Shown: positions 1 through 64,000 of the stretch, piece after piece
Layout of the letters: each line of letters starts with the position of its first letter
Position numbering within the stretch: the first letter of the stretch is position 1
From: Spirochaetales bacterium
GTDB lineage: Bacteria > Spirochaetota > Spirochaetia > DSM-2461
Length of the DNA: 64,000 nucleotides
Assembly: GCA_016936555.1 (NCBI GenBank)
Contig: JAFGXR010000004.1
Location: 1-64,000, forward strand
Direction of reading: 5' to 3'
The notes under the pieces: generated by a model
What the model was told of the DNA's origin: nothing
What the model saw: only the letters and a program-made list of their open reading frames with translations
Database searches by the model: none
Program-made: the position numbers and the translations under genes

Positions 1-93
1 CCGATCAAGCTGATATGGTCCGAATGAATTAATTAAATTGTCAGCCCTGAGGTGGGGTTATGTGCAGGTTGTACGGATTCAGGTTTAAATAAT

Positions 94-127
94 AAAAACT
101 CCCGGGAAAGACTTCTTCCCGGGAGCT
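94..127 (-). terminator. Rho-independent terminator of pepF
   Basis: A perfect 10-bp stem (arms 99-108 and 116-125, 7-base loop) is followed, reading the minus strand, by a T-rich tract starting with five Ts. It lies 36 bases past the pepF stop codon. No gene can be supported in bases 1-93. Confidence 0.8.
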
Positions 128-162
128 GTTTTAATATCAATATTCTTCTGTTCGACAGAAGT

Positions 163-1929
163 TCAGAGGCTGATAAATTCTTCAATATTGGAGACGATGA
201 TATCCAGCGATGATTTCCAGAATTCCTCAGACCGCACATCGACTCCCATAAGAGCCGCCACATCGGCAATATTATGGCTTCCTGTCGCACGCAGGAGTTC
301 ATTGTAGCTTCCTGTGAAGGATTCTCCCCGCTTCAGATATTCCGCATAAAGTCCTTTGGCAAAGAGCAGGCCGAAAGCGTAGGGGAAGTTGTAGAAATTA
401 GCATCGCCGTAATAATAGTGGGGCTTGCACACCCACATAAAGGGGTGGAGCCATCGGGGATCAAGACCGTCGCCGTATGAGCCGTTCTGTCCATTGATCA
501 TGGCCTGCTTCAGCTCCTCCACCGACAGGGAACTGTCTTTCCTCTTCTCGAATAATTCCGTTTCAAAGAGATAGCGGCTGTAAATATCCACAATGACCTG
601 TGCGGCATCGGAAATTGAACTCTCAAGAATGGTGAAAGCCTGTTTATTATCAGCTTCTTTCAATGCGGCATTCACGACAATCGTCTCGCAGAATATGGAA
701 GCCGTTTCCGCCAGTGGCATGGGATAATGGGAATTGATATAGGTTTCATTTTTCAGACAATGTCCGTGATAGGCGTGTCCCAGCTCATGAGCCAGGGTCG
801 TTACGTCGGAAAAACTCCCTGTGAAATTGGACATGACGCGGCTCTCACCGATAGAATGCAGATTGGCGCAGAAAGCCCCTCCCCGCTTCCCTTCTCTCGG
901 TTCGGCATCGATCCAGCGCTGCTCAAAAGCCCTGTCGGCAAAATCCGCCAGTTCATCGCTGAAATTTCTGAAATTTTTAACAATGAACTCTCTGGCTTCT
1001 GCGTAGTTGAAAGTCATATCGGACTCACCCATCGGTGCGAAAAGATCGTAAAAAGGCAATCCGTTTTTATGGCCGAGAAGTTCACCTTTTTTCTTCAGAT
1101 ATTTTCTGAAGGAGGGAAAAGACTTTTTCATGGCCCCCAGCATGGCTTCAAGGGTTTCCCTGTCCATCCGCGATTCTTTCAGGGTCATGTCCAGGGGGGA
1201 ATCGTAGCCGCGCAGTTCGCAGCCCGTAATGACTTCACCTTTGACACCGTTCAGCGATGCCGCTGCCGATTCAACGATTTTACCATAGGACTTCAATTCG
1301 GCTGCATAGGCTTTTTTTCGCGTGGTGGCGTTTTTGTCATAGGCCAGATTCCGTACGACAGGGAGCGGAAGAGTTTTCTGCTCCCCTTCTATTTCGATCT
1401 CCACAAGATGATTGGATGTGAGAACGTTCCACAGCTGGGTCCAGGAATGGGAGCCTGTATTTTTCATTCTGGCTATGGCCACTTCCACATCGTCGGAAAG
1501 CATATAGCGGCTTTTCTCAACAAGTTCACTGAGATAAAACCGGTGAGTTTTCAGAAGAGATGACGATTCGATCAATCCTTCGAGGTCATGAATTCCGGAA
1601 AGCCATTTGGTAAAAAGAGTCTGTGCTTTCGTGAGGCCCGTTATCTTAACTTCGAGGATTTCAGCGAACTTCCTGGCACGACTGTCCGTCGCGTCAACAC
1701 TGAATTTCAGCTCGGAGAATTCACTGAGACGGGAATAGAGATGCCCCAGTTCCATTTCCCCTTCGAGCCATCGGATTATTTTATCCAGAGGCTGTTCGTT
1801 ATTTCCGAGATTCTCATCAGCCCAGATATCGGTCTCTTCGATAAGCCTGTCGATTTTTGCCAGATCATTTTTAAACTCGACACTGTCAAAAGATGTGTAT
1901 AAATTGTCGAGGTTCCATCTCATTTCCAT
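163..1929 (-). CDS. pepF: Oligoendopeptidase F family M3 zinc metallopeptidase
   Basis: This 588-residue cytoplasmic protein matches the M3B oligopeptidases, which cut short peptides during peptide recycling. The zinc motif HELGH is at residues 381-385, and the likely third ligand is Glu409 in the segment PLAETASIF. There is no signal peptide, and the length is typical of the family. An AAGGAG box lies 5 bases before the ATG at 1929; a second ATG two codons further in (1923) also has acceptable spacing. The gene appears to be a single unit, with its own promoter just upstream and a strong terminator behind it. The family assignment is firm. The substrate range cannot be read from the sequence. 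Confidence 0.93.
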   Translation of the reverse strand: MEMRWNLDNLYTSFDSVEFKNDLAKIDRLIEETDIWADENLGNNEQPLDKIIRWLEGEMELGHLYSRLSEFSELKFSVDATDSRARKFAEILEVKITGLTKAQTLFTKWLSGIHDLEGLIESSSLLKTHRFYLSELVEKSRYMLSDDVEVAIARMKNTGSHSWTQLWNVLTSNHLVEIEIEGEQKTLPLPVVRNLAYDKNATTRKKAYAAELKSYGKIVESAAASLNGVKGEVITGCELRGYDSPLDMTLKESRMDRETLEAMLGAMKKSFPSFRKYLKKKGELLGHKNGLPFYDLFAPMGESDMTFNYAEAREFIVKNFRNFSDELADFADRAFEQRWIDAEPREGKRGGAFCANLHSIGESRVMSNFTGSFSDVTTLAHELGHAYHGHCLKNETYINSHYPMPLAETASIFCETIVVNAALKEADNKQAFTILESSISDAAQVIVDIYSRYLFETELFEKRKDSSLSVEELKQAMINGQNGSYGDGLDPRWLHPFMWVCKPHYYYGDANFYNFPYAFGLLFAKGLYAEYLKRGESFTGSYNELLRATGSHNIADVAALMGVDVRSEEFWKSSLDIIVSNIEEFISL

Positions 1930-1974
1930 TGAAACTCCTTTATAAATTATCTTTCTTACATGATTTTGATGAGA

Positions 1975-2003
1975 ACTATAACACAGGATGACAATTCTGT
2001 AAA
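1975..2003 (-). promoter_or_regulatory. Sigma-70-type promoter for pepF
   Basis: On the minus strand, TTTACA (1998-2003) and TATAGT (1975-1980) are separated by exactly 17 bases. This predicts a start near 1968 and a leader of about 40 bases. It begins only 24 bases past the stop of the preceding TAXI gene, so pepF can be expressed separately. Confidence 0.6.
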
Positions 2004-2026
2004 AATCCCGAATTTCGGTTAAGGGC

Positions 2027-3007
2027 TTATTTCAGTCCCGCCTCGATGTAATATTTCATGGCGCCACTGTGAATAGGCGCGGTCAAACCTTCTAACATAT
2101 TTTCTTTTGTCAGTATGCCGTATGCCGGATGGAGAGTTTTGAATTCCTCAAAATTCTCAAAAATTTCCCTGGTTACAGCATAGACGATTTCCTCGGGAAT
2201 ATCCGATGAAATACAGAGGGTCGCCTTCACGCCGTAGGAGGGAACATTTTCTTTATTGTCAGCATTGGGATAAAACTCTATCGGGATCCATGATCTGGCA
2301 TAATAGCTGTATTTATCGAGCAGATCCTCTACAGCGGTTATGGGAATAAACCTGACTTTCCGCCTTCCCGACGTCGCCTCCCGGAAGGAGCTGCTGGGGT
2401 GACCGACCGTGTAGAAAAAGGCGTCGATCCGTCCCTCCTGGAGCATTCTGGAAGCTTCGGTTGCCTTCATCCCCTCGGCTTTCAGGTCAATCCGCCAGTC
2501 CATGCCGGCGTTTTCCAGGGCATCAATGGCATTACCCCGGTTTCCGGAGCCGGGATTTCCTATATTGACTGTTTTACCCACAAGATCATTAATATTTTCT
2601 ATTCCGGCGTCAACAGCAGCCAGAATAGTGACCGTTTCGGGATGTATGGAAAAAACAGATCTCAGCTTTTCCTGTGGCCCTGCGTCCTCCCACTCGGCCT
2701 CGCCCCCGTAAGCCTGGGCCTGTCGGTCAGACTGAACTATCCCGAAAGCCATATCGCCGTTCATGATGGCATTAATATTGTAAACGGATCCGCCTGTCGA
2801 TTCTGCAGACAGATTCAGATTGTAGATATCGGATTTCTGATTGACGATTTTGCTGATAGCGCCCCCGGTCGGATAATACACACCGGTCACACCGCCGGTA
2901 CCGATAGTCACATAGGTCATGGGACCGGATTTTTCCTTTTCACGTCTCCCGCAGCCCGCCGTTAAAAGAATAATGAGTACTAACATGATCCAGGTCTTCA
3001 TCGACAT
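2027..3007 (-). CDS. TAXI-family TRAP transporter substrate-binding lipoprotein
   Basis: This 326-residue protein has a lipoprotein signal peptide ending in a LTAGC lipobox, followed by the TAXI fold opening (a TIGTGGVTGVYYPTGG segment near mature residue 25). TAXI proteins are the extracytoplasmic binding components of TRAP transporters, often for glutamate or other organic acids. The reading frame extends 57 codons further upstream, but AAGGAG lies 6 bases before the ATG at 3007 and the signal peptide begins there. The upstream extension overlaps a repeat-like element. No TRAP membrane subunit is in this window, so the partner must be elsewhere or the protein acts alone. The ligand is unknown. 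Confidence 0.88.
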   Translation of the reverse strand: MSMKTWIMLVLIILLTAGCGRREKEKSGPMTYVTIGTGGVTGVYYPTGGAISKIVNQKSDIYNLNLSAESTGGSVYNINAIMNGDMAFGIVQSDRQAQAYGGEAEWEDAGPQEKLRSVFSIHPETVTILAAVDAGIENINDLVGKTVNIGNPGSGNRGNAIDALENAGMDWRIDLKAEGMKATEASRMLQEGRIDAFFYTVGHPSSSFREATSGRRKVRFIPITAVEDLLDKYSYYARSWIPIEFYPNADNKENVPSYGVKATLCISSDIPEEIVYAVTREIFENFEEFKTLHPAYGILTKENMLEGLTAPIHSGAMKYYIEAGLK

Positions 3008-3022
3008 CTCAAACTCCTTCCG

Positions 3023-3151
3023 GAAGCTGTTGAAAATTGCAGGGATCATTTCTTTCCCACCCGGCTCCTTATCCAAAGGGGAGATCTGGTATTTTTCTCT
3101 TGACTCCTCTCCACTCGGGCGGGGGCGTTTGTGAACTTTCGCAACAGCCTC
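3023..3151. repeat. Possible small repeat element with imperfect terminal inverted repeats
   Basis: The left end (3023-3040, GAAGCTGTTGAAAATTGC) and the reverse complement of the right end (3134-3151, GAGGCTGTTGCGAAAGTT) align over about 17 bases with a few mismatches. The roughly 129-bp unit lies between DUF3187 and the TAXI gene and carries an open frame continuous with the TAXI gene. A related GGCTATTGCAAAAGT motif occurs near 26393. A dispersed MITE-like or REP-like intergenic repeat is plausible but cannot be shown from one window. Confidence 0.35.
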
Positions 3152-3219
3152 TTTATAATCATAATGCAGAGCAGGCATTTTTTTCTATCGGGAATATCCT
3201 GCAGGAATTCCGGGGCTGA

Positions 3220-4248
3220 TCAGTAAAGATCAAAAGATGTGGAAAGGGTCAGATTGGCGATGAGATCAGCGCCGTTATTGGTAAAAGCATCTTCTTCCAT
3301 ATTGAACTGAACGCGGAGGGGTCCGGCTTCCCAAATGACGCCGAACAGAATATTGGTCATGGGAAGTACCAGTTTGGTCGTATAGGAGATATTTTCCGGA
3401 ACTGTCACATCCTCGGCAATGGGTGATGTGTTCAGCTTGAACAGAAGAAGCAGAGAAAGCCTTTCGGTCACCATGAATTCGCTCCCCGCCATCAGATGAA
3501 AAATAGGAAGAGGAGCCTTGTCATGTCCCGACAGCAACTGGCCAGGAATGACAAGACCGGTCTCGAGATAGAAGGCAAACCTCCTGAGAAAATGGAAATC
3601 AGCCAGAAGAGAGAAAGCCAGATCAGCATAGCCCGAACCGCTTATTGTCTCCATTGATCCCGTCGGAATTTTCAGAGCACCCCACAGAGCCAGATCCAGA
3701 GACCGGAGACTCAGGAATGTCCATTTTACGAAGAGATCCGTATCGCCCGGAGCCGCCAGCGGCTCATCGAGAAACAGATCAATGCCCGAAGTCGTATGAA
3801 TATTGATAAACACTTCATCCCGACCATAGCTCTCCCTTCCGCCGTTGGGAAAGCCGAATAGATCATGAAAGCCCTCAAAGACACTGTCGAAGATTCCTCC
3901 GTAATAAAAATGGAGGCGCGCTGTGACCCCCGCTTCAAGATCGTTCAGAGGATTGAAGGACACACCGGGCTCCAGAATATAACCCTCGTAATCGATAAAC
4001 CTCTCCTTTAACAGACCCGTAGAGGAGGTATGAAATTCCGCCACCATATCCTGAATATAGTATTGCGCCAATGTCAAATTCAAAGCGCCTTTTTCCCCGG
4101 CTGCGGCTCCTTCTCCCGGGAAAGAATAAAAGGGAATGAACGGAACATAATAATTCTTGCTCCGCAGAGGCCCCTTCGGTTCAAAGGACCACAGAAGAGC
4201 GGGGAGTATAATCAGAACCAGAACCGATAATGCTTTTCTTCTAATCAT
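3220..4248 (-). CDS. DUF3187-like outer-membrane beta-barrel protein
   Basis: This 342-residue protein starts with a signal peptide (about residues 1-21, hydrophobic core VLVLIILPALLW). The rest is rich in alternating hydrophobic and aromatic strands and ends in an aromatic residue (STSFDLY), as expected for an outer-membrane barrel. The opening PKGPLRSKNYYVPFIPFYSF resembles DUF3187 proteins. It starts one base after the sppA stop codon, so the two genes are almost certainly co-transcribed. No function is known for the family. Confidence 0.7.
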   Translation of the reverse strand: MIRRKALSVLVLIILPALLWSFEPKGPLRSKNYYVPFIPFYSFPGEGAAAGEKGALNLTLAQYYIQDMVAEFHTSSTGLLKERFIDYEGYILEPGVSFNPLNDLEAGVTARLHFYYGGIFDSVFEGFHDLFGFPNGGRESYGRDEVFINIHTTSGIDLFLDEPLAAPGDTDLFVKWTFLSLRSLDLALWGALKIPTGSMETISGSGYADLAFSLLADFHFLRRFAFYLETGLVIPGQLLSGHDKAPLPIFHLMAGSEFMVTERLSLLLLFKLNTSPIAEDVTVPENISYTTKLVLPMTNILFGVIWEAGPLRVQFNMEEDAFTNNGADLIANLTLSTSFDLY

Positions 4249-4249
4249 G

Positions 4250-6097
4250 TTATTTAAAATTCAATTCCGTCAGTGCATAGACTCCGGAGGGATCGTTCAG
4301 CCCTTCGAGGTCCCCCAGTTTCTTCAGTACCTGGTTCCCGAACAGCGGATTCCATAAAGAAATAAGTTTGCCGGTCAGTTTGCTCAGGGCGCTATTTTCC
4401 AGGATCGCTGTCAGCAACTGATTGGCAAGAGGAATTTCCTGGCGGATGAATTCTGTCGAATACTCATCGTCCTTCAGCCCCGCCAGAGCTGCCGCCGATT
4501 GGACAGCCTGATCGAGACCGCCCAGTTCGTCGACCAGTCCGAGTTCCCGGGCCTGCAGTCCGCTCCAGACCCGGCCCTGAGCAACAGCATCGACATCGTC
4601 AATCGCCATATTTCTATTGAGGGAGACATATCCGAGAAACTGCCTGTAAATGAAATCGACAGATTGCTGGATGATTTCACCGACACGGGGATCCAGTTTG
4701 CGGTCGCTTCTCATGGAGCCCGCCAGCCAGGTCGTCCCCAGGCCGTCCACATTGACGCCGAGATATTCCTGCAGAGGATCCTGATATGTGGTCATCAGGG
4801 AAAAAACTCCGATAGAACCGGTAATGGTCGTCGGTTGAGCCCAGATCTGATCGGAAGCTGTGGTGATCCAGTACCCGCCCGACGCAGCGACAGAACCCAT
4901 GGAGATGACGACGGGAATGCCTGCATCGCGGAGTTGCTGGAGTTTTCTTCTGACAATTTCCGAAGCGAAGGCGCTGCCGCCACCGCTGTCGATGCGAAGG
5001 ACCAGAGCTTTATAAGCGTTGTCGAACTGAACCGTCTCTATCAGTTCCGTCAGGGTCTCGCTGCCGATGTTGCCCGGTTGCTCATAACCGTTGTAAATGG
5101 TTCCGCTGGCGCTGATGACGGCTACTTTATCTCTGTCAGCCGGAAATACATCCCCTTTCAGGGTGAGCAGTTCATCAAAGTAAATCTGATTAAAAGAACT
5201 GTATGCAAGAGAATATCCGCAGAGATCGATCATTCTGTCCTGAATCTCGGACCGTTCCATCAGACCGTCGAGAAAAGAAGCCCTCAGGGCGGCTCTGACG
5301 GAGTTCCCTCCCGCTTCATTGAGAAGCCGGACATAATCATTTATAAAGAGATTGAATTTTTCCGGTTTCATCGAACGTCCCGCAGAAACGGTTTCCACAT
5401 AATGATTCCAGAGATCTGTGCTCCATTTCCTGTTCGCCTCCCGTGCCTCATCGGACATGGAGGATCGCGTGTATACTTCTCCGTAGGATTTGTACTTTCC
5501 GGCATGGAAGTAATTGACATCGATTCCCAGTCTCTCCAGCCCCTCTCCGTAATACCAGTTATAAACGGAAAATCCACGGATAAAAAAATCTCCCAGAGGA
5601 TCAGCGTAGATTTCATCGGCGGCCGAAGCGAGATAATAATTGAGCTGATCGTAATAGTCGGAATAGGCGATAATTGTCTTTCCCTCTTCCCGGAACCGGA
5701 CCAGCGCATTGCGGATTTCCGTCAGAGCCGCCATACCGGCACTCTCCATATAACGGAGATCCAGATAGATGGCGTTGATCCGCGAATCGGTTCTGGCATA
5801 TTCAATCGATTCGAGAATATCCCAGAGAAGGGTTTCACTCTTCACATACCCATTTACAGTGCGGAAAGCCTGGTCGAGGGTCGTTCCGGAAAGTTCCTCC
5901 ACGACAGTTCCCTCGATATCGAGAACCATGGCGCTGTGATCACCCTGCAGGCTTACCGATTCAGCGGAAAAAAAACTGACCAGCAGCAGAAGCAGAAGCC
6001 CCCAGAACAGGATATTGATGATGATGATCCTCAATGTGTTAAAGGGCTGGAAGATTTTGCGTATATAATAGAAAAAATTCTTTTTTCTGTTTTCCAT
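4250..6097 (-). CDS. sppA: Signal peptide peptidase SppA, 67K (long) type
   Basis: This 615-residue membrane-anchored serine protease degrades signal peptides left after secretion. One N-terminal membrane helix is visible (residues 23-43). The long form has two S49 domains that share one Ser/Lys dyad. The candidate lysine is Lys203 in the N-terminal half (AGKYKSYGE) and the nucleophile is Ser406 in VAASGGYW, both matching the E. coli enzyme in position (Lys209, Ser409). Length is typical. A GGAG box lies about 10 bases before the ATG. The DUF3187 gene follows in the same transcript. The divergent gene is aconitase. Confidence 0.95.
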   Translation of the reverse strand: MENRKKNFFYYIRKIFQPFNTLRIIIINILFWGLLLLLLVSFFSAESVSLQGDHSAMVLDIEGTVVEELSGTTLDQAFRTVNGYVKSETLLWDILESIEYARTDSRINAIYLDLRYMESAGMAALTEIRNALVRFREEGKTIIAYSDYYDQLNYYLASAADEIYADPLGDFFIRGFSVYNWYYGEGLERLGIDVNYFHAGKYKSYGEVYTRSSMSDEAREANRKWSTDLWNHYVETVSAGRSMKPEKFNLFINDYVRLLNEAGGNSVRAALRASFLDGLMERSEIQDRMIDLCGYSLAYSSFNQIYFDELLTLKGDVFPADRDKVAVISASGTIYNGYEQPGNIGSETLTELIETVQFDNAYKALVLRIDSGGGSAFASEIVRRKLQQLRDAGIPVVISMGSVAASGGYWITTASDQIWAQPTTITGSIGVFSLMTTYQDPLQEYLGVNVDGLGTTWLAGSMRSDRKLDPRVGEIIQQSVDFIYRQFLGYVSLNRNMAIDDVDAVAQGRVWSGLQARELGLVDELGGLDQAVQSAAALAGLKDDEYSTEFIRQEIPLANQLLTAILENSALSKLTGKLISLWNPLFGNQVLKKLGDLEGLNDPSGVYALTELNFK

Positions 6098-6116
6098 TTT
6101 CCGGTACTCCGTTAAA

Positions 6117-6136
6117 GTAGTATGGGAGTATACTAC
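6117..6136. promoter_or_regulatory. Perfect inverted repeat between sppA and acn
   Basis: Arms GTAGTAT (6117-6123) and ATACTAC (6130-6136) flank a 6-base spacer. The site lies 19 bases upstream of the sppA start and 68 bases upstream of the acn start. It could be an operator for either divergent gene, but no matching regulator is recognised. Confidence 0.35.
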
Positions 6137-6204
6137 ATCTAAAATAAATTAAAAAAAAGGGCGTATATGCTTTTAGGGCCCGAGCGATTAAAGGAGCTTT
6201 TTTT

Positions 6205-8472
6205 ATGGCGGAAATGAAAACGACGGCAGACCAGGTGAGGAAAACCTATTCCACCCAGGCTGATAATCTGAAAGTGGTCCGGAAACGGCTGAACCGGCCT
6301 CTCACGCTCGCGGAAAAAGTCTTCTACGGGCATCTGACCGATCCGGAAAACCAGAATCTGACCAGAGGTAAAAGCTTCCTGCTCCTCCAGCCGGACCGGG
6401 TCGCCATGCAGGATGCGACGGCCCAGATGGCGCTGCTCCAGTTTATGCTGACAGGCCGCGACGAATCGGCCGTTCCGGCGACGACCCATTGCGACCACCT
6501 GATCAGAGGGCGCGAAGGGGAAGCCCACGATATGAGTACGGCCCTCGATGAAAACAAAGAGGTTTACGATTTCCTCTCCTCGGTTTCCAGCCGCTACGGT
6601 ATAGGATTCTGGAAGCCCGGCGCCGGTATCATCCACCAGGTCATACTGGAAAACTACGCCTTTCCAGGCGGCCTGATGATCGGAACGGACTCCCATACGC
6701 CCAATGCGGGGGGACTTTCCATGGCCGCCTGCGGAGTCGGCGGCGCCGACGCCTGCGACGTGATGGCGGGGCTCCCCTGGGAAGTGAAGAATCCCGGTAT
6801 CACCGGTGTCAAATTGACGGGAAAACTGAATAGCTGGTGCTCGCCCAAAGATATTATTATCAACCTGATCGGCCAGCTGACGGTAAAAGGCGGAACCAAC
6901 CGCGTAATGGAGTACTTCGGCGAAGGATGCGATTCGATCAGCTGTACGGGTAAAGCCACAATAACAAACATGGGGGCGGAGCTGGGAGCCACCTGTTCCA
7001 TCTTCCCCTTCGACAATAATATGGATATCTACCTTCGGGCGACCGGCCGGGCCGATCTGGCCGATCTGGCAGCCGCGAATAAAGAAAATCTGCTGGCCGA
7101 CAGCGAAGTCTACAGCAGACCGGAAGATTATTACGATCAGATTGTAGAGATCAATCTTTCCGAACTCGAACCCCACCTGACAGGACCCCACAGTCCCGAT
7201 GCCGCCGTCACCATCAGCGAAATCAGAAAAAAAGCGGAGGAAGGCGAATGGCCCCTCGAAGTATCGGCGGCCCTGATCGGCTCCTGCACGAACTCCTCCT
7301 ATGAGGATCTTGCCAAAGCGGCGAACCTGGCACAGCAGGCTGTAAAAGCCGGCCTGAAAATGAAAGTCCCCTTCTTCATCTCCCCGGGATCAAATGTCGT
7401 CAAAGATACTACGGAGCGGGACGGTATACTGGAAATCCTGAAAGAGGCGGGCGGCACGGTTCTGGCCAACGCCTGCGGTCCCTGCATCGGCCAGTGGGAC
7501 AGACTGGGAATGGAGATGGGAAAAAAGAACACCATAGTCAACAGTTTCAACCGGAATTTCAGAGCCAGAAACGACGGCAACAAAGCAACCCTGTCCTTCA
7601 TCGGCGGTCCCGAACTGGTAACCATGCTGGCCTTCGCCGGGAATCTGGATTTCAATCCTTCAAAAGATTCCCTTAAAACGCCTGAGGGCGGGGAGTTCCG
7701 TTTTGCCGCCCCCGAAGCGCCGGCTCTGCCTCCCGCAGGATTTATCGCCGATACAAAGGGATTCCAGATGCCAGCCGGGAAAGGCGTCGAGGTCATCGTC
7801 CGGGAGAACTCCGACAGGCTGCAGCTTCTCAAACCATTCGTCCCCTTCAAACCGGAGGAACTGAAAGACATGTATGTTCTGTGCAAGGCCAGAGGCAAAT
7901 GCACCACCGACCATATCAGCCCTGCCGGAAAATGGCTGACCTACAGAGGGCATCTGGAAAATATTTCCGGCAATATGCTTATCGGCGCAACTAACTACTT
8001 TACAGGAGAGACGGGAACCGGTACGAATCTGCTTTCCGGAGCCGCGAATATTCCTTTCTGTGAAACGGCCGCAGCCTACCGCGATGCGGGACACCCCTGG
8101 GTGATTATCGGCGATGAAAACTACGGTGAAGGATCGAGCCGCGAACACGCGGCCATGAGCCCCCGCTTTATGGGCGGCGCTGCGGTCATAGCCAAAAGCT
8201 TTGCGCGGATCCACGAGACGAACCTGAAAAAACAGGGGATTCTGGCACTGACCTTTGCCGATTCCAACGACTATGAATGTGTGGAAGAAAAAGACCGGAT
8301 AACCATCAAGAATCTGGAAAGCTTCGCGCCGGGCAGAGACGTAACGGCTATTCTGAACCATGCCGACGGATCTTCCGACGAGATCAAACTAACCCATACT
8401 TACAATGATGAACAGATAAGCTGGTACCGGGCCGGTTCGGCATTGAATGCTTTGAGGGAAGCCAGAGGCTGA
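6205..8472 (+). CDS. Aconitate hydratase, mitochondrial-like type
   Basis: This 755-residue enzyme interconverts citrate and isocitrate using a [4Fe-4S] cluster. The three cluster cysteines are Cys361 (GSCTNSS) and Cys424/Cys427 (ACGPCIGQ). Their spacing is the same as in mitochondrial aconitase. Other family signatures are GTDSHTPNAGG near residue 160 and GEGSSREHAA near residue 640. AAGGAG precedes the ATG by 8 bases. The gene is monocistronic with a strong terminator, and no other citrate-cycle gene is in the window. The length and cysteine pattern point to the eukaryote-mitochondrial-like clade rather than AcnA or AcnB. Confidence 0.95.
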   Translation: MAEMKTTADQVRKTYSTQADNLKVVRKRLNRPLTLAEKVFYGHLTDPENQNLTRGKSFLLLQPDRVAMQDATAQMALLQFMLTGRDESAVPATTHCDHLIRGREGEAHDMSTALDENKEVYDFLSSVSSRYGIGFWKPGAGIIHQVILENYAFPGGLMIGTDSHTPNAGGLSMAACGVGGADACDVMAGLPWEVKNPGITGVKLTGKLNSWCSPKDIIINLIGQLTVKGGTNRVMEYFGEGCDSISCTGKATITNMGAELGATCSIFPFDNNMDIYLRATGRADLADLAAANKENLLADSEVYSRPEDYYDQIVEINLSELEPHLTGPHSPDAAVTISEIRKKAEEGEWPLEVSAALIGSCTNSSYEDLAKAANLAQQAVKAGLKMKVPFFISPGSNVVKDTTERDGILEILKEAGGTVLANACGPCIGQWDRLGMEMGKKNTIVNSFNRNFRARNDGNKATLSFIGGPELVTMLAFAGNLDFNPSKDSLKTPEGGEFRFAAPEAPALPPAGFIADTKGFQMPAGKGVEVIVRENSDRLQLLKPFVPFKPEELKDMYVLCKARGKCTTDHISPAGKWLTYRGHLENISGNMLIGATNYFTGETGTGTNLLSGAANIPFCETAAAYRDAGHPWVIIGDENYGEGSSREHAAMSPRFMGGAAVIAKSFARIHETNLKKQGILALTFADSNDYECVEEKDRITIKNLESFAPGRDVTAILNHADGSSDEIKLTHTYNDEQISWYRAGSALNALREARG

Positions 8473-8504
8473 AAGAGCTTCCCTGCTTCACTTTATAAAT
8501 CATA

Positions 8505-8547
8505 AGGGCTGACGCTGCGGAACATTTCCGCGTCAGCCCTTTTTTTA
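8505..8547 (+). terminator. Rho-independent terminator of acn
   Basis: An 11-bp GC-rich stem (AGGGCTGACGC at 8505-8515, its complement at 8530-8540) is followed by seven Ts. It lies 33 bases after the aconitase stop codon and before the convergent CvfB-like gene. The minus-strand reading has a poorer T tract. Confidence 0.9.
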
Positions 8548-8560
8548 TTTATCCGTAGTT

Positions 8561-9403
8561 CTACTTGCTCCGGGATTTCAGTTTGATACCGTCATCGGTC
8601 AATTCGATCAACCCTTTCGCCATGAGATTACCAACAGATTTTTTAAAGAGCTTTTTACTGATATTGAGCGTGTTTTTTATTTCCCGGGGATCACTTTTGT
8701 CGTGGAGGGGTAGAAAGCCGCCGGCTTTTTTCAAAGCTTTATACAGCTCGTCCTGGGTATCGACAACGGAATTCCAGCCTTTTCTTTTAAAGGAAATATC
8801 GATTTTGCCGTCTTCCCTGACTTTTATTACATATCCGGTCATTCTCTGACCGATAAAAGGCTCTTTGTAGACTTCCGATTGATAAACAAGTCCCACATAA
8901 CTGTTTTCCACGATAACCCGTGTTCCCAGATTGGAAGTATCCATGGCGATGAGGGAGACTTTCTGCCCCTCCTTCAGCACTTCAAGCTGATCTTCCTTGA
9001 GATATTTCTTCCAGTCCGCATCGGCGACAACACCGTTCTTCTCATGATTGTCCACAACCCGGACCAGTATCTTTTCACCGGGCTTGACAGTTTTAATCAT
9101 CAATCTTTCGGGAAGAAAGAGGTCCTTTTTTATACCCCATTCCAGAAAAGCACCGAATTGCTCCACGGATTTGACGACCATATAGGCGAACTGTCCGACC
9201 ACAGCGGACGGTTCGGCGGTGGTTGCCCGGAGTGCCTCTCTCGTATCATTGAAGACAAAGACCTTTATCATGTCCCCTTCTCTGGCGCCTTCGGGGATTT
9301 CCCGTTTCGGGAGACCGATATCCTGTCCATCCGCTTCGAGCCAAGCTCTGTCCCTGGCGATTTTTTTCAGTTTCAGCGTATTGTAACTGCCTATTTTAAG
9401 CAT
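8561..9403 (-). CDS. CvfB/YitL-like S1 RNA-binding protein
   Basis: This 280-residue cytoplasmic protein has the layout of the CvfB family. There are several S1/OB-fold segments; the clearest runs from about residue 65 (QFAYMVVKSVEQFGAFLEWG), the typical opening of an S1 barrel. A C-terminal winged-helix-like part (about 215-280) follows. In Firmicutes CvfB influences virulence-gene expression; the molecular role here is unknown. AGGA lies 8 bases before the ATG. It stands alone, convergent with acn and divergent from the MFS operon. Confidence 0.85.
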   Translation of the reverse strand: MLKIGSYNTLKLKKIARDRAWLEADGQDIGLPKREIPEGAREGDMIKVFVFNDTREALRATTAEPSAVVGQFAYMVVKSVEQFGAFLEWGIKKDLFLPERLMIKTVKPGEKILVRVVDNHEKNGVVADADWKKYLKEDQLEVLKEGQKVSLIAMDTSNLGTRVIVENSYVGLVYQSEVYKEPFIGQRMTGYVIKVREDGKIDISFKRKGWNSVVDTQDELYKALKKAGGFLPLHDKSDPREIKNTLNISKKLFKKSVGNLMAKGLIELTDDGIKLKSRSK

Positions 9404-9555
9404 TTAATCATCCTGTGTTTCTTTAGTCAGAAGTGGATCTTCACACATATAGCCGTGAAGTTCAATATCTTAAATCATAAGTCCGCTGCGAAAGAATTGG
9501 AATAGAGAAATTATGTTTTACTTTCATTAAACATACAATATAAACAAATATTAAT

Positions 9556-9584
9556 TTGACATAAATCAATCAAAACACTATGTT
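9556..9584 (+). promoter_or_regulatory. Sigma-70 promoter of the MFS-ArsR operon
   Basis: A perfect TTGACA (9556-9561) and TATGTT (9579-9584) are spaced by 17 bases. The predicted start is near 9591 and the leader is about 38 bases. The short inverted repeat TTGA-N6-TCAA (9556-9569) overlaps the -35 box and could be bound by the regulator encoded in the same operon. Confidence 0.75.
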
Positions 9585-9628
9585 AGACACATATATAACT
9601 TAAAATATTATCGGTCCTGGAGGAAAAT

Positions 9629-10894
9629 ATGGAAAACAGAGAAAAGAGAAATATTATTCTCTCGGTTGCGGGCATGTCGGTTTCCCGGCTGGGAAGTCTG
9701 ATCTATACTTTTGCCATCGGACTTTATGTTCTGAAACTGACAGGCTCCGGACAGTCATTCGGGGTCACTCTGATGCTGGGGATACTTCCGCGCGTTCTAC
9801 TCGGCCCTTTCGCGGGCAATTTCGCCGACAGAATGAATAAAAAGGCCCTGATCGTCGGTTCTGATCTGTTCAGCGGAATTCTCATGATGGTTCTCTATTC
9901 CTACACACTCAAAGGCAATCTGACTCTTCCGCTCATCTACGGGACGACGCTGTTGCTATCCATTTCCTCGGTTCTGCTCGACAGCACTTTCGGAGCGGCC
10001 CAGAGAGATATTGTCAGACTTGAATCTCTGACAAAACTCGGCTCCCTCAGGCAGTCACTGGACAGCATCATCAATCTCGCTTCACCGATGATCGGCGGCG
10101 TCATCTATACCGTTTTTCCCATAAGCGCTTTTCTTCTTATCAACGGCATATCTTTCCTCATGTCCTCGGCTTCCGAATACTTCATTGATTTCAACTTCAA
10201 CAAAAGCTCAAAGGAACCGGCAGTCAGGCAATCCTTTTTCAAAGATATGAAAAGCGGATTCACGTATACGCGCAAAGACAATCTTCTCATAGGTATAGGT
10301 CTGAGCGCACTGATGCTCAATTTCTTTCTCTCATCGCTGGGAATCATTATACCCCTGGCTCTGGTCCAGCAGATGGGAATCGAAGAACAGCTTTACGGTC
10401 TTTCCACATCAATCATTTCTCTGGGAGCTCTCTTCGGCGCCGTTATCATCGGAAGAAAAAACAGCAGGCTTACCAGGAATCTCATGATCCGGTCGCTCGT
10501 GGTTGTGGGGATCTGTTTTACCCTGATCGGAGTAGCCATGCACAGTTTTTTCGGCGGTTCATACTTTGCCTTAATTCTCATTACACTCTTCGGTTTCCTG
10601 TTGATGGTATCAGTGACCTTCGTCAATGTTCCCATTGGAGTTTTTTTCCAGATCAGAGTCGATCCTGCCTATCTGGGAAGAGTCAGTTCAATCATAGGAT
10701 CGGTATGCCTGGGAATCATGCCCATTGCCTATATACTCTACGGCTTTCTTTCGGAGCTCTATTCCCCCTTTCTCATATTGACCATTTCGGGATCACTTAA
10801 TATCGTTATAGTCATCATTATGGCTTTATCTCCGGTTTTCAGAGAACTGGATGAACCCGTTTTGAGAATGGAAGCAGCAGAGGAGCCGGCATGA
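9629..10894 (+). CDS. MFS-type transporter, probable exporter
   Basis: This 421-residue protein has about 12 predicted membrane helices. The conserved MFS loop between helices 2 and 3 appears as GNFADRMNKK near residue 69. Overall it resembles the MFS_3 / macrolide-efflux branch. GGAGG precedes the ATG. Its stop codon overlaps the start of the regulator gene by 4 bases (ATGA), which couples the two. A regulator-exporter pair suggests inducible efflux, but the substrate cannot be inferred. Confidence 0.88.
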   Translation: MENREKRNIILSVAGMSVSRLGSLIYTFAIGLYVLKLTGSGQSFGVTLMLGILPRVLLGPFAGNFADRMNKKALIVGSDLFSGILMMVLYSYTLKGNLTLPLIYGTTLLLSISSVLLDSTFGAAQRDIVRLESLTKLGSLRQSLDSIINLASPMIGGVIYTVFPISAFLLINGISFLMSSASEYFIDFNFNKSSKEPAVRQSFFKDMKSGFTYTRKDNLLIGIGLSALMLNFFLSSLGIIIPLALVQQMGIEEQLYGLSTSIISLGALFGAVIIGRKNSRLTRNLMIRSLVVVGICFTLIGVAMHSFFGGSYFALILITLFGFLLMVSVTFVNVPIGVFFQIRVDPAYLGRVSSIIGSVCLGIMPIAYILYGFLSELYSPFLILTISGSLNIVIVIIMALSPVFRELDEPVLRMEAAEEPA

Positions 10895-11922
10895 CAACTG
10901 ATCATTTCTCATATAATATGCTGATGGAATTTCATGCGTTCCTGAGCCATCTGGCATCCTATGAGAGCGACTTCAAAAAATACACAGATTACTCCAGACC
11001 CGATGCTTTTGTGGAAAACCTCATCGACTCGGCCTATGCAGATTTAAGCCCGGCCATGAAAGGGGACCTCAAGCTATTTTACGGCGATTCGGTTCTGGTT
11101 CCCTATGCCCTTATAGCGAACTGGGTGCTGGGAACCGCTCCCGATTACAGGGAATTCCGCAAAACTCTTCAGGAAATGACCGCAGATGACTTCATTGCCC
11201 TTATCCTTTCCGCCGAGGATGACGACAATTTCCCGGAGGAAAGGGAGGAAGAGAGTTTCGAAAGAATGGAAGCCCAGCTGCAGGTACTGGATATGGATGA
11301 AACCATAATCGAGGGTTACCGGGAACTGAAGAAATTCCCCGTTCAAACCATGAACAGAATCCGTCTTTTTCTCGATCAGTTTTACTTTGCCTATTTCGAG
11401 AAGGCGGAGGATGAAATCGAGACTTTCCTGAAAGGAAAAGTAAAAGAGCACAGTGAAATATACAGCCGGGACAGCGCTCTGTTTAAGAAATCCATTGTAA
11501 AAGTCCACTTTGACGATCAACGGGACAACGAATCGGAATATCTTTTTACAACAGGGTATCTCAACGGCGGACAGCAATTCTATCATCAGAGCGGAAGCCG
11601 GATTTTCTGTTATTACGGATACCAGTTTGAACAGCTGTTCGATCCCGAATTTCTGAACCGTCAGATCATTGAATTGTTTAAAGCCGTCTCCGACGAAACG
11701 CGCCTCAGGATGATCCGCCTTTTAAGCCGGAAGAGCTGGTATTCCACCGAACTGGCCGAAGAACTCGACCTGAACAAAGCGACGGTCAGCTATCATATGA
11801 AAATACTGACCCGTTTGAATATCGTGGATATCGCGCTGGGAAAAAACAAGAGAATTTATTACCGGATAAATCTGGACAATCTGGGGGATTTTTTTCTTCA
11901 GTTTCTGAATTCTCTCAAATAA
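10891..11922 (+). CDS. ArsR-type winged-helix regulator with long N-terminal domain
   Basis: The protein has 343 residues. The last 80 or so form an ArsR-type winged helix: LFKAVSDETRLRMIRLL at the start of the domain, STELAEELDLNKATVSYHMK as the recognition helix-turn-helix, and a wing ending in RIYYRIN. The first 250 residues have no family that I recognise. They are acidic and helical, and may sense a ligand or pair subunits. It is translationally coupled to the upstream MFS exporter, which it probably controls. No metal-binding cysteine cluster of the classic ArsR type is present in the HTH domain. Confidence 0.85.
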   Translation: MTTDHFSYNMLMEFHAFLSHLASYESDFKKYTDYSRPDAFVENLIDSAYADLSPAMKGDLKLFYGDSVLVPYALIANWVLGTAPDYREFRKTLQEMTADDFIALILSAEDDDNFPEEREEESFERMEAQLQVLDMDETIIEGYRELKKFPVQTMNRIRLFLDQFYFAYFEKAEDEIETFLKGKVKEHSEIYSRDSALFKKSIVKVHFDDQRDNESEYLFTTGYLNGGQQFYHQSGSRIFCYYGYQFEQLFDPEFLNRQIIELFKAVSDETRLRMIRLLSRKSWYSTELAEELDLNKATVSYHMKILTRLNIVDIALGKNKRIYYRINLDNLGDFFLQFLNSLK

Positions 11923-11940
11923 CAAATCAACTGCCAGCAG

Positions 11941-11978
11941 GGAATCGAAAGCAGATAAGCTTTATTTGCTCCGATTCC
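11941..11978. terminator. Hairpin between convergent genes, possible weak terminator
   Basis: Arms GGAATCG (11941-11947) and CGATTCC (11972-11978), plus an inner AGCA/TGCT pair, form a stem between the ArsR-type gene and the convergent OmpA lipoprotein. Neither strand has a proper T tract behind it, so terminator function is uncertain. Confidence 0.35.
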
Positions 11979-12009
11979 GCTACTGAAAAAAAACATCACC
12001 GTCCGGAGT

Positions 12010-13155
12010 CTATTTCTTAAGGATGAAAACAACCCTTCTGTTTTTCCACCGGTTCTGGAGATCGGAAAAGGGAATAATCGGCCGGTCGGCACCGATTCCG
12101 ATGTAGTCCATGGAAACTCCGCTGACACCCCGTTCCTGAAGCGCTTCGAGAACAATTTTCGCCCTGTTTTCACTTAAGGGGACAAGAACTTCCCGGTTTT
12201 CCTTTTCCGCTTTTACCGGATTGTTCCAGAAAACCGATACGGCATGTCCTTCAACCGTTATCCTGTATCCGGGAAACTTCTTCAGTTTTTCCGCCAGCAG
12301 ATCAAGGGTTTCCAGATTACTGAGCCTCTGATCCGCTCCCACATCGAGAAAATCCGCTTCATAGGGTTTGAAGGTGATGGAATTGACGCGGATTCTGAAC
12401 ATATCGCCTTCCCGCCAGACGAGGATGTCTGTAGAGAAGGAATCTTCCGTAAGGCTGACATTTCCCAACGTATCGGTCGCTCTCAGCACAGCCCGGTAAT
12501 CGGCAGCGCTTCCTACGACGACTTCTCCGTGATCGGTTCCGTCCCAGAGGATATTCCCCCCTTCGTAATTATCTGAATTGAACCGCTTGATCATATCATC
12601 ATGGGAATCAAATATATCCAGAATCCAGGACTGGAGGCCTGACAATTCATCTTTTACGGTAACCGTGATCCCGAGAATGTCGTTTACCCCGTCGTCATCG
12701 GGCGAAAACAGCCCTTCGGAGAAAGTAACTGTTCCTGCGGGGCCGGTTGTATCGAGAACAAAAACCGCGGTCTCCTGAACGAATGGTTCAGTCATGCCGG
12801 GAAACCAGATTGAAATCCGCCCTCTATACCGTCCGTCGGGAGCGGTTTTCCCGTTATCCGATTTTCCGTCCCAGGACCAGAGCTGGGGAACCTCACCCTT
12901 ACCGGGGACAGTTCTTACAGCCTTCTCATCTTCATTCACAATTTCAAGAAGCCACTTTTCCGGAATGTGATTCGTTCCCGCCAGTATCTGGAATTCAATA
13001 TCATCGTGAAGTCCGTTACCCGTCGGGGCCACACCCGGTCCTTTGACCTGAATGAGGACTATTTCATCTGTATAATCGACCTGTGCCGACTCAGGCGTCG
13101 TTTTACAGCCGAACAGAAATAAAGCCGTTACTAAAACAATCAGTAATTTTTTCAT
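12010..13155 (-). CDS. OmpA-domain lipoprotein with Ig-like (FlgD-type) modules
   Basis: This 381-residue protein has a lipoprotein signal peptide with Cys at residue 17 (LFLFGC). Two FlgD-type Ig-like modules follow, each with a WDG turn (WSWDGKSDNGKTAPDGRY; ILWDGTDHGE), plus one FSPDDDGVND calcium-loop-like motif. The last 110 residues are an OmpA/MotB-type peptidoglycan-binding domain (VEGHA, PLSENRAKIVLEAL, RWKNRRVVFILKK). The usual GHTD has become GHAV. It lies 12 bases after the larger paralogue and shares its C-terminal end closely, so it looks like a tandem duplicate. It probably links the outer membrane to the cell wall. Confidence 0.85.
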   Translation of the reverse strand: MKKLLIVLVTALFLFGCKTTPESAQVDYTDEIVLIQVKGPGVAPTGNGLHDDIEFQILAGTNHIPEKWLLEIVNEDEKAVRTVPGKGEVPQLWSWDGKSDNGKTAPDGRYRGRISIWFPGMTEPFVQETAVFVLDTTGPAGTVTFSEGLFSPDDDGVNDILGITVTVKDELSGLQSWILDIFDSHDDMIKRFNSDNYEGGNILWDGTDHGEVVVGSAADYRAVLRATDTLGNVSLTEDSFSTDILVWREGDMFRIRVNSITFKPYEADFLDVGADQRLSNLETLDLLAEKLKKFPGYRITVEGHAVSVFWNNPVKAEKENREVLVPLSENRAKIVLEALQERGVSGVSMDYIGIGADRPIIPFSDLQNRWKNRRVVFILKK

Positions 13156-13167
13156 AATTCTTCCTTT

Positions 13168-15624
13168 CTACTTGATGAGAATAAATTCGACCCGCCGGTT
13201 CTTCCAGCGGTTTATCGGATCGCTGTGGGGCACGACCGGCATATATCCGCCCTGTCCTCCCGTCGAAATCCGTTTCCCGTCGATTCCCCTCATAATAAGA
13301 GCATCGCGTATGCTTTCCGCCCTGTTTGCCGAGAGGGGCAGCAGGACCTCGTTTTCCTCTTTGAGCCATCGGTCCACTTTGTCCCAGTACACCCTGACGG
13401 CATGTCCTTCGATGCTGATTCGGTAGGTACTGTATTTCCCCAGGATCTGAGCCAGCCTGTCCAGAGTCTTAACATTGCTTTCAGCCAGCTGGGGTTCCAC
13501 ATCCAGGTAATCGGCCGTAAAAGGTTTGAAATAGATACTGGATATGCTGATTTTCAGTTTATTGCCCTCTTTGAGAACAAGGATGTCCGTGGGCAGAGCT
13601 TCCAGCTGGACTGTTTCGTTTCCGACACTGTCCCCTGCTACAATCTTAACCGTGTAATCCGACGCCGACTGAATCAGCTCTCCGGTTGCGGAATGACCAT
13701 CCCATATATACTTTCCCGATTTGAAGAAAGTCGAAGGGAGAACCATAAAGACCTGACCGTTTGGATCGAGAATATAAGCCGTCCAGTAATCGACGGAGAA
13801 ATTGTCCGTTACATCGACCTCGATTTCCAGAGCATCGTTAGATCCATCGCCGTCAGGAGAAAAAGGAAGACCGGAAAGCCTGCACAGGACGGCAGGTGCC
13901 GTCAGATCGAGAACAACCGGGGAGCCCGATAAAACCCGGGGCTCATTGCCTTTTTCGTAAACAGCGGAATAGGAAACGAAAAACCGCCCCTCCTCTATTT
14001 CTCCATGGGAGTTCAAGCCGTTCCATGTCAGGGTTTCCGGTATAGCGCCCGTGATGTGCTCCCCGAAATCAAAAACAGTCTCCTCCGACTCGTTCAGTAT
14101 GGAACAGCTCCAGGAAATGATACCCTCGCGGATTTCCTGAGACATGTCCCAGCTTGCAAAATCGCTGAAGCCGTCTCCGTTGGGACTGAAAACGCCCGTC
14201 AGGTTAGCCAGCTTTATCGGTGTAGGCCTCCGGTCTATAAGGAAAGGTGATGACTGGTAACGGGCTGAAGTTCCGGCCGGATCCGTAGATTCAAGGACAT
14301 AGCGGTAGGTTCCGTCGGGAGCCTGGTTGCCCGAACCGTCCAGACCGTCCCATTCGAAGGAGAAAGCTTTATCCTTCCACTCGTGGGTTCTGATGGCCTG
14401 GCCTGACTGATTGACGATAGCCCCTTTCCAGACCGGTTCGATGGAAGTCGTCTGATTAATGGAGATTGTATCGGATTTTCCATCGCCGTCGGGGGAGAAG
14501 ATTCTCGCCGAATTGGACAGGACCGCCTTGGGAGGAGTGATATCCAGTTCCATGGAGGAGGATGTGACAGAAGGCTTGTTGCCATTGTTGTATTCAACGG
14601 AATAGACAGCGTAGTAATGTCCTTCGGGGAGCATCGTGCCACTGTCGTTTCTTCCATCGAAGGACATTTCCCCTTCAAAAGCCGGCGGATCGAGGCTGAA
14701 GGACCTGACAATGACACCCTTCTCATTGATAACATGCATTGCGGCAGAAGTTATATCAGCGGAATTGTCGGCTCCCGGTCTGATCGATACCGAGTCTTTT
14801 ACGCCATCTCCATTGGGGGAAAAATGAGTAAGATCGATTTCGCAGGAGATCATAAAGAAACGGTTTTCCATGGACAGACCGGTTTCTTCGAAAAGCGCGC
14901 TGTTCCCCGCTTTGTCGGTAGCGGAAAGCCTGAAGCTGTACTCGCCTTTGTCAATCATGACACCGTCGCCATCCCTACCGTCCCACTTAAAATCCGCCGG
15001 AAGCCCTGTCCAGGAGAATTCCCGGATTTCCTCACCGGCGGAATTAGCGAAGCTTCCTGTCCACAAATCTTCGGAGGAACCGGACAGATAGAGATCGAGA
15101 TAATCTCTGTTGCCGTCGCCGTTGGGCGAAAATTTCCGGTAGGGAATGGATATCGCGGCTGCAGGAGGCGTATTGTCCACTATGATTTTGAAGCCCCTTA
15201 CTGAACCGGTGTTGCCCGAATAATCCCAGGCATCCACTGTTAGAAAATACGGTCCGTCGGGGGCGAATTCCCCGCTGTCTTCCCGTCCGTCCCAGATGAC
15301 GGTTTCGGGGAGGTCGAGAGGCCTTTTCCTGCCGGATATCCTGTTTTTCCCTTCGGGAACCATTTTGCCGTACGTTCCGGACCAGACAGTCCTGTCCGAT
15401 TCGTCGATAACGCTCAAAGTGTATCCGGCCAGGATAAGGCCTTTCCGGTATTCCATGGCCAAGGCGAACTCGGCCACATCCTGAATACCGTCCCCATTGG
15501 CCGGAGAGATATACCGGGTTTCCCACCAGGGACCGTCGAGGGGAACATCCCCTTTATATGTTGCGCAGGACACAACAAACCAACTCAAAACAGAAAACAG
15601 AAAAAGAAAACGGGATCCTTTCAT
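13168..15624 (-). CDS. Large OmpA-domain lipoprotein with repeated SPNGDG Ig-like modules
   Basis: This 818-residue protein has a lipoprotein signal (FVVSC, Cys near residue 20). At least six copies of an F-S-P-[N/D]-G-D-G-x-x-D motif mark successive FlgD-type Ig-like repeats, several with a following WDG turn. The C-terminal 110 residues form an OmpA-like domain (IEGHAVRVYW, PLSANRAESIRDAL, RWKNRRVEFILIK). The frame is open 29 codons further upstream, but AGGAG with an 8-base spacer and the signal peptide support the ATG at 15624. The acidic loops suggest calcium-stabilised repeats. It is the first gene of a two-gene operon with the smaller paralogue. Confidence 0.88.
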   Translation of the reverse strand: MKGSRFLFLFSVLSWFVVSCATYKGDVPLDGPWWETRYISPANGDGIQDVAEFALAMEYRKGLILAGYTLSVIDESDRTVWSGTYGKMVPEGKNRISGRKRPLDLPETVIWDGREDSGEFAPDGPYFLTVDAWDYSGNTGSVRGFKIIVDNTPPAAAISIPYRKFSPNGDGNRDYLDLYLSGSSEDLWTGSFANSAGEEIREFSWTGLPADFKWDGRDGDGVMIDKGEYSFRLSATDKAGNSALFEETGLSMENRFFMISCEIDLTHFSPNGDGVKDSVSIRPGADNSADITSAAMHVINEKGVIVRSFSLDPPAFEGEMSFDGRNDSGTMLPEGHYYAVYSVEYNNGNKPSVTSSSMELDITPPKAVLSNSARIFSPDGDGKSDTISINQTTSIEPVWKGAIVNQSGQAIRTHEWKDKAFSFEWDGLDGSGNQAPDGTYRYVLESTDPAGTSARYQSSPFLIDRRPTPIKLANLTGVFSPNGDGFSDFASWDMSQEIREGIISWSCSILNESEETVFDFGEHITGAIPETLTWNGLNSHGEIEEGRFFVSYSAVYEKGNEPRVLSGSPVVLDLTAPAVLCRLSGLPFSPDGDGSNDALEIEVDVTDNFSVDYWTAYILDPNGQVFMVLPSTFFKSGKYIWDGHSATGELIQSASDYTVKIVAGDSVGNETVQLEALPTDILVLKEGNKLKISISSIYFKPFTADYLDVEPQLAESNVKTLDRLAQILGKYSTYRISIEGHAVRVYWDKVDRWLKEENEVLLPLSANRAESIRDALIMRGIDGKRISTGGQGGYMPVVPHSDPINRWKNRRVEFILIK

Positions 15625-15936
15625 CACCTTTTCTCCTGCAGGCACAGAGCCTGATCCATACTGGCCGGAATCAAATTCCGGACTGAAATCCGCTAGAAGT
15701 TTACGAGACATTTTTTATAATTTTGATGGGAAAAAAAACGAATGGATAGACACATCTATTTCTTTTCTGCAAAACGAAATAGACCTTAATTTAAAACCTA
15801 TAGACTGTCCTGAAAAAAACATGAACATAGGCACTCCTTTATGTCGGCTTGCATTGTATACTTATTTCTCAAAAAGTAAAGAGGGATAGATGGCAAAAGC
15901 TTGAAATTTTAAACAAAATGGACAGATAATTGAAGA
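15625..15936. other. Divergent intergenic region between OmpA lipoproteins and trkH
   Basis: This 312-base AT-rich stretch contains a leader hairpin (CCGGAA 15665-15670 / TTCCGG 15676-15681) on the OmpA side and a possible 37-codon ORF on the minus strand. I could not find a convincing -35/-10 pair for either flanking gene. Confidence 0.5.
15715..15828 (-). CDS. Possible 37-residue small ORF upstream of the OmpA lipoprotein gene
   Basis: An AAAGGAG box sits at good spacing before the ATG at 15828. The frame runs 37 codons (MFMFFSGQSIGFKLRSISF at the start) to a TAA just upstream of the lipoprotein leader. The peptide is Phe/Ser-rich and has no recognisable domain. It could be a chance frame in AT-rich DNA; the ribosome-binding site is the only positive evidence. 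Confidence 0.22.
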   Translation of the reverse strand: MFMFFSGQSIGFKLRSISFCRKEIDVSIHSFFFPSKL

Positions 15937-17030
15937 ATGAAAAAGTTCCTTCTTTTCGTGCTTCTGATTCTGGGAGTCTCCGGGCTTTTTTTCGAAAACC
16001 GCGCCGATCTTCTCGGGAATTACCGATGGATTATCACTGTAATCGATTATATTCTCGTACTGACTCTGCTGGCCGAATCCATTCAGAGTTTTACCCGGGC
16101 GGGAAACAAACTGTATTATTTGAAGAAAAACATCCCCTCGCTGGTATTTCTTGTAATTTATATGACCCTGTTCCTGAGCAACAAGGTTCTGACCCACAGA
16201 TTCGCCGACGCCGGAATCAAAGGCTACTTCGCCTTTATCATTATCAGGAATATTCTTCTCATTCTGAAAGTCTATGGAAGAATGAGAAAATTTTCGGGCT
16301 TTCTCCATTCCATTTTTTCGAAGCCCGCCCAGACCGTGGTCCTGAGCTTTATTCTCGTTATTCTGGCAGGGACTCTCGTGCTTATGATACCCATCATGAC
16401 GGCGGGCTGGGTATCATGCTGCTCTCCTTTTTCCTGGTCTTTTCCTTCAGAAAGAAAGTGAGCATCAAGGACCGATCGCTCCTGACCTTTATGCTGAACG
16501 AATCGGACATAGCCTCCATAATCAAAAGCGTGAAGCGGATTATCGTGCTCACCTTTTCCATTGAAACAGGCGGTGCCCTGTTGCTTTTACCCCAGTTTAT
16601 CGCATCGGGACTGAATCCCGGCAGAGCCCTGTTTTATTCATTTTTTCACGCGATTTCGGCCTTCTGTAATGCCGGGTTCGCCCTGTTCAGCAACAGCCTG
16701 GAATCCTTCAGCGCCAGTCCGGCCATGAATTTCACCATAGCCGGTCTTATAATCGCCGGAGGAATCAGCTTTACCGTTCTGACCGATCTTTTTTCCGGCC
16801 TGAAAGCCCTGATAAAGAGAACGCAGCACAAGCTCTCCATAAACACAAAGGTTATTGTGCGATTCTCCCTTTTCCTGACCCTGGCGGGAATGTTCATCAT
16901 ATACAAGCTGGAACATGTTCCCATGCTTCTGGACCGGAGTCCGGGAGTGCAGTACCTGAGCGCTTTTTTCCAGAGCGTCACCCTCCGTACGGCCGGTTTC
17001 AATACCCTTCCCATGGGAAATCTTCAAACC
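15937..17030 (+). pseudogene. trkH: Broken TrkH/KtrB-type potassium channel subunit
   Basis: The first 155 codons encode hydrophobic helices ending in LVLMIPIMTA, which normally lead into the first pore loop. At about 16398-16406 the reading jumps frame straight to GGLGIMLLSFF, the helix after that loop. About 45-50 residues, including the first selectivity-filter segment, are therefore missing, and the remainder is one frame off. The second half is recognisable TrkH (FFHAISAFCNAGFALFSNSL; SVTLRTAGFNTLPMGNLQ). It ends abruptly at about 17030, where it fuses in frame to TrkA. The last 100 or more residues with the later pore loops are gone. It cannot make a working channel subunit as written. 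Confidence 0.85.
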
Positions 17031-17696
17031 GGAACTCTGGGCAGAACAATCTGCGAAGTCCTGACGGAAAAAGGAGCGGAAGTCATTGCCATCGACAATG
17101 TTCCGGCCCAGATAAACAAAGTCAAGGATATCGTTACCCAGGCCATCCAGCTCGATTCATCCGATGAGGATTCGATCGCCAGCGCTCCCTTTTGACCAGG
17201 TCAATGCCGCCATAGTGCCATCGGGGACAATATCGAAGCCAGCATCCTGACAACGACGCTGCTGAAACAGCAGGGGGTTCCCTACATCATTTCGCGCGCG
17301 GTAAATAAAACCCATTATACAGTCTTGAAGCAGGTAGGAGCCAATGAGGTCGTCAACATCGAGGAAGAGGAAGGCGCCAGAATCGCCATGAATATCATGG
17401 CTCCGGCCCTGATGGAGAAGGTCAAACTTTCAAGGGACATCTGTCTGCAGGAAATACCCCTGCCCCCGGCTTATATCAAAACCAGGCTGGGCACGTTGAG
17501 CCTTACGGAAAAATACAGACTCCGGATGGGAGCTCTCAGGCGTTATTACACGTCGCTGGACAGGGACGGGAATTCCATCCGGACAGAAAAACTCCTGTTT
17601 CCCGAACCGGATGAAGAGCTGCTGGATGGCGATATCCTGATTCTGATCGGCTCGGAATCCGATCTGGAGGAATTCCGGAAAGGCGGTGAAGAATAA
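17031..17696 (+). pseudogene. trkA: Truncated and frameshifted TrkA-type potassium uptake regulator
   Basis: TrkA/KtrA is the cytoplasmic RCK subunit that binds nucleotide and gates TrkH. The start codon and first Rossmann strand are missing; the frame opens at GTLGRTICEVLTEKGAEVIAIDN, fused to the TrkH remnant. One extra T in the run at 17190-17193 creates a stop. About 25 bases later (17214-17218) one G is missing, which restores the frame at AIGDNIEASILTTTLL. From there the RCK-N end and the RCK-C domain (GTLSLTEKYRLR, LLDGDILILIGSE) read normally to the stop. The two small indels cancel and could be sequencing errors. The fused 5' end cannot be explained that way. Confidence 0.82.
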
Positions 17697-18425
17697 ATGA
17701 AAATTATCAGGACCTCGAGGCTTATCATCTCGATTTCACTCATGATCGTTCTCACGGCAGCTCTGGTTCTTGTCGCCATGGAGATAAAACAGGGAAGTCC
17801 TCCCGAGATAAAACTCTACAGAGAGAATATACTCTTCTGGGGGATTATCGGCTTGTCGCTGCAGATCTGGCTGGGCCTATCGCTGCTGCTCAACCATCGC
17901 GGTTTGATCAATGAAGTAAGAAGGCTCGCCCGGATCGGAGATTTTTCCCAGCCTCAGGCCAGGAAGATACTGGAACATCTCGGTCCCCTGGGCAGGGAAA
18001 TGGAAAGGATGATGCGGGAACAGAACAATCTGGTTCACCTGCGCTCCAACAGGATTCCCGCCCTGAACAATCTTGTAAAACTCATGGGAAGCAATTATTC
18101 GGAGCCGATTATCATAAGCGATGTAAACGGTGATATTTTATCTGTCAGCGGGAATCTCAGTGAAAAACTGAAAAAGAACAATCCCGACATCAGCGGCGTG
18201 ACATGCACTCCCGTTACCGACATGGTTGGAGAAATCCATTTCTGCCTCTGGGAGATGGAAACCTCCCGCTTCACCGGACAGAGTCTCCTGGCTCCCGTTA
18301 AATCAAGAGGCCGTAGAACGGGAGAAAACATCCGGGGATTGATCAGCAGGATGAGAAAGCCGAAAGCTAAAGCATCTCCCGGATCTCATGAATCCGGTCA
18401 ATCAGACGCTTCTGGGAAACCTTGA
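17697..18425 (+). CDS. Membrane protein with HAMP/PAS-like region, function unknown
   Basis: This 242-residue protein has two N-terminal membrane helices (about 9-28 and 44-64). A linker with HAMP-like character follows, then a short PAS-like segment (EPIIISDVNGDILSVSG, about 137-153), and a basic C-terminus. No kinase, cyclase or methyl-accepting domain follows. The ATG directly abuts the trkA stop codon, so it belongs to the trk operon. Its last 59 bases overlap the 3' end of hrpA on the other strand. A sensory or accessory role in potassium uptake is only an inference from position. Confidence 0.65.
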   Translation: MKIIRTSRLIISISLMIVLTAALVLVAMEIKQGSPPEIKLYRENILFWGIIGLSLQIWLGLSLLLNHRGLINEVRRLARIGDFSQPQARKILEHLGPLGREMERMMREQNNLVHLRSNRIPALNNLVKLMGSNYSEPIIISDVNGDILSVSGNLSEKLKKNNPDISGVTCTPVTDMVGEIHFCLWEMETSRFTGQSLLAPVKSRGRRTGENIRGLISRMRKPKAKASPGSHESGQSDASGKP

Positions 18426-21400
18426 CCTTCGTCTTCAGCTGCTGGGCGAAAACGGAAACCCGGAACTCCTGAAGGAGCCAGTCGAACTCCTCGACAGCTT
18501 CCTTCTTCTCGGCGGAAACGCCTTCGTGCATCTCCTCCAGCATCTTCTTCCTCTGATTGAGAACCGACTGCATCTTCGCCACCCGTTCCTCATCCTTCGA
18601 GGGATCCAGCGCGCCCCGTTCAGCCCGGATCTCGATGGCTTTCAGATACCGCGGCAGATCGTAGAGCCGTTCCTCCGAATAGCGGTGCAGAAAGTCTGCC
18701 GGACAAACCGCCTCCAGATCCTCCAGACAGGCTGTTATAAGATCGGAAGCGTACTTATTCCTGCTCTCCAGCGAAGAAACAATTCCTCTGCATCTCTTAT
18801 AGGCTTCCAGAATACTCTTGATTCTCCCGAACATCTCCTCGGCAAATGGAAAGATCCTACCTCCCGTCTCCCTTCTTCCATCTGTGAATTCTTCACGATT
18901 ATGAGGGCGCCTGTCGCCAAAGAGGCCGGTCATAACAAAAAACCAGAAGTCTTTTTCAAACTGAACGGGACCGCTGAAATAATTTGTCACGACCTTCAAC
19001 TCCACAGGGAGGGACAGCTCTTTTCCGAAGTTCTTCAGCTCTTTGGAAAACTCTTTCATATACAGGGCCGTTATACCGTTCCGGTTCTCCCGCTCCGCTT
19101 CTTTCCGGCTCTCGAAAAGTCTGAGGGAAATCATCCCGTCGCGGTATTTCAGGGCCGGATAGACTTTCCAGACACGGCCCTGTCCCCTGATCTCAAGAGT
19201 TTCGGGCAGATCGCCGAAGTCCCAGTCACGGACATCGGATTTCTCCCATTCCCGCCTGGCTTTAGCCAGGGGTCCCGCTCCGATTTTTTCCGCGTGTTCG
19301 GTTACAAGAAGATTTTTCTTCCGCCCCGCTTTCAGCTCCTTTCCCTTCTGATCGGTTATGGCGATGCGGATCCGCAGGTGATCGGGCAGAGTCTCTTCAT
19401 CAAACTCGTTGGGGGGTATGTAAATTCCGGAACTGCTGTAGAGGAACTCGCTGATGGCTTTGGGGAGATTCATCTCCTCCTTCGGCATATCCCGGACAAT
19501 TTCATCAACCGTATTGCCGATGGGCACCAGTTTTTTTCTGTGCTCTTTGGGCAGACCCTTAATCAGCGCTTCCACTTTCTCCCTGTATAGTCCCGGTACC
19601 ATCCAGTCCACTTTATCGGCGGGAATCAGAGCGCTCGCGCCGGTGGGGACTTTAATGGTCACGCCGTCCTTTTTGCTTCCGGGATCGAAATTGTATTCGA
19701 ATTTAAAGGTTTCGCCGTCCACCGTCACGGAATCGGGAAACTGGGAAAGCTCCTCTTCGGAGGGCATGGAGACATAAACATCGCTGTCGCTCAGTTTCAG
19801 ATCCTGATCGCCCTCCTTCCGGATCCTCGTTTCAAGAGCGGCAACCGAGGCGATTCCCTCCAGTTTGGGCCGGTAAAACTGATAGAGTTCCTCATCTCCG
19901 ACAATGATATTGCGGCGGCGGAGCTTCTCTTCCATGGACCGGGCTTCTTCCAGTTTTTTTCTGTTTTCCTGAAGAAAGGAAAAGTTTTTACCCGCGTCCA
20001 TTTCCCCTTCCACCAGAGCCGTGCGGACGAAAATATCGGAAGCTTCCGAAGGATTGACCCGGCTGTAGGAGACAGTCCGGCCCGGAATGACAACGAAGCC
20101 GTAGAGTCGAACCTGTTCGGTCGCCAGAACATCGCCGGCTTTCATCTCCCACCGGGGGGCCATATAAGTACTGGTGCAGAGATGCTTGCCGAGCTCTTCG
20201 ATCCACTCCACATCGATCTGAGCCACGGTCCGCGCGAAGAGACGGGACGTATGAACCATTTCCGATGCCACGATCCACGGTCCTCCGTGATTGAAAACCG
20301 CCGAACCGGGAAAAATCATAACTTCCCGGTTTTTAGTCGCCTTGTAGAAATTCTTCTCTTTCTTCTGGGCCAGATGAGAGAGAAGCCCGCTGAGAACGGC
20401 TTTATGGACAGCCGTGTACTCAGGAGTGAACTCTTCCGTCTTGTCGATTTTCACTCTGTTGAAATCGACATTTTTAATATGAAAATCATTCTCCCTGAGG
20501 ATCATGGTAATCTGCTTGTGAATATCCCTCCACTCGCGCATTCTCTTATAGGAAATATAGTTATCCTTACAGAAACGTCTGGCCTGACCGGTCGATCCAC
20601 TTTTCTGCACTCTGTGGAATTCTTTCCAGATATTAAGCAGGGTCAGATAGTCGGAGAAGCGGTCCTTGAACTGAGCCTGCCGGCTGTCGGCCAGCTCCTC
20701 TTTTCCGACGGGGCGCTCCCGGGGATCCTGAATGGTCAGAGCCGAAGCGACGACCAGAACATCTTCCAGACACCCCTGGCGATTCGCTTCAATAAGCATT
20801 TTCGCCAGACGGGGATCGATGGGAAGCCGGGCCATCAGCTGTCCCGTCTTTGTCAGCTGCCAGTCTGTCCCTTTTCCCTTCTTATCCCCTTTCCGGACAG
20901 CACCCAGCTCGAAAAGGGTTTTGAAGCCGTCATTGACCGCCGCTCTGGCAGGAGGATCTATAAAGGGAAACCCGGTGACGTCTTTGATGCCCAGGGATGT
21001 CATGCGGAGAATGACCTCCGCCAGATTGGTCCGCAGGATTTCCGGCAGAGTGTACTGGGACCGGCCGATGTAATCCTCTTCGCTATAGAGCCGTACGCAG
21101 ATTCCGTTTTCCATACGGCCGCAGCGTCCTGTTCTCTGGTCCGCGCTGGAACGGGAGATTTCCGTAATGGGCAGGGAAAAAGTGCCCGATGCGGGGCTGT
21201 ACTGGGCGATTCTGGCGACACCGGAATCGACGACATAGCGGATGCCCGGAATGGTGATGGAAGTTTCGGCGATATTGGTGCTGACGATGATTTTCCTCAC
21301 CTGGGAGGGTTTGAATACGGACTTCTGCTCATCGGCCGCCAGCCGGGCATAGAGAGGGAGAACATCGAATCCCTGATACTTTTTACGCAGCAGATCACAG

Positions 21401-22341
21401 GTCTCGCGGATATCCTGTTCGGTGGGCATGAAAACGAGGATATCGCCTTTGGAACTTTCTGTAATGATTTCAAGAAGAGCATCGCAGGCCTGTTCGGCGT
21501 AAGTGCGCGGCACATCGCCATCATCGGTTGACAATTCCTCGCGATAGCGCACTTCAACCGGAAATGTCCGCCCCGAAACTTCGATGATAGGGGCGTTGCC
21601 GAATGCTTTGGAAAACTTCTCCGTATCGATGGTCGCCGAAGTGATGACGACCTTCAGATCTCTCCGCTTCTTCAACAGGTTCCGTATAATACCCAGTATA
21701 AAGTCGATATTGAGGCTCCTCTCGTGAGCCTCGTCTATGATAAGGGTGTCGTATTCATTGAGCCAGGGATCGCCCTGGGTTTCGGCCAGCAAAATTCCGT
21801 CGGTCATAACCTTGAGGAAAGCATCGGGGCTGCTCTGATCTTGAAACCGGATCTTGTATCCGACTGAGCGCCCCAGGTCCTCACCCATCTCCTCGGCGAT
21901 CCGTGAAGCCACGGTCATGGCGGCGATCCGCCTGGGCTGCGTACAGCCGATCTTCCCCTCGATGCCCCTGCCCGCTTCGATGCAGAATTTTGGGATCTGG
22001 GTCGTCTTGCCGCTTCCGGTCTGGCCGGAGAGGATGATGACCTGATTGTCCCGGATGGCCTGGACAATCTCTCCGCGCCGCGCCGTAATGGGCAGATTCT
22101 CCGGATAATTGAGCCTGGGCCTGTTTTTTTTCCGGTATTCTTTCATTTCGATGGAATCATTGATCCGCTGAAGAAGAAGAGAACACTCCTGCTCCTGTTT
22201 CTGCGGGTCTTTCTGTCTTTTCAACCGGTTCAGAGAGCCGTTCAATCTGTACCGGTCGCTCCGGCGGACTTTGGTTATATTTTTTTCGATAAGCTTTATG
22301 CTGTCTTGAACTGAATTTTCCATTTCCGGAAAGGATACCAT
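18367..22341 (-). CDS. hrpA: ATP-dependent RNA helicase HrpA
   Basis: This 1324-residue DEAH-box helicase is close in length to E. coli HrpA (1300). It has Walker A GQTGSGKT (106-113), DEAH (203-206), the SAT motif near 235 and QRTGRCGR near 405. The ratchet/OB region and the long DUF3418-type C-terminal region follow. HrpA resolves stalled ribosomes and remodels mRNA in E. coli. The first ATG (22341) has AGGG about 9 bases upstream; an alternative Met is at residue 7. The gene end overlaps the convergent orphan membrane gene by 59 bases. Confidence 0.95.
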   Translation of the reverse strand: MVSFPEMENSVQDSIKLIEKNITKVRRSDRYRLNGSLNRLKRQKDPQKQEQECSLLLQRINDSIEMKEYRKKNRPRLNYPENLPITARRGEIVQAIRDNQVIILSGQTGSGKTTQIPKFCIEAGRGIEGKIGCTQPRRIAAMTVASRIAEEMGEDLGRSVGYKIRFQDQSSPDAFLKVMTDGILLAETQGDPWLNEYDTLIIDEAHERSLNIDFILGIIRNLLKKRRDLKVVITSATIDTEKFSKAFGNAPIIEVSGRTFPVEVRYREELSTDDGDVPRTYAEQACDALLEIITESSKGDILVFMPTEQDIRETCDLLRKKYQGFDVLPLYARLAADEQKSVFKPSQVRKIIVSTNIAETSITIPGIRYVVDSGVARIAQYSPASGTFSLPITEISRSSADQRTGRCGRMENGICVRLYSEEDYIGRSQYTLPEILRTNLAEVILRMTSLGIKDVTGFPFIDPPARAAVNDGFKTLFELGAVRKGDKKGKGTDWQLTKTGQLMARLPIDPRLAKMLIEANRQGCLEDVLVVASALTIQDPRERPVGKEELADSRQAQFKDRFSDYLTLLNIWKEFHRVQKSGSTGQARRFCKDNYISYKRMREWRDIHKQITMILRENDFHIKNVDFNRVKIDKTEEFTPEYTAVHKAVLSGLLSHLAQKKEKNFYKATKNREVMIFPGSAVFNHGGPWIVASEMVHTSRLFARTVAQIDVEWIEELGKHLCTSTYMAPRWEMKAGDVLATEQVRLYGFVVIPGRTVSYSRVNPSEASDIFVRTALVEGEMDAGKNFSFLQENRKKLEEARSMEEKLRRRNIIVGDEELYQFYRPKLEGIASVAALETRIRKEGDQDLKLSDSDVYVSMPSEEELSQFPDSVTVDGETFKFEYNFDPGSKKDGVTIKVPTGASALIPADKVDWMVPGLYREKVEALIKGLPKEHRKKLVPIGNTVDEIVRDMPKEEMNLPKAISEFLYSSSGIYIPPNEFDEETLPDHLRIRIAITDQKGKELKAGRKKNLLVTEHAEKIGAGPLAKARREWEKSDVRDWDFGDLPETLEIRGQGRVWKVYPALKYRDGMISLRLFESRKEAERENRNGITALYMKEFSKELKNFGKELSLPVELKVVTNYFSGPVQFEKDFWFFVMTGLFGDRRPHNREEFTDGRRETGGRIFPFAEEMFGRIKSILEAYKRCRGIVSSLESRNKYASDLITACLEDLEAVCPADFLHRYSEERLYDLPRYLKAIEIRAERGALDPSKDEERVAKMQSVLNQRKKMLEEMHEGVSAEKKEAVEEFDWLLQEFRVSVFAQQLKTKVKVSQKRLIDRIHEIREML

Positions 22342-22378
22342 TATTTGAATCCCTTTTGAAGTGAAGCCTTGATTCTAA

Positions 22379-22393
22379 CTGTATTTAATACAG
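22379..22393. promoter_or_regulatory. Perfect 15-bp palindrome between hrpA and the Uma2 gene
   Basis: CTGTATT-T-AATACAG is exactly self-complementary around 22386. It lies 37 bases upstream of hrpA and 32 bases upstream of the Uma2 start. It is one base shorter in the centre than the E. coli LexA box (CTG-N10-CAG). It is a plausible operator of unknown regulator. Confidence 0.4.
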
Positions 22394-22425
22394 ATTAAGG
22401 ATTACACTATGGAGGTATGAAGAAG

Positions 22426-23046
22426 ATGGGTGTTCCGCAGAAAAGAGCAGATCGTAAATACTCATATGACGATTACTGTTCCTGGCCGGAAGATGAGAGA
22501 TGGGAACTGATAGAGGGAACGGCTTATGATATGAGTCCGGCCCCTTCATGGAATCATCAGGAATTATCCGGAGATCTTTTTTTCAGATTCAAGAGCTTCC
22601 TGAAAAAAGGGAATTGCAAAGTCTTTGCCGCTCCCTTCGATGTCCTTATGCCAAAGGAACCGATCGAAAACGAAGGTAAGATCAACACAGTCGTTCAACC
22701 GGATATATCGGTCATCTGTGACCCCGGAAAGAGAACAGAGAAAGGCTGTCTCGGAGCACCGGACCTGATCGTGGAGATCCTTTCTCCGTCCACTTCCAAA
22801 AAAGACCTCAACGAAAAATTCAGCTTGTATGAAAATCGCGGCGTCAAAGAGTACTGGATCGTCGATCCGGGAAATAAATACATCCGGATCTTTCATCTTA
22901 TGAAGAGTGAAGATGAGACATATAAATTCGATGAAGGAACCCTCATTCCGCCGGCGAACTGGCGGGATGAAAACACCACAGCCGAATCTCAGCTTTTCAA
23001 AGGCTTTACCGTCGATGTGAAAGAGCTGTTTGATTCCCTTGAGTGA
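22426..23046 (+). CDS. Uma2 family (DUF820) putative PD-(D/E)XK endonuclease
   Basis: This 206-residue protein carries the Uma2 pattern: WELIEGTAYDMSPAPSWNHQ near the start, QPDISVICD, then PDLIVEILSPSTSKKDLNEK and a YWIVDP segment. The spaced acidic residues and the E-x-L/K part correspond to a PD-(D/E)XK nuclease core. These proteins are abundant in cyanobacteria and scattered elsewhere; their biological role is unsettled. An ATG at 22417 abuts GGAGGT with no spacer, so the ATG at 22426, 9 bases from it, is the better start. The gene converges on nfo with a 3-base gap. Confidence 0.85.
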   Translation: MGVPQKRADRKYSYDDYCSWPEDERWELIEGTAYDMSPAPSWNHQELSGDLFFRFKSFLKKGNCKVFAAPFDVLMPKEPIENEGKINTVVQPDISVICDPGKRTEKGCLGAPDLIVEILSPSTSKKDLNEKFSLYENRGVKEYWIVDPGNKYIRIFHLMKSEDETYKFDEGTLIPPANWRDENTTAESQLFKGFTVDVKELFDSLE

Positions 23047-23049
23047 TGC

Positions 23050-23901
23050 TCAGATCCGGAGCCCGGCAAATTCCTTCAGCTTGGCAATTTCCTCCGACCA
23101 GATATCCGGTTCGATTGTCTCGAGGATCATAGGAATTCCGTCGTGGCGGGGATCCTCCATGATAAACCGGAAGGCATCCCAGCCGATATTCCCCTGCCCC
23201 AGGCTGTGATGCCTGTCTACATGGCTGCCGAATCCCGATTTGGCATCGTTCAGATGAAAAGCCTTGAGGTATTCCAGACCGATAATCGCATCGAAATCCG
23301 CCATGACCCGGTCATATCCCTCTTTCGTTGTGATATCATAACCGGCGGCGAAGATATGGCAGGTATCTATGCAGACAGCGACGCGGCTTTTATCCTCAAC
23401 CTGATCGATAATGTCGGCGATCTGTTCGAAACGCCACCCCAGATTGCTTCCCTGCCCGGCTGTCGTCTCGATCACCATTATGCAATTATCTGTAGCGCCA
23501 ATGGCCGCGTTGAGTGATGCGGCGATATGGGACAGACACTCCTCTTCGGAAATCTGCTTCAAATGACTTCCGGGGTGAAAGTTCAGATATTTGAGACCGA
23601 GCTGCTCAACCCGTTTCACTTCATCGATAAAGGCTGTAAGCGACTTTTGACGCTTTTCCTCTTCGGGGTGGCCGAGATTGATGAGATAGCTGTCGTGGGG
23701 GAGAATTCCTTCTGGAGAAAATCCTCCTTTCAGCATATTCTCTTTGAATAAACGGATGTTTTCATCCGTCAGTTCTTTCGCAACCCACTGTTTCTGATTT
23801 TTTGTGAAAAGAGCAAATCCCGTGGCCCCGATTTTCTGTGCATTGAGCGGGGCGTTTTCAACTCCACCTGCGGCACTGACATGAGCTCCGATATATTTCA
23901 T
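23050..23901 (-). CDS. nfo: Endonuclease IV (AP endonuclease)
   Basis: This 283-residue TIM-barrel enzyme cleaves DNA at abasic sites in base-excision repair. It opens with [16 protein letters not shown] and contains family landmarks at the zinc-binding positions: [47 protein letters not shown] and ILETIEPD. Length is typical. AGGA lies 7 bases before the ATG. It appears monocistronic and sits with hrpA, a nuclease-like gene and dinB in a region rich in nucleic-acid enzymes. Confidence 0.96.
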
Positions 23902-24200
23902 AAAGTATCCTCTGACTCTGTTTTACTGTTTATATCCTATTACGTTTTCAAATCGCTTGAATAGAGAGACCCTCCGATATCTTCAAGTTACCGGTGGCTT
24001 CATCGGAAAGGGTTTTAAAAACTAGCACTTTAGTTGTACGTATCACTAGTACTAAAGAAAAAATTAAATCCATATACTACTTTTTCATGATTACGAGAAA
24101 GGGATTCTCCATCATGGTACATATTTTAATTGTTTTATATGGAAATGTTTAAAAACCTGAACCTATAATGATTTATCTTATAAATCTTTGGAGGAATTTA
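23902..24200. promoter_or_regulatory. AT-rich divergent region with a -10 box and a hairpin
   Basis: No gene is visible in these 299 bases. A perfect TATAAT at 24164-24169 lies 31 bases upstream of the metalloprotease ATG, but no good -35 box is at 16-18 bases. Arms CTTTAGT (24028-24034) and ACTAAAG (24051-24057) form a short inverted repeat with a 16-base loop. Confidence 0.4.
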
Positions 24201-26321
24201 ATGAATTTCAAAAAGTTAACCATCATTCTTCTATCCATTGCCTTCGCTGCGGCCTGTAGGATGAATGGAATCGGAGAACAGGATGCTCTTTCCAGAAGCG
24301 CCGCCGTTGAAGAAGTAGCCATGCGTTACGGCGATGTGCTGGACCTTGGAACCATGCTCAGGAATCTGGAACGCGATGAAGTGTACAGAGCAGCTCTCGA
24401 TGCCCGGATCAGAGAACTGGCTCAGCAGAACGACTTTGATGAAGAACCGGCGGAAGACGGTGCGGGAGAAGGCTCCTTCACATTCGATGGCGGAACAAAG
24501 GACTTTCTCGGTTACGACGATGTAAACGGATATTATTTCAAATCCTTTACTCTCCGGGCCATCGGAGAGACCTGCGAGATCTGGGTCGCCGATGATCTCT
24601 CCTTCGACGATGAGAGAGATGCGCAGGTTGTCACGCAGCAGCAGGCGGACAGGCTCAGAGATGAAATCGACGGAAATATCTATCTGAAAGATACGGAGTT
24701 TTTCGGAACGCCCGATGCCCATTACGGAGACCAATCCCAGCTTGAGGCATGGGGCTATGTAGAACCGGGATATTACACTCCCGGCGACGGCGTGGAAAGA
24801 CTTATCGTTCTGGCCGACAATATCCGCGACGAATCGTTCTACGATCCCGATTATCCCTTTTTCATAGCGGGATTCTATTCCTCCACATACGAAGCGTATT
24901 TTGACAGGAATATTATAAATCTCGATACAAATAATTGGGAGGAGCGGCTGGAAAGCACATTCTTCGGCACCACGGCCCATGAGTTCCAGCACCTGATCCA
25001 CGACGATAACGATCCCGCCGAGGAGACCTGGCTGAACGAAGGGATGTCCGACTTCGCAGAATATCTCTGCGGTTACGGCCATCCGGAAGGACACGTCAAC
25101 TTCTTCCTGGACCATCCTGAAAACTCGCTTGTCGACTGGGATGACCACTACGATGCGGAAACCGGACCGGAAACTCTTGCGGACTACGGCCAGGCCTATC
25201 TTCTCCAGCTCTATCTCTATGAACAGTTCGGAAGGGATTTCACCCAGACACTTGCGACAAGCCCCGTCACCGGCTTTGAAGGAGTCAATCAGGCTCTGGC
25301 CGATTTCGGTGCGGATATAGACTTCGAAGAAGTATTCAGAAGGTTTTCCGTTGCCGTGGCCATAGACACCGATTCGGTCGGTGACGGCATCTACAATTTC
25401 GAAACCATCGATCTGGCCATAAATTTCGAATCGGCTCTCGAATACGATAAAGACGGCGTGCCCGCCTGGGGAGGCGACTATAAAACCTTCAATATACCGA
25501 CAAATAAAATCCACGACATAAGCTATGACGGCATCGAAGTGTTCCCCACCCCCTGGCAGATCGTCAGCGATCCCATCACAGGTGAAGGTCAGGTCCTGTG
25601 GGGCAATGAAGGACATGAAATCGCCAACGGCATGGTTATGACGGCCGATCTGACAGGCGTTTCTACTGCGACTCTATCCTTTGACAATTACATTCAGATA
25701 GAGGAACAATGGGATTTCGGTATCGTTCAGGTTTCCACCGACGGCGGACAGACCTGGGAAAGCCTTGCCAATGATAACACGAGAGATGATCTTGTCGATG
25801 AAGGCTATCCCGCCATTCTGGATAATCTTCCGGGATTTACCGGCTATTATGATGACTGGACAAAAGAAGTATTCGATCTGACGCCCTATGCCGGACAGAT
25901 CATCATGATCAATTTCATGTACATGACCGACTGGGGATACAACGATCCGGGCTGGTTTATCGACAACATCGAAATTCCCGAAATAGGATACAGCAACAGC
26001 GGCGACAGCCTCGATGAGTTTATGAGCTACGATGCGGCGATAGGCAATCAGGTGAAATACGGCGTTATGCTGATCAATAAACGGAAATCCCACGGCAGAG
26101 GAAGAAACCGGAATGAGTATCAGGTTTACTCTGTTGAGAGCTTCAGCCTTTCCGAAAAGAACGTGGAAGAACTGAAAGGCATTTTCTCATCGGGAGAACT
26201 TTCGGCAATCGTCTGGTATGCCAGCGAGAACGGTAGCAAGGGCGTCGTGCCCTTTGAATATGATGTTGTAACCAAACGGGAATTCGCCCAGGCTCATCAT
26301 CATAAAAACAGAAGAAAATAA
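24201..26321 (+). CDS. Secreted zinc metalloprotease lipoprotein, immune inhibitor A-like
   Basis: This 706-residue protein has a lipoprotein signal (AFAAAC). A metalloprotease domain carries HEFQHLIH (zinc-binding HExxH, near residue 260) and a downstream glutamate in WLNEGMSDFAEY, the M6/gluzincin-like arrangement. A later region (about 470-600: FDNYIQIEEQWDFGIVQVST, then DPGWFIDNIEI) matches the jelly-roll domain found in immune inhibitor A-type proteases. The frame is open 11 codons earlier, but GGAGG precedes the ATG at 24201 with proper spacing. It is probably surface-attached and digests extracellular protein. It appears to be transcribed alone. Confidence 0.8.
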   Translation: MNFKKLTIILLSIAFAAACRMNGIGEQDALSRSAAVEEVAMRYGDVLDLGTMLRNLERDEVYRAALDARIRELAQQNDFDEEPAEDGAGEGSFTFDGGTKDFLGYDDVNGYYFKSFTLRAIGETCEIWVADDLSFDDERDAQVVTQQQADRLRDEIDGNIYLKDTEFFGTPDAHYGDQSQLEAWGYVEPGYYTPGDGVERLIVLADNIRDESFYDPDYPFFIAGFYSSTYEAYFDRNIINLDTNNWEERLESTFFGTTAHEFQHLIHDDNDPAEETWLNEGMSDFAEYLCGYGHPEGHVNFFLDHPENSLVDWDDHYDAETGPETLADYGQAYLLQLYLYEQFGRDFTQTLATSPVTGFEGVNQALADFGADIDFEEVFRRFSVAVAIDTDSVGDGIYNFETIDLAINFESALEYDKDGVPAWGGDYKTFNIPTNKIHDISYDGIEVFPTPWQIVSDPITGEGQVLWGNEGHEIANGMVMTADLTGVSTATLSFDNYIQIEEQWDFGIVQVSTDGGQTWESLANDNTRDDLVDEGYPAILDNLPGFTGYYDDWTKEVFDLTPYAGQIIMINFMYMTDWGYNDPGWFIDNIEIPEIGYSNSGDSLDEFMSYDAAIGNQVKYGVMLINKRKSHGRGRNRNEYQVYSVESFSLSEKNVEELKGIFSSGELSAIVWYASENGSKGVVPFEYDVVTKREFAQAHHHKNRRK

Positions 26322-26343
26322 TTGAAACATTAACGGGGCGAGG

Positions 26344-26456
26344 GGCATTGTTTCGAAAGTTGATTTTACTTCCCGGCGCCCCTCACCCGGGGGGCTATTG
26401 CAAAAGTCCATCTTCAGACCCCTGACCAGCTCAGCAACCAGACAGGGAGGACTTTT
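26344..26456. repeat. Repeat-like intergenic sequence with nested inverted repeats
   Basis: Two copies of a TTG-x-CGAAAGT / TTGCAAAAGT motif (near 26349 and 26399) resemble the ends of the element at 3023-3151. To the right, AAAAGTCC (26402-26409) pairs with GGACTTTT (26449-26456), with CCCTG/CAGGG nested inside. The hairpin could serve as a weak terminator for the metalloprotease gene. Repeat status rests on short motif similarity only. Confidence 0.3.
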
Positions 26457-26494
26457 CAGAGTTAAAACTCCCTATTTCACATCCTAATTAAACC

Positions 26495-26523
26495 TTGTCA
26501 AATCAGCTTAATATTTGTATAGT
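26495..26523 (+). promoter_or_regulatory. Sigma-70 promoter directly before dinB
   Basis: TTGTCA (26495-26500) and TATAGT (26518-26523) are 17 bases apart. Transcription should start near 26530, about 7 bases before the dinB ATG. That leaves almost no room for a ribosome-binding site. Confidence 0.65.
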
Positions 26524-26536
26524 ATAGCAACAGATT

Positions 26537-27634
26537 ATGAAAAAGATCATTCATATAGATATGGACGCCTTCTTCGCCTCGGTGGAACAGAGGAACCACC
26601 CCGAATACAGGGGAAAACCGGTCGTTGTCGGAGGAAGACCCGACAGCAGAGGTGTTGTTTCAACCTGTTCCTACGAAGCCAGAGTATTTGGAATTCATTC
26701 GGCCATGCCCTCCGCTCAGGCTTACAAGCTCTGCCCTCACGCCATATTCGTCTGCGATCACAATTTCTCCGATTACAAGGAAGTCAGTCGGCAGGTAAGG
26801 GAAATTTTCCACGAATACACCGACCTGGTTGAACCTCTATCCCTCGACGAGGCGTATCTCGACGTCACAGAAAATAAAGCGGGCAATCCTTCGGCAACCC
26901 TCATCGCCGAGGAAATCCGCGCTAAAATCAAAGAGAGGACTGAATTAACAGCATCGGCCGGCGTGTCCTACAATAAGTTCATAGCCAAAGTGGCTTCGGA
27001 CTTTCACAAACCCGACGGGATCACTGTCGTTACCCCCGGCGAAGCTATCGATTTCATTTCAAAGCTCCCCATACGGAAATTCTGGGGGGTCGGAAAGGTG
27101 ACGGAAAAGAGGATGAAGGACCTGGGGATAGAGACCGGTGCGGATCTCCAGAAATTCGAGCTCTACGAACTGATCGAGCTTTTCGGAAAGTCCGGCCCCT
27201 ATTTTTACAACGCCGCCCGTGGAATCGACAACAGAGAAGTCGAAGCCGGACACATAAGGAAATCCATTGGAAGGGAGACTACGCTCAAACGGGACATTAC
27301 TGACATGGAGGAGATTTACCGGATCCTCAAGGAAATCGCCGACGATATAGAGCAGACCATGATACGCCACAAAGCCAAGGCCCAGACGGCGACGCTTAAA
27401 GTGAAATATCACGATTTTCAAAGCGTCACCAGATCGGTTACTTCCGATCAGCTTTTCCATAACTCATCTGAAATCATGAACCGGATCTGGTCTCTGGTCT
27501 CCAAAACAGACGCGGGGAAAAAGCCCCTCCGTCTGCTCGGAATATCACTATCGGGCTTATCGGGCCGGGATTTCGGAGAATACGATCCGCAGCTCCATCT
27601 CCCCTTTGAGGAAGGTCTGGACAGGGGATTTTAA
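26537..27634 (+). CDS. dinB: DNA polymerase IV (Y-family translesion polymerase)
   Basis: This 365-residue enzyme copies damaged DNA with low fidelity. Metal-binding residues are visible in HIDMDAFFASVEQ (Asp8, Asp10) and SLDEAYLDVT near residue 102. The YEAR-like YEARVFGIHSAMP and the little-finger end are present. The C-terminus (QLHLPFEE) resembles a beta-clamp-binding motif (QLxLPF). No Shine-Dalgarno is visible before the ATG, and the promoter lies so close that the mRNA may be leaderless or nearly so. Confidence 0.95.
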   Translation: MKKIIHIDMDAFFASVEQRNHPEYRGKPVVVGGRPDSRGVVSTCSYEARVFGIHSAMPSAQAYKLCPHAIFVCDHNFSDYKEVSRQVREIFHEYTDLVEPLSLDEAYLDVTENKAGNPSATLIAEEIRAKIKERTELTASAGVSYNKFIAKVASDFHKPDGITVVTPGEAIDFISKLPIRKFWGVGKVTEKRMKDLGIETGADLQKFELYELIELFGKSGPYFYNAARGIDNREVEAGHIRKSIGRETTLKRDITDMEEIYRILKEIADDIEQTMIRHKAKAQTATLKVKYHDFQSVTRSVTSDQLFHNSSEIMNRIWSLVSKTDAGKKPLRLLGISLSGLSGRDFGEYDPQLHLPFEEGLDRGF

Positions 27635-27650
27635 GTTATCCCGTTTTTTT
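27625..27650 (+). terminator. Short terminator overlapping the dinB stop
   Basis: GGGAT (27625-27629) and ATCCC (27638-27642) form a 5-bp stem followed by G and seven Ts. The dinB stop codon lies in the loop. The stem is short but the T tract is good. Confidence 0.5.
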
Positions 27651-27759
27651 AAGATATCCCAACCGGATTCTGAAACTGTAGATCGACGAAGTATTCAATT
27701 TATACACCTCTCCTGATTCAATACTGAGCCTGCTTCGGATCATCAGCCGGGATCGGCAC

Positions 27760-27788
27760 TTGAAATATGAAAGGCATGGAAGCATAAT
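27760..27788 (+). promoter_or_regulatory. Possible sigma-70 promoter of corA
   Basis: TTGAAA (27760-27765) and CATAAT (27783-27788) are 17 bases apart. The predicted start is near 27795, only about 10 bases before the corA ATG and overlapping its GAGG ribosome-binding region, so the call is tentative. Confidence 0.4.
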
Positions 27789-27804
27789 GATGGCGAGGTA
27801 GCAT

Positions 27805-28881
27805 ATGAATCATAAGGATATTCACAAGTCTCTTGCCCGTTTCTCCCGAAAAGCCGGCGCGCCTCCGGGACTGCTGGAACAGACCGATAAGGAAACAGGC
27901 TATGCGGAAATAGAAGTTTTTCTCTATGACGATGCCGCTTTGGAGGAACGTCTCCTGAAAAGAGAGGAGCTGAAGGATTTCCAATACCCGGAAAACGGGG
28001 TGTGCTGGATCAATGTCACAGGAACTGATGATTCGGAGATTCTGGCCGTTCTGGGCGAAAAGTACGGTTTGAGCAAACTATCGCTGGAAGACATACAGAA
28101 TACGGGGCACAGACCCAAAATAGACGATTTCGACCGCTATCTCCATACCATTCTGAAAATGCTCACATGGAATGACGAAACCCGCTCGCTCCAGATCGAA
28201 CAGGTCAGTATAATTTATACGGGCAATACGATCATCTCCATACAGGAACGGAAAGGCGATGTCTTTGAAAACATCAGGAACAGAATCAGAACTCATAAAG
28301 GGAAAATCAGGAGTAAGAACGCTGATTATCTGCTCTATGTTCTTTTCGATTCGATCGTGGACAATTACTTCCTGATGGTGGACGAAATCAGGGAAGAGCA
28401 GGAAAATCTCGAAGAGAAAACCATTGAAAGCCGGAACAAAAAGATATTCGACCGGATTCTCGTACTGAAAAAGGAACAGATCCTCCTCAGGAAATCCGTA
28501 TGGCCGCTGAGGGAAATTCTCTTTTCTCTGCAGAAAGGCGAGTTCGAACAGATATCCGCCAACTCCCGGAAATACTTCCGCGATGTCTACGACCATCTTC
28601 TGCTGATAATCGACATAACCGATCAGCTCAAAGATGTTCTGACCGGGTTTCAGGAGTCGCTTATCTCTTCTATAAGTTATGAAACGAACAGCGTCATGAA
28701 GGTTCTGACTATAATCGCCACGATCTTCATACCGCTGACATTTATAGCCGGTATTTACGGCATGAATTTTGTGAACATGCCGGAGCTGGCCTGGCCTTTC
28801 GGGTATTTTATGGTTCTCGGCTTAATGCTGATCCTGGGACTGGCCATGGTGTGGTTCTTCAGAAGAAGAAAGTGGCTTTGA
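27805..28881 (+). CDS. corA: CorA-type magnesium/cobalt transporter
   Basis: This 358-residue protein has a long acidic N-terminal cytoplasmic domain with a coiled-coil stalk (about 190-290) and two C-terminal membrane helices. The signature GMN is at residues 319-321 (IAGIYGMNF), followed by MPELAWPFGYF and a basic tail. CorA forms pentameric Mg2+ channels in the inner membrane. The last 60 bases overlap the 3' end of the convergent mscS gene, so the second helix and tail of CorA share DNA with the MscS C-terminus. Confidence 0.95.
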   Translation: MNHKDIHKSLARFSRKAGAPPGLLEQTDKETGYAEIEVFLYDDAALEERLLKREELKDFQYPENGVCWINVTGTDDSEILAVLGEKYGLSKLSLEDIQNTGHRPKIDDFDRYLHTILKMLTWNDETRSLQIEQVSIIYTGNTIISIQERKGDVFENIRNRIRTHKGKIRSKNADYLLYVLFDSIVDNYFLMVDEIREEQENLEEKTIESRNKKIFDRILVLKKEQILLRKSVWPLREILFSLQKGEFEQISANSRKYFRDVYDHLLLIIDITDQLKDVLTGFQESLISSISYETNSVMKVLTIIATIFIPLTFIAGIYGMNFVNMPELAWPFGYFMVLGLMLILGLAMVWFFRRRKWL

Positions 28882-29685
28882 TCTTTCATCGCCGTAGTAA
28901 AGCGTGAGATGGGGAAAGGGAATGGTAATCCCCGCTTCATCGAATTTCCTTTTAATGTCTATGGCCATGGTGTTTTTCACCTCTGCGTAATTGCTCTTCT
29001 CAAACCAGACACCCAGAAGCAGATGGATTCCCGAATCGCCGAAATCCTTGACTAGGATAAGCGGCTTCGGCTCATCGAGACAGAGGGTGTTTTCTTCCGA
29101 AGCCTTTTTCAGAATGTCCATGGCCGTTTTAATATCATCTTTATAGGAAATGGTAATGTTAAAATCCTGCCTTCTTATGGGGAAACGGGTGATATTGGTC
29201 ATCTCCGCGCTGATCAGGGTTTCGTTGGGTATACGGATCAGGAGATTGTCGAAAGTTTTCAGCATAATGGCCAGAGTTTCAATGGAATGGACCACCCCTG
29301 TTTTATCCCCTATGCGGATGAGATCGCCTATTTCAAAGCTCTTTTCCGCCACGAGGAACAAACCGCTTATAATATTGCCCAGGCTTTTCTGGGATGCGAC
29401 GCCGAGAGCCAGACCGAGGATTCCCGCCGCGCCGAGAAGGGCTGTCAATTCGATTCCCAGTTCCGACAGGACGATCAGGGAGACGACGATAAATCCGGTC
29501 CAGTTGATAAATTTGGCCAGCAGCATGCGGGACTGGGGATTGAGACTCTTTTCAAAGATTTTCCTGATAACGAAACGGAGAATACGGATCAGGAGAAACC
29601 CCACCACGATGATAATCAAGACTCTCAGAATCTGAGCCGGGTCGATATTCCGAAGTATTTTTTCAAAATCCATTTTTTCAAACAC
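28822..29685 (-). CDS. mscS: MscS-family small-conductance mechanosensitive channel
   Basis: This 287-residue protein has three N-terminal membrane helices. The pore-lining helix contains the Gly/Ala-rich LLGAAGILGLALGVASQKSLGN pattern near residues 85-106. The beta domain (GDLIRIGDKTGVVHSIETLAI) and the C-terminal alpha/beta domain follow. It relieves osmotic pressure by opening under membrane tension. The start is a GTG at 29685 with AAGGAG 6 bases upstream; the first ATG inside is too far from that box. It follows the DUF432 gene by 10 bases. The tail overlaps corA by 60 bases. Confidence 0.93.
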   Translation of the reverse strand: MFEKMDFEKILRNIDPAQILRVLIIIVVGFLLIRILRFVIRKIFEKSLNPQSRMLLAKFINWTGFIVVSLIVLSELGIELTALLGAAGILGLALGVASQKSLGNIISGLFLVAEKSFEIGDLIRIGDKTGVVHSIETLAIMLKTFDNLLIRIPNETLISAEMTNITRFPIRRQDFNITISYKDDIKTAMDILKKASEENTLCLDEPKPLILVKDFGDSGIHLLLGVWFEKSNYAEVKNTMAIDIKRKFDEAGITIPFPHLTLYYGDERSKPLSSSEEPHHGQSQDQH

Positions 29686-29695
29686 GGCGGACTCC

Positions 29696-30433
29696 TTATC
29701 CGTTGTAGATATTTTTGAAGAAGTAAAAGCTTTTTGTCAGCAATCTCGCTTCATCGGTCTGTCTGGGCGAAGCAACCTGCTTCAAAGGTCCGTCCAGATC
29801 GGGCGGGCTTTTATAGAAAGAAACCTGGCTGATCTGATCCTGCCCCCGGAATGAGATTCTCGTGCCGTTGGAATAAAGTCTTTTCTTTCCCTGATAAATC
29901 GAGAGGTAGGGAACACGGAGAAGCATTCTGTCGAGAGAAAGAATCTGACTGGATCGATTGGAAATATGCATGGGGCAGTAGATCGATGTTTCATTTAACA
30001 TATAATTCTCCGGGGATGTATGGAGCGGACTTTCAAGACAGTAGGAGACCTCCCCGTTCCAGGGATCGCCGAACCAGCTTCTGGACAAATTGCGGACGGG
30101 CACTTCCCTCAGGCCGTAGAGTTCCTTGCCTTTTACCGTGCCGATGGAAAAAACCAGCGGAACTTCCACAAAACAGTGAAAAGTCAGACCGGGAAGTACC
30201 GAGAGAGGCATCTCCGGCTTTATGACGAGAGGAAGATCGGGAAGAGCCGGTTCAAGGACGATCGGCGCATCTTTCCCGGCAATAAAACGGGAAATGACTT
30301 CACCGTCCCCTTCAGCTCCGGACTCGATCAGAATTTCCTCGTGATCCCTTTTGATCAGCAGTATTAAGTCACCATCGGAGTAGAGCGCTATCTCTCCCCC
30401 GGAAAGATCCTGATTCCCCCATTTCCACTTCAT
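29696..30433 (-). CDS. DUF432-like protein paired with MscS
   Basis: This soluble protein of about 245 residues has no signal peptide or membrane helix. The segment RNLSRSWFGDPWNGEVSYCLESPLHT resembles DUF432 proteins, which are often encoded beside MscS-type channels. Three in-frame ATGs are clustered at the start; GGAG 6 bases upstream favours the third (30433). Its stop codon overlaps the ribosome-binding site of mscS (TAAGGAG), so the two genes are tightly coupled. A cytoplasmic partner or modulator of the channel is a reasonable guess. No catalytic motif is seen. Confidence 0.68.
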   Translation of the reverse strand: MKWKWGNQDLSGGEIALYSDGDLILLIKRDHEEILIESGAEGDGEVISRFIAGKDAPIVLEPALPDLPLVIKPEMPLSVLPGLTFHCFVEVPLVFSIGTVKGKELYGLREVPVRNLSRSWFGDPWNGEVSYCLESPLHTSPENYMLNETSIYCPMHISNRSSQILSLDRMLLRVPYLSIYQGKKRLYSNGTRISFRGQDQISQVSFYKSPPDLDGPLKQVASPRQTDEARLLTKSFYFFKNIYNG

Positions 30434-30493
30434 ATTCATCTCCATCTGCCATTAAATATATATGATGAAAAAAACGTGCGCAACGAAAGACCA

Positions 30494-30943
30494 TCATCTT
30501 CCGCGGACATGGAATGTGCCGGTAAACCGGGCCCAAGGCTCAATTCCCCCACTTTCGCGGACAAGGACCGTAACGGCCAGTCGTGCCTTGCCCGCACTTT
30601 TCAAACGGTCTGAGAAGGTTGAGATTTCCGGTCCGTCGGGTTTGAGTGCTTCCGCCGTAAATGCTTTTCGAAGGGGACAGAGATACTCCAGGTCCTGCCT
30701 GCTGATGACAATAGAGGCGCACGGATCGATCCTTTCCGCTATCTCCCGGACCAGCAGCCATCCGGCGAGAACGGAAATGACGCTGATGCTTCCCCCGAAA
30801 ACCGAACCATGTTGATTGCGGTTCTCTTTGAAATGCCCCCGGACAAGAACCCGGTCATCTGATGATTCTTCGATCACAAAGCCCGCTTTTCCAACCAGGG
30901 GAATATTATCGTGAATATATTTCTGCAGTTCATCCAGCTTCAT
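30494..30943 (-). CDS. YiiD C-terminal-type putative thioesterase (hot-dog fold)
   Basis: This 149-residue protein contains NQHGSVFGGSISVISVLAGWLLV (about 42-65), the central helix and preceding loop of the YiiD_C/PaaI-like hot-dog thioesterases. Later strands (ARLAVTVLVRE) fit the fold. Such enzymes usually hydrolyse acyl-CoA thioesters; the substrate is not predictable. GGAG lies 8 bases before the ATG. The start overlaps the end of the upstream YkgJ-like gene by 14 bases. Confidence 0.75.
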   Translation of the reverse strand: MKLDELQKYIHDNIPLVGKAGFVIEESSDDRVLVRGHFKENRNQHGSVFGGSISVISVLAGWLLVREIAERIDPCASIVISRQDLEYLCPLRKAFTAEALKPDGPEISTFSDRLKSAGKARLAVTVLVRESGGIEPWARFTGTFHVRGR

Positions 30944-31541
30944 ATTTATTCTCCAGAGCCTTCAGAAGGGATTCAAAAGTTTCTGTACAATCCAACCGGT
31001 ACAGCTCTTCATAAACTTCTTTCGGCATTCCGGACATCTTCTCCAGAATCGCAAAAAAACGCAGTTCAAAATCGAGCTCAGGCTGCAGCTCCTTTTTAAG
31101 TTCGGAAAGACGGTTCTCTTCACAGACCTTCATGCCCGGACAATGTTCCGTCGGAGGGGTTAAAACAAATATTTCCCTTCCCGCCTCCAGATCGGCGATT
31201 CTCCCGACAGGAGCCATTTTACAGACAAGCGGCTTGTCATAAGGGTGAAGGGAACAGAATCCCCGGAGCACCCCGTCATCTCCCAGATCGTTTATCAACC
31301 AGGGGCAAAAGGAAAAGGGCTTTGTTTTAAAATTGATCACGGGAATCCAGGCTCCGTTCTGCCCCTGCTCCAGTCTGATCAGTTTTTTACTGAAGAGTTC
31401 CCCAGTCGAAGAATACCCCGATCTTAGAGCCATTTTATAGAGATCGTATAGATTGATATGTATTTCCATATCTCCGGAGCAGCAGTCGCCGCAGCAAGTG
31501 CATCCGAAACAGTACTGTTCGTCTATTGGTTTCTCTGTCAT
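30930..31541 (-). CDS. YkgJ family cysteine-cluster protein
   Basis: This 203-residue protein has the N-terminal cysteine cluster CFGCTCCGDCC (about 11-21) and later conserved positions FCPWL, GFCSLHPYDKPLVCKMAP and HCPGMK. YkgJ (UPF0153) proteins are thought to bind zinc or an Fe-S centre; their function is unknown. A second, shorter family member lies at 62017-62508. It is coupled by a 14-base overlap to the thioesterase gene. It diverges from the hsp20 genes. Confidence 0.85.
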   Translation of the reverse strand: MTEKPIDEQYCFGCTCCGDCCSGDMEIHINLYDLYKMALRSGYSSTGELFSKKLIRLEQGQNGAWIPVINFKTKPFSFCPWLINDLGDDGVLRGFCSLHPYDKPLVCKMAPVGRIADLEAGREIFVLTPPTEHCPGMKVCEENRLSELKKELQPELDFELRFFAILEKMSGMPKEVYEELYRLDCTETFESLLKALENKYEAG

Positions 31542-31637
31542 AAACCCGCCGGATTCTGATTATGAGTGATGAGAGAAAAAAAATCTATGCTCTCAGGGTA
31601 AAAATGACACAGCGGAAAAAGCCCCGATAAGAACCTA

Positions 31638-31699
31638 TGTTTCAATTTGACATAGCCGGTGAAAAGCTCTTTTCAGCCGATGTGTCAATTTTCGACACA
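31638..31699 (+). promoter_or_regulatory. Tandem inverted repeats, candidate enhancer sites for a sigma-54 activator
   Basis: Site A is TGTTTC-N5-GACATA (31638-31654). Site B is TGTGTC-N7-GACACA (31681-31699, perfect arms). A further half-site TGACACA is at 31605-31611. The centres are about 44 bp apart and lie about 95 and 139 bp upstream of the predicted sigma-54 start, the usual distance for bacterial enhancer-binding proteins. Confidence 0.6.
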
Positions 31700-31758
31700 A
31701 CTCCTTAAGCAGAAGCAAATTAAACCGGCAAAACAGCATTATTTCCCCCTTTCAGATC

Positions 31759-31774
31759 TGGCACGGAAGTTGCA
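31759..31774 (+). promoter_or_regulatory. Sigma-54 (RpoN) promoter of the hsp20 operon
   Basis: TGGCAC-N5-TTGCA matches the -24/-12 consensus at every key base: GG at 31760-31761 and GC at 31772-31773. The predicted start is near 31785, 29 bases before the first hsp20 ATG, with GGAGGT in the leader. No CIRCE element (HrcA site) is present. Confidence 0.82.
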
Positions 31775-31813
31775 TATTTATTACTGAAAACAATTTCAAA
31801 TGGAGGTGCTGTT

Positions 31814-32272
31814 ATGGCAATTGTAAAATGGAAAAACCCGAAACTTTACGATCCCTGGGCTGATCTGAGAAGTCTGCAGAATGAGATCAACGATCTATTC
31901 AACTACGACCGCATGCCCGGCTCAACCGGACTGTTCGACCGCAGTGTGACTCCTGCAATTGATTTTGTTGAAGGAGAAAACGACTACACTGTCAAATGCG
32001 AACTTCCCGGACTGGAACAGAAAGACATCGATGTGTCCATCGCTTCAAATGTCCTGACCATCAAAGGATCGAAAGAGGACAACAGGGAAGAGACGAAGGG
32101 TAAATACTACAAGAAGGAAATCTGGAGCGGAAGCTTTCAGAGAACCATATCGCTCCCGGCTACTGTCGATTCCGAAAAAATCTCGGCTCAGCTGAAAGAC
32201 GGACTTCTGACCATCACTCTTCCCCGGAAAGAGGAAACGAAACCGAAACAGATTTCAGTGAGTGTGAAGTAA
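31814..32272 (+). CDS. Hsp20 small heat-shock protein (first of two)
   Basis: This 152-residue ATP-independent chaperone holds unfolding proteins. The alpha-crystallin domain runs from about residue 47 (TPAIDFVEGENDYTVKCELPG) to GLLTITLPR near 137, with a short C-terminal tail containing ISV that could act as the I-x-I oligomerisation motif. The N-terminal arm (PWADLRSLQNEINDLF) is typical. GGAGGT lies 6 bases before the ATG. It forms an operon with the second hsp20 gene behind a sigma-54-type promoter. Confidence 0.95.
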   Translation: MAIVKWKNPKLYDPWADLRSLQNEINDLFNYDRMPGSTGLFDRSVTPAIDFVEGENDYTVKCELPGLEQKDIDVSIASNVLTIKGSKEDNREETKGKYYKKEIWSGSFQRTISLPATVDSEKISAQLKDGLLTITLPRKEETKPKQISVSVK

Positions 32273-32282
32273 GGAGGGTCCT

Positions 32283-32642
32283 ATGGAAAGGAAGAAAGAG
32301 ATAGAAAACAAAACAAGGCGATTTCCCGCATCGACGGATATTTATCAGGATGAAGAAGCTGTGGTTCTTACGATGGAAATGCCCGGAGTGAGCAAGGAGA
32401 ATCTCCATATAAAAGTGGATAAGGATCTGTTGATCATCCATGGGGAAAGAAAGAGTGAAGAGACTGAGGGACACTATAAAATCAGGGAAATACGCCACGG
32501 GGATTTTTATCAGGAGTACACTCTTGATGATACGATAGACAGAAATAAAATCGAAGCGGCAATTAAAAACGGCCTGGTGACCCTGAAGCTGGGTGTTAAG
32601 GAATCGGAAAAACCGAGAAAAATTACGGTCCATGTGAAATAG
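32283..32642 (+). CDS. Hsp20 small heat-shock protein (second of two, short N-terminus)
   Basis: This 119-residue alpha-crystallin protein starts almost directly at the domain (STDIYQDEEAVVLTMEMPGVSKENL) and has only about 15 residues of charged N-terminal arm. GLVTLKLGV and a KITVHV tail are present. The first copy has a full arm, so the two probably co-assemble in mixed oligomers. An AAGGAGGGT box precedes the ATG, and the gap to the first gene is 10 bases. Confidence 0.93.
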   Translation: MERKKEIENKTRRFPASTDIYQDEEAVVLTMEMPGVSKENLHIKVDKDLLIIHGERKSEETEGHYKIREIRHGDFYQEYTLDDTIDRNKIEAAIKNGLVTLKLGVKESEKPRKITVHVK

Positions 32643-32659
32643 GGAGGAACTCCGGGCTC

Positions 32660-32690
32660 AAACAGGGGCGGTTAAAGCCCCTGTTTGTTA
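32660..32690 (+). terminator. Terminator of the hsp20 operon
   Basis: A perfect 10-bp stem AAACAGGGGC (32660-32669) / GCCCCTGTTT (32677-32686) has a 7-base loop and is followed by a T-rich tract. Confidence 0.85.
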
Positions 32691-32872
32691 TTTCTTTTAT
32701 TTTTTAGAAAAAATTTGTTATCAGAGCCGGGGTAAGCTGTTTTATTAGTAAAGGCGGCGAAAAGTACAGCCGCCGGGACAATTGTCAAAAAACAGCCTAA
32801 TAAATTATTGGCTCACAATGAATTACACGATGGGTAATTTACGCCCGGAACGAATTCACAGGAGGTAATGTT

Positions 32873-34330
32873 ATGAAAAAAACATCAAAATTTTCCCTGA
32901 TTCTGATTATGGCGCTAATCGGATGGTCCAGTCTGTACGGAGAAAACCCCGGCTCAAGCAGCGCCAATGATTCATACATTTATGCCATGCAGGATAAATT
33001 CAGAGAAGTCGCCCGTACGACTCTGCCGGCGGTTATTGAAATCAATGTTACTGAAATAGTGAAGCAGACTATACCCGGGCAGGCTTTCCCCTGGAATTTC
33101 TTCGGAGATTCCTGGCCTTTTGCTCTTCCCGATCAGAATAATAACAACAATGGCAACAACCAGGCACCCCAGCCCCAGGAAAGAGAATTCAGGAAAGAAG
33201 GGCTCGGTTCGGGAGTCCTGGTCAGACAGGACGGCAGGAAGTATTATGCCGTAACCAATAACCATGTCGTAGGAGAAGCGGACGAAATCAGCGTCAAACT
33301 CTATGACGGGAGAACTTTTGACGCCACCGTAGTGGGAACCGACAGCAGAACCGATCTGGCTCTTATCACATTTGAAAGCCGGGAGGCTCTTCCCCTTATG
33401 ACTCTCGCCGATTCGGAACAGCTCATGGTCGGCGATATCGTTTTCGCTGTTGGCAATCCTCTCGGTTTTGAATCGACGGTTACACAGGGAATCATCAGCG
33501 CTCTGGGAAGAAAAGCCCAGGAGGGAAGCACCATTGCGGATTTCACCGATTACATACAGACCGATGCCGCTATCAATCCCGGGAACTCCGGCGGAGCCCT
33601 GGTTAATCTCAAGGGGCAGCTGATCGGAATCAATACGTGGATTGCCTCCGGTTCGGGCGGCAGCGTCGGGCTGGGCTTCGCCATTCCGGTCAACACTGTA
33701 AAACGCGTTGTCGATGACTTTATCTCAAAGGGAAGGGTCGAATACGGATGGCTGGGCGTAACAATAGGAAATCCTCCCGCTGAGGGAATAGACCTGAATG
33801 GCGAAACCGGTGCGTTTACCGGAAACATCTTCGCCGGATCGCCTGCGGAAAAAGGCGGTCTGCTGCCGGGAGACCTCATCACCGCGGTAGACGGTCAGAA
33901 AGTGGATTCGAGCGATCAGCTCCAGAGACTGATCGGAACACTGCCTCCGGGAAGGGAAATCTCTCTCGATATAATCAGACTGGGAAGAAAGCAGAATCTG
34001 AGGATCAGGCTGGATGCAAGAAAGACCGAAGAGGAAATCGGAAGGGACGGAGGTCTGTGGCCGGGAATATCAGTCATTTCGCTGACTGATGAATTACGGG
34101 ATCAGCTCGACGTGGCCGGCAGAACAAAAGGTGTCGTCGTGGCCTATGTCGCCGAAGGTTCTTCATCGGCCGCAGCAGGTATACGCCAGGGCGATATCGT
34201 CACAAGAGTGAACAGCACCAGAATAGGCGATCTGACCGACTTCTACAAAGCTCTCAATGACGAGGGAGATGAGATCAACTTCCGGATTCTGAGAGAGGGC
34301 AAAGAGATCCTGCTCGGAATTGTGAAATAA
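32873..34330 (+). CDS. HtrA/DegP-type periplasmic serine protease
   Basis: This 485-residue protein has an N-terminal signal peptide (about 1-22), a trypsin-like domain and two PDZ domains. The triad is His131 (TNNHVVGE), Asp161 (SRTDLALI) and Ser239 (GNSGGALVN). PDZ1 spans about 285-380 and PDZ2 about 395-485. A low-complexity Asn/Gln stretch near residues 88-101 lies in the LA-loop region. HtrA proteases degrade or refold misfolded envelope proteins. AGGAGG precedes the ATG by 6 bases. Being next to the hsp20 pair fits a proteostasis cluster, though the hsp20 terminator separates them. Confidence 0.94.
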   Translation: MKKTSKFSLILIMALIGWSSLYGENPGSSSANDSYIYAMQDKFREVARTTLPAVIEINVTEIVKQTIPGQAFPWNFFGDSWPFALPDQNNNNNGNNQAPQPQEREFRKEGLGSGVLVRQDGRKYYAVTNNHVVGEADEISVKLYDGRTFDATVVGTDSRTDLALITFESREALPLMTLADSEQLMVGDIVFAVGNPLGFESTVTQGIISALGRKAQEGSTIADFTDYIQTDAAINPGNSGGALVNLKGQLIGINTWIASGSGGSVGLGFAIPVNTVKRVVDDFISKGRVEYGWLGVTIGNPPAEGIDLNGETGAFTGNIFAGSPAEKGGLLPGDLITAVDGQKVDSSDQLQRLIGTLPPGREISLDIIRLGRKQNLRIRLDARKTEEEIGRDGGLWPGISVISLTDELRDQLDVAGRTKGVVVAYVAEGSSSAAAGIRQGDIVTRVNSTRIGDLTDFYKALNDEGDEINFRILREGKEILLGIVK

Positions 34331-34377
34331 AAAGCAATTATCGATCTGCCCGAATCAATAGATTGATTTAACACCTC

Positions 34378-34408
34378 GGGGAAGGACTTCTGATAGAAGC
34401 CCTTCCCC
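34378..34408 (+). terminator. Hairpin after htrA, probable terminator
   Basis: GGGGAAGG (34378-34385) pairs with CCTTCCCC (34401-34408), with an inner CTTC/GAAG extension. It lies 47 bases after the htrA stop and 20 bases before maf. The T tract is weak. Confidence 0.5.
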
Positions 34409-34428
34409 ATTCCTGTTATACTGCTGCC

Positions 34429-35010
34429 ATGGATAAAATACATCTTGTCTCGTCTTCTCCCCGGAGACAGACACTTCTAACACAGATGGGGATTCCCTAT
34501 TCGGTCAATCCCGTTGATACAGAAGAGGATATGACCCGGAATCTCTCCCCGGAGGAACTGGCGGCATCAATCGCAGAAGAAAAACTCCACGCCTTTCTGA
34601 AAAACCCTCCCGCCGATGTCAGTTGGGCCGTCGCCGCCGATACATTCATTTCATACATGAACAGAAGAGTCGGCAAACCGGTCGACAGAAATGATGCGGA
34701 AAGGGAACTGAAAAGCCTCTCCGGCAAAACCCATCAGGTCTTAACGGGAATTGCGCTCTATTGCAGGCGTGACGATGTCATATTATCTGAAGTCGATATA
34801 ACCGATGTGACGTTCCGCTCTCTGACCCCCCGGGAGATCGAATGGTACCTCGATTCGGGAGAATGGGAAGGCGTGGCCGGCTCATACCGCATTCAGGGCA
34901 AGGGAGAGTGCCTTATTAGCGGAATTAATGGTTCCTACAGCAATGTCATGGGGTTGCCAATCACCCGCTTTTATGGCATGTTATCGAAGTTGGACTTTAC
35001 GTTCGACTAA
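34429..35010 (+). CDS. maf: Maf-like nucleotide pyrophosphatase
   Basis: This 193-residue protein opens with VSSSPRRQTLLTQMG, the Maf substrate-binding signature (SSSPRR at 8-13). It continues with AADTFIS, GKPVDRNDAERELKSLSGKTHQVLTG and an IQGKGECLISGINGSYSNVMGLP end. Maf enzymes hydrolyse dTTP/UTP or modified nucleotides and have been linked to septum control. No clear ribosome-binding site precedes the ATG. A TATACT hexamer at 34417-34422 sits 6 bases before it, so the mRNA may be leaderless, but no -35 box was found. Confidence 0.9.
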   Translation: MDKIHLVSSSPRRQTLLTQMGIPYSVNPVDTEEDMTRNLSPEELAASIAEEKLHAFLKNPPADVSWAVAADTFISYMNRRVGKPVDRNDAERELKSLSGKTHQVLTGIALYCRRDDVILSEVDITDVTFRSLTPREIEWYLDSGEWEGVAGSYRIQGKGECLISGINGSYSNVMGLPITRFYGMLSKLDFTFD

Positions 35011-35051
35011 TTTCCGGCAGACCGGTTCTGCTGAGACTCAACGAGAAGGAT

Positions 35052-35073
35052 GCATACTTGACTCAAAGTATGC
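35052..35073 (+). promoter_or_regulatory. Leader hairpin immediately before rpsB
   Basis: GCATACTT (35052-35059) and AAGTATGC (35066-35073) form a perfect 8-bp stem with a 6-base loop. The stem ends 2 bases before the AGGAGG of rpsB. It may take part in S2 feedback control of translation. Confidence 0.5.
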
Positions 35074-35085
35074 CCAGGAGGCTAC

Positions 35086-35904
35086 ATGGCTGTAGTAACA
35101 ATGAAAAACCTGCTTGAATCAGGTGTACATTTCGGTCACCAGACAAAACGCTGGGACCCCAGAATGAAGAAGTTCATCTTCGCCCAGAGAAACGGTATTC
35201 ACATTATCGATCTCCAGAAAACAATCGTTTCCATCAAAGACGCTTACGATGCTGTAAGAGCGACTGTACTCAAAGGTCAGTCGGTTCTCTTCGTTGGAAC
35301 AAAAAAGCAGGCACAGGTAGCCGTAGCGAAAGAAGCCGAAAGATGCGGAATGCATTACATCAACAACAGATGGCTCGGCGGAATGCTCACAAACTTTTCC
35401 ACCATTAAAAAATCACTCCTCAGACTTAAAAAAATTGAGAAGATGGAAATTGACGGAACATTTGAGCAGCTCACGAAAAAAGAGGTATCCAGACTTCTGA
35501 AAGAGAAGGGAAAACTGGAGAAAAACCTCGGCGGTATCAAAGAGATGAAAGATCTCCCCGGAATCGTCTTTATCATCGATACCAAAAAAGAATCCATCGC
35601 TGTGGCGGAAGCGCACAGAATGGGCATTCCCATAGTTGCGGTTGTCGATACAAACTGTAACCCCGAAGGGATTGATTTCCCCATCCCCGGTAACGATGAC
35701 GCTATCAGAGCGATCAGCCTTTTCACACAGGTTATCGCCAACGCCGTAATCGAAGCCGACAACGAAACCGGTCTTAAAGTTATCGAAACTCTTCAGGATG
35801 ATGAAGATGAAGAAGCTTACAATGAAGCGGCTGCTGATTCTTACGATGAAGAAGCTTCTGCGGAAGACAAGAACGTTGTGTACAGCACAGAGGATGAGGA
35901 GTAA
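35086..35904 (+). CDS. rpsB: 30S ribosomal protein S2
   Basis: This 272-residue small-subunit protein begins [29 protein letters not shown], a textbook S2 start. It also contains [21 protein letters not shown] and [24 protein letters not shown]. The last 35 residues are a strongly acidic tail beyond the usual end. AGGAGG precedes the ATG by 4 bases. It heads the rpsB-tsf pair; tsf starts 3 bases after its stop codon. Confidence 0.98.
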
Positions 35905-35907
35905 TCA

Positions 35908-36750
35908 ATGGCCGTATCACCAGCAGACGTAAAGAAACTGAGAGACAAAACCGGAGCCGGTATGCTCGACTGTAAAAACGCCCTTGTTGAAGCGAACGGA
36001 GACTTCGCCGAAGCGGAAAAAGTGCTCAAGAAAGCCGGTCTTGCCAAAGCGGACAAGAAAAGCGGCAGAGCGACTACGGAAGGTAACATTTTTACAAAAA
36101 TCACCGGTAACAAAGCTGTAATTCTCGAACTGACATGTGAAACCGATTTCGTTGCTTCCAACGACACATTCCAGGGAACTGGAGCGAAGCTCGTGGAAAC
36201 AGTAATCGAAAAAGGTCTTACAGAAGTAACCGATGAACTGAATGACATGGTTAAAGAAGCCATTGCCGTTCTCAACGAGAACATGTCCGTAAAGAGATTC
36301 TCTGTTATGGATATCGCGGATGACGAAGCTGTCGTGGATTACATTCACGCCGGCGGAAAAATCGGGGTTCTCATCAAAGTAAAATGTGACAGCGCCGCGA
36401 CAGCAGCGAAAGAAGAAGTCAGAACTTTCGCTTTCGATGCCGCTCTCCACGCCGCCGCGTACAATCCCACCTTCCTCAACAAAGATTCCGTAGATGCGAA
36501 ATACATCGCGGATCAGGAAGAAATCTTCACAGCCCAGACTCTGGCGCTCGGAAAACCCGAAAACGTTGCCGCAGGTATCGTTAAAGGTAAAATGTCCAAG
36601 CATATTGCCCAGATCTGTTTTGTTGACCAGAAGTTTGTAAAAGATGATAAGATTTCTGTCAAAGAAGCTGCAGACCAGGCTGGAAAAGCCGTTGGCGGAA
36701 CTGTTGCACTGACAGATTACATCTACTTCCAGGTTGGAGAAGAACTGTAG
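35908..36750 (+). CDS. tsf: Translation elongation factor Ts
   Basis: This 280-residue guanine-nucleotide exchange factor for EF-Tu has the N-terminal UBA-like region (VKKLRDKTGAGMLDCKNALVEANGDFAEA). Next come the core TDFVASNDTF region and both dimerisation subdomains. Length is normal. It directly follows rpsB. No pyrH lies between it and frr, the arrangement seen in other spirochaetes. Confidence 0.98.
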   Translation: MAVSPADVKKLRDKTGAGMLDCKNALVEANGDFAEAEKVLKKAGLAKADKKSGRATTEGNIFTKITGNKAVILELTCETDFVASNDTFQGTGAKLVETVIEKGLTEVTDELNDMVKEAIAVLNENMSVKRFSVMDIADDEAVVDYIHAGGKIGVLIKVKCDSAATAAKEEVRTFAFDAALHAAAYNPTFLNKDSVDAKYIADQEEIFTAQTLALGKPENVAAGIVKGKMSKHIAQICFVDQKFVKDDKISVKEAADQAGKAVGGTVALTDYIYFQVGEEL

Positions 36751-36788
36751 GAAGCTTCAGACTCTGAAGTTTCCCTTCGGACATAACC

Positions 36789-36819
36789 GGTCTTTAAGCC
36801 GAAAGCCGGCTTAAAGACC
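36789..36819 (+). terminator. Strong hairpin between tsf and frr, terminator or attenuator
   Basis: GGTCTTTAAGCC (36789-36800) and GGCTTAAAGACC (36808-36819) form a perfect 12-bp stem with a 7-base loop. A short run of five Ts comes only 11 bases later, so partial read-through into frr is likely. Confidence 0.55.
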
Positions 36820-36897
36820 GCCGGATAAGATTTTTAACAGAGTTATATCCCCCCTGGACTTCAGGGGCGGATATTCTGAATTTAAAGGGGAGAACAA

Positions 36898-37440
36898 ATG
36901 AATACTGTAAAATCAAACACTCAGGACAAAATGGAGAAAACCATTAAATCTCTGGGAGATGAGTTCAACACGATCAGAACGGGACGTGCCTCCGCATCTC
37001 TTTTTGATAGAGTTATGGTGGAGTATTACGGGAATCCCACTCCCCTCAATCAGGTGGCGAATATATCCATTCCCGAAGCCAGGCTTATAGTCGTGCAGCC
37101 TTTCGATAAAAACTCCCTGGGAGATATCGAAAAAGCTATACTCACGTCCGATCTCGGACTGAATCCTTCTAACGACGGTAAAGTGATCCGCATTTCCATT
37201 CCCCCTCTGACAGAGGAGAGAAGAAAGGATCTGGTAAAACAGGCTAAAGCTGTTGCGGAAAATTCCCGTGTCGCGATCAGAAACCTGCGCAGAGATGCCA
37301 ATGATGCCGTTAAAAAAGGCGATTTCCCAGAGGATGAGCAGAAAAAGGGCACAGAAGAAATCCAGAAGCTCACCGATGATTACATCAAAAAGATAAACGA
37401 TATCCTTGCCGTAAAGGAAAAGGAGATAATGGAGATTTAA
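36898..37440 (+). CDS. frr: Ribosome recycling factor
   Basis: This 180-residue protein splits post-termination ribosomes together with EF-G. Signatures are EFNTIRTGRASASLFDRVMVEYYG, RLIVVQPFDKNSLGDIEKAI, IPPLTEERRKDLVKQAK and the C-terminal helix ending in VKEKEIMEI. GGGGAG precedes the ATG by 7 bases. Its TAA stop overlaps the uppS ATG by one base (TAATG). Confidence 0.98.
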   Translation: MNTVKSNTQDKMEKTIKSLGDEFNTIRTGRASASLFDRVMVEYYGNPTPLNQVANISIPEARLIVVQPFDKNSLGDIEKAILTSDLGLNPSNDGKVIRISIPPLTEERRKDLVKQAKAVAENSRVAIRNLRRDANDAVKKGDFPEDEQKKGTEEIQKLTDDYIKKINDILAVKEKEIMEI

Positions 37441-38162
37441 TGTCTGGAAATATTGCAGCATTAATTGATCCGAATAAACTGCCGGACCATGTCGGCATTA
37501 TTATGGACGGAAACGGCCGCTGGGCAAAGAACCGCGGACTTATCCGTTCCAAAGGGCACCGTGAAGGACTCGAATCGGCGAAGCGCATTGTAAAAGCCGC
37601 ATCGGATCTGGGGTTGAAGTACATCTCGCTCTATGTCTTTTCCACGGAAAACTGGAAGAGAGCCGAAGATGAAATTTCCTTTCTCATGGTATTGATAAAG
37701 ACTTACCTGAAGAGCGAATTCCAATTCTACAAAGACAATAAAATTAAAGTCGTCCACAGCGGTGATCTTGAAGGATTACCGGCGGATATTCAGAAAGAGA
37801 TCGTCACGATAGTACATGATACTGAGAATTTTTCCGGTCTCACAATGAATCTGCTCATCAATTACGGAGGCAAGGATGAAATCCTGAGAGCCGTAAACCG
37901 GTGGCGGAGTTCGGGCGATGAGATGGCGCTGACAGAAGAGGTTCTATACCGATATCTCGATGCTCCCGAAGTTCCGCCTCTTGATCTTGTCGTAAGATCA
38001 GCGGGGGAAAGGCGCCTCAGCAATTTCCTTCTCTGGCAGAGCGCCTATACGGAATACTATTTTTCAGACAAACTCTGGCCGGACTGGTATCCTGACGATC
38101 TGTTCGATGCCATAATCGCCTATCAGAAAAGAGACCGACGATTCGGAGGAGTTAAAAAATGA
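37440..38162 (+). CDS. uppS: Undecaprenyl diphosphate synthase (cis-prenyltransferase)
   Basis: This 240-residue enzyme makes the C55 lipid carrier for cell-wall synthesis. HVGIIMDGNGRWAK contains the catalytic Asp23. YVFSTENWKR and RSAGERRLSNFLLWQSAYTEYYF match the other conserved regions. The start overlaps the frr stop and the stop overlaps cdsA by 4 bases (ATGA), so translation is coupled through the operon. Confidence 0.97.
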   Translation: MSGNIAALIDPNKLPDHVGIIMDGNGRWAKNRGLIRSKGHREGLESAKRIVKAASDLGLKYISLYVFSTENWKRAEDEISFLMVLIKTYLKSEFQFYKDNKIKVVHSGDLEGLPADIQKEIVTIVHDTENFSGLTMNLLINYGGKDEILRAVNRWRSSGDEMALTEEVLYRYLDAPEVPPLDLVVRSAGERRLSNFLLWQSAYTEYYFSDKLWPDWYPDDLFDAIIAYQKRDRRFGGVKK

Positions 38163-39007
38163 ATAATCTGACAAAACGGATTCTGCTGTTTGTCATTGCC
38201 ATACCGGGTCTTTCGGCTCTCATTCTCTTCGGAAATGTCTGGCACTACCTGCCGGTGAATTTACTGGTCATCATTCTCGGCGCCCTCGGCTCCTATGAAA
38301 TGGCCGGGATGTTCCATGCCATGGATATTCCAGTCAACAAAACATTTCTGACGGTCAGCGGTGCTCTGATTCCCGCTATCACCTGGATGCAGGTGATCGG
38401 GATGGTCAATTCGGGCAGCGTTCTTTTTTTCATAACCCTTCTGGTTATTCTGATTTTTGTTATCAGCCTGAAACCGGCGGACGAGAGTTTCGCGAAGAAC
38501 CTTCCAGTCATGTCCGCATCGATCATGACGCTTTTTTATCCCGGGGTTTTTCTCAGCTATATTACGAGAATTACCTCGCTGCCCGAAAGTCCGGTCATCC
38601 TTCTCATTTTTATGTGTATCGTTTATCTGAACGATTCCAATGCCTGGCTTTTCGGTATGCTCTGGGGTAAAAAATCCAGAGGATTCGTCGCCGTCAGCCC
38701 CAATAAGAGCCTGATCGGATTCTTCGGCGGGGTTCTTGCATCAGTTATTGTCGCCGTATCGAGCCGTTTCATATTTCCGGAAATCATCACCGGCTCCATA
38801 CCTCTTCTCATAGGATTGGGAATCGTGGCCGGTGTGACGGGAATCATCGGCGACCTGGTGGAATCTGCTATGAAACGTTCTTCCGGGGTAAAAGATTCGG
38901 GAAGTATTATTCCCGGGCGCGGAGGGATGCTGGATTCCATAGATTCACTGATTTTTGCCGCACCGGGGTTTTATTATGTAATACTTCTGGCCACCGCCGG
39001 TTTATAG
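38159..39007 (+). CDS. cdsA: Phosphatidate cytidylyltransferase
   Basis: This 282-residue polytopic membrane enzyme makes CDP-diacylglycerol for phospholipid synthesis. The C-terminal signature GDLVESAMKRSSGVKDSGSI, followed by PGRGGMLDSIDSL, is clear. The earlier NDSNAWLFGMLWGKKS and SPNKSLIGFFGG match the rest of the active site. About seven to eight helices are predicted. It overlaps uppS by 4 bases. Confidence 0.96.
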   Translation: MNNLTKRILLFVIAIPGLSALILFGNVWHYLPVNLLVIILGALGSYEMAGMFHAMDIPVNKTFLTVSGALIPAITWMQVIGMVNSGSVLFFITLLVILIFVISLKPADESFAKNLPVMSASIMTLFYPGVFLSYITRITSLPESPVILLIFMCIVYLNDSNAWLFGMLWGKKSRGFVAVSPNKSLIGFFGGVLASVIVAVSSRFIFPEIITGSIPLLIGLGIVAGVTGIIGDLVESAMKRSSGVKDSGSIIPGRGGMLDSIDSLIFAAPGFYYVILLATAGL

Positions 39008-39032
39008 AGCAGAAACCAATCAGGAGATTCAA

Positions 39033-40160
39033 TTGAAGAAGGTTATTGTCCTGGGAAGTACAGGTTCGATCGGAACTTCCGCTTTGGATATTATCCGCCA
39101 CAACAGAGAAGACTTCCAACTTGCGGCAATCAGCGCCAACAGCAGAGAGAAAGAACTGCTCGCCCAGGCAGAGGAATTCGATGTTCCGACTCTGGCTTTG
39201 ACCGGTGCTGCCGCTTCTGACAGCAGGATTTCATACTGCGGCTCTGAAGGGCTGATTAATCTGATAAGGGAAACAGAAGCCCATATCGTCGTAAACGGTA
39301 TCTCCGGAGCTGTGGGGCTGCCCCCCTCTGTAGCGGCTCTGGAAAGCGGCAAGGATCTGGCTCTGGCCAACAAGGAAACCATGGTTATGGCGGGACGGCT
39401 GATAAACGATCTGGCGGCAAGGAACAACAGAACCATTCTGCCCGTAGATTCGGAACACAGCGCCATTTTCCACCTTATGGAAGGGAGAGACCCGGGTCAG
39501 ATAGAAGAGTTTATCATAACCGCTTCGGGCGGACCTTTCCGCGGCTATAGAGCCGGGCAATTGAAAAAGGTAACGCCCCGGGAAGCTATGAAGCACCCGA
39601 CCTGGGATATGGGCTATAAAATCAGTATTGATTCGGCGACAATGGCCAATAAAGGTCTGGAAGTGATTGAATGCTGGAGGTTATTCGATATTCCCCTGGC
39701 AAAGATCAAAGTCCTTGTACATCCCCAGAGCCTTGTACATTCTCTCATCAGGACCAAAGACCTGGCCATGTACGCCCATATCAGCCATCCCGATATGCGT
39801 CTTCCCATACAGAACGCTCTCTACTACCCCGAAATACAACCGGTTCAAAGCAGCTTTCTTGATCTGGCAGGTAAAGAAATGACGTTCTTCGATCCCGACA
39901 GTGAGAATTTTCCCATGCTTCCCCTCGCTTACAGAGCCGCAGAAAGCGGAGGGTCTTATCCCATTGTCTATAACGCCGTCAATGAAGTGGCCGTTCAGGC
40001 TTTTGTCGATAAAAAAATCGGATTTACTCAGATTCCGGAAGTCACGGATTTAATGTTGAGCCGGGACTGGTCCGGTGAACCGCAAAGCTTTGAAGAAGTC
40101 ATGGCGGTTGACAGACTCTGCCGTCAAAAAGCCGATGAACTTATACTGAAAAGGAATTGA
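39033..40160 (+). CDS. dxr: 1-deoxy-D-xylulose 5-phosphate reductoisomerase
   Basis: This 375-residue enzyme performs the second step of the MEP isoprenoid pathway, supplying uppS. The NADPH-binding GSTGSIG is at 7-13, LANKETMVMAG near 111, and PVDSEHSAIFH holds the metal and substrate residues. The start is TTG at 39033 with AGGAG 6 bases upstream. No ATG fits the N-terminus as well. It lies in the uppS-cdsA-dxr-rseP operon. Confidence 0.97.
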   Translation: MKKVIVLGSTGSIGTSALDIIRHNREDFQLAAISANSREKELLAQAEEFDVPTLALTGAAASDSRISYCGSEGLINLIRETEAHIVVNGISGAVGLPPSVAALESGKDLALANKETMVMAGRLINDLAARNNRTILPVDSEHSAIFHLMEGRDPGQIEEFIITASGGPFRGYRAGQLKKVTPREAMKHPTWDMGYKISIDSATMANKGLEVIECWRLFDIPLAKIKVLVHPQSLVHSLIRTKDLAMYAHISHPDMRLPIQNALYYPEIQPVQSSFLDLAGKEMTFFDPDSENFPMLPLAYRAAESGGSYPIVYNAVNEVAVQAFVDKKIGFTQIPEVTDLMLSRDWSGEPQSFEEVMAVDRLCRQKADELILKRN

Positions 40161-40161
40161 A

Positions 40162-41517
40162 ATGTTTTTTACCATATTGCTCGGTCTTCTGGCTCTTTCA
40201 GTCGTAGTCCTCGTTCACGAACTGGGCCATTTTGCCGCCGCCCGATTAAGCGGAATCGAAGTAGAGGCTTTTTCCATCGGCTGGGGCAAAGCCATTTTTA
40301 AAAAAAAGATAGGAAATACCGAATACCGGATTGCTCCCCTCCCCCTTGGCGGTTACTGCAAAATGAAAGGGGAACACGCCCTGATCGAAGCGATTGAAGC
40401 GAAGGAAAAATCCATTCCAATGGAAGAAGGAGCATTTTATTCGGCCTCCCCCTTAAAAAGGATTGCCGTTGCCCTGGCCGGACCGGCGGCCAATTTCTTT
40501 TTCGCCGGACTGGTACTGACAGTCATCTTCTTTGTCGGTTATGAAGAACCGTCCTTCCAGAACAAAATCATTCTCGCGTCCTCATTTGACAATACCGGGA
40601 AAGTCTGGCCGGCCGATCTAGCGGGACTGCAAACCGGGGATAAGATAATCGCGATAAACGGTGTCGAAACAGAGAACTACAACCAAATTGCCGAAATCCT
40701 GGGAGTTTCCGCACGAAAAAGCCTTGAGCTTCTCGTTCTCAGAGAGGGGCGCCAGATCATACTGCATCTGACTCCGGAACTGAACAGGGACACAGGAGCG
40801 GGAATGGCCGGAATCTACCAGTGGATCGATCCGGTTATAGGCTCTGTCAAGGAAAACTCGAAAGCATCGGAAGCCGGTTTACAAGAGGGTGATATAATCA
40901 GAACCATCAATAATACAGCGATTCGCCATTCTCTTGATATTTCAATGATCATGGCTTCGGAACCGAAACTGCTGGAGATTGACTATGAGCGGGAGGGATC
41001 CTTAAGACACTGTTCCATCGAAACCGATTTCAGTCTTGAAGATTTCAGATTGGGCATAACCTACAGGTACGACATTTACAGAACACCTGATTATAATATA
41101 ATTCAGGCTTTCGGCCGCGGCTTCGGGGACGCTGTAGAGACCCTTGTTTTAAGCGCCAGGGGGCTTAAGCTCCTTTTCAGCGGACTGAATCTGAACAAAG
41201 CGGTTTCCGGACCGATCCGCATTACCTATTTTGCCGGAGAAGTCGCCGCAAACGGTTTCGCCCAGGGCCTGGGCAAAGGATTCCTGTCGTTTTTCCAGTT
41301 TGTCAGTTTTATATCCATAGCGCTCTTTTTTATGAATCTTCTTCCCATTCCGGCTCTGGACGGAGGGCAGATAGTTTTGTTTATATATGAAATAATAAAA
41401 AAGTCCCCTTTATCCCCCAATTCTGTATACAGATATCAGATGATCGGGACTTTTCTCATACTTCTTCTGGTGCTTCTCACGACAACCAGCGATATCTTAT
41501 TTTTGGCAGGGAAATAA
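40162..41517 (+). CDS. rseP: RseP/RasP-type site-2 intramembrane metalloprotease
   Basis: This 451-residue membrane protease has HELGH (19-23) in the first helix. Two PDZ-like regions follow (about 125-210 and 215-290), and the second active-site motif NLLPIPALDGGQ is near residue 400. Such enzymes cut membrane-anchored anti-sigma factors or signal-peptide remnants. No anti-sigma factor is in the window. It starts one base after dxr and ends directly against the beta-propeller gene. Confidence 0.95.
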   Translation: MFFTILLGLLALSVVVLVHELGHFAAARLSGIEVEAFSIGWGKAIFKKKIGNTEYRIAPLPLGGYCKMKGEHALIEAIEAKEKSIPMEEGAFYSASPLKRIAVALAGPAANFFFAGLVLTVIFFVGYEEPSFQNKIILASSFDNTGKVWPADLAGLQTGDKIIAINGVETENYNQIAEILGVSARKSLELLVLREGRQIILHLTPELNRDTGAGMAGIYQWIDPVIGSVKENSKASEAGLQEGDIIRTINNTAIRHSLDISMIMASEPKLLEIDYEREGSLRHCSIETDFSLEDFRLGITYRYDIYRTPDYNIIQAFGRGFGDAVETLVLSARGLKLLFSGLNLNKAVSGPIRITYFAGEVAANGFAQGLGKGFLSFFQFVSFISIALFFMNLLPIPALDGGQIVLFIYEIIKKSPLSPNSVYRYQMIGTFLILLLVLLTTTSDILFLAGK

Positions 41518-43542
41518 ATGAAAAAGATTCTGACAGCTCTTATATTCAGCCTACTCGCATTCAATGCCGCGGGAGCTACCAAATTCGTGATAAACAGAGG
41601 GCATTTCAGTCCTATCGTCGATATACGTTATGACGAAAAAAGGGATCTGATTTTCTCTGCGGAGCAGAGAGGTGCCGTTTCCGTGTGGAATGCCTCGGAA
41701 GAAACTCTGAGGAATCACTTTCAGATTACCAGCAATACGATCGATCAGCTTCTGATCAGTCCCGAGGATAATAATGTAGCCGTTCTCTCCCACGATGCGG
41801 AGAAGTATTATCTCTCCGTATGGAACTGGGCAACAGAAAAGCAAATATTTACCCGCAAGATTGACGAGCAGCCCCTCTTTCTCGAATACTCGGCGACGGG
41901 CCGTTATCTCTTCTACGGGAATGTGAATAACCCGTCCCTGACATTTCTCAATGCCCGAAACGGCGTGCAGCTGAATTATATGGAAATGCTTCCCTCGATT
42001 TATGATTTCGGCTATCTGGGAACGACAGAAAGCAATCTGATGACCTACAGCTCTTCGGGTTCAATCCGGTTCTATGACTTCAGAACATCGAGAGAAATCA
42101 AGGCTGTTTCGACCGTTGACGGACTGACGAATCTGAATGTGATTCAGACAGAAAAAAAAGCGCTGATGTCAGCTCTGAAAAGCAACAGGATTTACCTTAT
42201 CGAAAGACTCACCGGTACATCGGTCGATTCAAAGAGTTTTCAGGAACTCCGGAGTTTTTTTCAGAACCGGGAAAATGGCCTCGCTCTGACTCTCGAACGG
42301 GCCAACAGAAGCTTTATCCTCAAAAAGTGGTCAACCGACAATAACAATTATTCCGAACTGGAAAATCCCATCATCCTCACATCGGCCTTTAATATTACCT
42401 CCCTTGTCGAAACGGGAACTCTGACTCTGGTAGGAGATGATAAAGGCGCTTTATACAAAGCCGATTGGGAAGCGGGCCGGCTTATTCCATTTTCCGTAGA
42501 TATAACAGAAACCATATCCGATCTGTCCATAAGCGGAAACATTCTTACGCTGGCAGCTGAAAAGGGCCTCATTTCCATAGAAGCACCATTCTTCACAGGC
42601 AGCCTTTCCACTAATGTCTCTCCGGTTTTTGAAAAGAAAGAAAATCCTCTGGGAGAAGATACGGGATTTCTGGCCCTGGAGGATGGTTCAACCCTTCTCT
42701 GGAACAAGGGAAACGACAAACCGGCAATTTTAATTCAGAACATCGAAGATGAACCCCTTTTTGAATACAGCGATTTTTCCTCACCGATTCAGGACATTAC
42801 CTATCAGGATGGCAATATCATAACTCTGGAGCGGAACGGAACAATAAAAATTATCAACAGAGAGCAGGGAAATCAAATCTTCTCCTATTCGGCCATAGGG
42901 CTGCAGGATATCTCCATGGTGGACAACCGGACCCTCTTTGCCGGACGGGCTTCCACAGCGGGCAAGAGCCCTGCCATTACGATCGACATACGCACGAAAG
43001 AAACACTGACCGTCGAAGACAACCGCTTTCTGATTTTCGATTCCATCGCTGTTGAGAAAAATGATCAGTTTTTCTCTCTCGGTCTTCTCGAGGAGGATGG
43101 AAAAACCAAAACTGTCCTGAGAAGGCATAATTATAACAATCTCAACGAATCGGAAACCATTCTGATCTATACCGGCGAGGATATAAAAGCCCAGGTTCTG
43201 ATTGATCCCAGCGACAGCAGAACGATTTACGCGAAACTCGGAACTTCGGGAATCTACAAGATTACAGGACGGAATGTAACGAAATACGAGAATAACAAAC
43301 CGGTAAAAAAAATCTATCTGAGCGGTTCCATTCTTTACAGCCTCAATGAGGACAACTCCATCTCCATGTTCAGAGCCTCTTCGGGCCAGCAGCTCTACAG
43401 TATTCATATTTTCAAGGATGATTCGTGGGCGCTTATTCCGGCTTCAAGTGATATTTATTTCGGCTCTGAAGGAGTGGAAGATAAGATTATCAGTTACAGA
43501 TCAGGCCGCCGCATCGATCTGAAGCCCTTAAACGGCGGCTGA
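41518..43542 (+). CDS. Secreted WD40-like beta-propeller protein
   Basis: This 674-residue protein has a signal peptide (MKKILTALIFSLLAFNAAGA). Many repeats of about 40 residues follow, with WD40-like features (HFSPIVDIRYDEKRDLIFSAEQRGAVSVWNA; VSVWN, VWNWATE). Two propellers would fit the length. The ATG abuts the rseP stop codon, so it is co-translated with the protease. It may act as an envelope scaffold or a cofactor of RseP, but no enzymatic motif is seen. The gene converges on the efflux operon with a 9-base gap. Confidence 0.75.
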   Translation: MKKILTALIFSLLAFNAAGATKFVINRGHFSPIVDIRYDEKRDLIFSAEQRGAVSVWNASEETLRNHFQITSNTIDQLLISPEDNNVAVLSHDAEKYYLSVWNWATEKQIFTRKIDEQPLFLEYSATGRYLFYGNVNNPSLTFLNARNGVQLNYMEMLPSIYDFGYLGTTESNLMTYSSSGSIRFYDFRTSREIKAVSTVDGLTNLNVIQTEKKALMSALKSNRIYLIERLTGTSVDSKSFQELRSFFQNRENGLALTLERANRSFILKKWSTDNNNYSELENPIILTSAFNITSLVETGTLTLVGDDKGALYKADWEAGRLIPFSVDITETISDLSISGNILTLAAEKGLISIEAPFFTGSLSTNVSPVFEKKENPLGEDTGFLALEDGSTLLWNKGNDKPAILIQNIEDEPLFEYSDFSSPIQDITYQDGNIITLERNGTIKIINREQGNQIFSYSAIGLQDISMVDNRTLFAGRASTAGKSPAITIDIRTKETLTVEDNRFLIFDSIAVEKNDQFFSLGLLEEDGKTKTVLRRHNYNNLNESETILIYTGEDIKAQVLIDPSDSRTIYAKLGTSGIYKITGRNVTKYENNKPVKKIYLSGSILYSLNEDNSISMFRASSGQQLYSIHIFKDDSWALIPASSDIYFGSEGVEDKIISYRSGRRIDLKPLNGG

Positions 43543-43551
43543 TCTGTCTTT

Positions 43552-44913
43552 TTAAAACTCAGTTCTCTCGGGGAGATAAGCCCTTGTTTCTATTACATTC
43601 ACAGACATCCCCGGCTGAAGATAGCTCTGGCCCTGAAGAACCAGTTTGTCTCCTTCAGCCAGCGCTCCTCTAACCTGGATCAGAGCGCCGCGGGAGGCTC
43701 CTGTCTCTACGGGAACTTTCTCCGCCGCATTTTCCTTAATTCTGAAAATAAAACTGCCGGCTCCCGAAGAGATTATGCTTTCCTTGGGAACGATAAAATC
43801 GCTGTTAAGCCTGGTTAACTGGATCTGTGCTTCGATAAGCATTCCGGGGAGGAGTTTCTGATTGGTGTTCTCAAAGCTGGCAGTCACTTCATAAGTGCGG
43901 TTGCTATCGGCTTTCAAAGCTGTCGAAATGACCGTACCCTCAAGGGAATATTCAGGAGATGAAGCTTTCTTTCCATAGACTTTCAGACCGGTGCGGATCC
44001 TCGTTATGATATTCTCCGGCACGGGAACTGATACGAGAATCGATTCGATATCGATAATTTCCATGTAATCGGTATTATTCACCTGGTCCCCTTTCTGAAA
44101 GGAAAGAGAGGAGACGACACCTCTTCCGGGACTGATGGCCAATGTGGTTCTCAGATTCTCCTGAAGATTTTCCAGTTCCGATCTCTTGGAGAGCTGGATT
44201 TTCTCGTAGCTCAGATTCGCTTCCTCCCAGGATTTTCTGGCGTTTTCCACTTCCGCCTGGGCGATGAGATCCTTGGCGAACAAACTATTGGCCGTTTCCA
44301 GATTATCAAGGGCTTCATTCAGTTTAATCTCGGCCAGTTCAATATCTTTATCCCATTTTTCGCTGGTTCGTTCGATATTTTTAACGAGATCATTGTTATC
44401 GAGAGAAAAGAGCAGATCTCCCGTTTCCACGATATCACCTGCAGAGACATAAACGGAAGCGACTGTACCTGCAGAAAGAGGACGGACCCGGATCTCCCGG
44501 CCGGCGTTCAGTTCCCCAAGACCGTAATAATAAAGCTCCATGGGTGCTTTGGTCAGTTCCCCTACAATAACCGGGATAACGGACATAGCGCCGCCACCTC
44601 CACCGCTGCCCGGGGTTTTTACAACTTCTTCCGCCGGAGCCTCTTCTGCCGTTGCTGTTTGCGCCGCAGCCAGTCCATCGATATATTTATCCCAGGAATC
44701 CTGACGTTTCGCATCGTCGAAAGTATCCCATTTTTCCTGCGTGGCCTGGGATCCGGGGGGGGGAACCGACAAATCGACGACGATTTCCCCAGCCGTAGAG
44801 GCAGCTGCTGCAGGCGCGGAAGAACCGCTCTCTTTATCGGCAGGAGCCGCCGTGCAGCCCGCCAGAATAATTATCAGAAACCCGATTGTCCATCGGAAAA
44901 TATTTTTACTCAT
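43552..44913 (-). CDS. RND efflux membrane fusion lipoprotein (HlyD/AcrA family)
   Basis: This 453-residue protein has a lipoprotein signal (IILAGC) and an Ala/Ser-rich linker. The barrel-sandwich hybrid domain (IRVRPLSAGTVASVYVSAGDIVETGDLLFSLD) comes next, then a coiled-coil hairpin (about 180-260) and the beta-barrel region (MLIEAQIQ). It bridges the RND pump to TolC. The frame is open six codons earlier, but GAGGAGG 6-7 bases upstream supports the ATG at 44913. It overlaps the RND stop by 8 bases and is last in the operon. Confidence 0.92.
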   Translation of the reverse strand: MSKNIFRWTIGFLIIILAGCTAAPADKESGSSAPAAAASTAGEIVVDLSVPPPGSQATQEKWDTFDDAKRQDSWDKYIDGLAAAQTATAEEAPAEEVVKTPGSGGGGGAMSVIPVIVGELTKAPMELYYYGLGELNAGREIRVRPLSAGTVASVYVSAGDIVETGDLLFSLDNNDLVKNIERTSEKWDKDIELAEIKLNEALDNLETANSLFAKDLIAQAEVENARKSWEEANLSYEKIQLSKRSELENLQENLRTTLAISPGRGVVSSLSFQKGDQVNNTDYMEIIDIESILVSVPVPENIITRIRTGLKVYGKKASSPEYSLEGTVISTALKADSNRTYEVTASFENTNQKLLPGMLIEAQIQLTRLNSDFIVPKESIISSGAGSFIFRIKENAAEKVPVETGASRGALIQVRGALAEGDKLVLQGQSYLQPGMSVNVIETRAYLPERTEF

Positions 44914-47900
44914 CTTTGTCCTCCTCATCAACTAACAGGGGAATTATGGTTTTAAAACGGGCTTTCGCATTTTCCGCCAGATAATAAAAAATAGGGAGTA
45001 CTATCAGAGTCAGAATTGTGGAAGCCATAAGTCCGAAGATAAGAGACAGGCTCAGCTGTGCGTAATTCTCATCCTTGAACGCCAGGGGGAGAATTCCCCC
45101 GATTGTGGTGACAGTCGTGGCGAGAACAGGTCCGAACCGGCTTTTCCCCGCCTCGTAGAGCGCTTCGATCAGAGCCATCTTCTCACTTCGGTTCCGGTTG
45201 ACCGTATCGACAAGTACAATCGCATCATTAACCGCGATTCCGACCAGTGCGATAACCCCCATAAAGGCGTAGAGTCCGAAATTGTTACCCGTGGCAAGAA
45301 GTCCGGCGAAAACACCTATAACGGCCATGGGAACAGATAGGAGAATAACCAGGGGCTGGGTAAGAGAATTGAATTGCACCGCAAGAATCAGAAAAACGAC
45401 AAGATGTGCCAGAACGAGGTTGAATGTCATCTCACTGAAGGAAGCATCGAGATCAGCCGCGTCACCGGCCCACTCATAGCGGATCCCCGAACCTAGCGAT
45501 AACGCTCCTATGTTCCGATCGAACCCCGCAACCACTTCGCGGATATTGGCATCGGGAAGCATCTGGGCCAGAACGGTTATCGTCCGGTCTCCGCCACTGT
45601 GGCGAATTGTACCGAGACCGCTTGTTTCGACAATGGAAGCAGCATGGGTAAGAGGCAGTTTTGTTCCGTCCTTCAGAGAGAGCAGTATCTTACTCAGATC
45701 TTCAACCGAATTCATTTTATCATCTACCGTTATAAAGCGTATGGGCAGATCGGCATCACCAGTGATGAGAGTTCCCGAAGACTGTCCGGAGATAACCGAT
45801 TTGACAGCATTTCCCAATGCGGTCCCGTCGATTCCCAGATCGGAAGCGATCAGAGGCTTGAGAAGGATCTGAACTTCGGGAAAGCCCGGTTCCAGGTCTG
45901 TATAGGTCGCGGCAATCCCGTCCACACCCCGTAGTACAGCAGAAACGCTTTCAGAGGCTTCCTTTAGAATGTCCATATCCCTGCCGATCAGTTTGATCTG
46001 AACCGGACTGTTGGCTGTTTTTCCACCGGCTGATGTTCCTATCGTTACTTTTACACCGGGCACAGTTGCCATATCTTTCATCAACAGCGGAATCTTCTCT
46101 TTAGTCGTCCAGCTTCTCTCGTTCGCAGGTTTGAGGTTGAGAACTATTTCTGCCTCGCGCATGGAATCCACTCCGACTTCCGAATAGATGGTTTGAACAC
46201 CGTCCAGTCCCAGGAGCTTCTGCTCGATCACTCTTGTAGCCCTGTCGGTATCTTCAAGAGTGCTGTATTGCGGTGTGGAAATAACCACATAGAGAGACGT
46301 TTCATCCATGACGGGGAAAAGCTCAATTTTCAGCATTCCGAGAGGAATGGTCGAAAGGACAGCCAGAAGCAGAACAATAAGAACAATCGGAACAATAACC
46401 CTGTTTCTCCTGCTGCTGATCAGCTTTTTAAGGATCTTTCTGTATATATCAGAGGCCTTGCCGAAAGCATCCACTTTTTTGAAGCGCGAGTATATCCTGA
46501 TAGCAAAAATCAGGGCCATCAGAGCTCCCATGACAAAGGAAAGAACGCCCGGTTTTCCATCAATAAAAAAGCTGAACATGAATAACAGAACCACTATGAC
46601 CGCAGCGAGTACCTCGCGGACCGGAGAAAACTTAATTAGTTCTTTTTTTCCGGTCGTTTTCGGCAATACGCGGGAAGAGAGCATGGGTGTAACTGTCAGC
46701 GCCACAAGGAGAGAAGAGCCTATAATGAAGATAATAGTCAGAGGTATGACACTGATGATCAGACCGATCCGCCCCTCCATATAAGCCAGAGGAACGAAAG
46801 CCGCCATAGTCGTCAGGGTAGCGGCCAGAATCGAAGGAGCAACTTCAGAAGTCCCCTCAATGGCCGCTTTCCGTCGCGAAAATCCCCGGGCCCTGTAGTC
46901 CGCGACGCTTTCAACCACAACGATGGCATTGTCCACCAGAAGCCCCAGGGCGATGATCATGGCGAGCAGTGTCATGGTGTTGAAGGTCATTCCCGACTGA
47001 TTGAGCATGATAAACGAGAGGAAAAGCGAGAAGGGGATTATAAGAGACGTAATAAGAGCTTCCCTGAGTCCCAGAAAGAGAAAGAGTATCAATACAACAA
47101 TGATCAGTCCCGAGCCCGCATTGGCCAGAACTGCGGCCAGATCCTCTTTTACCGTGACAGCATCATCCTGAATAACCAGGATATCCAACTCATCGGGAAA
47201 TCTGTTTCCCACTCTGTCCGCCAGAAATTCCTTTACCAGCTCGCTAGGACCGATAATGTCTGTTCCCCCATCGCGGTAAAGCGACAGGGTTACCGCCGAC
47301 ATCATGGACGCCTCATCGGTTCCGAGTTTAACGGCTCTTCTCGAATAGTCGGTACGGGGAATATAGGATTCATTGACTTCTGCAACATCTTTAAGAAATA
47401 CAGTTCCGCCGCCGGGCAGGGGAATAAGGGTCTTTTTTATCTCGTCAATCTGCGTATAGGCGGCGAGAACACGGACAAAGTAATGGGTTCCGTCCAGAAT
47501 GGCATCGCCTGCCGGCGTATCCTTATGGCGGAGCCTCAAAGCCTGTACAAGAGTGTCTACGGTCAGGTTGAACTCCGCCAGTCTTGCGGGATCCACACTA
47601 ATTCTGATCTCCGAAGCCTGAAGTCCCGAAACCTTGACCTCATTAATCCCTTTAAAGGAAAGCAGCTTTTCGGAAATTGTATCAGCCGCCTCTTTCAGAT
47701 CGGCGGGTGTCATATCACCGCTCAGGCTGATAACCATAAAGGCGCGGTTGGCCGTTGTGGAAACTTTCACGGAAGGCTGATCGGCTTCCTCGGGAAGATC
47801 TCCCACGGAAAAGACAGCCTGATTCACTTCGTTTATCTTCTCATCGATATCCGCTTCGGGAAAGAAGTCGAGCTGGATTTCCGACCGCCCCGCCATGGAT

Positions 47901-48172
47901 GACGATGTGAGGAACTCCACATCCTCCACCTGAGAGAGCGCCGCTTCCAGTTTATTGGTAATAAGCGCCTCCACATCTTCGGGAGAGGCTCCTGCATAAT
48001 TGACGTTCACTTTGATCTTGGGGAAAACCACTTCGGGTTTCGATTCCCGGGGAAGTATGTTGTAGAAATACAGTCCGAGAACAATCATCGCCGCCATAAA
48101 GAGATAGACAATGCGGTAACGCTTAATACTGAGCCGGGAAATCTGTCCCAGAAAATTTTTACGTTCAGTCAT
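44906..48172 (-). CDS. RND-family multidrug efflux pump
   Basis: This 1088-residue inner-membrane proton antiporter has 12 predicted helices and two large periplasmic loops. The usual RND landmarks are present: an N-terminal helix then LPRESKPEVVFPKIKVNVNYAG, GLLVDNAIVVVES in helix 4 and GIAVNDAIVLVDT in helix 10. An intracellular loop before helix 7 is longer than in AcrB. It belongs to the broad HAE1-like group; the substrate is unknown. GGAGGG 5 bases upstream supports the ATG at 48172. It overlaps tolC by 8 bases. Confidence 0.94.
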   Translation of the reverse strand: MTERKNFLGQISRLSIKRYRIVYLFMAAMIVLGLYFYNILPRESKPEVVFPKIKVNVNYAGASPEDVEALITNKLEAALSQVEDVEFLTSSSMAGRSEIQLDFFPEADIDEKINEVNQAVFSVGDLPEEADQPSVKVSTTANRAFMVISLSGDMTPADLKEAADTISEKLLSFKGINEVKVSGLQASEIRISVDPARLAEFNLTVDTLVQALRLRHKDTPAGDAILDGTHYFVRVLAAYTQIDEIKKTLIPLPGGGTVFLKDVAEVNESYIPRTDYSRRAVKLGTDEASMMSAVTLSLYRDGGTDIIGPSELVKEFLADRVGNRFPDELDILVIQDDAVTVKEDLAAVLANAGSGLIIVVLILFLFLGLREALITSLIIPFSLFLSFIMLNQSGMTFNTMTLLAMIIALGLLVDNAIVVVESVADYRARGFSRRKAAIEGTSEVAPSILAATLTTMAAFVPLAYMEGRIGLIISVIPLTIIFIIGSSLLVALTVTPMLSSRVLPKTTGKKELIKFSPVREVLAAVIVVLLFMFSFFIDGKPGVLSFVMGALMALIFAIRIYSRFKKVDAFGKASDIYRKILKKLISSRRNRVIVPIVLIVLLLAVLSTIPLGMLKIELFPVMDETSLYVVISTPQYSTLEDTDRATRVIEQKLLGLDGVQTIYSEVGVDSMREAEIVLNLKPANERSWTTKEKIPLLMKDMATVPGVKVTIGTSAGGKTANSPVQIKLIGRDMDILKEASESVSAVLRGVDGIAATYTDLEPGFPEVQILLKPLIASDLGIDGTALGNAVKSVISGQSSGTLITGDADLPIRFITVDDKMNSVEDLSKILLSLKDGTKLPLTHAASIVETSGLGTIRHSGGDRTITVLAQMLPDANIREVVAGFDRNIGALSLGSGIRYEWAGDAADLDASFSEMTFNLVLAHLVVFLILAVQFNSLTQPLVILLSVPMAVIGVFAGLLATGNNFGLYAFMGVIALVGIAVNDAIVLVDTVNRNRSEKMALIEALYEAGKSRFGPVLATTVTTIGGILPLAFKDENYAQLSLSLIFGLMASTILTLIVLPIFYYLAENAKARFKTIIPLLVDEEDKDE

Positions 48173-49535
48173 CGCCGCCCTCCCTGATCGCAAGCTCATC
48201 GGTATTCAGTTTCACAGCGATGTTCAGAAGCGCCAGCCAGGATTTTTCCAGATTGATTCTGGCGGCTTCGATTTTCCACTCGCTTCTGGTTACAGCATTG
48301 CCGGAAACAATAAGGTCAAGTTCGGAAACCTGGTTCAGCTCCTTGCGGGCTTCGACGACTTTCCGGTTATCACGGGATAGGGAGAGATTCCTTTCCGCTT
48401 CTTCCAGGGCCGTCATATTCCGGACATGCTGCTGATAAGCCGAACGAAGAGCCAGATTGACTGTCTCGGAGAGATATTCAATGCGAAGCCGGGTCTTTTC
48501 TATCTCCAGCTCCAGCCCCTCTCCGCTCAACCGGTCACTTTTTCCCGTACCCAGAGAAAGATTAAATGTCAGACCCGTATTCCAGGTCGCTGTCCCTCCT
48601 GAAGAAGAGGGGATTTCATTTATAACAAAAGTGTAAACGGGAAACCCGATCGACGGGGTCAGCACAGGATCCATGATATCAAAATTGATACTGGCTGTAA
48701 GGTTATTTCCCACGGAATTGAAGAAAGCTTTGACATTCATATCGAGGTCCGCTTTTTTCAGACGGGAAAGTGTGGTCACGAGTTGATTCAGCTTTTCTCT
48801 TTCCGCTTTGAGCAGGGGATGACTGGCAATCATCCAGTCATAGAGCTCCGGTGGTTTCGGAAGTTCGTCGATCTCCAGCACGATCTTTGCCAACGGTACT
48901 GGATCTTCCTCCAATCCTGTCAGGGATCTCAGTTCGAACCAGGAAACCCGCTGACTCAGCTGATTCTCAAGAAGATCGGTACGAACCGATTCAAGATCAT
49001 CTCCCGCCTCTTCGAGCGCTTTAAGGGTGAGACTTCCCAGAGCGTACCTTTCCCCGGCAGAGCGGAGTGCGACTTCTGCAGCGTCCTGCTCATCAACGAG
49101 GAGCCGTTCCTCCTGCTGAAGGAGCCAGATATTCTGATAAAGGGAAAACAGCTTGATATAGGTATCATTTTTTGCCGTTTCAACAGCAGCTTCCTTTGCT
49201 TTCAACGCCGATAGAGAAAAGGACAGCTTTTCCTTTTCGACGGCCGATAGAGCGAGGGGAATTTTTACCGAGGCGGCACCGGACAGGGCAATTTCCCCGC
49301 CGAAACTCTCGCTCTCTTCGGTAACGACTTTGAGAGAGGGATCCAGGGAAAAGACGATGTCCCCCGGGTGGGTCATCAGATCAATCTCCCCGCGGTTCTG
49401 TTCAAGATCCAGAAGCGCGGTTCGGACGTTATAGGAATTTTCGATCTGAGCAACAAGATCGGAAAAATCTATCGAAAAAACCGGGCCACCCATTAAGGAG
49501 AGACAAACAGGCAGCAATATAATTTTCTTTATCAT
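48165..49535 (-). CDS. TolC-family outer-membrane efflux protein
   Basis: This 456-residue protein has a signal peptide ending near GGPVFS and the long helical repeats of TolC proteins (LSALKAKEAAVETAKNDTYIKLFSLYQ; SRDNRKVVEARKELNQVSELDLIVSGNAV). It forms the outer-membrane exit duct of the tripartite pump and comes first in the operon, ahead of the pump and fusion protein. An AAAGGAAAGG box precedes the ATG. The upstream 90 bases are very AT-rich and should hold the operon promoter, but no clear -35/-10 pair stands out. Confidence 0.9.
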   Translation of the reverse strand: MIKKIILLPVCLSLMGGPVFSIDFSDLVAQIENSYNVRTALLDLEQNRGEIDLMTHPGDIVFSLDPSLKVVTEESESFGGEIALSGAASVKIPLALSAVEKEKLSFSLSALKAKEAAVETAKNDTYIKLFSLYQNIWLLQQEERLLVDEQDAAEVALRSAGERYALGSLTLKALEEAGDDLESVRTDLLENQLSQRVSWFELRSLTGLEEDPVPLAKIVLEIDELPKPPELYDWMIASHPLLKAEREKLNQLVTTLSRLKKADLDMNVKAFFNSVGNNLTASINFDIMDPVLTPSIGFPVYTFVINEIPSSSGGTATWNTGLTFNLSLGTGKSDRLSGEGLELEIEKTRLRIEYLSETVNLALRSAYQQHVRNMTALEEAERNLSLSRDNRKVVEARKELNQVSELDLIVSGNAVTRSEWKIEAARINLEKSWLALLNIAVKLNTDELAIREGGDD

Positions 49536-49625
49536 ACACCTTTCCTTTGGTAATACTATGCTATAAGTATAAGGAAAGGTTTAGTGTATAAGCTAATTAA
49601 TTATTTATATATATAATTTTTTGAA

Positions 49626-49916
49626 TCAATGCCCGGGGTTCTGGCTGACTTTCATGATCACATCAGCCACGACATCCCTGATTTTCTCTTCCAGGTCGTA
49701 GGATTCGACCTTGGCATAGAGCGTTCCCATCAGGGAGACCCTGTAATGGGTCGGAAGCTGGTTCAGGGACAGACAAATCATATCGAGAACGCAGTCCTGG
49801 CATTTACAGATATCATCGTCACTGATGGCATCGAGCTGCTTCTCCAGTTCCTGAAAAACAAACTCCTCTGTTTCATTTTTAAGATCTTCCAGATCGTATT
49901 TATCTCTGATCGCCAT
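49626..49916 (-). CDS. ComFB-like protein
   Basis: This 96-residue protein shows the late-competence ComFB pattern: N-E-T-E-E-F-V-F-Q-E-L near the start, CKCQDCVLDMICLSLNQLPTHYRVS in the middle, then a helical end. The three cysteines of C-x-C-x2-C may bind zinc. ComFB-like domains in some bacteria bind cyclic dinucleotides, so a signalling role is possible. It is 25 bases downstream of dnaB and may be the last gene of the ribosomal-protein/replication operon. Confidence 0.78.
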   Translation of the reverse strand: MAIRDKYDLEDLKNETEEFVFQELEKQLDAISDDDICKCQDCVLDMICLSLNQLPTHYRVSLMGTLYAKVESYDLEEKIRDVVADVIMKVSQNPGH

Positions 49917-49941
49917 AATAACCTCTCTTAATGAGAATAAC

Positions 49942-51291
49942 TTAAGGGTTCTGATATGTCAAAGTCTCGAACTTTGTAAAATTCGGTATAAAGGCCAGTT
50001 TGACCGTTCCGACCGGGCCGTTTCTCTGCTTGGCTACGATAAGCTGAGTCTCTATCATCTCAGGAGGTCCCTCGTTTTCATCGGAAATGCCTCTGTCTCG
50101 ATGAAGGAACATAACCATATCGGCGTCCTGCTCGATCGCTCCCGACTCTCTCAGATCCGCCAGTCCCGGCTCTTTACCCTCGGATTGACGACCTACCTGG
50201 GAAAGAGCGATTATGGGAATATCCAGTTCCCTTGCCAGAGATTTAAGCGAACGGCTGACCTCCGCCATCTGCTCGTGGCGGGGTATGCTTCTGTCTTCCG
50301 TCGAAATAAGTCCGATGTAGTCGACGATGAGCACTTTCACATCGTGCTTGGACTTCATTCTCCTGGCGGATGAACGGAGCTCGAGCAGTCTGATATTGGG
50401 CGTATCGTCAATATAAAGCGGCGCTTCATAAATGCGTCCCGCCGCATCGGTGAGGGCATTGAAGTCCGATGGTCTGAGAAGACCGGATCGCAGTCTCTGC
50501 GAGTTGATGCGCGCCTCGGCGGCAATGATTCTCTGCATTAGAGACATCGCCGACATTTCCAGCGTGAAGAATCCGCAGGGAATCCCCTGAGCAATGGAAA
50601 TATTGGCGGCCAATGAAAGGGCAAAGGCCGTTTTACCAACCGAAGGACGGGCTCCGATAATAATCATTTCCTGATTCTGGAACCCCGATGTCATATCGTC
50701 CAGCGCGGAGAACCCGCCGGGAACTCCCGTATAATTATCCTTGGTCTGATACCGTTTTTCAATGGCCGTTATAGTCTGCTGAATAACCTCCCGGGCATCC
50801 TTGAAGGAGCCGGAATTCTGCTGACGGTCATTGATTTCAAATATATATTTTTCCGCCTCTTCCAGAATTTCCCCGCATTCGCGGGTTTCGCTGTGGGCGT
50901 TAACGGTGATTTTTCCCGATATATCGATGAGAGTACGCCTGATACTCATTTCCTTGACGATCTTGGCGTAATACTCCACATTGGCGCTGGTGGGTACAGC
51001 TGATGTCAGACCGGTTACATAACCGGGACCTCCCGCTTTCTCCAGGTCGCCCCGGTGACTCAGTTCATTTGTCAGAGTCAGGATATCGACAGCTTCGCCT
51101 TTATTGAAGAGTTCGGAAATGGCGGCGAATATGATCTGATGGGCTGTCTTATAGAAGTCCTCTGAACGGACATGGCGCTGTACCGTATCGAGAACTTCCG
51201 GTTTGAAATTAATTAAAACCGCCCCTAATGCGGCTCTTTCAGCTTCATCATTATGGGGCGGCACTTTGTCTTTCAACGAAGAAATATTCAT
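49942..51291 (-). CDS. dnaB: Replicative DNA helicase DnaB
   Basis: This 449-residue hexameric helicase unwinds DNA at the replication fork. The N-terminal primase-interacting domain (PPHNDEAERAALGAVLIN) is followed by the RecA-like core with Walker A GARPSVGKTAF near residue 218 and LIVDYIGLI as Walker B. VGRQSEGKEPGLADLRESGAIEQDADMVMFLHR is the C-terminal signature. No intein is present. It sits 13 bases after rplI. Confidence 0.98.
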   Translation of the reverse strand: MNISSLKDKVPPHNDEAERAALGAVLINFKPEVLDTVQRHVRSEDFYKTAHQIIFAAISELFNKGEAVDILTLTNELSHRGDLEKAGGPGYVTGLTSAVPTSANVEYYAKIVKEMSIRRTLIDISGKITVNAHSETRECGEILEEAEKYIFEINDRQQNSGSFKDAREVIQQTITAIEKRYQTKDNYTGVPGGFSALDDMTSGFQNQEMIIIGARPSVGKTAFALSLAANISIAQGIPCGFFTLEMSAMSLMQRIIAAEARINSQRLRSGLLRPSDFNALTDAAGRIYEAPLYIDDTPNIRLLELRSSARRMKSKHDVKVLIVDYIGLISTEDRSIPRHEQMAEVSRSLKSLARELDIPIIALSQVGRQSEGKEPGLADLRESGAIEQDADMVMFLHRDRGISDENEGPPEMIETQLIVAKQRNGPVGTVKLAFIPNFTKFETLTYQNP

Positions 51292-51304
51292 TTAATCCTT
51301 TAGA

Positions 51305-51883
51305 TTAAGCTTCGTCTTCAGTTTCTGTTTCGTCAGCAGCGGCGTCTTCAGTATCAGCTTCCACGTCAACTTCAGGCTCAGCAACCACTTCGGGAGCAGC
51401 TTCCTTTACAGGCTCTTCTCTCTTTTCAGCTTTTACTTCAGATGCTTCAACAACAACTTTCAGATCCGCTGTTTCTCCACCGTAAAGTTTGACCTTTACA
51501 GTGTATGTTCCCACAACCTTGATGGAATGATCGGGAACGTCGATTTTTTTACGTTCAACAACGACGCCGAGCTTTGCCAGCTCTTCAACGATGTTGGCGC
51601 TTGTGATAGCTCCGAAAAGCTTTCCTTTTTCACCGACGGGCATAGCGAACTTCAGTTCTTCTTTAGCCATTCTGTCTCTCAGAGACATAGCGTCTTTTCT
51701 CTTGGCATCTTTTCTGGCTTCAATGGCGTTTTTCTTCTGGTTGAAGACTTCAACATTGGCCTTTGTGTAGGGAACGGCGATCCCTTTGGGAATGAGGTAG
51801 TTTCTACCGTATCCGTCAGCAACGACTTTAACGTCGCCCTCTTCGCCGAGGTTGGATAAATCCTGTTTCAATATTACTTTCAT
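51305..51883 (-). CDS. rplI: 50S ribosomal protein L9 with acidic C-terminal extension
   Basis: This protein has 192 residues; the L9 core occupies the first 148 (MKVILKQDLSNLGEEGDVKVVADGYGRNYLIPKGIA at the start). The remaining 45 residues are Glu/Ala/Val-rich and strongly acidic, like the S2 tail in this genome. AAGGAG precedes the ATG by 7 bases. The start overlaps the stop of the membrane gene before it by 4 bases. Confidence 0.97.
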   Translation of the reverse strand: MKVILKQDLSNLGEEGDVKVVADGYGRNYLIPKGIAVPYTKANVEVFNQKKNAIEARKDAKRKDAMSLRDRMAKEELKFAMPVGEKGKLFGAITSANIVEELAKLGVVVERKKIDVPDHSIKVVGTYTVKVKLYGGETADLKVVVEASEVKAEKREEPVKEAAPEVVAEPEVDVEADTEDAAADETETEDEA

Positions 51884-52857
51884 TGGACCAACTCCTTATC
51901 ATTATGTCTGTAGTTTATCCAGAGTTCGGAAACTCCCAGTCCAGGCAGCAGAAAAATAACTGCCAGATTCAGGGGAAAAATAAGAAGCGACAGGGGAATC
52001 AACCATCCCGTCATCCTCCGAATCCCCGGATTCACATTTTTCCTGGCCATCAGGTACTGCAGAAGACCGAATCCCTGCAAACCGTAGAGAGCCCCCGCAA
52101 TGTACAGGCTGTTGCTGACAGCAAACCCGGCTATACCCGGATCCAGATTCATCCCTTTGCCGTTCAGCAGCATACGCAGCAGGACAAGCGTCAGGGGGAT
52201 GAACAGAAACCAGATGAGCCTATCCGGTACATTCAACTCCTGTAATTTCGGCTGCTCGTTTTCCCGCCCCACCGACCTTAAGCCGATGCGCAGTCCGAGC
52301 CGCCACGACAGTGCCAGAAATAAGCAATACACGGCGAGATAACTGCTCAGGAAGGAATTCCTGAATATGCGGAACATACCGTCGGCACTAATGGAACCGA
52401 CAACAGAATCTCCCGGGAATGCCTGTTGGAGCACTGCCAGTGCGCTTTCAATCTGTTCCGTTAAAACCGCCTGAAATGCGGGATCGGAACCGAGAAAGAG
52501 CAGAACCGGAAGAGAAAGCAGACCGGCGAGAGCAGTTGTGATCAGAAATCCCCATACTTTAGAAAAGGATTCCATTTTGAAATTCACTGCATAAAGACCG
52601 CCGATGAGGAGCAGAAAAACAGCAAAATCCGCCATTATCAGACTCCCTGCGGAAACCGCTTCCGGGGTGAGGGCCAGTTTGAGAATCAGATTCCCGAAAA
52701 GGACCCCTGACGCACTGATGAGAAACCCTTTCTCACCGCGCCTGATTGCCATCACCTGAAGAGGGAGCATAAAGAAGAGCAGCAATAGCCCCGTCATACT
52801 CATTATCAGAGAGAGCACCGCCGCAAGCGATACCTCAGTCCACCCTCTTCTATCCAT
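51880..52857 (-). CDS. YybS-like (DUF2232) integral membrane protein
   Basis: This 325-residue protein has about eight hydrophobic helices and no soluble domain. Its position between rpsR and rplI is the place where Firmicutes carry yybS (DUF2232), and the helix pattern agrees with that family. Function is unknown. It starts 3 bases after rpsR and overlaps rplI by 4 bases, so it is tightly coupled to ribosomal-protein expression. Confidence 0.7.
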   Translation of the reverse strand: MDRRGWTEVSLAAVLSLIMSMTGLLLLFFMLPLQVMAIRRGEKGFLISASGVLFGNLILKLALTPEAVSAGSLIMADFAVFLLLIGGLYAVNFKMESFSKVWGFLITTALAGLLSLPVLLFLGSDPAFQAVLTEQIESALAVLQQAFPGDSVVGSISADGMFRIFRNSFLSSYLAVYCLFLALSWRLGLRIGLRSVGRENEQPKLQELNVPDRLIWFLFIPLTLVLLRMLLNGKGMNLDPGIAGFAVSNSLYIAGALYGLQGFGLLQYLMARKNVNPGIRRMTGWLIPLSLLIFPLNLAVIFLLPGLGVSELWINYRHNDKELVQ

Positions 52858-52860
52858 AGC

Positions 52861-53142
52861 TTATTTCGTAACGAAAGGCAGAAGTGCCAGAGTTCTGGAT
52901 CTTTTGATTTCTCTTGCCAGCATTCTCTGGTGCTTTGCACAGGTACCAGTGATTCTTCTGGGGAGGATTTTTCCTCTTTCCGTGATGAATCTTCTGAGAC
53001 TGTCGGGATTTTTGTAATCCACGTCCACTTTTTTGATGCAGAATTTACATACTTTCTTTCTGAAAAACATTCTGCCTCTGCCTTTACCGCCTCTGGCATC
53101 TTTTCTGCCATCCTGGCCCATATCTTTCATATCGTCAGCCAT
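52861..53142 (-). CDS. rpsR: 30S ribosomal protein S18
   Basis: This 93-residue protein has a basic Gly/Arg-rich N-terminal arm, then [25 protein letters not shown] and [26 protein letters not shown]. The C-x2-C and C-x2-H positions suggest the zinc-binding (C+) form of S18. It binds S6 in the ribosome. The gene follows ssb by 30 bases. Confidence 0.98.
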
Positions 53143-53172
53143 TGATTAACTCCTTGTTAGAAATCTCCCGTC

Positions 53173-53646
53173 TTAGAACGGGATGTCGTCCTCAAAACTT
53201 CCTCCGCCGCTGTACGTGTCGAAGGGCTGGGAATTCTGGGACTGATTCGGTTGAGATGGTTGTGACTGATAACTTCTTCCACCGTTATTGTTATTGCTGA
53301 ACGAGGAAGAACCTTCCGATTTGCCGCCGAGCAGCTGGATGTTTGTCACTTCGACGGAGACTTTGCTCCTCTTCATGCCATCCTGCTCCCATCTCTCCTG
53401 ACGGAGTTCTCCTTCCACAGCGACCTGCTGGCCGCGCTGCAGATACTGATTCAGCGATTCGCCTCTTTTCCCCCAGAGCACGCAGTCAAAATAGTTGGCC
53501 TCATCAACCCATTGATCTCCCTGCTTTTTTCTGCGGTTTATGGCAATGCTGAACTTCGTCAGAGCAAAACCCGAAGTTGTATAACTCAGTTCGGCTTCTC
53601 TGGTGAGACGCCCTACAAGTATTACACGATTAATATCACCAGCCAT
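53173..53646 (-). CDS. ssb: Single-stranded DNA-binding protein
   Basis: This 157-residue protein has the OB fold (INRVILVGRLTREAELSYTTSGFALTKFSIAINR; YFDCVLWGKRGESLNQYLQRGQQVAVEGELR), a low-complexity Asn/Gln/Ser/Pro linker and the conserved acidic tip EDDIPF that recruits repair proteins. A GTG lies one codon upstream, but AGGAGG 6 bases before the ATG at 53646 favours the ATG. It lies between rpsF and rpsR, as in most bacteria. Confidence 0.97.
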   Translation of the reverse strand: MAGDINRVILVGRLTREAELSYTTSGFALTKFSIAINRRKKQGDQWVDEANYFDCVLWGKRGESLNQYLQRGQQVAVEGELRQERWEQDGMKRSKVSVEVTNIQLLGGKSEGSSSFSNNNNGGRSYQSQPSQPNQSQNSQPFDTYSGGGSFEDDIPF

Positions 53647-53668
53647 CACTCACCTCCTGTCTGCTGCA

Positions 53669-53950
53669 TTATTTTTCTTGTTTTACGAAGAGATACTTGA
53701 GCACACTGGGAGTCAGCTTGAGATCTTCATCGATCTTGACGAGACTTTCAGGCGCTGCTTTGATGACAAACAGGTGGTAGTGTCCTCTCTCTTCTTTCTT
53801 AACGATATAAGCGAGCTGTCTGTCGCCCATATCCTCTTCGGAAGAGATCTCAACACCGTGTTTCTGGAGCAGTTCTTTTACGGCCTTGAGGCCCACTGCG
53901 TAGTTATCTTCTTTTGTGTTGAAGATACTCACAAATTCATAAGTTCTCAT
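53669..53950 (-). CDS. rpsF: 30S ribosomal protein S6
   Basis: This 93-residue protein contains RTYEFVSIFNTKEDNY, MGDRQLAYIVKKEERGHYHLFVIKA and LKLTPSVLKYLFVK, all standard for S6. AAGGAGG precedes the ATG. It heads the rpsF-ssb-rpsR-yybS-rplI-dnaB operon behind a good promoter and a leader hairpin. Confidence 0.98.
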   Translation of the reverse strand: MRTYEFVSIFNTKEDNYAVGLKAVKELLQKHGVEISSEEDMGDRQLAYIVKKEERGHYHLFVIKAAPESLVKIDEDLKLTPSVLKYLFVKQEK

Positions 53951-53980
53951 TAATAATAATCCTCCTTACGGACTATAGTG

Positions 53981-54001
53981 ATTCGCCCCTACCGGGCGAA
54001 T
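53981..54001 (-). promoter_or_regulatory. Leader hairpin of the rpsF operon
   Basis: A perfect 8-bp stem (ATTCGCCC / GGGCGAAT, arms 53981-53988 and 53994-54001) with a 5-base loop lies about 30 bases before rpsF inside the predicted 5' leader. S6:S18 feedback motifs are known in rpsF leaders of many bacteria; this may be a local version. Confidence 0.5.
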
Positions 54002-54015
54002 AAAGAGGCTGAAAA

Positions 54016-54044
54016 AAAATACCATATGAGACTTATGATGTCAA
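54016..54044 (-). promoter_or_regulatory. Sigma-70 promoter of the rpsF-dnaB operon
   Basis: On the minus strand a perfect TTGACA (54039-54044) and TATTTT (54016-54021) are 17 bases apart. The predicted start near 54009 gives a leader of about 59 bases that includes the hairpin at 53981-54001. Confidence 0.78.
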
Positions 54045-54083
54045 GGTGCATGACATCGCCGCCGATGAAAGAAGAGAGGGACT

Positions 54084-54548
54084 ATGAAACAGAAAATACA
54101 CTATGAGAATGACATTTTTTATCTGAAAACCTACATCAGGATTTTAAGCGATGCCCTGAAGCTCAATATAGACTCATTCATCTTCGCCGAAAAAACACTG
54201 GAGGATATTAATTTCATAGAAAGCACGATCGGCAAACTCTACGGATCGCTCGAGGAAAATCCCCATCTGATCCGACGCCGCGATCACCTCCTCTCGGTCC
54301 TGGAAGTGAAGAAATACTTCATTTCCTACCTCGAAAACCTGACCCGCAGCGGGAATCCCTATTCCAACGACCTGAAGCAGGCGTTCCCGAAGCTGCGGCG
54401 CCTAGTGGCCAATCACACAAGGGATCTCGGCACGCTTCAGAGCCAGCTCGATACACATGAGAAAATCAGCAACACGACAGAACAGATTTCTGAAAACGAG
54501 ATGAGTTTTCTGCTGACACCCTATCTGGATCCCGATTCTGATAACTGA
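54084..54548 (+). CDS. Hypothetical helical protein
   Basis: This 154-residue soluble protein is predicted mostly helical (FYLKTYIRILSDALKLNIDSF; LLSVLEVKKYFISYLENLTR). There is no signal peptide, cysteine cluster or motif that I recognise. A GAGAGGG box precedes the ATG. It is divergent from rpsF and converges on the MBL hydrolase with a 5-base gap. Function is unknown. Confidence 0.65.
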   Translation: MKQKIHYENDIFYLKTYIRILSDALKLNIDSFIFAEKTLEDINFIESTIGKLYGSLEENPHLIRRRDHLLSVLEVKKYFISYLENLTRSGNPYSNDLKQAFPKLRRLVANHTRDLGTLQSQLDTHEKISNTTEQISENEMSFLLTPYLDPDSDN

Positions 54549-54553
54549 CCCTT

Positions 54554-55441
54554 TCAGATTCCCTGCCAGAACAGGATATTGTCTTCAAAAAAAGACCGGA
54601 TCCTCCCTTCATTATAAAGAAAAGAAAGAAAAGACCCTATGGTACTGCCGACCAGAGCGAACTGTCCGTGATCAAGAGAGATTCCGTTTATCCGGCACAT
54701 ATCCCGGAGAATAAAATCAAAGCTCTTTTTTTCACTGAGAATATTCAGAAGGTCCGATTCTATTTTATCAACCGCAGCCATATTGCTCTCCCTGAGTTCG
54801 GCCGCGTCGTCAACCACCATTCCATGTGAAGGAATATAACAGGCAGCCGTCTTTTTCCCTATGAACTCTATCGTTTTCCTGAACTCATTAACATCGAAAA
54901 CAAAGGGGATTTTGTATTTCTCCAGGATATCGGGACCGAAAAGGGCGTCTGCGACAAAGAGACAACTGTCGGGAGACTCGACTCCGATCATGTCAAAGAA
55001 ATGGCCCGGCAGAGGAAAGGTTCCTATTCCCTCTCCGACAGACTGTCCGTCAGAAAGGACGTCAGTGACTGTTGAAGGTCTGGCCAGAAAGAATTTGCTG
55101 CGAAGTTCCTTCACTTCCATTCCGCCCCACAAAAAGGCGGCTTCGAGGCGTGGCGATTCGGTAAAAGCCCTTTCAATGGAAGAAGTATAGATGCGGCAGC
55201 CCAGATTTCTCTGAAGATAATCGTTCCCGCCGATATGGTCCGCATTGGAATGGGTATTGATAATAGCCTGAAGAGACCATCCCCGCTCTTTCAGGATCTG
55301 GTTGATCTTCCGCCCCGACTCCTTGTCGTTACCGCTGTCGACAAGATAGATACCGTCGCTCTGTGCGATAAACCCGATATTGGTCGGGCCTTCAAGAACC
55401 CAGGTGGAGGGTCCCAGCTCTCTTAAATTGCTTCCAGCCAT
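54554..55441 (-). CDS. Metallo-beta-lactamase-fold hydrolase
   Basis: This 295-residue protein contains THSNADHIGGND (about 61-72), a variant of the MBL motif HxHxDH in which the second His is Asn. Later metal positions appear in PLPGHFFDMIG, LFVADALFG and YIPSHGMVV. The C-terminal 80 residues form a helical domain with a possible winged-helix character. The substrate is unknown. The first motif change may alter metal-site occupancy. AGGAG lies 11-12 bases before the ATG. Confidence 0.82.
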   Translation of the reverse strand: MAGSNLRELGPSTWVLEGPTNIGFIAQSDGIYLVDSGNDKESGRKINQILKERGWSLQAIINTHSNADHIGGNDYLQRNLGCRIYTSSIERAFTESPRLEAAFLWGGMEVKELRSKFFLARPSTVTDVLSDGQSVGEGIGTFPLPGHFFDMIGVESPDSCLFVADALFGPDILEKYKIPFVFDVNEFRKTIEFIGKKTAACYIPSHGMVVDDAAELRESNMAAVDKIESDLLNILSEKKSFDFILRDMCRINGISLDHGQFALVGSTIGSFLSFLYNEGRIRSFFEDNILFWQGI

Positions 55442-55510
55442 GGTCAGTCATCTCTCCTGCTGTTCACTGAATTTCAGACCGGATGTCCGACCGGTCAAGG
55501 ATATATTTTT

Positions 55511-55723
55511 TCACGCCGGCCCAGAGCCAACCCTTTGCATCTTTCTCCAGTACCGACTCAGAAACTGCGGCGCTGCCGTATCGGCATCGGGATCAGCGGA
55601 ATCATGGCGAAGCTCATGAATTCGGTTGGGTATACCTTTCTTCACCAGCTGCTGACCAAAAGTTTCGGCCACAAGGCGGGTACAGCCTGTCCCGGAAAAA
55701 TAAACAATCAGAATATTTTCCAT
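55511..55723 (-). pseudogene. Flavodoxin-like N-terminal fragment
   Basis: A 70-codon frame opens with ILIVYFSGTGCTRLVAETFG. This is the FMN phosphate-binding loop of flavodoxins, similar to EFR1-type flavodoxin-ferredoxin proteins. After about 35 residues the similarity ends, and the frame stops at half the length of even a short flavodoxin. No ferredoxin Cys clusters follow. It lies beyond the terminator of the SIS operon with a weak ribosome-binding site. It looks like a decayed remnant. Confidence 0.5.
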
Positions 55724-55779
55724 ACCCCGAAAGATTAAACCACAGGGATAAAAAGTAAAAGAAAGAAAAAAAGTCTCAT

Positions 55780-55806
55780 AAAAAAAACCCGGCCCCGCCC
55801 GGCCGG
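55780..55806 (-). terminator. Terminator of the ROK-PFK-PIG-L-SIS operon
   Basis: On the minus strand CCGGCC-N6-GGCCGG (55789-55806) is followed by G and a run of eight Ts. It lies 92 bases past the SIS gene stop. Bases 55807-55897 hold nothing recognisable. Confidence 0.75.
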
Positions 55807-55897
55807 TACATACAAAACATAAGGATGAGATTCTATAAAAAAACTGGAAAAACAGGGGCGGCTGTCTTTAATTTACAATCAAAAAATCGGCAGGAGA

Positions 55898-56914
55898 TCA
55901 GTCTGCGACCTCGTTGCCGACTTTGCGGGCACGTACCGGCTTATCCAGATCCACGCCCAGAGCGATTCCCGTTTCCACCAGAAGACTCCACCCCGCCACG
56001 AGTTCCACATAGTTGCGGTATTCTCCGCCGTCGGGAATGACTACCGTATCGAAGGAAGTCTGCCGGGTTGAAATGGCTATGATATCCATGCCCACCCCTT
56101 CGGCGATGCACTGGCGGAATTTATCCTCTTCCTCTTCAAAGGGCTCGACAATGATAAGAATATCCTCTTTGTTCATGACTTCCTCGATGCCGTGAGCCGG
56201 GTATGTACCTTCGAGATAATCGGATTTTTTTCTTGTGATTTCATTGGTTTTCAGAGTCAGCTCTTCGGCGACACCGTTATTCCGGCCCGCGAAATAAATC
56301 ATGCCGGCCGAGGCGATCTTTTTAACGATAGCGGGATCGATTTCCCGAGTCAGGGCTTTTTCCACAGCATCTCCGGCTTCCTTCAGCCCGTTCAGCTTTT
56401 CACCTTTCATTGCGGCAATGAGAGCGTGATAGAAGAGTCCCTGCTCCACAACGCTTTTTGTCGCCGCTACGGCGTCTTCGCTTCCGCAGTCGAGAACGAA
56501 GGATCGATCAGGAAGATCGGCAACGGGGGTATTATCAAAAGCCGTAATACCGAACATGCCGGCTTCATGACCTTTTTCTTTCAGTTTGTTATAAAGCCGG
56601 ACCAGTTCTTTTGTCCTGCCGGAATTGGACATTCCGAAAACGGGAATGTTTTCAAGATCGTATTCCAGAGCCTGAGTAGAACCTTCGGTCACCAGTGAGA
56701 GTTTGCCGCCTTTTATCAGGTTTTCATAAATGGCCCTCTTGGCAGGGAACAATCTGCTGGACCCCTCTCCTGTCAACAGAAGCCGCTCGGCTCCCTTGAC
56801 ATCGCGGGCAAAAGGATCGACTTTTGCCTGATCGAAATTTCTCACCACATCGGGAGTTTCCATCATCTCTCTGCAGAGAGCGAATTTGCTGTACTTTTCT
56901 TCATTTAAATTCAT
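55898..56914 (-). CDS. SIS-domain sugar-phosphate isomerase/deaminase
   Basis: This 338-residue protein has two SIS domains like the isomerase half of GlmS. The first has LLTGEGSSRLFPAKRAI and PVFGMSNSGRTKELVRLYN (sugar-phosphate loop), and the second has MIYFAGRNNGVAEELTLKTNEITRKKSDYLEGTYPAHGIEE. The latter resembles the GlmS-type segment holding the active-site Glu and His. Archaeal GlmD, a glucosamine-6-phosphate deaminase, has this layout and size. A GTG precedes the ATG, but AGAGG at 6 bases supports the ATG at 56914. It overlaps the deacetylase gene by 14 bases and ends the operon. Confidence 0.85.
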   Translation of the reverse strand: MNLNEEKYSKFALCREMMETPDVVRNFDQAKVDPFARDVKGAERLLLTGEGSSRLFPAKRAIYENLIKGGKLSLVTEGSTQALEYDLENIPVFGMSNSGRTKELVRLYNKLKEKGHEAGMFGITAFDNTPVADLPDRSFVLDCGSEDAVAATKSVVEQGLFYHALIAAMKGEKLNGLKEAGDAVEKALTREIDPAIVKKIASAGMIYFAGRNNGVAEELTLKTNEITRKKSDYLEGTYPAHGIEEVMNKEDILIIVEPFEEEEDKFRQCIAEGVGMDIIAISTRQTSFDTVVIPDGGEYRNYVELVAGWSLLVETGIALGVDLDKPVRARKVGNEVAD

Positions 56915-57677
56915 CACTAACCTCTATATAGTCTTTTAATTCGTTCTGGATCAGAGGAAATGTTTCGAATCCTCCGCCCAGGTGCTGCCAGAAGCATTCG
57001 GCGTATTCGAACCCGCAGAGCTTTCCGATCTGGCGGTTGTAGTCGAGGGCTTCCTCAAAAAAATTATCCATATTGAACATTTTCTTCATCAGACTGATCT
57101 GCGACTGATGGCAGGCCAGCATTTTCTCTTTTGTCTCCACAGCGCTGCTGATATCGACAAAGAACTGGGGGGTCGCCATAGGTTCCCCCAATGGTCCCCG
57201 GAGAGACATGGGCGCCGTATGGTAAAAAAGGGGCGTCACGTCCAGAGGAGCTTCCCGGCAGGGAGCGTTGGGAAGGGTCGCCTGCATGGTCGCCACATCG
57301 ACAATCGCCGCCGTCGTTCTGTGGTCCGCATGATAATCATTCGGCACATGGGTCATAACCAGGCCGGGTTTCACTTTCCTGACCAGTTCCAGAGTTCTGA
57401 TCCGGGCTTCAAGCGTATCGTAGACATAGCCGTCGCGCTGATCGAGGCAGTAGTATTCCGCGCCGAGTACTCCGGCGGCTCTGGCCGCTTCTCCCTTCCG
57501 GACGGCCATGGTCTCCTCTTCACCGGTATCGATTCCGCCCAGACCTCCGGCGGTCATCGTGGCGATGGCTATGCGGTATCCCTTATCTTTCAGAAGCTTG
57601 AGCGTTCCGGAACACCAGGCTTCCGTATCATCGGGATGGGCCTGTATGGCCAGCACGGTTTTGTTAAATCTTCCCAC
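56901..57677 (-). CDS. PIG-L family N-acetyl-sugar deacetylase
   Basis: This 258-residue zinc hydrolase has AHPDDTE near residue 13, where the His and second Asp bind zinc and the first Asp is the usual general base. NDYHADHRTTA provides the later His. Archaeal diacetylchitobiose deacetylase (Dac) and MshB belong to this family. A TTG at 57683 abuts the AAGGAG box and cannot be the start; the GTG at 57677 is 6 bases from it. The box overlaps the PFK stop codon (TGAAGGAG). Downstream it overlaps the SIS gene, so deacetylation and deamination/isomerisation are linked. Confidence 0.85.
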   Translation of the reverse strand: MGRFNKTVLAIQAHPDDTEAWCSGTLKLLKDKGYRIAIATMTAGGLGGIDTGEEETMAVRKGEAARAAGVLGAEYYCLDQRDGYVYDTLEARIRTLELVRKVKPGLVMTHVPNDYHADHRTTAAIVDVATMQATLPNAPCREAPLDVTPLFYHTAPMSLRGPLGEPMATPQFFVDISSAVETKEKMLACHQSQISLMKKMFNMDNFFEEALDYNRQIGKLCGFEYAECFWQHLGGGFETFPLIQNELKDYIEVSDEFK

Positions 57678-57688
57678 ATTCAACTCCT

Positions 57689-58891
57689 TCAGGCGAATTT
57701 TTCTTCCAGCCTGGTATAGGCCGGCAGTTCGGGAATGAGCGGTTTAATGTAGTCCAGGAATTTGTCCGTAACGAAGTTCCCCTCTTCGTTGATAAAATCT
57801 TCGGGCATCGACTTGGCCCGGACGGCAACGCTGGAAAGCGGAGCCGTTCCGTATTCGAAAACCACATTGCCGTCTTTTTCACCCCGCTCGATTGTCACCA
57901 TGACCGCGGACGTTCCGGCATTCGCCAGCTCCACGGCTTTGACACCGCAATCGAAGGCACTCTGGAGATCTTCGGGGATGGCTCTATCAATAGCGCTCAT
58001 GATAAGGGATTCGGTAATCTGAAACTCCCCTCTGAGACCGAGTTTGTCCGAGAGCATTTTATGGACATTCAGTCCGACGCTGGCCCCGCCCATGGCTCCG
58101 AACTCGGTGTTTCCGAATTTGTCCGCATCCCGGGAGGCGCTGACCGGTGTGCCGTCGGCGTACTTCAGGCCCTCACTCACCACAACCGAGACCCATCCGT
58201 ATTTATCGATGAACTTTTTGGCGTCTTCGAGAAACCTGTCCGCATCAAAGACCCTCTCGGGGCAGTAGATCAGATGGGGCGCGTCATCTTCGTGCTTTTT
58301 GGCCAGAACCGTAGCGGCCGCCAGCCATCCCGCATCGCGGCCGATAGTCTGATATACGACGAACTGGTCCACCTTTCTCATATCTCTTGCCAGAGCTCCC
58401 GCCTGCTGAACCGAAAGAGCGTTGTAACGGGCGGCGGAAGCAAACCCGGGGGTATGGTCCGTACCGAATAGATCGTTATCGACAGTCTTGGGTATTCCCA
58501 CGCCGTAAAGTTCGTACCCCTGAGCGCGGCAGTATTCCTCAACCCTGTGGATGGTATCCATCGTATCGTTTCCGCCGATCAGAAAGAAAAAGCGGATGTT
58601 GTATTTTTTAAAGACCTCGAGAATGCGGGGGAAATCTTCATCCCGCACTTTATGGCGCGATGATCCCAGCGCGGAGGACGGGGTTTTTCTCAAACCGTCT
58701 ATGACAGCATCGCTCTGGGCCGATAGATCCCAGAGATCTTCTTTCATAAAGCCTTCGATCCCGAAGTGCATGCCATAAAGCGTTTCAATAGCTTCGGTCT
58801 TTTTTGCAGCCGACATAACGCCGGCAAGCGATGAATTGATGACGGAGGTAGGACCTCCCGACTGCCCGACGACAGCATTTCCCTTTATCAT
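57689..58891 (-). CDS. 6-phosphofructokinase, PPi-dependent type
   Basis: This 400-residue enzyme phosphorylates fructose 6-phosphate. The diagnostic sites are GGNDT (106-110) and PKTVDND (134-140). An Asp after GGN and a Lys before TVDND are the combination associated with PPi use; ATP enzymes have Gly at both places. The first Asp of the usual GGDD is Asn. QTIGRDAGWLAA and the substrate-binding MGGASVGLN also fit. It follows the ROK gene by 20 bases. The operon position suggests feeding of fructose 6-phosphate from an amino sugar. Confidence 0.92.
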   Translation of the reverse strand: MIKGNAVVGQSGGPTSVINSSLAGVMSAAKKTEAIETLYGMHFGIEGFMKEDLWDLSAQSDAVIDGLRKTPSSALGSSRHKVRDEDFPRILEVFKKYNIRFFFLIGGNDTMDTIHRVEEYCRAQGYELYGVGIPKTVDNDLFGTDHTPGFASAARYNALSVQQAGALARDMRKVDQFVVYQTIGRDAGWLAAATVLAKKHEDDAPHLIYCPERVFDADRFLEDAKKFIDKYGWVSVVVSEGLKYADGTPVSASRDADKFGNTEFGAMGGASVGLNVHKMLSDKLGLRGEFQITESLIMSAIDRAIPEDLQSAFDCGVKAVELANAGTSAVMVTIERGEKDGNVVFEYGTAPLSSVAVRAKSMPEDFINEEGNFVTDKFLDYIKPLIPELPAYTRLEEKFA

Positions 58892-58911
58892 TAACCAATC
58901 TCCTGTTTATC

Positions 58912-60033
58912 TTATCTTTCCTGTTCAAACCTGCTGAACAGATCGTATTCCCTGATTTCCGCGCCCTCTCTGTCCCCTTTGAGAACGGGGGTCTGAAAAA
59001 GCTTCTCCACAAACATGGAAGCGGCTCCGTATGCCGTATCGAGCTCGTCGGTCCGGGGGAAATTCACCTTGAAGGACGTTCCGGACATATGCTTCTCCAC
59101 GTGACTCCGGAACCTGGTAAAATGACCGCCGAAAAAAATCTCTCCCGGATCGAAAACATTGAAAATGGGAATGAGAAAGTTGAAGAGCTTATCGAGATAT
59201 ATTCCCAGCGCCTTTTCATCAATTTCCCAGCCGGTCCCGCTCTGCCTGTAAATATTGGCGGCGTCGCGCGATAAAAGATCCTCAGGCAGCTCTCCGGCAG
59301 CGGACCCGGAGCCGTAATACACTTCGCCGCCCAGAACGATTCCCATACCGATCTCGATTTCCTCGGGAGCTTCCTCCCCCTCGAGCCGATGAAGTTTCCA
59401 GATGATGTTGAGAAAGTTATCGAGCCTTCTCTCTTTATTCCGTTCCAGCTGTCCCCAGGCGCAGCAGTTGGCGTCGTTATCGATAATAACGGGAACAGGG
59501 AATTTCCCCTCGGCTTCCCGGTTGAAATCCAGTTCGCGAATATGGAGAGATGTTGCTTTACGGACAAAACCCTGTTCTGTATCGACTATGGCAGGTATGC
59601 CTACGCCAATTCCGATGAGGGGAACAGGCATTTCATTTATGTCATTCTCAAGGAGACTGTAGATTCGCAGTATCGTTTCCACAAGCCCCATGAATTTCAT
59701 ATCGCCCCTCCACTCTTTCAGAATCTCTCCGTTGAGATTCGTCAGAACGGCGCTGAAGGAACTGTTCTGAAGATCGATCCCCAGAATCGAGCCGAAATTC
59801 TCATTGATGCCCAGAAGAACGGGGCGTCGTCCCCCTTTAGACGGCGAGCTTCCCTCGGAAAGGACCTTGACGATAGACATCTCCAGAAGCGGATTAACCA
59901 GATTAGTAATTGTAGACCGATCCAGTCCCAGCTGCCGGGAAATCTCAATCCGGCTTATCCCGCTGCTCACTCTAAGTGTCTGTAAAACATGGGATCTGTT
60001 GACAATCCTCTGCAACTGTTTGCTGTCGGGCAT
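58912..60033 (-). CDS. ROK-family transcriptional repressor (NagC/XylR type)
   Basis: This 373-residue protein has an N-terminal winged helix (NRSHVLQTLRVSSGISRIEISRQLGLDRSTITNLVNPLLEM) followed by the ROK sugar-kinase-like domain (ILGIDLQNSSFSAVLTNLNG; GIGVGIPAIVD; VPVIIDNDANCCAWGQLE). The C-H-C zinc motif normal in ROK proteins is not obvious. A GTG lies seven codons upstream, but AAGGAG 5 bases before the ATG at 60033 decides the start. It is first in its operon and probably represses it. A XylR-like palindrome lies at its promoter. Confidence 0.9.
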   Translation of the reverse strand: MPDSKQLQRIVNRSHVLQTLRVSSGISRIEISRQLGLDRSTITNLVNPLLEMSIVKVLSEGSSPSKGGRRPVLLGINENFGSILGIDLQNSSFSAVLTNLNGEILKEWRGDMKFMGLVETILRIYSLLENDINEMPVPLIGIGVGIPAIVDTEQGFVRKATSLHIRELDFNREAEGKFPVPVIIDNDANCCAWGQLERNKERRLDNFLNIIWKLHRLEGEEAPEEIEIGMGIVLGGEVYYGSGSAAGELPEDLLSRDAANIYRQSGTGWEIDEKALGIYLDKLFNFLIPIFNVFDPGEIFFGGHFTRFRSHVEKHMSGTSFKVNFPRTDELDTAYGAASMFVEKLFQTPVLKGDREGAEIREYDLFSRFEQER

Positions 60034-60114
60034 CGGCGCTCCTTGCTCCGGCACGGACCTGATCCGCCGGGGTAATACCGTGCCGGTCGGGACTGATGAT
60101 TACGACAAGCACGT

Positions 60115-60133
60115 TTGTTTATTAAATCAACAA
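60115..60133. promoter_or_regulatory. ROK operator candidate (19-bp palindrome)
   Basis: TTGTTTATT-A-AATCAACAA has 9-bp arms with one mismatch and covers the predicted start of the minus-strand promoter. The TTGTT...AACAA form is like the XylR operator, a known ROK-repressor site. It is about 80 bases upstream of the ROK start codon. Confidence 0.62.
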
Positions 60134-60137
60134 TGTA

Positions 60138-60166
60138 AATATATACCTTTTCAGTTTTTTTGACAA
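60138..60166 (-). promoter_or_regulatory. Sigma-70 promoter of the ROK operon
   Basis: On the minus strand TTGTCA (60161-60166) and TATATT (60138-60143) are 17 bases apart, with a predicted start near 60131 inside the palindrome. The -35 box overlaps that of the divergent promoter. Confidence 0.7.
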
Positions 60167-60188
60167 GAGAAAAAGTAAACAGTATTTT
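60160..60188 (+). promoter_or_regulatory. Sigma-70 promoter of the UDPGP-hisI operon
   Basis: A perfect TTGACA (60160-60165) and TATTTT (60183-60188) are 17 bases apart, with a start near 60195. The leader of about 36 bases contains AAGGAG. Five of the six -35 bases are shared with the minus-strand promoter. Confidence 0.75.
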
Positions 60189-60230
60189 TATCTATTTGTG
60201 ATATCCTTTCTGCAGAAGGAGAATGGAAAG

Positions 60231-61691
60231 ATGATGGAAAAATTTAAAAAAACCATTATAGACAGGGATCTGACACTGCAAATTCTCGATAAATACAACA
60301 GGGGCGAATACGATCATGTTGAGCCTGTCATAGCCGAATCGTTCCCTCCAGTGGATAATGAGACAATTATTGATATGAGCGGTTCCCCTTCCTATGAAGG
60401 CAGGACCGGTGAAATAAGCGCCAATCTCTTAAAATACGGAATCAATCCGGAGGATTTTATAAATCGGAATCAGGAAAAGTCGAAGCTTAATCAGACCGAT
60501 CTCGAAAAAATCGGATCATTGCTTATGCCTTTTTATTCCTTCGGCATACTGAACGGAGGTTCCGCGACCTCCTACGCCGACACAAAGAAAAACAGAGCCT
60601 TCAGCAGGGAGCTTTTTAAACTGACCGAGAAGGAATTCCGGACTCTTGCCGAACTTTCGGTTGGCCGGGCCAAAGGGATCACGCCCGCCTTTCTCAATAG
60701 AGACGGAACAGCCGGACCTTCATTCATTGAACTGAAGATGAGGGCTCTTCTCATAGCAGGGGTTCCCTCTCTTTTTCAGATGACCAGCCACTTCAACAAT
60801 GACTCGGTAAGAGAAACCTACAAGTCATACGAGAAAAGTCCTTTCCTGAAGGATCTGATCAGCCTGAGAGACAACAACATCTGCCGGGTCCGCACCGGAG
60901 TCCAGCCTCTTCTGGCCGCTTATACCCATAGCCGTTCCGGAAAAAAGAAAAAGCTTTTCGAACAGGAGAACGGTGAACTTCTTCCTCTTCCGGGCGGTCA
61001 CGGCCAGTGTTTCATAACTTTAAAGGAGACCTTTTCCGAATTGCAGAAACAGGGAATCCGTTTTATTTCCATCGGCAATGTCGATAACTCAGGCTATACT
61101 CCCGATCCCCTGAGCCTGGCCGTTCTGGCGCTGTCGGGGAAACAGGCCGGTTTCGACTTCTCCTACAAAACTCCTGTCGACGTAAAAGGAGGCGTTCTCG
61201 TCAGGGATCAGAGGGGATGTCTCAACTGCGCCGATCTGGGCGTGGCGATTGATTATCAGTTTGTAAAGGATGCCCAGGCGAGAGGCGAATCGATTCTGTT
61301 CAACTGCGCAACCGGTCTGTTCAATCTCGATTACCTTATGGATAATATCGACCGGATCATAGATTCTCTGCCGATGCGGTTCAGCGATCAGGACAAGGAT
61401 GCGGGACTCTACTCCCAGGCAGAACAGGTTACCTGGGAAGTGATCGGACTCCTCGACGATATTCTCATCTTTGCCGTTGATAAATACGACCGCTTTCTGG
61501 CGGCCAAACTGATCATGGAAAATCTGATGACAAGCGGCATTAAAACCGATGACTACCCGGAAGACCTGAAAGAGCTCTCGGAGAAGCTGAGCACCGGGCT
61601 TGAAAAAAAACTCTCAACAGTCTACGGTCTGAAGCTGAATAAAGGCCGGTGGGAACCCCTTCCGGCTGATAAACTGGAGCTGAAGCCATGA
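60231..61691 (+). CDS. UDPGP-family nucleotidyltransferase (UTP-sugar-1-phosphate uridylyltransferase-like)
   Basis: This protein of about 487 residues resembles eukaryote-type UDP-glucose/UDP-sugar pyrophosphorylases. [17 protein letters not shown] near residue 106 takes the place of the nucleotide-binding GGxGTxxG-x-K loop, LPLPGGHGQ near 256 is the uridine-binding PGGHGD-like site, and ISIGNVDN follows. The P-loop is divergent, so activity may differ. A GTG frame opens 11 codons earlier, but AAGGAG 9 bases before the ATG at 60231 decides the start. Its stop overlaps hisI by 4 bases. It would supply UDP-sugars for glycan synthesis. Confidence 0.75.
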
Positions 61692-62020
61692 TAGATCCGG
61701 ATTTTTCCAAACCGCAGGACGGCCTGCTTCCGGCCATAGCACAGGATTTTCAAACCGGAGAAATCCTGATGCAGGCCTATATGAATCGCGAATCCTGGGA
61801 GGAGACCCTTAAGTGCGGCTATGCGGTTTACTATTCGAGAAGCCGGAAAGAGCTCTGGAAAAAAGGAGCTACCTCGGGGCATCTGCAGGAGATAAAAGAG
61901 ATCCGCCTCGACTGCGATTGCGATGCGATACTTCTCAAAGTCAACCAGATCGGCGGAGTGGCCTGTCACACCGGAGCCCGAAGCTGTTTTTTTAATATTG
62001 TGGTTCCTCTGAAAAAGTGA
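61688..62020 (+). CDS. hisI: Phosphoribosyl-AMP cyclohydrolase
   Basis: This 110-residue enzyme catalyses the third step of histidine synthesis. [33 protein letters not shown], then the zinc-site cysteines in [29 protein letters not shown] are all present. The HisE pyrophosphohydrolase domain is not fused, and no other his gene is nearby. It overlaps the UDPGP gene by 4 bases and the next gene by 4 bases. Confidence 0.96.
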
Positions 62021-62508
62021 AAGAGCAGTACAGACAGATGCTCGACAGAGCCTCTTCGAAAACAGGAGAGACCTCGCGCTTCTTTAAAAAAATCAAGAAA
62101 ATGAATAGTGCGGAACTGGATCGGCTCTTTCTGGAACGGCATATCCGGTACAGCGAAGAGATAGACTGCCTGGAATGCGCCAACTGCTGCAGAGGCACAG
62201 GTCCGCTGATACGGGAAAGGGATATCTCCAGGCTCTCCAGATCCCTTTCCATGAAGCCGAGGGATTTTACCGCAGCCTACCTGCAAACCGATGATGAAGG
62301 TGATCTGATATTCAGGGAACTTCCCTGCCCTTTCATCGCCGGCAACAATTTCTGCATAGTCTACGAAGACAGACCGGCCGCCTGCCGCGAGTATCCCCAC
62401 ACGGACCGCCAGAAAATCGGAAAATATCTTGGACCGACTTTGAAAAATTACAGCATCTGCCCTATTGTCTATCTGGTTGTCGAAGATCTGAAAAAAGCTA
62501 TTCCTTAA
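62017..62508 (+). CDS. YkgJ-like cysteine-cluster protein
   Basis: This 163-residue protein has [13 protein letters not shown] (about 49-61), [21 protein letters not shown] and ICPIVY, a C-x2-C-x2-CC type cluster shared with YkgJ/UPF0153 proteins. Metal or Fe-S binding is likely; the role is unknown. The start is a GTG that overlaps the hisI stop (GTGA); an ATG seven codons later is the alternative, and neither has a strong ribosome-binding site. The end overlaps the convergent M23 gene by 11 bases. Confidence 0.8.
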
Positions 62509-63958
62509 GCTTATCGCCCTTTTCCAGCAGAGGATTTATCTGATCATAGGTGCCGAGCGGACCTGTTTCGCTACCGTACCGGCTGTAGATCCTGACTTCG
62601 AAATGAAGGTGGGGTCCCGTAGAACGCCCGGCTTCTCCTATATCGCCGATTTTTTCATCCCGGATGATTTCATCTCCGACTTTCCAGCCCGTCGGCTCAT
62701 CCATATGGGCGTAGAATGTTGTCCATTTCACAGCCTGGGGATACTGATCGAGAACTTCATCAGTCATGATATGTTCTATCTCGACATTCCAGCCGTAAAC
62801 CGAATCGTAACTGATATCCCTGATGATTCCATCGGACACAGAGACAATGCTTCCCGGTTTGTCCGGCGCTCGGACTATAGCGTTATCGGGAGTGATATCT
62901 ATTATGTTATTAATATTTATTATATCCACAGCGTAATGAGGCCTTGCCCCGCCTGTTCCGATGGGAGTGATTCTCTTCTCCATAAAACCGCTTGAAACCA
63001 TAAAACTCGCCCCGTCATTAAATCCGCCGTCCAGCCTTACCGGATAGACGAGACCGTCGAAGACGAGATTATAGGCTTCCAGAGTCTTTACATTTCCGGC
63101 ATCGGTCGCCAGAAGAGTTTCCGCCTGATCTTCATTCTGGGGAAGACGGGAAACCTGATAGATGAGATCTCCGTATGTGGAAGCTGATTCGACCTGAACG
63201 GCAATAAACTCGTAAGCCCGTTTACGTGAATAGTATTTATTGGGCAGCTCATCGGCCATGCGCCGGATATTGGAAGCCGTATTCTGCCGGCTGAAATAAA
63301 AAGCTTCCTTCTCCTGGGCTACGGACGCCTGGAGAGCCGTAAGTTCTCCCTGAACATCCTCAATGACACCGGATAAGTGGCTCAACGCCTCCCTGTTGCG
63401 GCTCGTCGATGTGTCGATGGAATTATCGAGTCCGTCGACGATGCGGGAAATTCTGCTGTAGCCGAAACTGTTAAAGATCAGAGCCGTGAAAAACCCGCAG
63501 ACCAGAACCGCGGCGGCTATGAGCAGAACCGTATTATTGATTTTCCTGGAAGCGAATGATGAGGCTTGGGGAATAGGCCCGGAATGACCAAGGGGAATAT
63601 CGAGAACACTCTTTTTTTTATTTTTGAGGTTCATCAGTCTTTCAAGAGCATCGGCGAGCTCTCTTGAGACTGATCCACGGTCGAGTGTCAAGCCGTTTTT
63701 TTCGCTGTTGGAAACGGTCCATCCACCGTTTTTCGTAAAAATCCAGTTATAGGAAGTATGTCGGCTGTTATCTCCTGCGATTATATTTTCATGGAAAATA
63801 ATCGTGTGAAGATCAACCCGGGTCAGGGCGTAAAGATAGGCACAGCTCCGGCCGTCCAGCAAAAGAGATGATTCGGATTTTCCGGAAATAGAAACCTTTC
63901 CGTCCAGTATTATTGAAATCTCATCGATGACCTCAACAACCAGGTGGTCTTCAGCCAC
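62498..63958 (-). CDS. M23-family envelope peptidase (LytM-type) with N-terminal cytoplasmic domain
   Basis: This 486-residue protein has a cytoplasmic domain of about 140 residues, one membrane helix (NNTVLLIAAAVLVCGFFTALIF), a coiled coil (about 175-240) and a C-terminal M23 domain. The zinc residues are in HYAVDI and HLHFEV, with a TFYAHM segment between them. These proteins cleave peptidoglycan cross-links or activate other hydrolases at division. A TTG frame opens 10 codons earlier, but GGGAG 8 bases before the GTG at 63958 is the better start. The last 42 bases of the window hold no other feature. Confidence 0.88.
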   Translation of the reverse strand: MAEDHLVVEVIDEISIILDGKVSISGKSESSLLLDGRSCAYLYALTRVDLHTIIFHENIIAGDNSRHTSYNWIFTKNGGWTVSNSEKNGLTLDRGSVSRELADALERLMNLKNKKKSVLDIPLGHSGPIPQASSFASRKINNTVLLIAAAVLVCGFFTALIFNSFGYSRISRIVDGLDNSIDTSTSRNREALSHLSGVIEDVQGELTALQASVAQEKEAFYFSRQNTASNIRRMADELPNKYYSRKRAYEFIAVQVESASTYGDLIYQVSRLPQNEDQAETLLATDAGNVKTLEAYNLVFDGLVYPVRLDGGFNDGASFMVSSGFMEKRITPIGTGGARPHYAVDIININNIIDITPDNAIVRAPDKPGSIVSVSDGIIRDISYDSVYGWNVEIEHIMTDEVLDQYPQAVKWTTFYAHMDEPTGWKVGDEIIRDEKIGDIGEAGRSTGPHLHFEVRIYSRYGSETGPLGTYDQINPLLEKGDKLKE

Positions 63959-64000
63959 AGTCTCACTCCCTATAAATTTATAAATCAAGATAAGTTATAA

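Follow-up and report, generated by a model that had tools for sequence, protein, structure and literature searches.

Probable recent inactivation by deletion of a trkH-trkA operon in a Spirochaetales bacterium

The window analysed here is a 64-kb stretch of DNA that forms the start of contig C67 in the draft genome of a Spirochaetales bacterium (G000; 4.73 Mb, 134 contigs, 95% complete). Within it, the genes of a TrkH-TrkA K+ uptake system appear in pieces. Do these pieces record a real loss, or is the locus a product of faulty assembly? The original prediction, made from the window by itself, was that two internal deletions had collapsed trkH and trkA, and it allowed for either a recent loss or an assembly artefact. 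Our reading, to which we assign a probability of roughly 0.8, is that the locus is a recently inactivated operon of trkH, trkA and a third gene, and that it is a case of redundant K+ uptake operons being lost through deletions.

The closest genome found with the operon is G002, a member of the same genus in which the operon is intact and has the same gene order and neighbours. The flanks of the window and of G002 are collinear with about 80% nucleotide identity, and the pieces kept by the window are 85-90% identical to the G002 proteins. The difference is that the G002 operon, on its contig C6, encodes proteins of 566 (TrkH), 231 (TrkA) and 277 (third gene) amino acids and has none of the window's deletions. 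Compared with this reference, the window has deletions of 139, 516 and 99 nt as well as two single-base indels, which together leave TrkH and TrkA destroyed and the third gene shorter. Since other genomes hold intact copies (10 of the 26 genomes surveyed have a full-length trkH orthologue), these five disabling lesions are losses in the window lineage rather than gains elsewhere. Outside the operon, the window has about 0.6 kb that G002 lacks and, conversely, lacks about 0.8 kb that G002 has (window 22388-22987 and 27671-27759). The features of the locus are as follows.

15937..16399, + strand: trkH remnant 1, corresponding to residues 1-154 of G002 TrkH, about 90% identical
16398..16408, + strand: junction of deletion 1, 139 nt missing relative to G002, with short G-rich microhomology
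16401..17030, + strand: trkH remnant 2, TrkH residues 202-414, 87% identical, in a frame that differs from that of remnant 1
17025..17040 (about), + strand: junction of deletion 2, 516 nt missing relative to G002
17031..17696, + strand: trkA remnant, TrkA residues 11-231 at 85% identity, interrupted by a +1 and a -1 nt change
17190..17195, + strand: extra T in a T run, which yields TTT TGA, the stop being 17193-17195
17697..18425, + strand: third gene, likely a membrane protein, open over 242 codons, with no Pfam or NCBIfam match

Comparison with the intact G002 copy bears out the predicted collapse in substance, including both deletions and the in-frame join between the two genes. Deletion 1 is not a multiple of 3 and therefore shifts the frame, and it takes away TrkH residues ~156-202. 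The motif VCVTG (TrkH 173-177 in alignment A1), which we take to be the first filter motif and to mark the first pore loop, falls inside this deletion, so the predicted loss of that loop agrees with the comparison. Deletion 2 takes out the last part of TrkH (residues 415-566), the spacer and the first ten residues of TrkA, and joins what remains in frame; the sequence GGnACnCTG flanks it at both ends in G002. The intact G002 protein scores above the cut-offs of both TrkH family profiles, TIGR00933 and PF02386 (342 and 221 bits), whereas the remnant in the window reaches 111.9 bits with PF02386 and is matched only at profile positions 88-344 of 502. A functional TrkH is read in a single frame and has all four pore loops, while the window copy lies in two frames and is without loop 1 and the C-terminal quarter of the protein.

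The intact G002 TrkA carries both domains of a single-domain TrkA/KtrA regulator (PF02254 and PF02080). A functional protein of this kind has its own start and an intact N-terminal nucleotide-binding domain, whereas the start and residues 1-10 are gone from the window copy, which meets a TGA at residue 65. The original prediction held that a +T (17190-17193) and a -1 change (near 17214-17218) cancel each other. The second change does bring trkA back into phase, but the pair is not harmless and fails to rescue the frame because the shifted stretch between them reads TGA at 17193-17195. It might be supposed that the in-frame join produces a functional TrkH-TrkA fusion or a shortened channel, since an open frame (15930-17195) passes through TrkH 202-414 and then TrkA 11-65. 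Against this, the open frame does not read TrkH in the correct phase over its first ~155 codons, the product would lack both pore loop 1 and the C-terminal quarter of TrkH, and the TGA ends the frame at TrkA residue 65. Judged by its reading frames, such a product is contradicted already, and we consider its chances practically nil. The fusion frame would instead be a by-product with no expected function, and annotation of the locus should avoid the label "TrkH-TrkA fusion".

The third gene had been predicted to be intact, a claim refuted by alignment with its relatives: at ~18188-18198 it is without 99 nt (33 residues, in frame) that are present in all 10 aligned relatives. The case is a reminder that a gene which seems intact may conceal an in-frame deletion. 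The end of the gene is under weaker constraint, with a dN/dS against G002 of 0.34 over 67 codons, a rough value. No confirmed relative of the gene turned up in a scan of the genome contigs, and its Pfam matches (E up to 5) look like chance. Its fold, as predicted from an alignment of two sequences, is of low quality, with a mean pLDDT of 48.8. The gene is conserved and lies 3' of trkHA in the aligned relatives (window 17697-18425; L049:11734-12567).

A search of the same genome for TrkA domains yielded a broken match on another contig, C19. In G002, G003 and G001 the counterpart of this locus is a canonical operon in which a trkA of 466-468 aa (468 aa in G002) precedes a trkH of 486 aa. In G000, about 0.8 kb of remnants is left between the same neighbours and consists of trkA pieces and the last ~20 codons of trkH; the lesions are deletions of ~496, 832 and 781 nt, one -1 change and one nonsense codon. 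Wreckage of the same kind has thus befallen another operon of G000, of the canonical trkA-trkH type and unlinked to the first. When the intact G002 copies of the C67-type and C19-type operons are compared, their DNA similarity does not exceed 12-nt matches. The C19 wreck occupies G000 C19:51100-51900 (L045:3061-3891, L201:5061-5863), and the trkA remnant there reads into the last trkH codons.

How long ago the genes were inactivated can be gauged from the constraint that their remnants still display. Taken as rough values because synonymous divergence is near saturation, dN/dS ratios against G002 are 0.046 for the trkH pieces and 0.058 for trkA, compared with 0.041 for the neighbouring hrpA and 0.079 for an upstream gene; the C19 trkA blocks give 0.02, in the main retained block, and 0.06. 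Counts of amino-acid changes, which are rough for the same reason, give 27 window-only changes versus 16 for G002 in the three genes with G003 as outgroup (p 0.13, an unclear excess as a sign of relaxed constraint), and with G014 as outgroup 13 versus 7 in trkH and 7 versus 6 in trkA. Since the remnants are still conserved, at dN/dS of about 0.02-0.06, the loss is recent, as had been predicted; and from this retained conservation together with the change counts, most of the divergence is older than the inactivation. The decay is rich in deletions for so few substitutions, which counts against our preferred explanation.

A low-quality or misassembled consensus that collapsed the locus would account for the crowding of five lesions (three deletions, two single-base indels) into 2.3 kb with little substitution decay, in a draft of 134 contigs and with the +T situated in a T run. 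Such errors may occur in the family, as G003 has a trkA frameshift on a contig apparently labelled cov_2.55; because of that coverage label, the frameshift was not scored as decay. Against an artefact, the errors would have struck two unlinked operons that share a function but no DNA similarity, with no other clear case among the G002 genes placed on C67, C19 and C132. Of the 165 genes placed, 10 rows were flagged, three of them trk genes and the remaining seven partial-coverage, start or end differences as judged from the table. This screen dropped matches below 60% identity or 30% coverage, used C67 and C19 because they carry trk genes, and is blind to in-frame deletions (the third gene was unflagged), to contig edges and to stops early in a gene. 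In addition, no tandem repeats or arrays able to collapse occur at 15-19 kb of the window, including near the junctions, and no second intact copy of the operon was found in the genome's own assembly. An alignment scan of the genome contigs for TrkH gave 80 loci; an identity of at least 50% over most of the extended protein was reached by just two of them, L102 and L103. Further, G005, an assembly of two contigs from another genus, has independently lost residues 144-510 of this TrkH, along with the reading frame (L052:5617-6199), while its trkA and third gene are both open. Of the two possibilities raised by the original prediction, then, recent loss stands and an artefact becomes much less likely, because a second unlinked trk operon has collapsed and trkH has been deleted independently in the two-contig genome; we regard an artefact as quite improbable, and the C67 locus as probably a real, recent, deletion-made pseudogene operon.

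Why the operons were lost is a separate matter. As the original prediction had suggested, other K+ uptake genes were looked for in the genome, and at least one other system is present, namely an intact TrkH-family and TrkA pair (KtrAB-like; 441 and 237 aa) on C132. At the end of C118, a histidine kinase and a response regulator, identified by visual inspection of their sequences, are followed by a TrkA and by a TrkH that breaks off after its first 60 residues; the rest of a TrkH stands at the end of C36. The two TrkH pieces are probably one gene split by a contig gap, because both match a single 507-aa TrkH of G005. This row of kinase, regulator, TrkA and TrkH, with the contig gap, corresponds to L044:1-3078 and L043:3133-4071. 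Neither KdpA nor Kup was found in the search of the G000 genome. Because of these other systems, the C132 pair and the C118/C36 pair, the C67 and C19 operons would have been released from selection, and ordinary deletions, perhaps partly between short repeats, would then have removed both. At four junctions 0.025-0.075 of random pairs have repeats that score equally high, and at two C19 junctions 0.32 and 1.0 do; the junction repeats are therefore weak evidence, suggestive at the four and negative at the two.

Alternatively, once the genome had gained the third type of TrkH, the one found beside TrkA and a two-component pair, it may no longer have needed the two older Trk operons. This type occurs in three of 26 family genomes (507 aa in G005, 505 aa in G010 and split in G000). 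The C67-type trkH is full-length in 10 of the 26, cut by a contig end in 2, broken in 2 (G000 and G005) and not found in 12; when the survey was widened to the order, it again comprised 26 genomes. In the carriers of the new type, the C67-type gene is broken in G000 and G005 and not found in G010, while among the 23 remaining genomes 10 have it full-length, 2 have it cut by a contig end and 11 yielded no copy, so that the C67-type gene is broken in 2 of 3 genomes with the new type versus 0 of 23 without it (Fisher p 0.009). The split also runs within genera: in genus g3 the new type is in G005 and G010 and the intact old trkH in G014, and in genus g1 the new type is in G000 and the intact old trkH in G002 and G003. 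This pattern, however, was spotted after the fact in three genomes, two of them from one genus, and the sample includes incomplete assemblies (G014 71%, G010 81%). The displacement reading presumes that the gain came first, 11 genomes carry neither type, and G005 has no C118-like trkA in the 10 kb around its new-type trkH. Displacement is a special case of redundancy; redundancy itself we hold likely, and displacement is a fair rival that is quite possibly, though not probably, correct. A different cause would be selection against K+ import, with Trk loss favoured and both operons knocked out as a result. It fits the recent loss of two Trk operons while the other genes sampled in this genome are intact, and it has a precedent in E. 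coli, where one report describes trkA or trkE mutations isolated as suppressors in a replication mutant (PMC4900610). But selection accounts for the first lesion in each operon and not for the subsequent deletions, no sign of a replication or stress defect was seen here, and the other K+ uptake genes persist, which makes this explanation rather improbable.

Deletion-driven loss of redundant operons, the reading that we prefer, places the locus in familiar company. Bacterial pseudogenes shaped by deletion carry several independent lesions per functional unit, and backup systems are present. The window resembles them in having several independent lesions in one unit and backups elsewhere, and differs in that two unlinked operons serving one function are affected, with few extra substitutions. 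Among titles found under trkH pseudogenes, deletion bias, spirochaete Trk/Ktr and parallel TrkA/TrkH loss, no published case matches this one.

By itself, the C67 operon is an ordinary pseudogene operon. Together, the losses at C67, at C19 and in G005 provide a small, datable example of redundant ion-uptake systems being lost or replaced. A bolder and rather unlikely version is that of a concerted purge, in which the lineage gained a TrkH system located beside a two-component pair and soon lost two unlinked Trk operons, each through several deletions, and in which the loss recurred independently in a related genus. If that were true, this bacterium and its relatives would show, in nature, the displacement of transporters across a whole function while it is still under way.

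Follow-up and report, generated by a model that had tools for sequence, protein, structure and literature searches.

Four genes that lie on the minus strand of the 64,000-nucleotide stretch analysed here (the window) encode, from first to last, a ROK-family regulator, a PPi-type phosphofructokinase (PFK), a PIG-L deacetylase and a SIS-domain protein (Table 1). The close packing reported in a preliminary description of this DNA was reproduced in full, with two gaps (20 and 11 nt) and one overlap of 14 nt. The terminator that it placed at the end of the operon is represented by a hairpin and T8 behind the SIS gene; since shuffled sequence yields as many hairpins in the same scan, the evidence for it consists of its position and the T tract.

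Table 1. Genes and predicted control elements of the operon (window coordinates)
Feature	Position	Strand	Evidence
ROK-family transcriptional regulator, N-terminal winged HTH	58912..60033	-	Pfam ROK 54.7 bits, above gathering
PPi-type phosphofructokinase, PRK14072 subfamily	57689..58891	-	Pfam PFK 148.6 bits, above gathering
PIG-L (LmbE) metal-dependent deacetylase	56901..57677	-	Pfam PIG-L 88.4 bits, above gathering
SIS protein, proposed glucosamine-6-phosphate deaminase	55898..56914	-	Pfam SIS 49.8 bits, above gathering
Promoter-like site TTGTCA - 17 nt - TATATT	60138..60166	-	Sequence scan; region conserved in L054
Proposed ROK operator TTGTTGATTTAATAAACAA = TTGTT-N9-AACAA	60115..60133	-	4 nt behind -10 hexamer
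Terminator-like GC-rich hairpin, then T8	55789..55806	-	Just behind SIS gene

Several Spirochaetales (the window, 49942-55441, and loci L055, L061 and L099) have the operon next to an rpsF-ssb-rpsR-rplI-dnaB cluster and to a conserved ORF of about 150 aa (54084-54548 in the window), which indicates an old and stable location. On the other side, a divergent gene (60198-61691), which may share the ROK-controlled region, encodes a distant member of the UDPGP nucleotidyltransferase family (its best solved relative is 7ppr, E 8e-5); locus L054 also has a divergent gene of similar size.

The regulator had been described as a NagC/XylR-type repressor, of which the ROK-family assignment stands, in a diverged form, and NagC orthology does not, the protein reaching 52 bits against a cut-off of 650 for the NagC model NF047937. 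Its ROK domain scores above gathering and the winged HTH gives weak matches. Neither the EIGH histidine nor the CxCGxxGC zinc motif is present in it, whereas the ROK kinases that flank related loci in Bacteroidota have both; NagC is thus no guide to its ligand. The proposed operator TTGTTGATTTAATAAACAA lies upstream of the ROK gene, directly after the promoter-like site, and the TTGTT-N9-AACAA pattern is found at the ROK promoter in 4/4 readable ROK-first operons (window, L054, L061 and L099); in 1.26 Mb of genome-collection loci it occurs seven times, three of them at ROK promoters. The natural reading of these sequences is that the ROK protein is an autoregulating repressor acting at this predicted operator.

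With 417.4 bits against a cut-off of 273, the PFK falls within the PPi-PFK subfamily PRK14072, which bears out its earlier description as a PPi-type enzyme. It carries the GGNDT and PKTVDND segments, in which an Asp and a Lys tell PPi-using from ATP-using PFKs, and which are retained in 73/81 and 78/81 of the operon PFKs, respectively. The genome of the window encodes three further PFKs, so the operon copy looks dedicated.

The SIS and PIG-L proteins

In an alignment with E. coli GlmS, AgaS and FrlB and with the NagB-II structure 3hba, residues K222, E225, H241 and K331 of the SIS protein correspond to K485, E488, H504 and K603 of GlmS, and all four are invariant in 45 SIS relatives. Fold and catalytic residues together place the protein in the superfamily of GlmS isomerase, NagB-II and GlmD. 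The same alignment shows that E. coli AgaS lacks the equivalent of GlmS K603 and that E. coli FrlB lacks both lysines. The family profile matches GlmS, NagB-II and GlmD, far below every equivalog cut-off: the SIS protein scores 29.4 bits with the GlmD model NF041128 (cut-off 580) and 35.3 bits with the NagB-II model NF046059 (cut-off 430), to which all 45 members have weak matches with E-values down to 1.8e-14. None of the 45 members matched the AgaS model (E up to 0.01) or the FrlB model. The grouping with FrlB- or AgaS-type enzymes that the preliminary description had considered fatal to its proposal was thus not found, residues and models fitting neither.

The predicted structure of the SIS protein (pLDDT 93) retrieved, as best matches by E-value, Pyrococcus PH0510, the P. 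furiosus glucosamine-6-phosphate deaminase (GlmD) and GlmS; the ranking is not specific, GlmS having a higher TM-score than the Pyrococcus matches. Matches of the single sequence to PDB entries of designed PPR proteins were repeat artefacts that vanished with the family profile. In the tree the SIS clade is united with 100/100 support, and it is this unity that counts as evidence; the deep placement among GlmS, NagB-II, AgaS and FrlB has no more than 71/64 support, on very long branches, in a tree drawn without GlmD. By these sequence comparisons, the SIS protein represents a separate family.

The PIG-L protein belongs to the PF02585 superfamily, its score in Table 1 comparing with a gathering threshold of 28.2 bits, and the HPDD and HxDHR motifs (H14, D16, D17, H116, D118 and H119) are invariant in its clade (37 relatives). 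The archaeal diacetylchitobiose deacetylase (Dac) is its top solved relative in the profile search (99 bits) and ranks first in the fold search with the predicted structure, at 24-26% identity. In both rankings BshB-type enzymes follow close behind, and mycothiol and teicoplanin deacetylases stand clearly lower; the fold ranking is not specific, with BshB chains scoring nearly as well as Dac. The best curated model is BshB1 (TIGR04001), at 116.7 bits, below its cut-off of 182.5. BshC had no match in the genome of the window or in 10 other operon genomes and only partial matches below cut-off in G011; two operon genomes (G163 and G147) do encode it. Every LmbE enzyme identified up to a 2014 review has a substrate with an N-acetyl- or N-acylglucosamine core (PMC4101496).

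Conservation of the unit and distribution of NagA and NagB

Close homologues of the SIS protein (46-63% identity) are encoded in 13 of the 296 Spirochaetota genomes searched, besides that of the window; they mostly adjoin a PFK gene, and in seven a PIG-L gene lies alongside. In a scan of a genome collection the best 80 of 530 SIS relatives, ranked by similarity to the window family, came mostly from Bacteroidota, with spirochaetes and some Planctomycetota. Among 90 distinct SIS loci, a PFK gene adjoins the SIS gene in 77, forming the tightest pair in the unit, and a PIG-L gene of the window type is found in 68, with a second PIG-L clade in six more (74/90 in all); genes of the ROK-kinase cluster are close by in 57/90 and a CBM9-like protein in 54/90. 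These fractions are biased, the collection loci having been chosen by similarity to the window family, and some of the remaining loci end at contig edges. The order PFK, PIG-L, SIS is constant across loci, usually with short spacing, and its recurrence in dozens of genomes of two phyla indicates that the arrangement is not due to chance. The question raised earlier, whether this gene order recurs in other spirochaetes, is thereby answered for Spirochaetota and Bacteroidota alike. No description of the gene set was found in the literature searched, which lay mostly outside subscription journals.

The PIG-L gene of the second clade lies beside PFK and SIS in L038-L043 (on the opposite strand in L038), and a homologue of aldose-1-epimerase often accompanies it. 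No same-strand PIG-L gene of either clade is nearby in 16/90 SIS loci (L074, L077, L088, L126-L129, L132 and others), some of them at contig ends, and a few of these loci may serve sugars that are already deacetylated. In other genomes, classical NagB carries a fused PIG-L domain of a third type (PRK02122). Different PIG-L types are thus each paired with a deaminase-type partner, which suggests that the two proteins act in one pathway. Two loci taken as candidates for such fusions (L144 and L145) were rejected; their frames of 656-690 aa join NagB to a NagA-like amidohydrolase domain.

Genes for GH20, GH125, CBM9-like and aldose-epimerase proteins occur near some loci. In Bacteroidota ROK-family sugar kinases adjoin the unit and score best with a glucokinase subfamily model. 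GH125 alpha-mannosidase homologues lie upstream of a kinase-CBM9-PFK-PIG-L-SIS cluster in L058, L060, L124 and 11 other Bacteroidota loci, where N-glycan breakdown may be the source of the sugar. APH-family kinase genes with a NahK-like fold adjoin the unit in L032, L034 and L035, a GH20 homologue being confirmed in L035.

The preliminary description was right that the window contains neither NagA nor NagB. Its hint that NagA is missing fails for the genome as a whole, since a nagA gene (387 bits, above cut-off) is found on another contig near a sugar ABC transporter; for nagB, whose presence elsewhere it had proposed to check, none is detectable in this 95% complete draft. Both PF01182 proteins of the genome proved to be 6-phosphogluconolactonases (179-183 bits, cut-off 124) and were rejected as NagB. 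At the search sensitivity used, GlmS and the operon protein are the only SIS-domain proteins of the genome, which makes the latter the obvious candidate for a deaminase. No free-standing ROK kinase was recognised in it: the ROK matches are frames of 352-435 aa, and those whose N-termini were read carry an HTH.

Two closed, single-contig genomes that carry the cluster (G006 and G049, 99-100% complete) lack both nagA and nagB, and neither gene was found in a third cluster-bearing genome (G142, 99% complete), where a weak match of the PF01182 type (E 3.5e-5) was all that appeared. A NagB above cut-off is found in 1/14 spirochaete genomes with the SIS family compared to 111/282 without it (Fisher p 0.011), and monofunctional NagB in 1/34 non-spirochaete SIS genomes compared to 41/198 of one background order (Fisher p 0.006), both tests ignoring genome relatedness and assembly quality.

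Proposed route and its alternatives

The operon probably serves the catabolism of N-acetylated amino sugars, with N-acetylglucosamine (GlcNAc) as the likeliest substrate. An amino-sugar pathway had been put forward in the preliminary description, and it is well supported by the catalytic residues of the SIS protein, the profile and fold matches to GlmD, NagB-II, GlmS and Dac, the genome context and the undetected NagB. In the route proposed from this evidence, PIG-L would remove the acetyl group, GlcNAc-6-phosphate being a somewhat likelier substrate than the free sugar; the SIS protein would then deaminate and isomerise glucosamine-6-phosphate to fructose-6-phosphate and ammonia, and the dedicated PFK would convert the product into fructose-1,6-bisphosphate. 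The ROK repressor, encoded by the first gene of the operon, would bind the conserved TTGTT-N9-AACAA box at the promoter until released by a pathway sugar. Two observations on the genome of the window speak against this explanation: with NagA present, it could do without a further deacetylase, and no free-standing ROK kinase was recognised in it as a source of the 6-phosphate.

Thermococcus and Pyrococcus break down chitin with the PIG-L deacetylase Dac and the SIS-type deaminase GlmD. The operon likewise combines a PIG-L deacetylase with a presumed SIS-type glucosamine-6-phosphate deaminase, and both archaeal enzymes are top fold matches; unlike the archaeal pair, its proteins are coupled to a PPi-PFK and a ROK regulator, with identities of about 25% and, for the SIS protein, 29 of 580 bits for GlmD. 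The earlier label "archaeal-style" therefore survives as analogy and falls as orthology, SIS and PIG-L being separate families, and the best reading is that the operon would work like the Dac/GlmD pair without being orthologous to it.

Three bacterial systems invite the same comparison. NagB-II of Shewanella (SO3506; PDB 8eol and 3hba) is a SIS-type glucosamine-6-phosphate deaminase that is found as a profile match and shares its active-site residues with the operon protein, down to the C-terminal lysine of a ...DKPxxxxKV motif; the operon protein differs in its score (35 of 430 bits), its separate clade and its partner, which is PIG-L instead of the amidohydrolase NagA. The NagB-PIG-L fusions (PRK02122, "long NagB", described as extended at the C-terminus by some 500 residues; PMC1484493) also join PIG-L to a glucosamine-6-phosphate deaminase and also occur in Spirochaetota and Bacteroidota, whereas their deaminase is classical NagB and not SIS, and their PIG-L belongs to a different clade. 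The classical NagA/NagB system with NagC shares the presumed net chemistry and a ROK-family regulator; in contrast, the operon enzymes share no homology with NagA and NagB, its regulator is no NagC orthologue and a PFK is built into the operon.

The steps might also run in the archaeal order, PIG-L acting on free GlcNAc or diacetylchitobiose and the resulting glucosamine receiving its phosphate before the SIS protein deaminates it. This order is a possible, if less probable, alternative to deacetylation of GlcNAc-6-phosphate. It agrees with the first rank of Dac among the PIG-L relatives by profile and by fold, with the glucokinase-like scores of the flanking Bacteroidota kinases, and with the fact that genomes with NagA, such as that of the window, already own a GlcNAc-6-phosphate deacetylase. 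However, other PIG-L domains are fused directly to NagB, which suggests action on its immediate precursor, GlcNAc-6-phosphate, and an exo-glucosaminidase was not noticed, in passing, among the genes beside the operon.

A route for N-acetylgalactosamine, in which an AgaS-like SIS protein would turn galactosamine-6-phosphate into tagatose-6-phosphate and the PFK would be a tagatose-6-phosphate kinase, appears improbable. The dedicated fourth PFK, its tight pairing with SIS and the epimerase-family and APH (NahK-fold) kinase genes near some loci would all fit such a route, but AgaS lacks the GlmS-K603 lysine that is invariant in the operon SIS family, the AgaS model finds no member of that family even at E 0.01, and a tagatose-bisphosphate aldolase was not seen among the adjoining genes.

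Still harder to sustain is a function in deglycation, with the SIS protein as a fructosamine-6-phosphate (Amadori) deglycase and PIG-L as an amidase for N-acylated conjugates: SIS deglycases do have the same fold, Glu and His, and the profile weakly matches the FrlB-type structure 3eua (34 bits), but FrlB lacks the two lysines that the operon protein has, its model matches none of the 45 members and no FrlD-like kinase is present beside the genes. Finally, that PIG-L serves bacillithiol or other thiol biosynthesis and lies beside SIS and PFK incidentally can be dismissed almost entirely, and bacillithiol synthesis was rejected for the window, because, although BshB1 is the best curated model and two operon genomes encode BshC, the thiol-type outcome foreseen earlier as a refutation did not occur: PIG-L scores below the thiol cut-offs, it is strictly linked to PFK and SIS, and BshC is unmatched in the genome of the window and in the 10 others.

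Beyond this genome, we lean towards regarding PFK-PIG-L-SIS as a widespread and so far unrecognised amino-sugar module shared by Spirochaetota, Bacteroidota and some Planctomycetota, in which each of two separate PIG-L clades would be paired with a new family of SIS-type glucosamine-6-phosphate deaminases that displaces NagB and often NagA, and in which a dedicated PFK would tie the entry into glycolysis to pyrophosphate instead of ATP. If so, the module would close a gap in the amino-sugar metabolism of many environmental anaerobes that, without NagB or without both NagA and NagB, appear unable to use GlcNAc. It would also provide a second bacterial family of SIS-type glucosamine-6-phosphate deaminases, give a part in catabolism to PIG-L proteins, for which deacetylases of thiol biosynthesis are the nearest curated models, and point to a PFK that uses PPi and is set aside for a single sugar route.
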